Source: Rodentolepis nana (Eukaryota > Platyhelminthes > Cestoda > Cyclophyllidea > Hymenolepididae). From it: a stretch of DNA of 14,184 bases. The position numbers and the translations under genes were made by a program. This document shows positions 1-14,184 of this stretch, in pieces (the stretch's first letter is position 1; each line of letters begins with the position of its first letter). The stretch lies in assembly GCA_900617975.1 (NCBI GenBank), contig UZAE01012771.1, positions 17,933 to 32,116 on the forward strand, in the 5' to 3' direction. The notes beneath the pieces are model-generated. The model saw nothing but the letters and a program-made list of their open reading frames with translations, did no database searches and was not told the DNA's origin.

Positions 1-181
1 GAAGAGAGGATTGAGATTTATAGAAAGAGACATGTAAACAACAACACACACATTCAATTGAAGAAGAAGAAGAAAAAGGGTGTCTGATCAGTAACGAGGA
101 TTAGGCTGTTTTCTACTTTGGTGAGGTGTGAACGGGCTGAAGGGAATGGAAGTAAGTCCATTGAGACAGTGATTGGATTAA
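1..181 (-). other. 3' UTR of the beta subunit gene (partial)
   Basis: Sequence downstream of the TAA at 184-182. No canonical AATAAA is seen on the minus strand before the window edge. A TATAAA variant lies at 22-17, so the poly(A) site is either there or outside the window. A purine-rich run (plus strand GAAGAAGAAGAAG at 61-73) is also present. Confidence 0.5.
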
Positions 182-2515
182 TTAGTCAAGCAGGATCTCG
201 AAATTGACCGGGTCGGTGTCAATATTTCTGGCACCGTGAAGAGTGCATTGGATTAGAATCATGACATGCCTCGTCACATTCTCAAATTGCATCGCCACCA
301 GCGGCGAAGTGTAGCCGTTTTGACCAAGGAATGGAAAGAATTGATTGTGGAATACGCCACTAGTAGAGGTGAAAATGTAGATAAATAAAAGTATAGCCAC
401 AGGATAAGTAAAGAAAATGAAAATAATTATATGCAATATAACATACATGCATATATTTACTGTGTTGAATGAAAACTATAATATAAACGTACTACACGTC
501 TAATCGATTGACTCGAGTTCAAAGTCCACTTTAATACACTCGATAATTTCAATTAGTGCCATCATTCAAAGTATAAGGTGTTGAAAATCTTCCAAAGATA
601 AGAATGGAATTCTTTCTGACGAAAAATCAAGCCTGTTTTCAATCAGTGGTAGTTCTTCTGTCACATGTATTTGACAAAAACTTCATTTTAACAATTAAAA
701 AGAATTATAATGTACCAAAATTTTGGTCGAACAGACACTATATTAGTGAAAATAGCGTAAAACGGAAAAAATGGGATATATATATATATATATATACATG
801 TGCATGAAAATAGATAGGATAATCAGAGTCAATCACGTGATATAGCAAGTTAGTGAAAGTCTTGATGTGAACTGCTAATTGCTCCATCAATGGCCCAGAA
901 TTGGTGCGTAGGAGCTAAGAAAGTCGGCTAAAGCAGGAGACGGGAGTACAAATCGAGCAGAAGAATGAGTTACAAGTTGAGTAGACTTTTCTTGAAGGCA
1001 ATAACTGGAAGTCGAGACAGGGGGGGAGAGGGAGGGGAGGGAGCACAATGCAAGAGCACACTAACAAAACGGAGCAAAAGAAAAAATATAAAAAAATCGA
1101 GAACGTGAGAAGTATCCATGCTTCCTGTTTCTTGAAATGTAAGAAATTCTATTATCGAAAAAAGGGCGAGCACACATCGTTGATCAAGATTCTCCAAGTG
1201 AAACTTTTGTAGCAACTTCAATTAAATGCCAAACACAAATCGTTGACAGAATAAATAAAAATAACACCATTCGAAAAGGCAGGAATTTTTAGTAATGCCT
1301 CAGGTTTTTAGAGTGAAGGAGGACACCTCATTTATTGAAATTCCTATCTATCAAGACCCATGTTTTTTACAGTTACTAAAAATGGTGATTTGGTTCTGGA
1401 AAAAAATATCAATACATTTCTATGTGAGAGGAGGGGGGGGGGGGAACTGGTTGGCCAAGTAAGAGTATCAATAATATTTAATAATAAATAAGCTACTATA
1501 TGCACAGATACAGGATGATAATTAGGAAATGTTGTGAAAATATGTGGGAATACGTTATTTAAACATACAATAAGAAATAATATTGAGACAGCAAAAGTAC
1601 TTAGGTAAAATAAAGACAGGGACTCACTATTCTGTATTATTCATCTCCTTGCTTGGATAGAATTTAACTGGTCCCATATTAACAGTATCCTCAGGATTCT
1701 ATAAAGATAAATTTTGGTTTAGACAAATATAACAAGTGCAGTTAAAAGGAAAAAACATTTAAATTGAGAAATATACCTGTCCATGACACGAAACAAAGGT
1801 ATGTGGGAATTCTGGATCAATAACATCTGGCATCCATCCGTATATCTAAAATTGGCGCATAAAGAATGGCGAGATTGACATAGATTAAGGTCAAAACAAT
1901 TAAAGCAGAAAACGAACTCGATTGAGCTTAAGAATGACACAAGGCTTGTCGTTCGGGTATCCGTAATTATTTTCTTTATTGCAAGGCCCAAGTGAGGTAA
2001 GATCGAAACGGCAAACCTTCTTAGGATCATTTGGATTCTTTCCATCTTGTGTGCAATTTGCGAACCCAGTTCCAGGTTTTTGGTTAACTTCCTCATAGTA
2101 GGCGAGTAGAGCATTAATATTATCAACATATTCGTAGTACACTTGCGGATCCTTTTTGGAATAGAAAATGAGCGTTTTTTCTTCGTCAATAATGGGACGA
2201 ACACCAAGACCTGGTTGGAATTTAAGAAGACTCTGCTGGCCAGTACGTAAGGGATACTGAGAGGGTACAATTAATTGGAGAAAAACGGTCATCATTGCCA
2301 TGAAAAATCCAAATAGGATTGCATAGAAAAGACAGAAGTAGATCAATATTTGGGCTAAAAAAAAGAGTTAGACCATCAATAGACAATAAACCCCATGAGG
2401 CGCATGTTCGACCAAATATTGATTTGTCCTTTTTGTCATAAATCCAAGTTGGACATCTACTAGGTGCTATGTATGAAAGAGTCGATAAATTATCGGAGAA
2501 ATCTTGCATTGACAT
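182..2515 (-). CDS. ATP1B: Na+/K+-ATPase beta subunit, complete, five coding exons
   Basis: Non-catalytic beta subunit of the plasma-membrane sodium/potassium pump. In this family it assembles with the alpha subunit, is needed for its folding and delivery to the membrane, and affects K+ affinity. Coding exons (minus strand): 2515-2392, 2354-1918, 1845-1777, 1698-1628 and 359-182, all with GT/AG introns (37, 72, 78 and 1,268 nt; phases 1, 0, 0, 2). They join into 292 codons ending in TAA. The start is the first ATG (2515) after an in-frame stop; a second ATG lies two codons on. Seen in the protein: a short cytoplasmic tail with FGRTCASW before the membrane, one transmembrane segment at about 42-70 (type II), then an ectodomain. 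The six cysteines that form the family's three disulfides are present (142, 156, 166, 180, 207, 272). So are KVCRF, the family signature GYPNDKPCVILKLNRIYGW, three N-glycosylation sites (N141, N230, N261) and a C-terminal GQNGYTSPLVAMQF block. Length and order fit the family (about 280-320 residues). Assignment to the H+/K+-ATPase beta subunit cannot be excluded, but that form is vertebrate. Confidence 0.95.
776..796. repeat. (AT)n microsatellite
   Basis: Uninterrupted AT dinucleotides, 21 nt, inside intron 4. Confidence 0.95.
1020..1041 (+). repeat. G-quadruplex-type tract
   Basis: G7, AGA, G3, A, G4, A, G3 on the plus strand: four G-runs of three or more with 1-3-nt loops, the canonical intramolecular quadruplex pattern. 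The gene is on the minus strand, so this is the template strand, and the pre-mRNA would carry the C-rich complement. Confidence 0.6.
1433..1444 (+). repeat. G12 homopolymer
   Basis: Twelve consecutive G on the plus strand (C12 in the pre-mRNA) within intron 4. Likely length-variable. Confidence 0.9.
2355..2391 (-). other. 37-nt micro-intron (intron 1 of the beta subunit gene)
   Basis: On the minus strand it runs from GTTTATTG to a pyrimidine run and TTTTTTTTAG. Removing it joins TGG-G to CC-CAA, restoring W-A-Q-I at the membrane boundary as the family requires. Reading through instead gives a family-unlike sequence. Introns this short near the 5' end of genes are a known habit of schistosomes. 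Confidence 0.9.
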
Positions 2516-2562
2516 GCTGATGATGGATGTCAAACAAAATAGGGATTAGCCTAAAATTTGTA
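2516..2562 (-). promoter_or_regulatory. 5' UTR and upstream splice acceptor (cis intron or spliced-leader site)
   Basis: On the minus strand, a TTTCTACAAATTTTAG acceptor-like stretch ends at 2551, followed by 35 nt to the start ATG at 2515. An in-frame stop sits in this leader. The AG could close a 5' UTR intron or receive a trans-spliced leader, since flatworms use both. Sequence alone cannot tell, and no promoter element is convincing upstream. Confidence 0.45.
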
Positions 2563-3887
2563 GAAATATAACAAATTAAATTAAAAAGAGTGACATATAT
2601 CGTGAATATTTTTTCTTAAAATATTTTTTAAAAGCATAAACCGCGAAGTTACCTCTTTTTGAAGATGCACAGCCCAAAGTAGTTACTTGATCAAGCCTTA
2701 TTTAATCAAATCGTGCTCCAAGCTAATGTCGTAAGTGGCCATTTAACAGATACATTTTAACAAATTATTGATAAATTCTAAACATATATTCAAATTTTTT
2801 AACTAACTTAAGTTACTTTACTTTAAAAACAGCAAGCCAATGTCATGTATTTTATTTTATTTTCTCGTTACTTTGAAACACTGAGTTTTAGGATATTTTT
2901 ATCATTATTCAAATTCGGTTAGCTTAATCAGTAATTATACGTAGAAAAAACGGATTATTATTTTGTGAAATTAACAGTTTGATAAAGTTTATGGTATATA
3001 CAAAACCTAGTGGCCTTATACTATGCATATTATTTATATATTGACTCTTATTGATATCGGTTATAACCATGGTTGTAAAACTTTGGTTAGAAAGGACACA
3101 TTGTAATTTTTGTCAATATATCTTCATAAGTGTAAATATTAACTAATAATACCTCTCAAGTTTCTACCTATACTTATACTCGTTCGTATTTAAAGATATT
3201 GTTATTTATATTAAAATTGCTCCTAATAGCTTTTTCATATTCACGAGTAAGCTTGACTTATTTTGTTTTTCTATATAAGCATGTCTGTTTTATGTCTTTG
3301 CTTAAGTACATCTGTTATTTCTTTGCTACTACTTTCTACAGAAACGCCTTTTGCTATAAATATTTCTAACTTACCGCACAGTATCCTTACTTAGTTTAGC
3401 ACACAGTCCATTGTATTATGACCGAGCGCGCTGTCTGTCGTACTAATCTAGATTGCCACCCTGACATTTGTCTTAGCCATAAATAAAATTCATCTTTTGA
3501 GAACAGGAATGACCTTCAAGTTTAGCTTGTTAGTTTTAATAAGCACTTTTTCTTCGCAACTTCCGCAGCTTGACCTCATATTCACCAAGCAATCCAGTGT
3601 ATTTGCAGTCTTTCTTCTTACCAGATATTTTACTTACTTATCTTGGGTTGTATATCTTGTGCGATCCAAGTTGCACAACGCCACAACTGGAAGCATTCAA
3701 TTCACACACGCTCAGTTAAATGACTTAAACTGGAAAATTTGTAGTTTTATTGGGATTCACATTAAATTTCTGGCTAATATTTAAGGGCTGTGAATTTACT
3801 GAAATCTTTACGATTTGTGTTTCATTTGTGGAATACCGAATGGAGATTCGCAATCGCCTCTTTTACGATAGCTCGAACATCACTTCT
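2563..3887. other. Upstream intergenic DNA, nothing recognised
   Basis: AT-rich sequence with no recognisable domain. A 95-codon open frame at 3497-3784 (plus) has no motif or homologue I recognise and no coding signature. An ATAAATAAAATTC stretch near 3480 resembles a poly(A) signal but has no gene attached. Confidence 0.5.
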
Positions 3888-3938
3888 GTTGTATGAGTAT
3901 GCGTTGCATCCCGCGGAAGTAAGTCTATCGCTCACCCC
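3888..3938 (-). mobile_element. Family A SINE-like element, old fragment (copy 1)
   Basis: Matches the family's 5' end on the minus strand: it begins GGGGTGAGCGATAGACTTAC at 3938 and later has ATGCAACGCATACTCATAC. The middle, including the P1 3' strand of the ribozyme, is deleted or heavily changed. Similarity may extend left to about 3826 (GTGGAATA), but that part is uncertain. The oldest-looking copy in the window. Confidence 0.7.
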
Positions 3939-5780
3939 ATCAAGCTAAAAGATAAAGCATTGTAAATTTAAATTCCTACTTTTAGTCAGATTCATTTAAT
4001 ATGTAATTTAAATTTGAATATTTTTACTACAAACAGAACCACATGTAATTATCCGGTTATATCTAACGTTCACTATTCTGGACAAAAATAATAATGAACA
4101 TCTATCGATTGAATAAGATTGGTGATTGCTATTGCACTAGCAGTAATATCCGGTTAAAATGAGCACTGTTTTACTTCTTTATCTTAAACAATAAGAACAT
4201 GAAAATTTTTAAAAGAAAGGCTTTTCTTTGTACTTCAATATAAGATTGAAAGGCATCCTTAAAAATGCCTTTAGATAGCAAAGCACTATGTTAACGACTA
4301 TTCCATTGCTTATAATTAATAAATCGACGGCTCTTTTTCTTTTAAACAAGTTGCCATCTTGTGAATATTTGTAAACTTGAAAAATAGTGCTTTGATAACT
4401 GTGCCCTGGTTTAGAAAATTTCCCATTCGAATTTTCATAAATAGCGCAAAATATGGAATACAATTCTTTCTTCTTTCCTTAAAAGAAATCATTTGTTTTA
4501 TTATGAGAGTGAATTAAGTCAACAGACTTTAGTGTCACAGTATTCAATTCTACTAAATGCAATTTTGAATTTTAGCATATTCTTGTACTTTACCTTATGC
4601 TTTACTTTACCTTATGGTCGAATTACAATATCTGTCTATTAAATTATTGCTTCGTATAAAATTTAAAATCATGAAAATTAAAAAGGTAAATAGCCGTTAA
4701 ATAATATTAAGACGGTTTAGTCGATTTCGGCCCAACTCTTGATTGAAATCAACCAATTAATTTTTTCATAGTTTTTTTATTTTTAATAATTTGGTACATC
4801 TCGAATTTTTCGATTAAGAACATTTATAAGAATTGATGTTTCTGTTAGCGGGTCGAAAAACTTAACATTGATATTTCTTTTACTTGAATACTGCAGGTCC
4901 AATACTTACCACACTTTATTACCAACATAATCGCATATAACTTTAGTTCAAAGGCTCCACTTTCCTCTCGGTTTCCTCTTATTTGCTCCAGGAATTTCGA
5001 TTAGATGAAATTCAACTACATTCCAGTAAAATCGAAGTTTTAATCCCTAATGTGTGACTGCTTACTTTGAGTCGACTGTAGAAGTATCATAATGAAGATT
5101 AGAATTTTATGGACTAACAAGATCAGTCAGTTTAAATGGAAAATATTCCATAAAAATGCAAAAATCTCGAAAAACATAATAAAATCATCATTCTTGGCTA
5201 ATTAAGTGATTGGGTGAAAATTTATCCATTTCAATCCTCTAAATACGGTACATTAGTTTTAGTTACCATTTAATTGAGTCGAAAGTGTAATATTACATTT
5301 TGCGAACAACAAAATACTATAAGTTTCACGTACAGATATCCAAATATTTGAGCTAATAAATGGTTACTTTTAGCTCAATTCTATTGAAACAACACTTATT
5401 TTCGAAAATGCTACTACAAATTCGTTAAAATGTTATAAAACTTAACTTCTCTGTTTTAAGTGGATATTGCGTTCATGTGTAAGCAGAAACAGTATCCAAG
5501 CCAATGCGTAGTGAAGAGATTACAACGTTAACCCAGTTAGCGTCTCACCATGGGAATTTGTTAGTCCATCGAATAGGAATAGAGAAAAATGGGAAAATTC
5601 TTTTCTTTTGTTTGCTATATAAAAAAAACATTTCGAAAAATTAGACAAATTATCTGCATTGGAGAAGATGAAGCTTATGCCAGCAAGGTTGCTATCTCAC
5701 ACCCCAGAGTAGTTGGAATAAACTAGATGTGGGTCAATATGAAGAGCTTAGACAGCATTCACGACTAACCTTGTTATTCA
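3939..5780. other. Intergenic DNA, nothing recognised
   Basis: AT-rich, with no supported gene or named repeat. Only a 14-bp direct duplication (TACTTTACCTTATG at 4586-4599 and 4603-4616) stands out. Its right end, ACCTTGTTATTCA at 5768-5780, is the left target-site duplication of the next element. Confidence 0.5.
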
Positions 5781-5854
5781 GGGGTGTGCGATAGACTTAC
5801 CTCCACGTGGTGCACCCTGGGCAACGTATACTCATACGGCAATAAAGTCTATCG
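5781..5854 (+). ncRNA. HDV-like self-cleaving ribozyme, best-preserved copy
   Basis: Fold traced by hand. P1: 5781-5787 (GGGGTGT) pairs with 5812-5818 (GCACCCT), 7 pairs including G1-U at the cleavage site. J1/2: 5788. P2: 5789-5798 (CGATAGACTT) with 5845-5854 (AAGTCTATCG), 10 perfect pairs. P3: 5799-5801 (ACC) with 5809-5811 (GGT). L3: TCCACGT, whose CC can pair with GG at 5819-5820 as P1.1. P4: 5825-5829 (CGTAT) with 5834-5838 (ATACG), loop ACTC. J4/2: GCAATA, candidate catalytic C at 5840. The strand order is that of the HDV ribozyme class. Predicted cleavage falls between 5780 and 5781, exactly the element boundary given by the target duplication. Known members of the class sit at the 5' ends of R2- and RTE-type retrotransposons. 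Activity is not proven here. Confidence 0.82.
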
Positions 5855-6113
5855 AACCGGCAGTTGACTTCTCACTTCAAACTATCATGACCCCACTGTA
5901 TGTCATATTCGACTACTTCCACAGTACTCAGCTTACTTTTTCTCTGCCTTTGTGTCTGTCTCTTTTACATCTTTAAACCACTCTTCCATTCCTCCCTATC
6001 GACTTTTTTCACTTTAATGTTCCTCCTCCCCTCTATGAAGCCCGTAGTCAACTAAAGGGCTAATGATACCTATCAAAACGCCTGCCATTTGACATAAATA
6101 AATAAATACAAAT
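5781..6113 (+). mobile_element. Family A SINE-like retroposon, full length (copy 2, reference copy)
   Basis: A 333-bp element bounded by a perfect 13-bp target-site duplication, ACCTTGTTATTCA (5768-5780 and 6114-6126). It starts GGGGTGTGCGATAGACTTAC, runs through a pyrimidine-rich middle (TCTCTGCCTTTGTGTCTGTC), and ends GGGCTAATGATACC...CGCCTGCCATTTG with an (AAAT)n-like tail. A-rich tail, long duplication, no terminal inverted repeats and no ORF indicate LINE-driven retroposition of a non-autonomous element. I see no convincing tRNA, 5S or 7SL head. The 5' 74 nt fold as an HDV-like ribozyme. The parent could be an RTE-type LINE, judging by the tail (inference). Confidence 0.88.
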
Positions 6114-6351
6114 ACCTTGTTATTCAAGTTCATCTCATGAAACAATTGATTCTTTAGGATGAAGGAACTTAACACAAAATCAAGGCAAGGTGTCAAGAGC
6201 TAATGAAGCCTCAATTATAAATTAACTAATTTAGGTAATATGATTAGTCTGATAGGAGAATTGAGGTCACATCAAAAGATTGGACTTTCTAGCAAACTAA
6301 TTTTGATCGTCCAATCAAGTCACTTCAATATAACTCATGCAATGACACCCA

Positions 6352-6366
6352 CCCACACACACACAC

Positions 6367-6415
<49 letters not shown>
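6352..6415. repeat. (AC)n microsatellite
   Basis: About 30 AC/CA units with one G interruption at 6371. It lies in the spacer between two inverted family A copies. The histidine/threonine-alternating frame read through it is an artefact. Confidence 0.95.
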
Positions 6416-6417
<2 letters not shown>

Positions 6418-6576
6418 AGAAGAAAACACCGAATTTTAAGTAATGTTTAACCACCCGATCGAATGACTACCATTTTAGATGACCAGCTAACACGAATTAA
6501 GCTTACTTGATTTAACCCGTTTTATTGAATTGTGACTGAGTAATAATGATTCTAGTTATAAGATAAATTATGCAAA

Positions 6577-6882
6577 AAAATATTTATTTATTACAAATGG
6601 CAGGCGTTTTGATAGTTATTATTAGCCTTTAGCTGACTTCGGGCTTCAGAGAGGGGAGGAACATCAAAGTGTGACAAATACGAGAAAGGGAACAGAAGAG
6701 ACGGACAGACACAAATGCCGAGAAAAGGTAAGATGAGTACGGTGAAAGTGGTGGAATATGACATAAAGTGGGGTCATGGTAGTTTGAAGTGAGAAGTCAA
6801 CTGCCAGTTAATAGACTCTTTTGCCTTATGAGTATACGTTGCCCAGGGTGCATCACGTGGAGGTAAGTCTATCGCGCACCCC
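6577..6882 (-). mobile_element. Family A SINE-like retroposon, full length (copy 3)
   Basis: Reverse orientation: the A-rich tail appears as TATTTATTTATTACAAATGG on the left, and the 5' end GGGGTGCGCGATAG is at 6882 on the right. It is flanked by a perfect 11-bp target-site duplication, AATTATGCAAA (6566-6576 and 6883-6893), so both ends are intact at about 306 bp. It differs from copy 2 by scattered substitutions and small deletions. Confidence 0.87.
6809..6882 (-). ncRNA. HDV-like ribozyme, slightly decayed (copy 3)
   Basis: P1 GGGGTGC/GCACCCT is complete (7 pairs, first one G-U). P2 keeps about 8 pairs plus wobble (AGTCTAT side intact). P3 is ACC/GAT with one C-A mismatch, and P4 has one C-A mismatch (CGTAT/ATAAG). 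J4/2 GGCAAAAG keeps the candidate catalytic C. It may be weakly active or inactive because of P3. Confidence 0.65.
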
Positions 6883-7152
6883 AATTATGCAAACATATGT
6901 AATGAGAAGTTAAAATTGAATTATTGGGTCATCATATTTTACTAAATTGAATTGTCATTAAGCCTGTACCTCAATTAACGATATCAGTGAGTTCAAAACA
7001 CTTCTAAAAATGTGTTCTCCATTTAGGTTAGCCATGCTTTTATATCTAAAAGTATAAAATTAAATAATTATTTTTAATTTTAAAATTAAATTTATTTGAC
7101 AATATTTTTATCCTAAACATCGCTCATGGCCTCTACAATGACGTCCTGAATG

Positions 7153-7454
7153 TGTAGCGGATTGCTACCTTAGTAAAGCCTGACTGAGTCAGAAATCTCT
7201 ATGGCAGATCCTCCTACATCTAGCTAGACTCCTAGAACCAGCTAAGCTATCGCCCAGATATGAAAGGAAACAGACGTGTAGCATGGAGCACGTTTATTCA
7301 GTACGAGTATTGCAGGATAAAGTGTACACGCAGGAAGCTTAATCATGATCAGGATGGCGGATTAGGTTAAACAAACAGTGTTAATGATTGGTCACTGTTT
7401 GTACGGTCGCACCTCCCAATCCTGGCGCGCAAGCATGCGATGACGTGTCCCACA
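7153..7454 (-). mobile_element. Solo LTR of a retrotransposon (LTR family, copy A)
   Basis: On the minus strand it runs TGTGGGACACGTC to CAATCCGCTACA, about 302 bp with TG/CA ends. AATAAA (7298-7293) lies about two thirds of the way in, as in LTRs that carry their own poly(A) signal. It aligns with the LTR at 12213-12547 over blocks such as GTTTGTTTAACCTAA, CTGATCATG, ACTGAATAAAC and CAGTCAGGCTTTACTA. No clean 4-6-bp target duplication is visible and no gag-pol sequence adjoins it, so it is a solo LTR or a remnant. The superfamily is undetermined; the ends would suit a Ty3/gypsy-type element. Confidence 0.75.
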
Positions 7455-9099
7455 ATTGTCAGAAAAAAAGAATTTTATCCAAGTGAGGCATTTTAGAACT
7501 GTAAATAACCTGCAAATTATCTTTTGTCTTCGGAGTATTATGATTGTTTAAATCTCTTCATTATACGCCAGATTACTCAAAGTCTGGCTCATACACCCCT
7601 AAGAAATAAAGCGAGTATTCAAATTTATACAAAACCAATTATAAGTTTTGCTCTGTTTACTACTATTTGCTACGCGATTTAAGTGTTAGAGTATCACTAG
7701 AATTTAATTTCTATTTAAAGTTAATTTAATTAAGTAAATTTAAATTTTGTCTAGACTAATAGCTGCATTTCAAGTTCCTGTGGGTAAAGTAAAGGCGCGC
7801 AGAACGCAGCATACACTGCGAACATGTTTCAGACGAATGATTTAATATTACTATCCACCAAATATTCCCCTTTTGCTTTCTGATAAAAAAAATTAAACTT
7901 TGAATTTTAAAATTTAAAGTTTCCGCACTTTCGTGAACGTCTGAGTGAACATGCAACTTCTTCGTTCACCCTTGTGGTAGTGCTATGCACTGCCCAATTT
8001 CCCTGAGATGAATAACTGCTTAAAGACTTTATTAAGTTGAATCGAAATTCCCCCTTTAATATGTAAAATATTTAATCCGTATTTGTTACTTAAGACGATT
8101 GAAATATTCCTAAACGCAATAAAACGCATTCTGAAATAAAAGCAAACGTGTTTTTCAAAAGCATTTATAACCTGTCAGTTGGAATTTACAATTATTTAGG
8201 TAACGGATTAACGATCAAGGATAGTAATATAACAGAGAATTTTATTGCATACATAAATTGCAATAATTCAGTGTAGAATACTTTTAAAATATTTAATAAG
8301 TAAAATAATACTATATATATAGTCATTTCAAGCTGGATGTTTGATTATCTTTGCTGTAAGGTGTTAACTAAGGTGCAAATGGTGTCAATTAATTAACGAT
8401 TAACTCCCCTTAAAACACTTAGATACCAATTTCGTAAGTCTTCCATCTCCCGGTTGCCATAGCGCATGCCTCGCCATAGTTCCAGCGTAAAAAAATCTAC
8501 ACTAACTGGGTATGGATGTCTACTTATGTTGAGTCCAATGTACACTTAGGTAAATAGGCTTACGAAGTAATTGGATTGAATAAGACCACATCAAACTGTC
8601 CCACATAGTCATTGGTGGGAAATTGTCTAAGGACATCTCAGATATTGTCCAATCAAATTAGGATCTGATAGTAAGAATTAACAAAAAAATATCAGCCATC
8701 ATATACACCTATTTATAAAATCTGTTTTAAAGCGCGAACAGTTTTCTCCATTCGTCATATTTCAATTATTATTGATTTCCTTCATAGAGGCAATAAGTAA
8801 AAATCAGCTTTACAATATTTAGCTGGAGGTAGAAATTATTACGGGAAAGGCCGATTGATTTCTTTAAATTTGTTAATTTCTGCTCAAAGGCTGTTCAGTA
8901 ACTAAGAGGGTTGAATAGAAGACCCCTAACTGCAAACCATTAGAAAAGCTTTAGCTAATAATAATTTGGCAAGTACTTATTTTATTTCATTTTGGCAACG
9001 CGAATACATAACGTTTAACTAAGGCGAAGGTAGCAATAGTGAAAGCGTGTCTGACGTCATTTTATTCTTAGACGCACGTTGTACATCTGCTTTGTGTTC
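7455..9099. other. Intergenic DNA between the LTR and copy 4, nothing recognised
   Basis: AT-rich, no supported gene. A short minus-strand frame at 7756-7956 and a patch near 8440-8680 with more mixed composition were inspected without recognising a family. Confidence 0.5.
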
Positions 9100-9233
9100 T
9101 AACATTTCAGACTTACCTCCACATGGTGCATCCTGGGCAACGTATACTCATACGACAAAAAAGTCTATTGACTGGCAGTTGAGTTCTGACTTCAAACTAC
9201 CATGACCCCACCGAATGTCATATTCGAATTTTT

Positions 9234-9476
9234 CACAGTACTCACCTCACCTTTTTTCTACCTTTGTGTCACTTCACAGTACTCACCTCACCTTTCATCT
9301 ACCTTTGTGTCTTACACAGTACTCATCTTACCTTTTTCTCTACCTTTGTGTCTGTACACAGTACTCACCTCACCTTTTTTCTACCTTTGTGTCTGTGCTG
9401 TACTCACCTTACCTTTTTCTCTACCTTTGTGTCTGTCCATAGTACTCACCTCACCTTTTTTCTACCTTTGTGTCTA
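9234..9476 (+). repeat. 40-bp minisatellite inside copy 4, six units
   Basis: Six tandem units built on CACAGTACTCACCTCACC and TTTTTTCTACCTTTGTGTCTG. GTACTC recurs at spacings of 39-42 bp. Other family A copies carry a single unit, so the array arose by expansion within this copy. The long overlapping frames across it encode repeated threonine/leucine/phenylalanine-rich runs and are not genes. Confidence 0.9.
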
Positions 9477-9598
9477 TCTACTTTTCATCTTTGAAAGACT
9501 CTTCTGTCCCCCCTCCCCTTTGTCCACTTTTTTCACTTTGATGTTCCTTCCCCTTTGTGAAGCCAGAAGTCAACTAAAGGGCTAAAGATAACTATCAT

Positions 9599-9898
9599 TT
9601 ATTTATTTATATCAAATGGCAGGCGTTTTGATAGTTGTCATTAGCCCTTTAGTCGGCTTCAGGCTTCACAAAGGGGAAGGAATATCAAAGTGAAAAAAGT
9701 CGAGGGAGGGGGTACAGAAGAGTGTTTCAAAGATGTAAAAGAGACAGACAGATACAAAGGTAGAAAAAAGGTGAGGCGAGCACTGCGAAAGGAGTCGAAT
9801 ATGGCATAGAGTGGGGTTCATGGTAGTTTGAAGTCAGAAGACAACTTCCAGTTAATAGACCTTTTTGCCGTGTGAGTATACGTTGCTCAGGGTGCACC
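9599..9898 (-). mobile_element. Family A SINE-like retroposon nested in copy 4 (copy 5)
   Basis: Tail on the left (TTATTTATTTATATCAAATGG) and a truncated 5' end GTGGTGCACCCTGAGC at 9898. It interrupts copy 4 with the duplicated target ACTATCAT (9591-9598 and 9899-9906). The 5' truncation removes P1, P2 and most of P3/L3, so it has no ribozyme. It is younger than copy 4 by nesting. Confidence 0.85.
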
Positions 9899-9943
9899 AC
9901 TATCATAACGCCTGCCATTTGATATAAATGAATAACTATTTCA

Positions 9944-10620
9944 AATGCCCGGATTTCTGTTTCGCTACTATGGGGCTTCTAAATGAAGTCACTATGTCAC
10001 TTTAATTTGGAATGGGTAGTCACAGAATTTCGTTCAAAAGGAGAACAACGTGGTGGCAGCTTTTCAAGGTGGTCTGTAGTCAGTACATTCCTCCCACCAA
10101 AATTTCTGCTCTTGTAACTCCACTGTTGCTCAACCTTCCCCTTTAATGACTTAAGGCTTTTGAGTAATGAAGTTTCCATATCAATGAGTGACCTTTCTTG
10201 ACAGTTGTAGGGCCTATAGACTCGCTATTCACTTTTTATATCGACGAGTTCCCTATCTACACCATCTTGGGATTTTTATCACTTTTCGGACAAATATCTT
10301 CCGGAAGGAATGATCTAGAATTGAATCGGCTAAATGCGACCAGGGAATTATACATGTCGTAAACATGCTAAGCACGGGGTGAAGAGAACTTACTTCACAC
10401 AACATGCAAATTCCTTCACTGCCTTTCCTTCGCGTCATCTGTCCAAATGGCTCTCCAAATGACTGGTCACGTTCGCGCCGTGCCTACTAAGGTGATTTCC
10501 GCTGCTGTTGTAGCCTTCACACGCTCATTCGAGACACCTTTTTTACTAGCACACTCTCTTCCCTCCCCCCCTCACCTCTATTCAACTTACCCACTCCTTA
10601 AAGTAATTTGTTTGCGAAAA
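9944..10620. other. GC-richer unique patch with two short minus-strand ORFs, function unknown
   Basis: This stretch is less AT-rich than its neighbours. Two minus-strand frames are open: 10438-10253 (starts MTRRKGSEGICMLCE, followed at once by a GTAAGT donor-like site) and 10179-9997 (KSLKSLKGKVEQQWSYKSRN..., ending in TGA; open a little upstream of its ATG, including RPYNCQERSLIDM). These might be exons of a small gene or of a decayed transposon. I recognise no domain and no acceptor between them is convincing. Confidence 0.25.
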
Positions 10621-10901
10621 TAAATTTTAATTGCCTATGATCTAAAGCTTTAATGTAAACAATAAGTATATTCAGTTAAAGTAGACCTCCATTTTTGTTG
10701 GATTTCAGACAAAATCAGCTTAATTTTCTTATCACGGAATGATATATTATGTGTACAATGAACTTATATACTAATGTAAGTTTGTAACGATAGCAAGCAA
10801 TCTAAACTAAGAGGAAGGTGTAGGTACTTACGAGAGTCGGAAAATGGACGCATTTCTAACTCAAATATACTGAAATTCTTTGCTATTTACATTCAAGATC
10901 T
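10621..10901. other. AT-rich spacer, nothing recognised
   Basis: Unique AT-rich sequence. ATTCAAGATCT at its right end may be one half of a decayed target duplication for copy 6. Confidence 0.4.
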
Positions 10902-10976
10902 GGGATGTGCGATAGAATTACCTCCACGTGGTGCACCCTGGGCAACGTATACTCATACGGCAAAAAAGTCTATCAA
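10902..10976 (+). ncRNA. HDV-like ribozyme, decayed P1 and P2 (copy 6)
   Basis: P3 (ACC/GGT), L3, the P1 3' strand GCACCCT, P4 (CGTAT/ATACG) and J4/2 GGCAAAAA with its C (10961) are intact. P1 has G4 changed to A (A-C mismatch in the middle of the helix), and P2 has C changed to A (GAATT against AAGTC). Predicted weak or inactive. Confidence 0.6.
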
Positions 10977-11220
10977 ACTGACAGTTGAATTCTGACTTCA
11001 AACTACCCTTTATGTCATATTCGACCACTTCCACAATACTCACCTTTCCTTTATCTCTACCTTTTCGCCTGTCTGCCACTTTGAGATCATTGAATCACTC
11101 TTCTGTTTCCCCTCTCCACTTTATCTCACTTTGATATTCCTCCTCTGTGAAGCCCCGAAGTCAGCTAAAGGGCTAACGATAACTCTCAAAACGCCTGCCA
11201 TTTTAAAAACATAAATAAAT
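10902..11220 (+). mobile_element. Family A SINE-like retroposon, near full length (copy 6)
   Basis: Begins GGGATGTGCGATAGAATTACC and ends CAAAACGCCTGCCATTTT with an ATAAATAAAT tail, about 319 bp. Flanks ATTCAAGATCT (10891-10901) and AATCAAAATAT (11221-11231) match at 8 of 11 positions, compatible with an old target duplication. Substitutions suggest an older copy than copies 2 and 3. Confidence 0.83.
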
Positions 11221-11554
11221 AATCAAAATATGCTTTAAAATGACTTTTCGATACAGTGCGTTAGGCTATTCTTGCTACTTAGGCGAATTGAAACGTTTAA
11301 CGTTTATTCTTTCGTTGATCTGAAAGTCGGCAAAAGTAGACGTTTCCATTGAGGCAAAACTAGTCTTTATCAGGAGAGAAGAAATTCAAACCTTTTTAGC
11401 AGCCTGAAATGAATAAACTTATAAGCGACGGGGGGAGGGCGGGTGAGGTACTGGGTCTAAACTTTAATTTTACCCTTTCATTATTTTTTTATTGTACCAA
11501 AAAAATAACAACTCAAATGTCCTTTTTTAACTAGGATTTTTCAATTCTCTCTTT
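11221..11554. other. Spacer between inverted copies 6 and 7
   Basis: Unique sequence with no gene. A G-rich run, GGGGGGAGGGCGGGTGAGG, lies at about 11430-11448, with three G-runs of three or more plus GG, short of a full quadruplex pattern. Confidence 0.5.
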
Positions 11555-11884
11555 ACATTTATTTATTTGTATCAAATGGCAGGCGTTTTGATAGATATCA
11601 TTGGCCCTCTAGTTGACTTCAGGCTTCACAGAGAGGAAGGAACATCAAAGAGAAAATACATCGAGATGGGGAACAGAAGAGTGTTTCAAAGATGCAAAAG
11701 AGGCAGACAGACAAAGGTAGAGAAAAAGGTAAAATGAGTACTGTGAAAGTGGTGGAATATGACATACAGTGGGGGTCATGGTAGTTTGAGGTGAGAAGTC
11801 AACTGCCGGTTAATAGGCTTTTTTGCCGTATGAATGTACGTTGCCCAGGGTGCACCACATGGAGGTAAGTCTTTCGCACACCCC
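11555..11884 (-). mobile_element. Family A SINE-like retroposon, full length (copy 7)
   Basis: Tail on the left (ACATTTATTTATTTGTATCA) and 5' end GGGGTGTGCGAAAG at 11884. TCTCTTT on both flanks (11548-11554 and 11885-11891) is a likely short target duplication. About 330 bp, with all segments of the family in order. Confidence 0.85.
11811..11884 (-). ncRNA. HDV-like ribozyme, P2 weakened (copy 7)
   Basis: P1 GGGGTGT/GCACCCT, P3 ACC/GGT, L3 TCCATGT, P1.1 GG and J4/2 GGCAAAAA are intact. P4 is CGTAC/ATACG with one mismatch. P2 (CGAAAGACTT with AAGCCTATTA) has two internal mismatches, so folding may be impaired. Confidence 0.6.
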
Positions 11885-12212
11885 TCTCTTTTTATATAAA
11901 AGATATTTCAACAACCCCACGTCTTTGGAGATTAGAGGGTGAAGGTAAGGTTTACGAATAAATACCGACTACAGGTTATAGACTACTTAGAACTTTGTGT
12001 TAGAATTTGTAGAAAGCGGATCAGGCAAGTCATAAAGAGGCATCAGGCTTCAATGAGATCAGAAATGTTAAATCATGGCAATAAGTTTGCGAAGCGTGCA
12101 TTTAGATTAATTTAATGGGTTGAAATATACGATTATGCTTAATGTTGCTTAGTTTCGCGAGATTTTAGAGAGAACTGTTATCATTTTGTGCAATTTTAAT
12201 ACTGATCGAAAC
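11885..12212. other. Spacer, nothing recognised
   Basis: Unique sequence between copy 7 and the plus-strand LTR. No ORF or repeat of note. Confidence 0.5.
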
Positions 12213-12547
12213 TGTTGGACAAGGCATCGCTTAGCACATCATCGCAAGCACGCACGAAGGATCGGGAGGTGCGGCAGTACAACTCTCTGTGCAGACAACC
12301 GTACAACCAGTGGCCAATCAGAAGCCTCCGTTTGTTTAACCTAACCCGCCATGCTGATCATGTTTAAGCTCCCTGAGTGTTCACTTTATGCACCAGATAC
12401 TGAATAAACATGTTCCGTGTTATAAGTCTGTTTCCTCTATAGTTGGGCTATAGCTTAGCTAGTTCTGGGAGTCTAGGTAGATGTAGGAGAATCTACCACA
12501 GAGATTTCTGAGTCAGTCAGGCTTTACTAGTGTAGCTATTCGCTACA
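12213..12547 (+). mobile_element. Solo LTR of a retrotransposon (LTR family, copy B)
   Basis: Runs TGTTGGACAAGG to CTATTCGCTACA, about 335 bp with TG/CA ends and AATAAA at 12403-12408. It is the same family as 7153-7454 but in opposite orientation and longer, with extra sequence in the first 100 bp (for example CTCTCTGTGCAGACAACC). The opposite orientation means the two are not ends of one element. No target duplication is seen at either possible 3' end, and the terminus is repeated downstream. Confidence 0.75.
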
Positions 12548-12621
12548 TGTTCGAGACTTAGGGAGCAATCCGCTACAAGTCTACAAAACAATATACATAA
12601 CTAGTGTAGCTATTCGCTACA
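12526..12621 (+). repeat. Tandem copies of the LTR 3' terminus
   Basis: A 22-bp terminus starting ACTAGTGTAG and ending TTCGCTACA occurs at 12526-12547 and again, identical, at 12600-12621. Between them, at 12556-12577, is a variant (ACTTAGGG...CAATCCGCTACA) that resembles the end of the other LTR at 7153 more closely. Each exact copy contains the inverted pair TGTAGC/GCTACA. Confidence 0.8.
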
Positions 12622-13082
12622 AATCTCAAGATCATAGGGACTAATTGGTCAATTTTGGTTGATTAAAACTTTACTTCAATTAGCATCATGCAATGTTGGC
12701 ATTTTAATGAAAGAATTGGTTAAAAGTAAATACATCTCCATCAAGGTATACTCTATTGTGTTATAACCAACCACAACATTTTAGGCAAGTAGTTGCAACT
12801 TGACAAGTAGTAGTCCATTGCATTGTTAAACCGAAAGGGGAGGGGGAGAGAGAGAGAGAGAGGAAGAGGTAATGGATTCACCTTTGCTTGATTTTTGACT
12901 ATTAATCCAATGTGCAATTCACTGCCTTAAATTCCAAAATTTAAAGCATCTATCCACTATCTCCAGCATCTATTTATCAAAGTATTTGATTATGACGGCC
13001 ATTTCTTCCACTTTTTCCTTCAGCGGTTCAAAAAGGTGCATGAAAGCAAATGGACGTCTGCCTCATTTATAATGAGGGGTTG
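12622..13082. other. Spacer with a purine tract
   Basis: Unique AT-rich DNA. At about 12834-12868 there is an all-purine G/GA run (G4, A, G5, then about nine GA units and GAAGAGG), able in principle to form triplex DNA. No gene is seen. Confidence 0.55.
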
Positions 13083-13156
13083 GGGGTGTGGGGTAGACTT
13101 ACCTCCACGTGGTGCACCCTGGGCAACGTACACTCAGACGGCAAAAAAGTCTATTA
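13083..13156 (+). ncRNA. HDV-like ribozyme, largely intact (copy 8)
   Basis: P1 GGGGTGT (13083-13089) with GCACCCT (13114-13120), P3 ACC/GGT, L3 TCCACGT and GGGC are intact. P2 GGGTAGACTT (13091-13100) with AAGTCTATTA (13147-13156) keeps seven Watson-Crick pairs plus two G-U. J4/2 is GGCAAAAA with its C at 13142. P4 is weaker (CGT/ACG with a larger loop). A good second candidate for activity. Confidence 0.7.
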
Positions 13157-13389
13157 ACCGGCAGTTGACTTCTGACTTCAAACTACCATGATCCCACTCT
13201 TTGCCATATTCGAATTCTTCCACAGTACTCACCTCACCTTTTTTCTACCTTCGTCTTTGAAGCACTCTTCTGTCCCCCCCCCCTCTCGACTTTTTTTCCA
13301 CTTTGATGTTCCTTCCCCTATGTGAAGCCTGAAGTCAACTAAAGGGCTAATGATTACTATCAGAACGCCTGCCATTTAGTATAAATAAG
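13083..13389 (+). mobile_element. Family A SINE-like retroposon, near full length (copy 8)
   Basis: Begins GGGGTGTGGGGTAGACTTAC and ends GAACGCCTGCCATTTAGTATAAATAAGT. About 307 bp, with a shortened middle (part of the TCTGTCTCTTTTACATC segment is missing). No clear target duplication; AATGAGGGGTT on the left and GATGATGGGGTA on the right are only suggestive. Confidence 0.82.
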
Positions 13390-13586
13390 TGATGATGGGG
13401 TAAATAACTTGTTCGTGCATGTACAAACAAAAATCACTTGTAAAATATTAACACTACGCCTTGTTCATATAAATCCACATTGACAATTGTATATATTCTT
13501 CTCATTTGTCAATGCTTTTTATATTATTATAAAATGGAACCACCTTTGGTTTGCATTCATTTCTGTTAAGATTTCCGTCTAATAAT

Positions 13587-13928
13587 TTATTTATTTATTT
13601 ACATCAAATGGCAGACGTTTTGATGGCTATCATTAGCCCTTTAGTTGACTTCAGGCGTCACAGAGGGAAAGGAGCATCAAAGTGCGAAAAGTCGAGAGGG
13701 GGGGGACAGAAGAGTGTTTCAAAGACAAAGGCACAGGTGTAAAAGAGGCAGACAGACACAAAGGCAGAGAAAAGGTAAGATGAGTACTATGGAAAGGGTC
13801 GATTATGACAAAGAGTGGGGTCATGGTAGTTTGAAGTGAGATATCAACTGCCAGTTAATAGACTTTTTCCGTATGAGTATACGTTGTCCAGGGTGCACCA
13901 CGTGGAGGTAAGTCTGTCGCACACCCCC
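13587..13928 (-). mobile_element. Family A SINE-like retroposon, full length (copy 9)
   Basis: Tail on the left (TTATTTATTTATTTACATCA) and 5' end GGGGGTGTGCGACAG at 13928. The flanks share CTAATAAT (13579-13586 and 13935-13942), and the repeat probably extends to about 13-14 bp with changes (TCCGT-CTAATAAT against TCTGAACTAATAAT). About 342 bp. Short frames through it are chance. Confidence 0.85.
13856..13927 (-). ncRNA. HDV-like ribozyme lacking the catalytic C (copy 9)
   Basis: P1 GGGGTGT/GCACCCT, P3, L3 and P4 (CGTAT/ATACG) are intact, and P2 is mostly intact. J4/2 reads GGAAAAAG where the other copies have GGCAAAAAAG, so the candidate catalytic cytosine is deleted. P1.1/J1.1 is GGAC rather than GGGC. 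Predicted inactive. Confidence 0.62.
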
Positions 13929-14184
13929 TCTGAACTAATAATGATGAGGCTAAATATTTATTTCGATTAAAATTAGGGCAAATTAATGGGAATAACTTCT
14001 ATCTGGCGTAAAAGAAGGTGAAATTTGTGTACTAAGAAGGAAGAGGACCCGATTTTTCTCGCTTTCCAAAGTCAACCGCCAAATCTTAAGGAAGGCGTTG
14101 AAGAAGTACAAACTACGGCACAAGTTCAAAAGTGACTGGTATAAATAAGCTCACTCATAAATTTTCCGGGTGAAAAGGGAGTAA
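13929..14184 (+). other. Right-edge unique DNA with a possible terminal exon
   Basis: A plus-strand frame of about 50 codons without an ATG is open to TAA at 14146-14148. It is rich in basic residues (LRRKRTRFFSLSKVNRQ... KSDWYK). It could be the last exon of an unseen gene, but no good splice acceptor precedes it and an overlapping frame is equally open. No family recognised. Confidence 0.15.

Follow-up and report, generated by a model that had tools for sequence, protein, structure and literature searches.

A short retroposon headed by a predicted HDV-type ribozyme and sharing its head and tail with a LINE in the tapeworm Rodentolepis nana

In Drosophila, the R2 SIDEs and the R2/R1 hybrid SIDEs combine a 5' HDV-like ribozyme with the 3' terminus of an autonomous LINE and are mobilised in trans; some published SIDEs contain extra sequence too (PMC3414825, in the sections available to us). 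The conserved core of R2 reads CCUCCUCGUGG (available text of PMC5035012). In trypanosomes, L1Tc/NARTc and ingi/RIME are dispersed pairs, each made up of a LINE with endonuclease, reverse transcriptase (RT) and RNase H and of a truncated partner, and both partners are headed by an HDV-like ribozyme of ~77 nt (PMC4035085, likewise in part). HDV-like ribozymes have also been reported for other LINEs, namely R4, Dong, baggins and L1Tc (cited in PMC3774820, as excerpted). For tapeworms, the H. microstoma genome paper puts LINEs at 1% of the assembly, and the whole word SINE is absent from its available text (PMC7653826). A search of the open-access literature, by titles and the openings of abstracts, turned up no tapeworm paper that deals with a ribozyme element of this sort.

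Here, we describe an element in a 14,184-nucleotide stretch of Rodentolepis (Hymenolepis) nana DNA from contig UZAE01012771.1 (the window, whose positions are used below). A full-length copy of 333 bp (copy 1) lies at 5781-6113 on the plus strand. Sequence comparison, in which its head and its tail prove common to a LINE, makes the element a Short Internally Deleted Element (SIDE) with a predicted ribozyme head. We consider it very probable that it is a short, non-autonomous retroposon, with a predicted HDV-type ribozyme as head and, like its head, a tail in common with a LINE, that spreads by cutting itself out of read-through transcripts and borrowing the enzymes of the LINE.

Like the R2 SIDEs, the tapeworm element joins a predicted HDV-like ribozyme head to a LINE 3' end (PMC3414825, available sections), and its core, CCUCCACGUGG, is one base apart from that of R2 (PMC5035012, in part). 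Whereas the R2 SIDEs keep to fixed positions in the 28S rDNA (PMC3414825, same sections), the tapeworm copies are dispersed, in thousands. Indeed, the 53 full-length copies show no R2-site pattern of 28S rDNA insertion: they are dispersed, and their duplications differ. In further contrast to R2, the partner LINE encodes an APE-type endonuclease together with an RNase H. In this it is like L1Tc/NARTc and ingi/RIME, as far as these are described in the text available: the LINE has endonuclease, RT and RNase H, and its ribozyme-headed short partner is dispersed. Unlike the trypanosome pairs, however, the tapeworm pair has an animal host and a SIDE middle that is absent from the LINE copies examined, and the likeness is one of domains. 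R4, Dong, baggins and L1Tc offer a further parallel, drawn by citation: in each, a ribozyme heads a non-LTR retrotransposon (PMC3774820, as excerpted). Ribozyme-headed short elements are known, then, from fly rDNA and from trypanosomes; what is notable here is the number, the host and the spread through an animal genome.

The predicted ribozyme and the 5' boundary of the element

The predicted HDV-type ribozyme occupies 5781-5854 on the plus strand, as judged from its sequence strands, Rfam models and a strand-order descriptor. P1 (5781-5787/5812-5818) has seven pairs, the first of them G-U; P2 (5789-5798/5845-5854) has ten, P3 (5799-5801/5809-5811) three and P4 (5825-5829/5834-5838) five. The loop L3 (5802-5808) reads TCCACGT, and P1.1 would pair C5803-C5804 with the GG at 5819-5820. 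The candidate active-site C, C5840, lies in the strand preceding P2' and is retained in 50 of 55 aligned head rows. The strands follow the order P1, P2, P3, P1', P1.1, P4, P2' of a nested double pseudoknot. The initial annotation had set out this order, together with the 7/10/3/5 pair counts, the G-U first pair, the TCC and the C, and every one of these is in the sequence where it was placed. The ten-pair P2 holds for copy 1, but not for the family consensus, which has nine pairs with an outermost G-U.

Two Rfam models bear on the head. RF02682, the bacterial HDV ribozyme of Faecalibacterium prausnitzii, matches 5781-5854 with 38.8 bits (E 2.7e-4), below its curated cut-off of 44, and the match to RF00094, which starts at base 5781, has 31.5 bits (E 0.26), below its curated cut-off of 50. 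The best-scoring ribozyme of the window in Rfam, that of copy 5, reaches 40.9 bits against the RF02682 cut-off of 44, which is exceeded by four copies outside the window (best 48.1 bits; 14 of 20 10-kb loci searched, 131,587 bases), among them one at 8936-9005 of L010, minus strand. RF02682 is the top model in most matches, with all 74 positions aligned and at most 48.1 bits. Its P1 begins at element base 3, whereas the tapeworm duplications give G1 as the first base and a full P1 of seven pairs.

The strand-order descriptor has a single match in the window, at 5781, the other seven of its eight copies being missed. In 436 Mb of an order-1 Markov null, it matched once. Across 20 loci and the window (202,877 bases, both strands) there are 21 matches, and in the reversed sequence 0. 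Since the descriptor was devised after the sequence had been seen and seven window copies fail it, these figures are to be taken as a statement of rarity, not as a blind test.

The insertion boundary can be read independently of the fold. The perfect 13-bp target-site duplication that had been claimed for copy 1, with its boundary at 5780/5781, is present: ACCTTGTTATTCA stands at 5768-5780 and again at 6114-6126, and nowhere else in the window. In the 20 loci and the window there are 84 copies of at least 150 nt, three of them at a locus edge, and 61 of the remaining 81 start at element base 1-3. Upstream DNA varies, by eye, between copies in 67 heads, the exceptions being a duplicated pair in locus L012 and a few copies that abut another ribozyme. 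Duplications of at least 9 nt were found in 16 of 53 full-length copies (0.13% in re-paired controls); in 14 of the 16 they stop precisely at base 1, where cleavage is predicted, and in the other two they are off by one. At the junctions of 37 of the 53 copies there is no duplication of at least 9 nt. Because loci were picked for ribozymes closest to those of the window, seeds make up 18 of the 53 full-length copies. Wherever the insertion boundary is legible, therefore, it is the predicted cleavage site. In the initial annotation, the retroposon began precisely with the HDV-type fold; many genomic copies, the Rfam matches and a LINE with the same 5' end bear this out for an element that we take to be target-primed.

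Among 35 non-seed full-length copies, conservation is highest in the head (0.939), followed by the 3' end (0.901) and the body (0.861). The initial annotation had also expected covariation among copies in the helices, a prediction that failed to the letter, with none found in 55 heads or, genome-wide, in one P1 pair. In the 55 aligned heads, two pairs changed on both sides, against 1.3 in shuffles, with 92.7% paired against 92.6%. Genome-wide, P1 pair 4-35, which was selected since one copy showed a double change, has a single compensated copy, where 0.47 would be expected given 39 and 45 copies with one change each and 3,754 intact ones. We read this null as low power: most copies look like decayed descendants of a few sources, and neutral decay after insertion would itself yield no covariation, so the test has little power. 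It nevertheless weighs against our reading, and the helices stay predicted.

The lack of covariation, the conserved head and the exact 5' end would also fit another reading, in which the LINE and the SIDE have in their head a common internal promoter or signal for the start site, transcription start sets the 5' end, and the HDV-like fold is either a by-product or has lost its catalytic activity. There is precedent for such a signal in Pr77 of trypanosome L1Tc, which is both promoter and ribozyme (PMC4035085, in part). We regard this reading as unlikely: chance very seldom produces the strand order (once in 436 Mb), a promoter has no need of a double-pseudoknot arrangement, and two HDV models recognise the head. 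A promoter role in addition to the predicted ribozyme is conceivable, and by analogy with Pr77 the head may have one.

The partner LINE and the class of the element

The partner LINE encodes an APE-type endonuclease (PF14529), an RT (PF00078) and an RNase H (PF00075), which stand in that order in locus L032, with PF00075 above its cut-off. Head and tail are directly seen to be common to the two elements. The head of the SIDE aligns over 81-94 nt, with 84-90% identity, to L021 and L032, the two examined LINE copies that extend as far as the 5' end, and its tail aligns over 57-68 nt, with 82-87% identity, to all five examined copies. Against the RF02682 cut-off of 44, two LINE heads score 37.5 and 28.6 bits, both below it. 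In copy 1, the common 3' end lies at 6041-6113 on the plus strand and consists of a predicted hairpin followed by an AATA-rich tail. The predicted 3' hairpins of LINE and SIDE are similar, and as modelled, the hairpin is a plausible recognition site for the RT. Positions 108-245 of the SIDE consensus have no match in any of the five LINE copies examined; the SIDE is thus not a plain internal deletion.

In L021, a LINE copy opening at the ribozyme spans 3417-4999, its middle missing at an N (4197), and is flanked at 3403-3416 and 5000-5013 by the 14 bases AATTTATCATGACG. Genome-wide, the LINE-specific junction after the ribozyme was found 622 times with up to one mismatch (401 forward, 221 reverse; control 1). 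An endonuclease lies up to 1.5 kb downstream of 23 of 100 listed LINE-type junctions, with 0 upstream and 0 on the other strand; seen from the endonuclease, 22 of 69 places (taken up to contig C2685) have such a junction. The endonuclease-RT frame of L033 has no ribozyme match on its 5' side, and part of L033 reads N. Another RT locus (L029, contig C4113) proved by its reading frame to be a Ty3-type LTR element, had no SIDE match and was dropped.

Two features of L021 were noted in passing. One 14-base target stands before the LINE, between the LINE and an adjoining SIDE, and after the SIDE (3403-5357), as in two insertions at nearly one target. At 3532-4251 of the same locus, no ATG lies between the last in-frame stop and the endonuclease motif ILQWNAGGM.

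The initial annotation had named R2- and RTE-type elements as bearers of such ribozymes. With its APE-type endonuclease, RT and RNase H, the partner is not of the R2 type. RTE elements are not known to have RNase H, and by that trait a LINE that has one is not of the RTE type. No clade is named in the names of the 76 protein matches to the LINE, and the matches listed include relatives of the LINE among the proteins of H. microstoma. Outside flatworms, the named relatives of the LINE RT with the highest identity among the matches listed belong to two spiders, Caerostris (54%, covering 30% of the query) and Araneus (45%, covering 38%).

The two elements suggest how the SIDE may spread. Host transcripts would run through the element, and the ribozyme would cleave them between 5780 and 5781, leaving an RNA that begins at base 1. 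The RT of the LINE would then recognise the common 3' hairpin, and the LINE enzymes would insert a copy of the RNA by target-primed reverse transcription. Each full-length copy would carry its own ribozyme to the new site, so that a promoter would not be needed.

The initial annotation had called the element SINE-like. It is indeed a retroposon with an exact 5' end, but a SIDE of a LINE rather than a polymerase-III SINE. With its size of ~330 bp, its high copy number and its LINE-like tail, it could pass for a polymerase-III SINE whose HDV-like head arose by chance, a reading that we consider very improbable. There is no tRNA in the window and, at E up to 10, no tRNA-, 5S- or 7SL-like Rfam match (for A and B boxes, the sequence was inspected by eye). 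Moreover, TTTT occurs within all 35 non-seed copies and TTTTT within 25 of the 35, which would end polymerase-III transcription, and the head is common to a protein-coding LINE.

Copies in the window and across the genome

A single element had been annotated in the window; that element is present, but the window carries eight. Besides copy 1, they are copy 2 (6581-6882, minus strand, 5' end at 6882, with an 11-bp duplication), copy 3 (9109-9938, plus, without the first 12 element bases), copy 4 (9597-9900, minus, 5'-truncated at element base 27), copy 5 (10902-11221, plus), copy 6 (11557-11884, minus), copy 7 (13083-13388, plus) and copy 8 (13588-13927, minus). Copy 4 lies inside the tail of copy 3, which it splits and which resumes at 9900-9938; by eye, ACTATCA flanks copy 4 on each side. 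The Rfam microRNA matches MIR4208, MIR7723, MIR2119 and mir-3927 fall on these two tail-to-tail copies and are read as hairpins of the nested insertion. By eye, a further such head, decayed and with a deletion in the P1'/P1.1 region, was seen at 3871-3945 on the minus strand; it is absent from the BLAST matches.

The eight copies form four tail-to-tail plus/minus pairs (5781-13927), and among neighbours less than 1 kb apart in the window and loci L009-L028, convergent pairs outnumber divergent ones by 13 to 3 (p 0.02, post hoc). Both the pairing and the convergent excess would follow if each pair were a single composite (foldback) transposon with ribozyme-bearing inverted ends, a reading to which we give almost no credence and which was rejected because copies 1 and 2 have their own, separate duplications (13 and 11 bp), while copy 4 is located within copy 3, the spacers run from 0 to 468 nt with no direct-repeat family of spacers among the repeats listed, and 63 neighbour pairs are oriented ++, --, +- and -+ in 17, 10, 18 and 18 cases.

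With up to two mismatches, a 33-base ribozyme core occurs at 12,325 places in the 107-Mb R. nana draft, and its reversed control at 0. This core is retained in 39 of 63 non-seed copies, which with the 12,325 matches gives very roughly 20,000 copies, an estimate inflated by tandem arrays of the head. Such arrays, with units of ~40 bp made up of pieces of the head and the sequence that follows it, were seen in L014 (113-3374) and L011 (3509-4392), and look as if the ribozyme head readily becomes minisatellites.

A dispersed LINE/SIDE pair with thousands of copies in an animal would mean that an element spreading by self-cleavage, with no promoter, is able to occupy an animal genome throughout. 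The pair also supplies more than 12,000 relatives of a single ribozyme as a natural library, and it makes directly testable whether RNA cleavage sets the start of an element. More tentatively, and with rather more doubt than confidence, we raise the possibility that the genome of this dwarf tapeworm is among the densest known landscapes of self-cleaving ribozymes: ~20,000 of the HDV type, about one per 5 kb, spread by the LINE and the SIDE. Many of these may still be catalytic and may cut much of the intronic and read-through RNA at element starts, shaping host RNA and feeding retroposition.

Two further features of the window were recorded. An inverted repeat pair at 7143-7261 and 12439-12557 (119 nt, 85% complementary) belongs to another repeat family, and exons of a Na/K-ATPase beta chain lie on the minus strand at ~230-2370, one identified by Pfam and the rest by eye.
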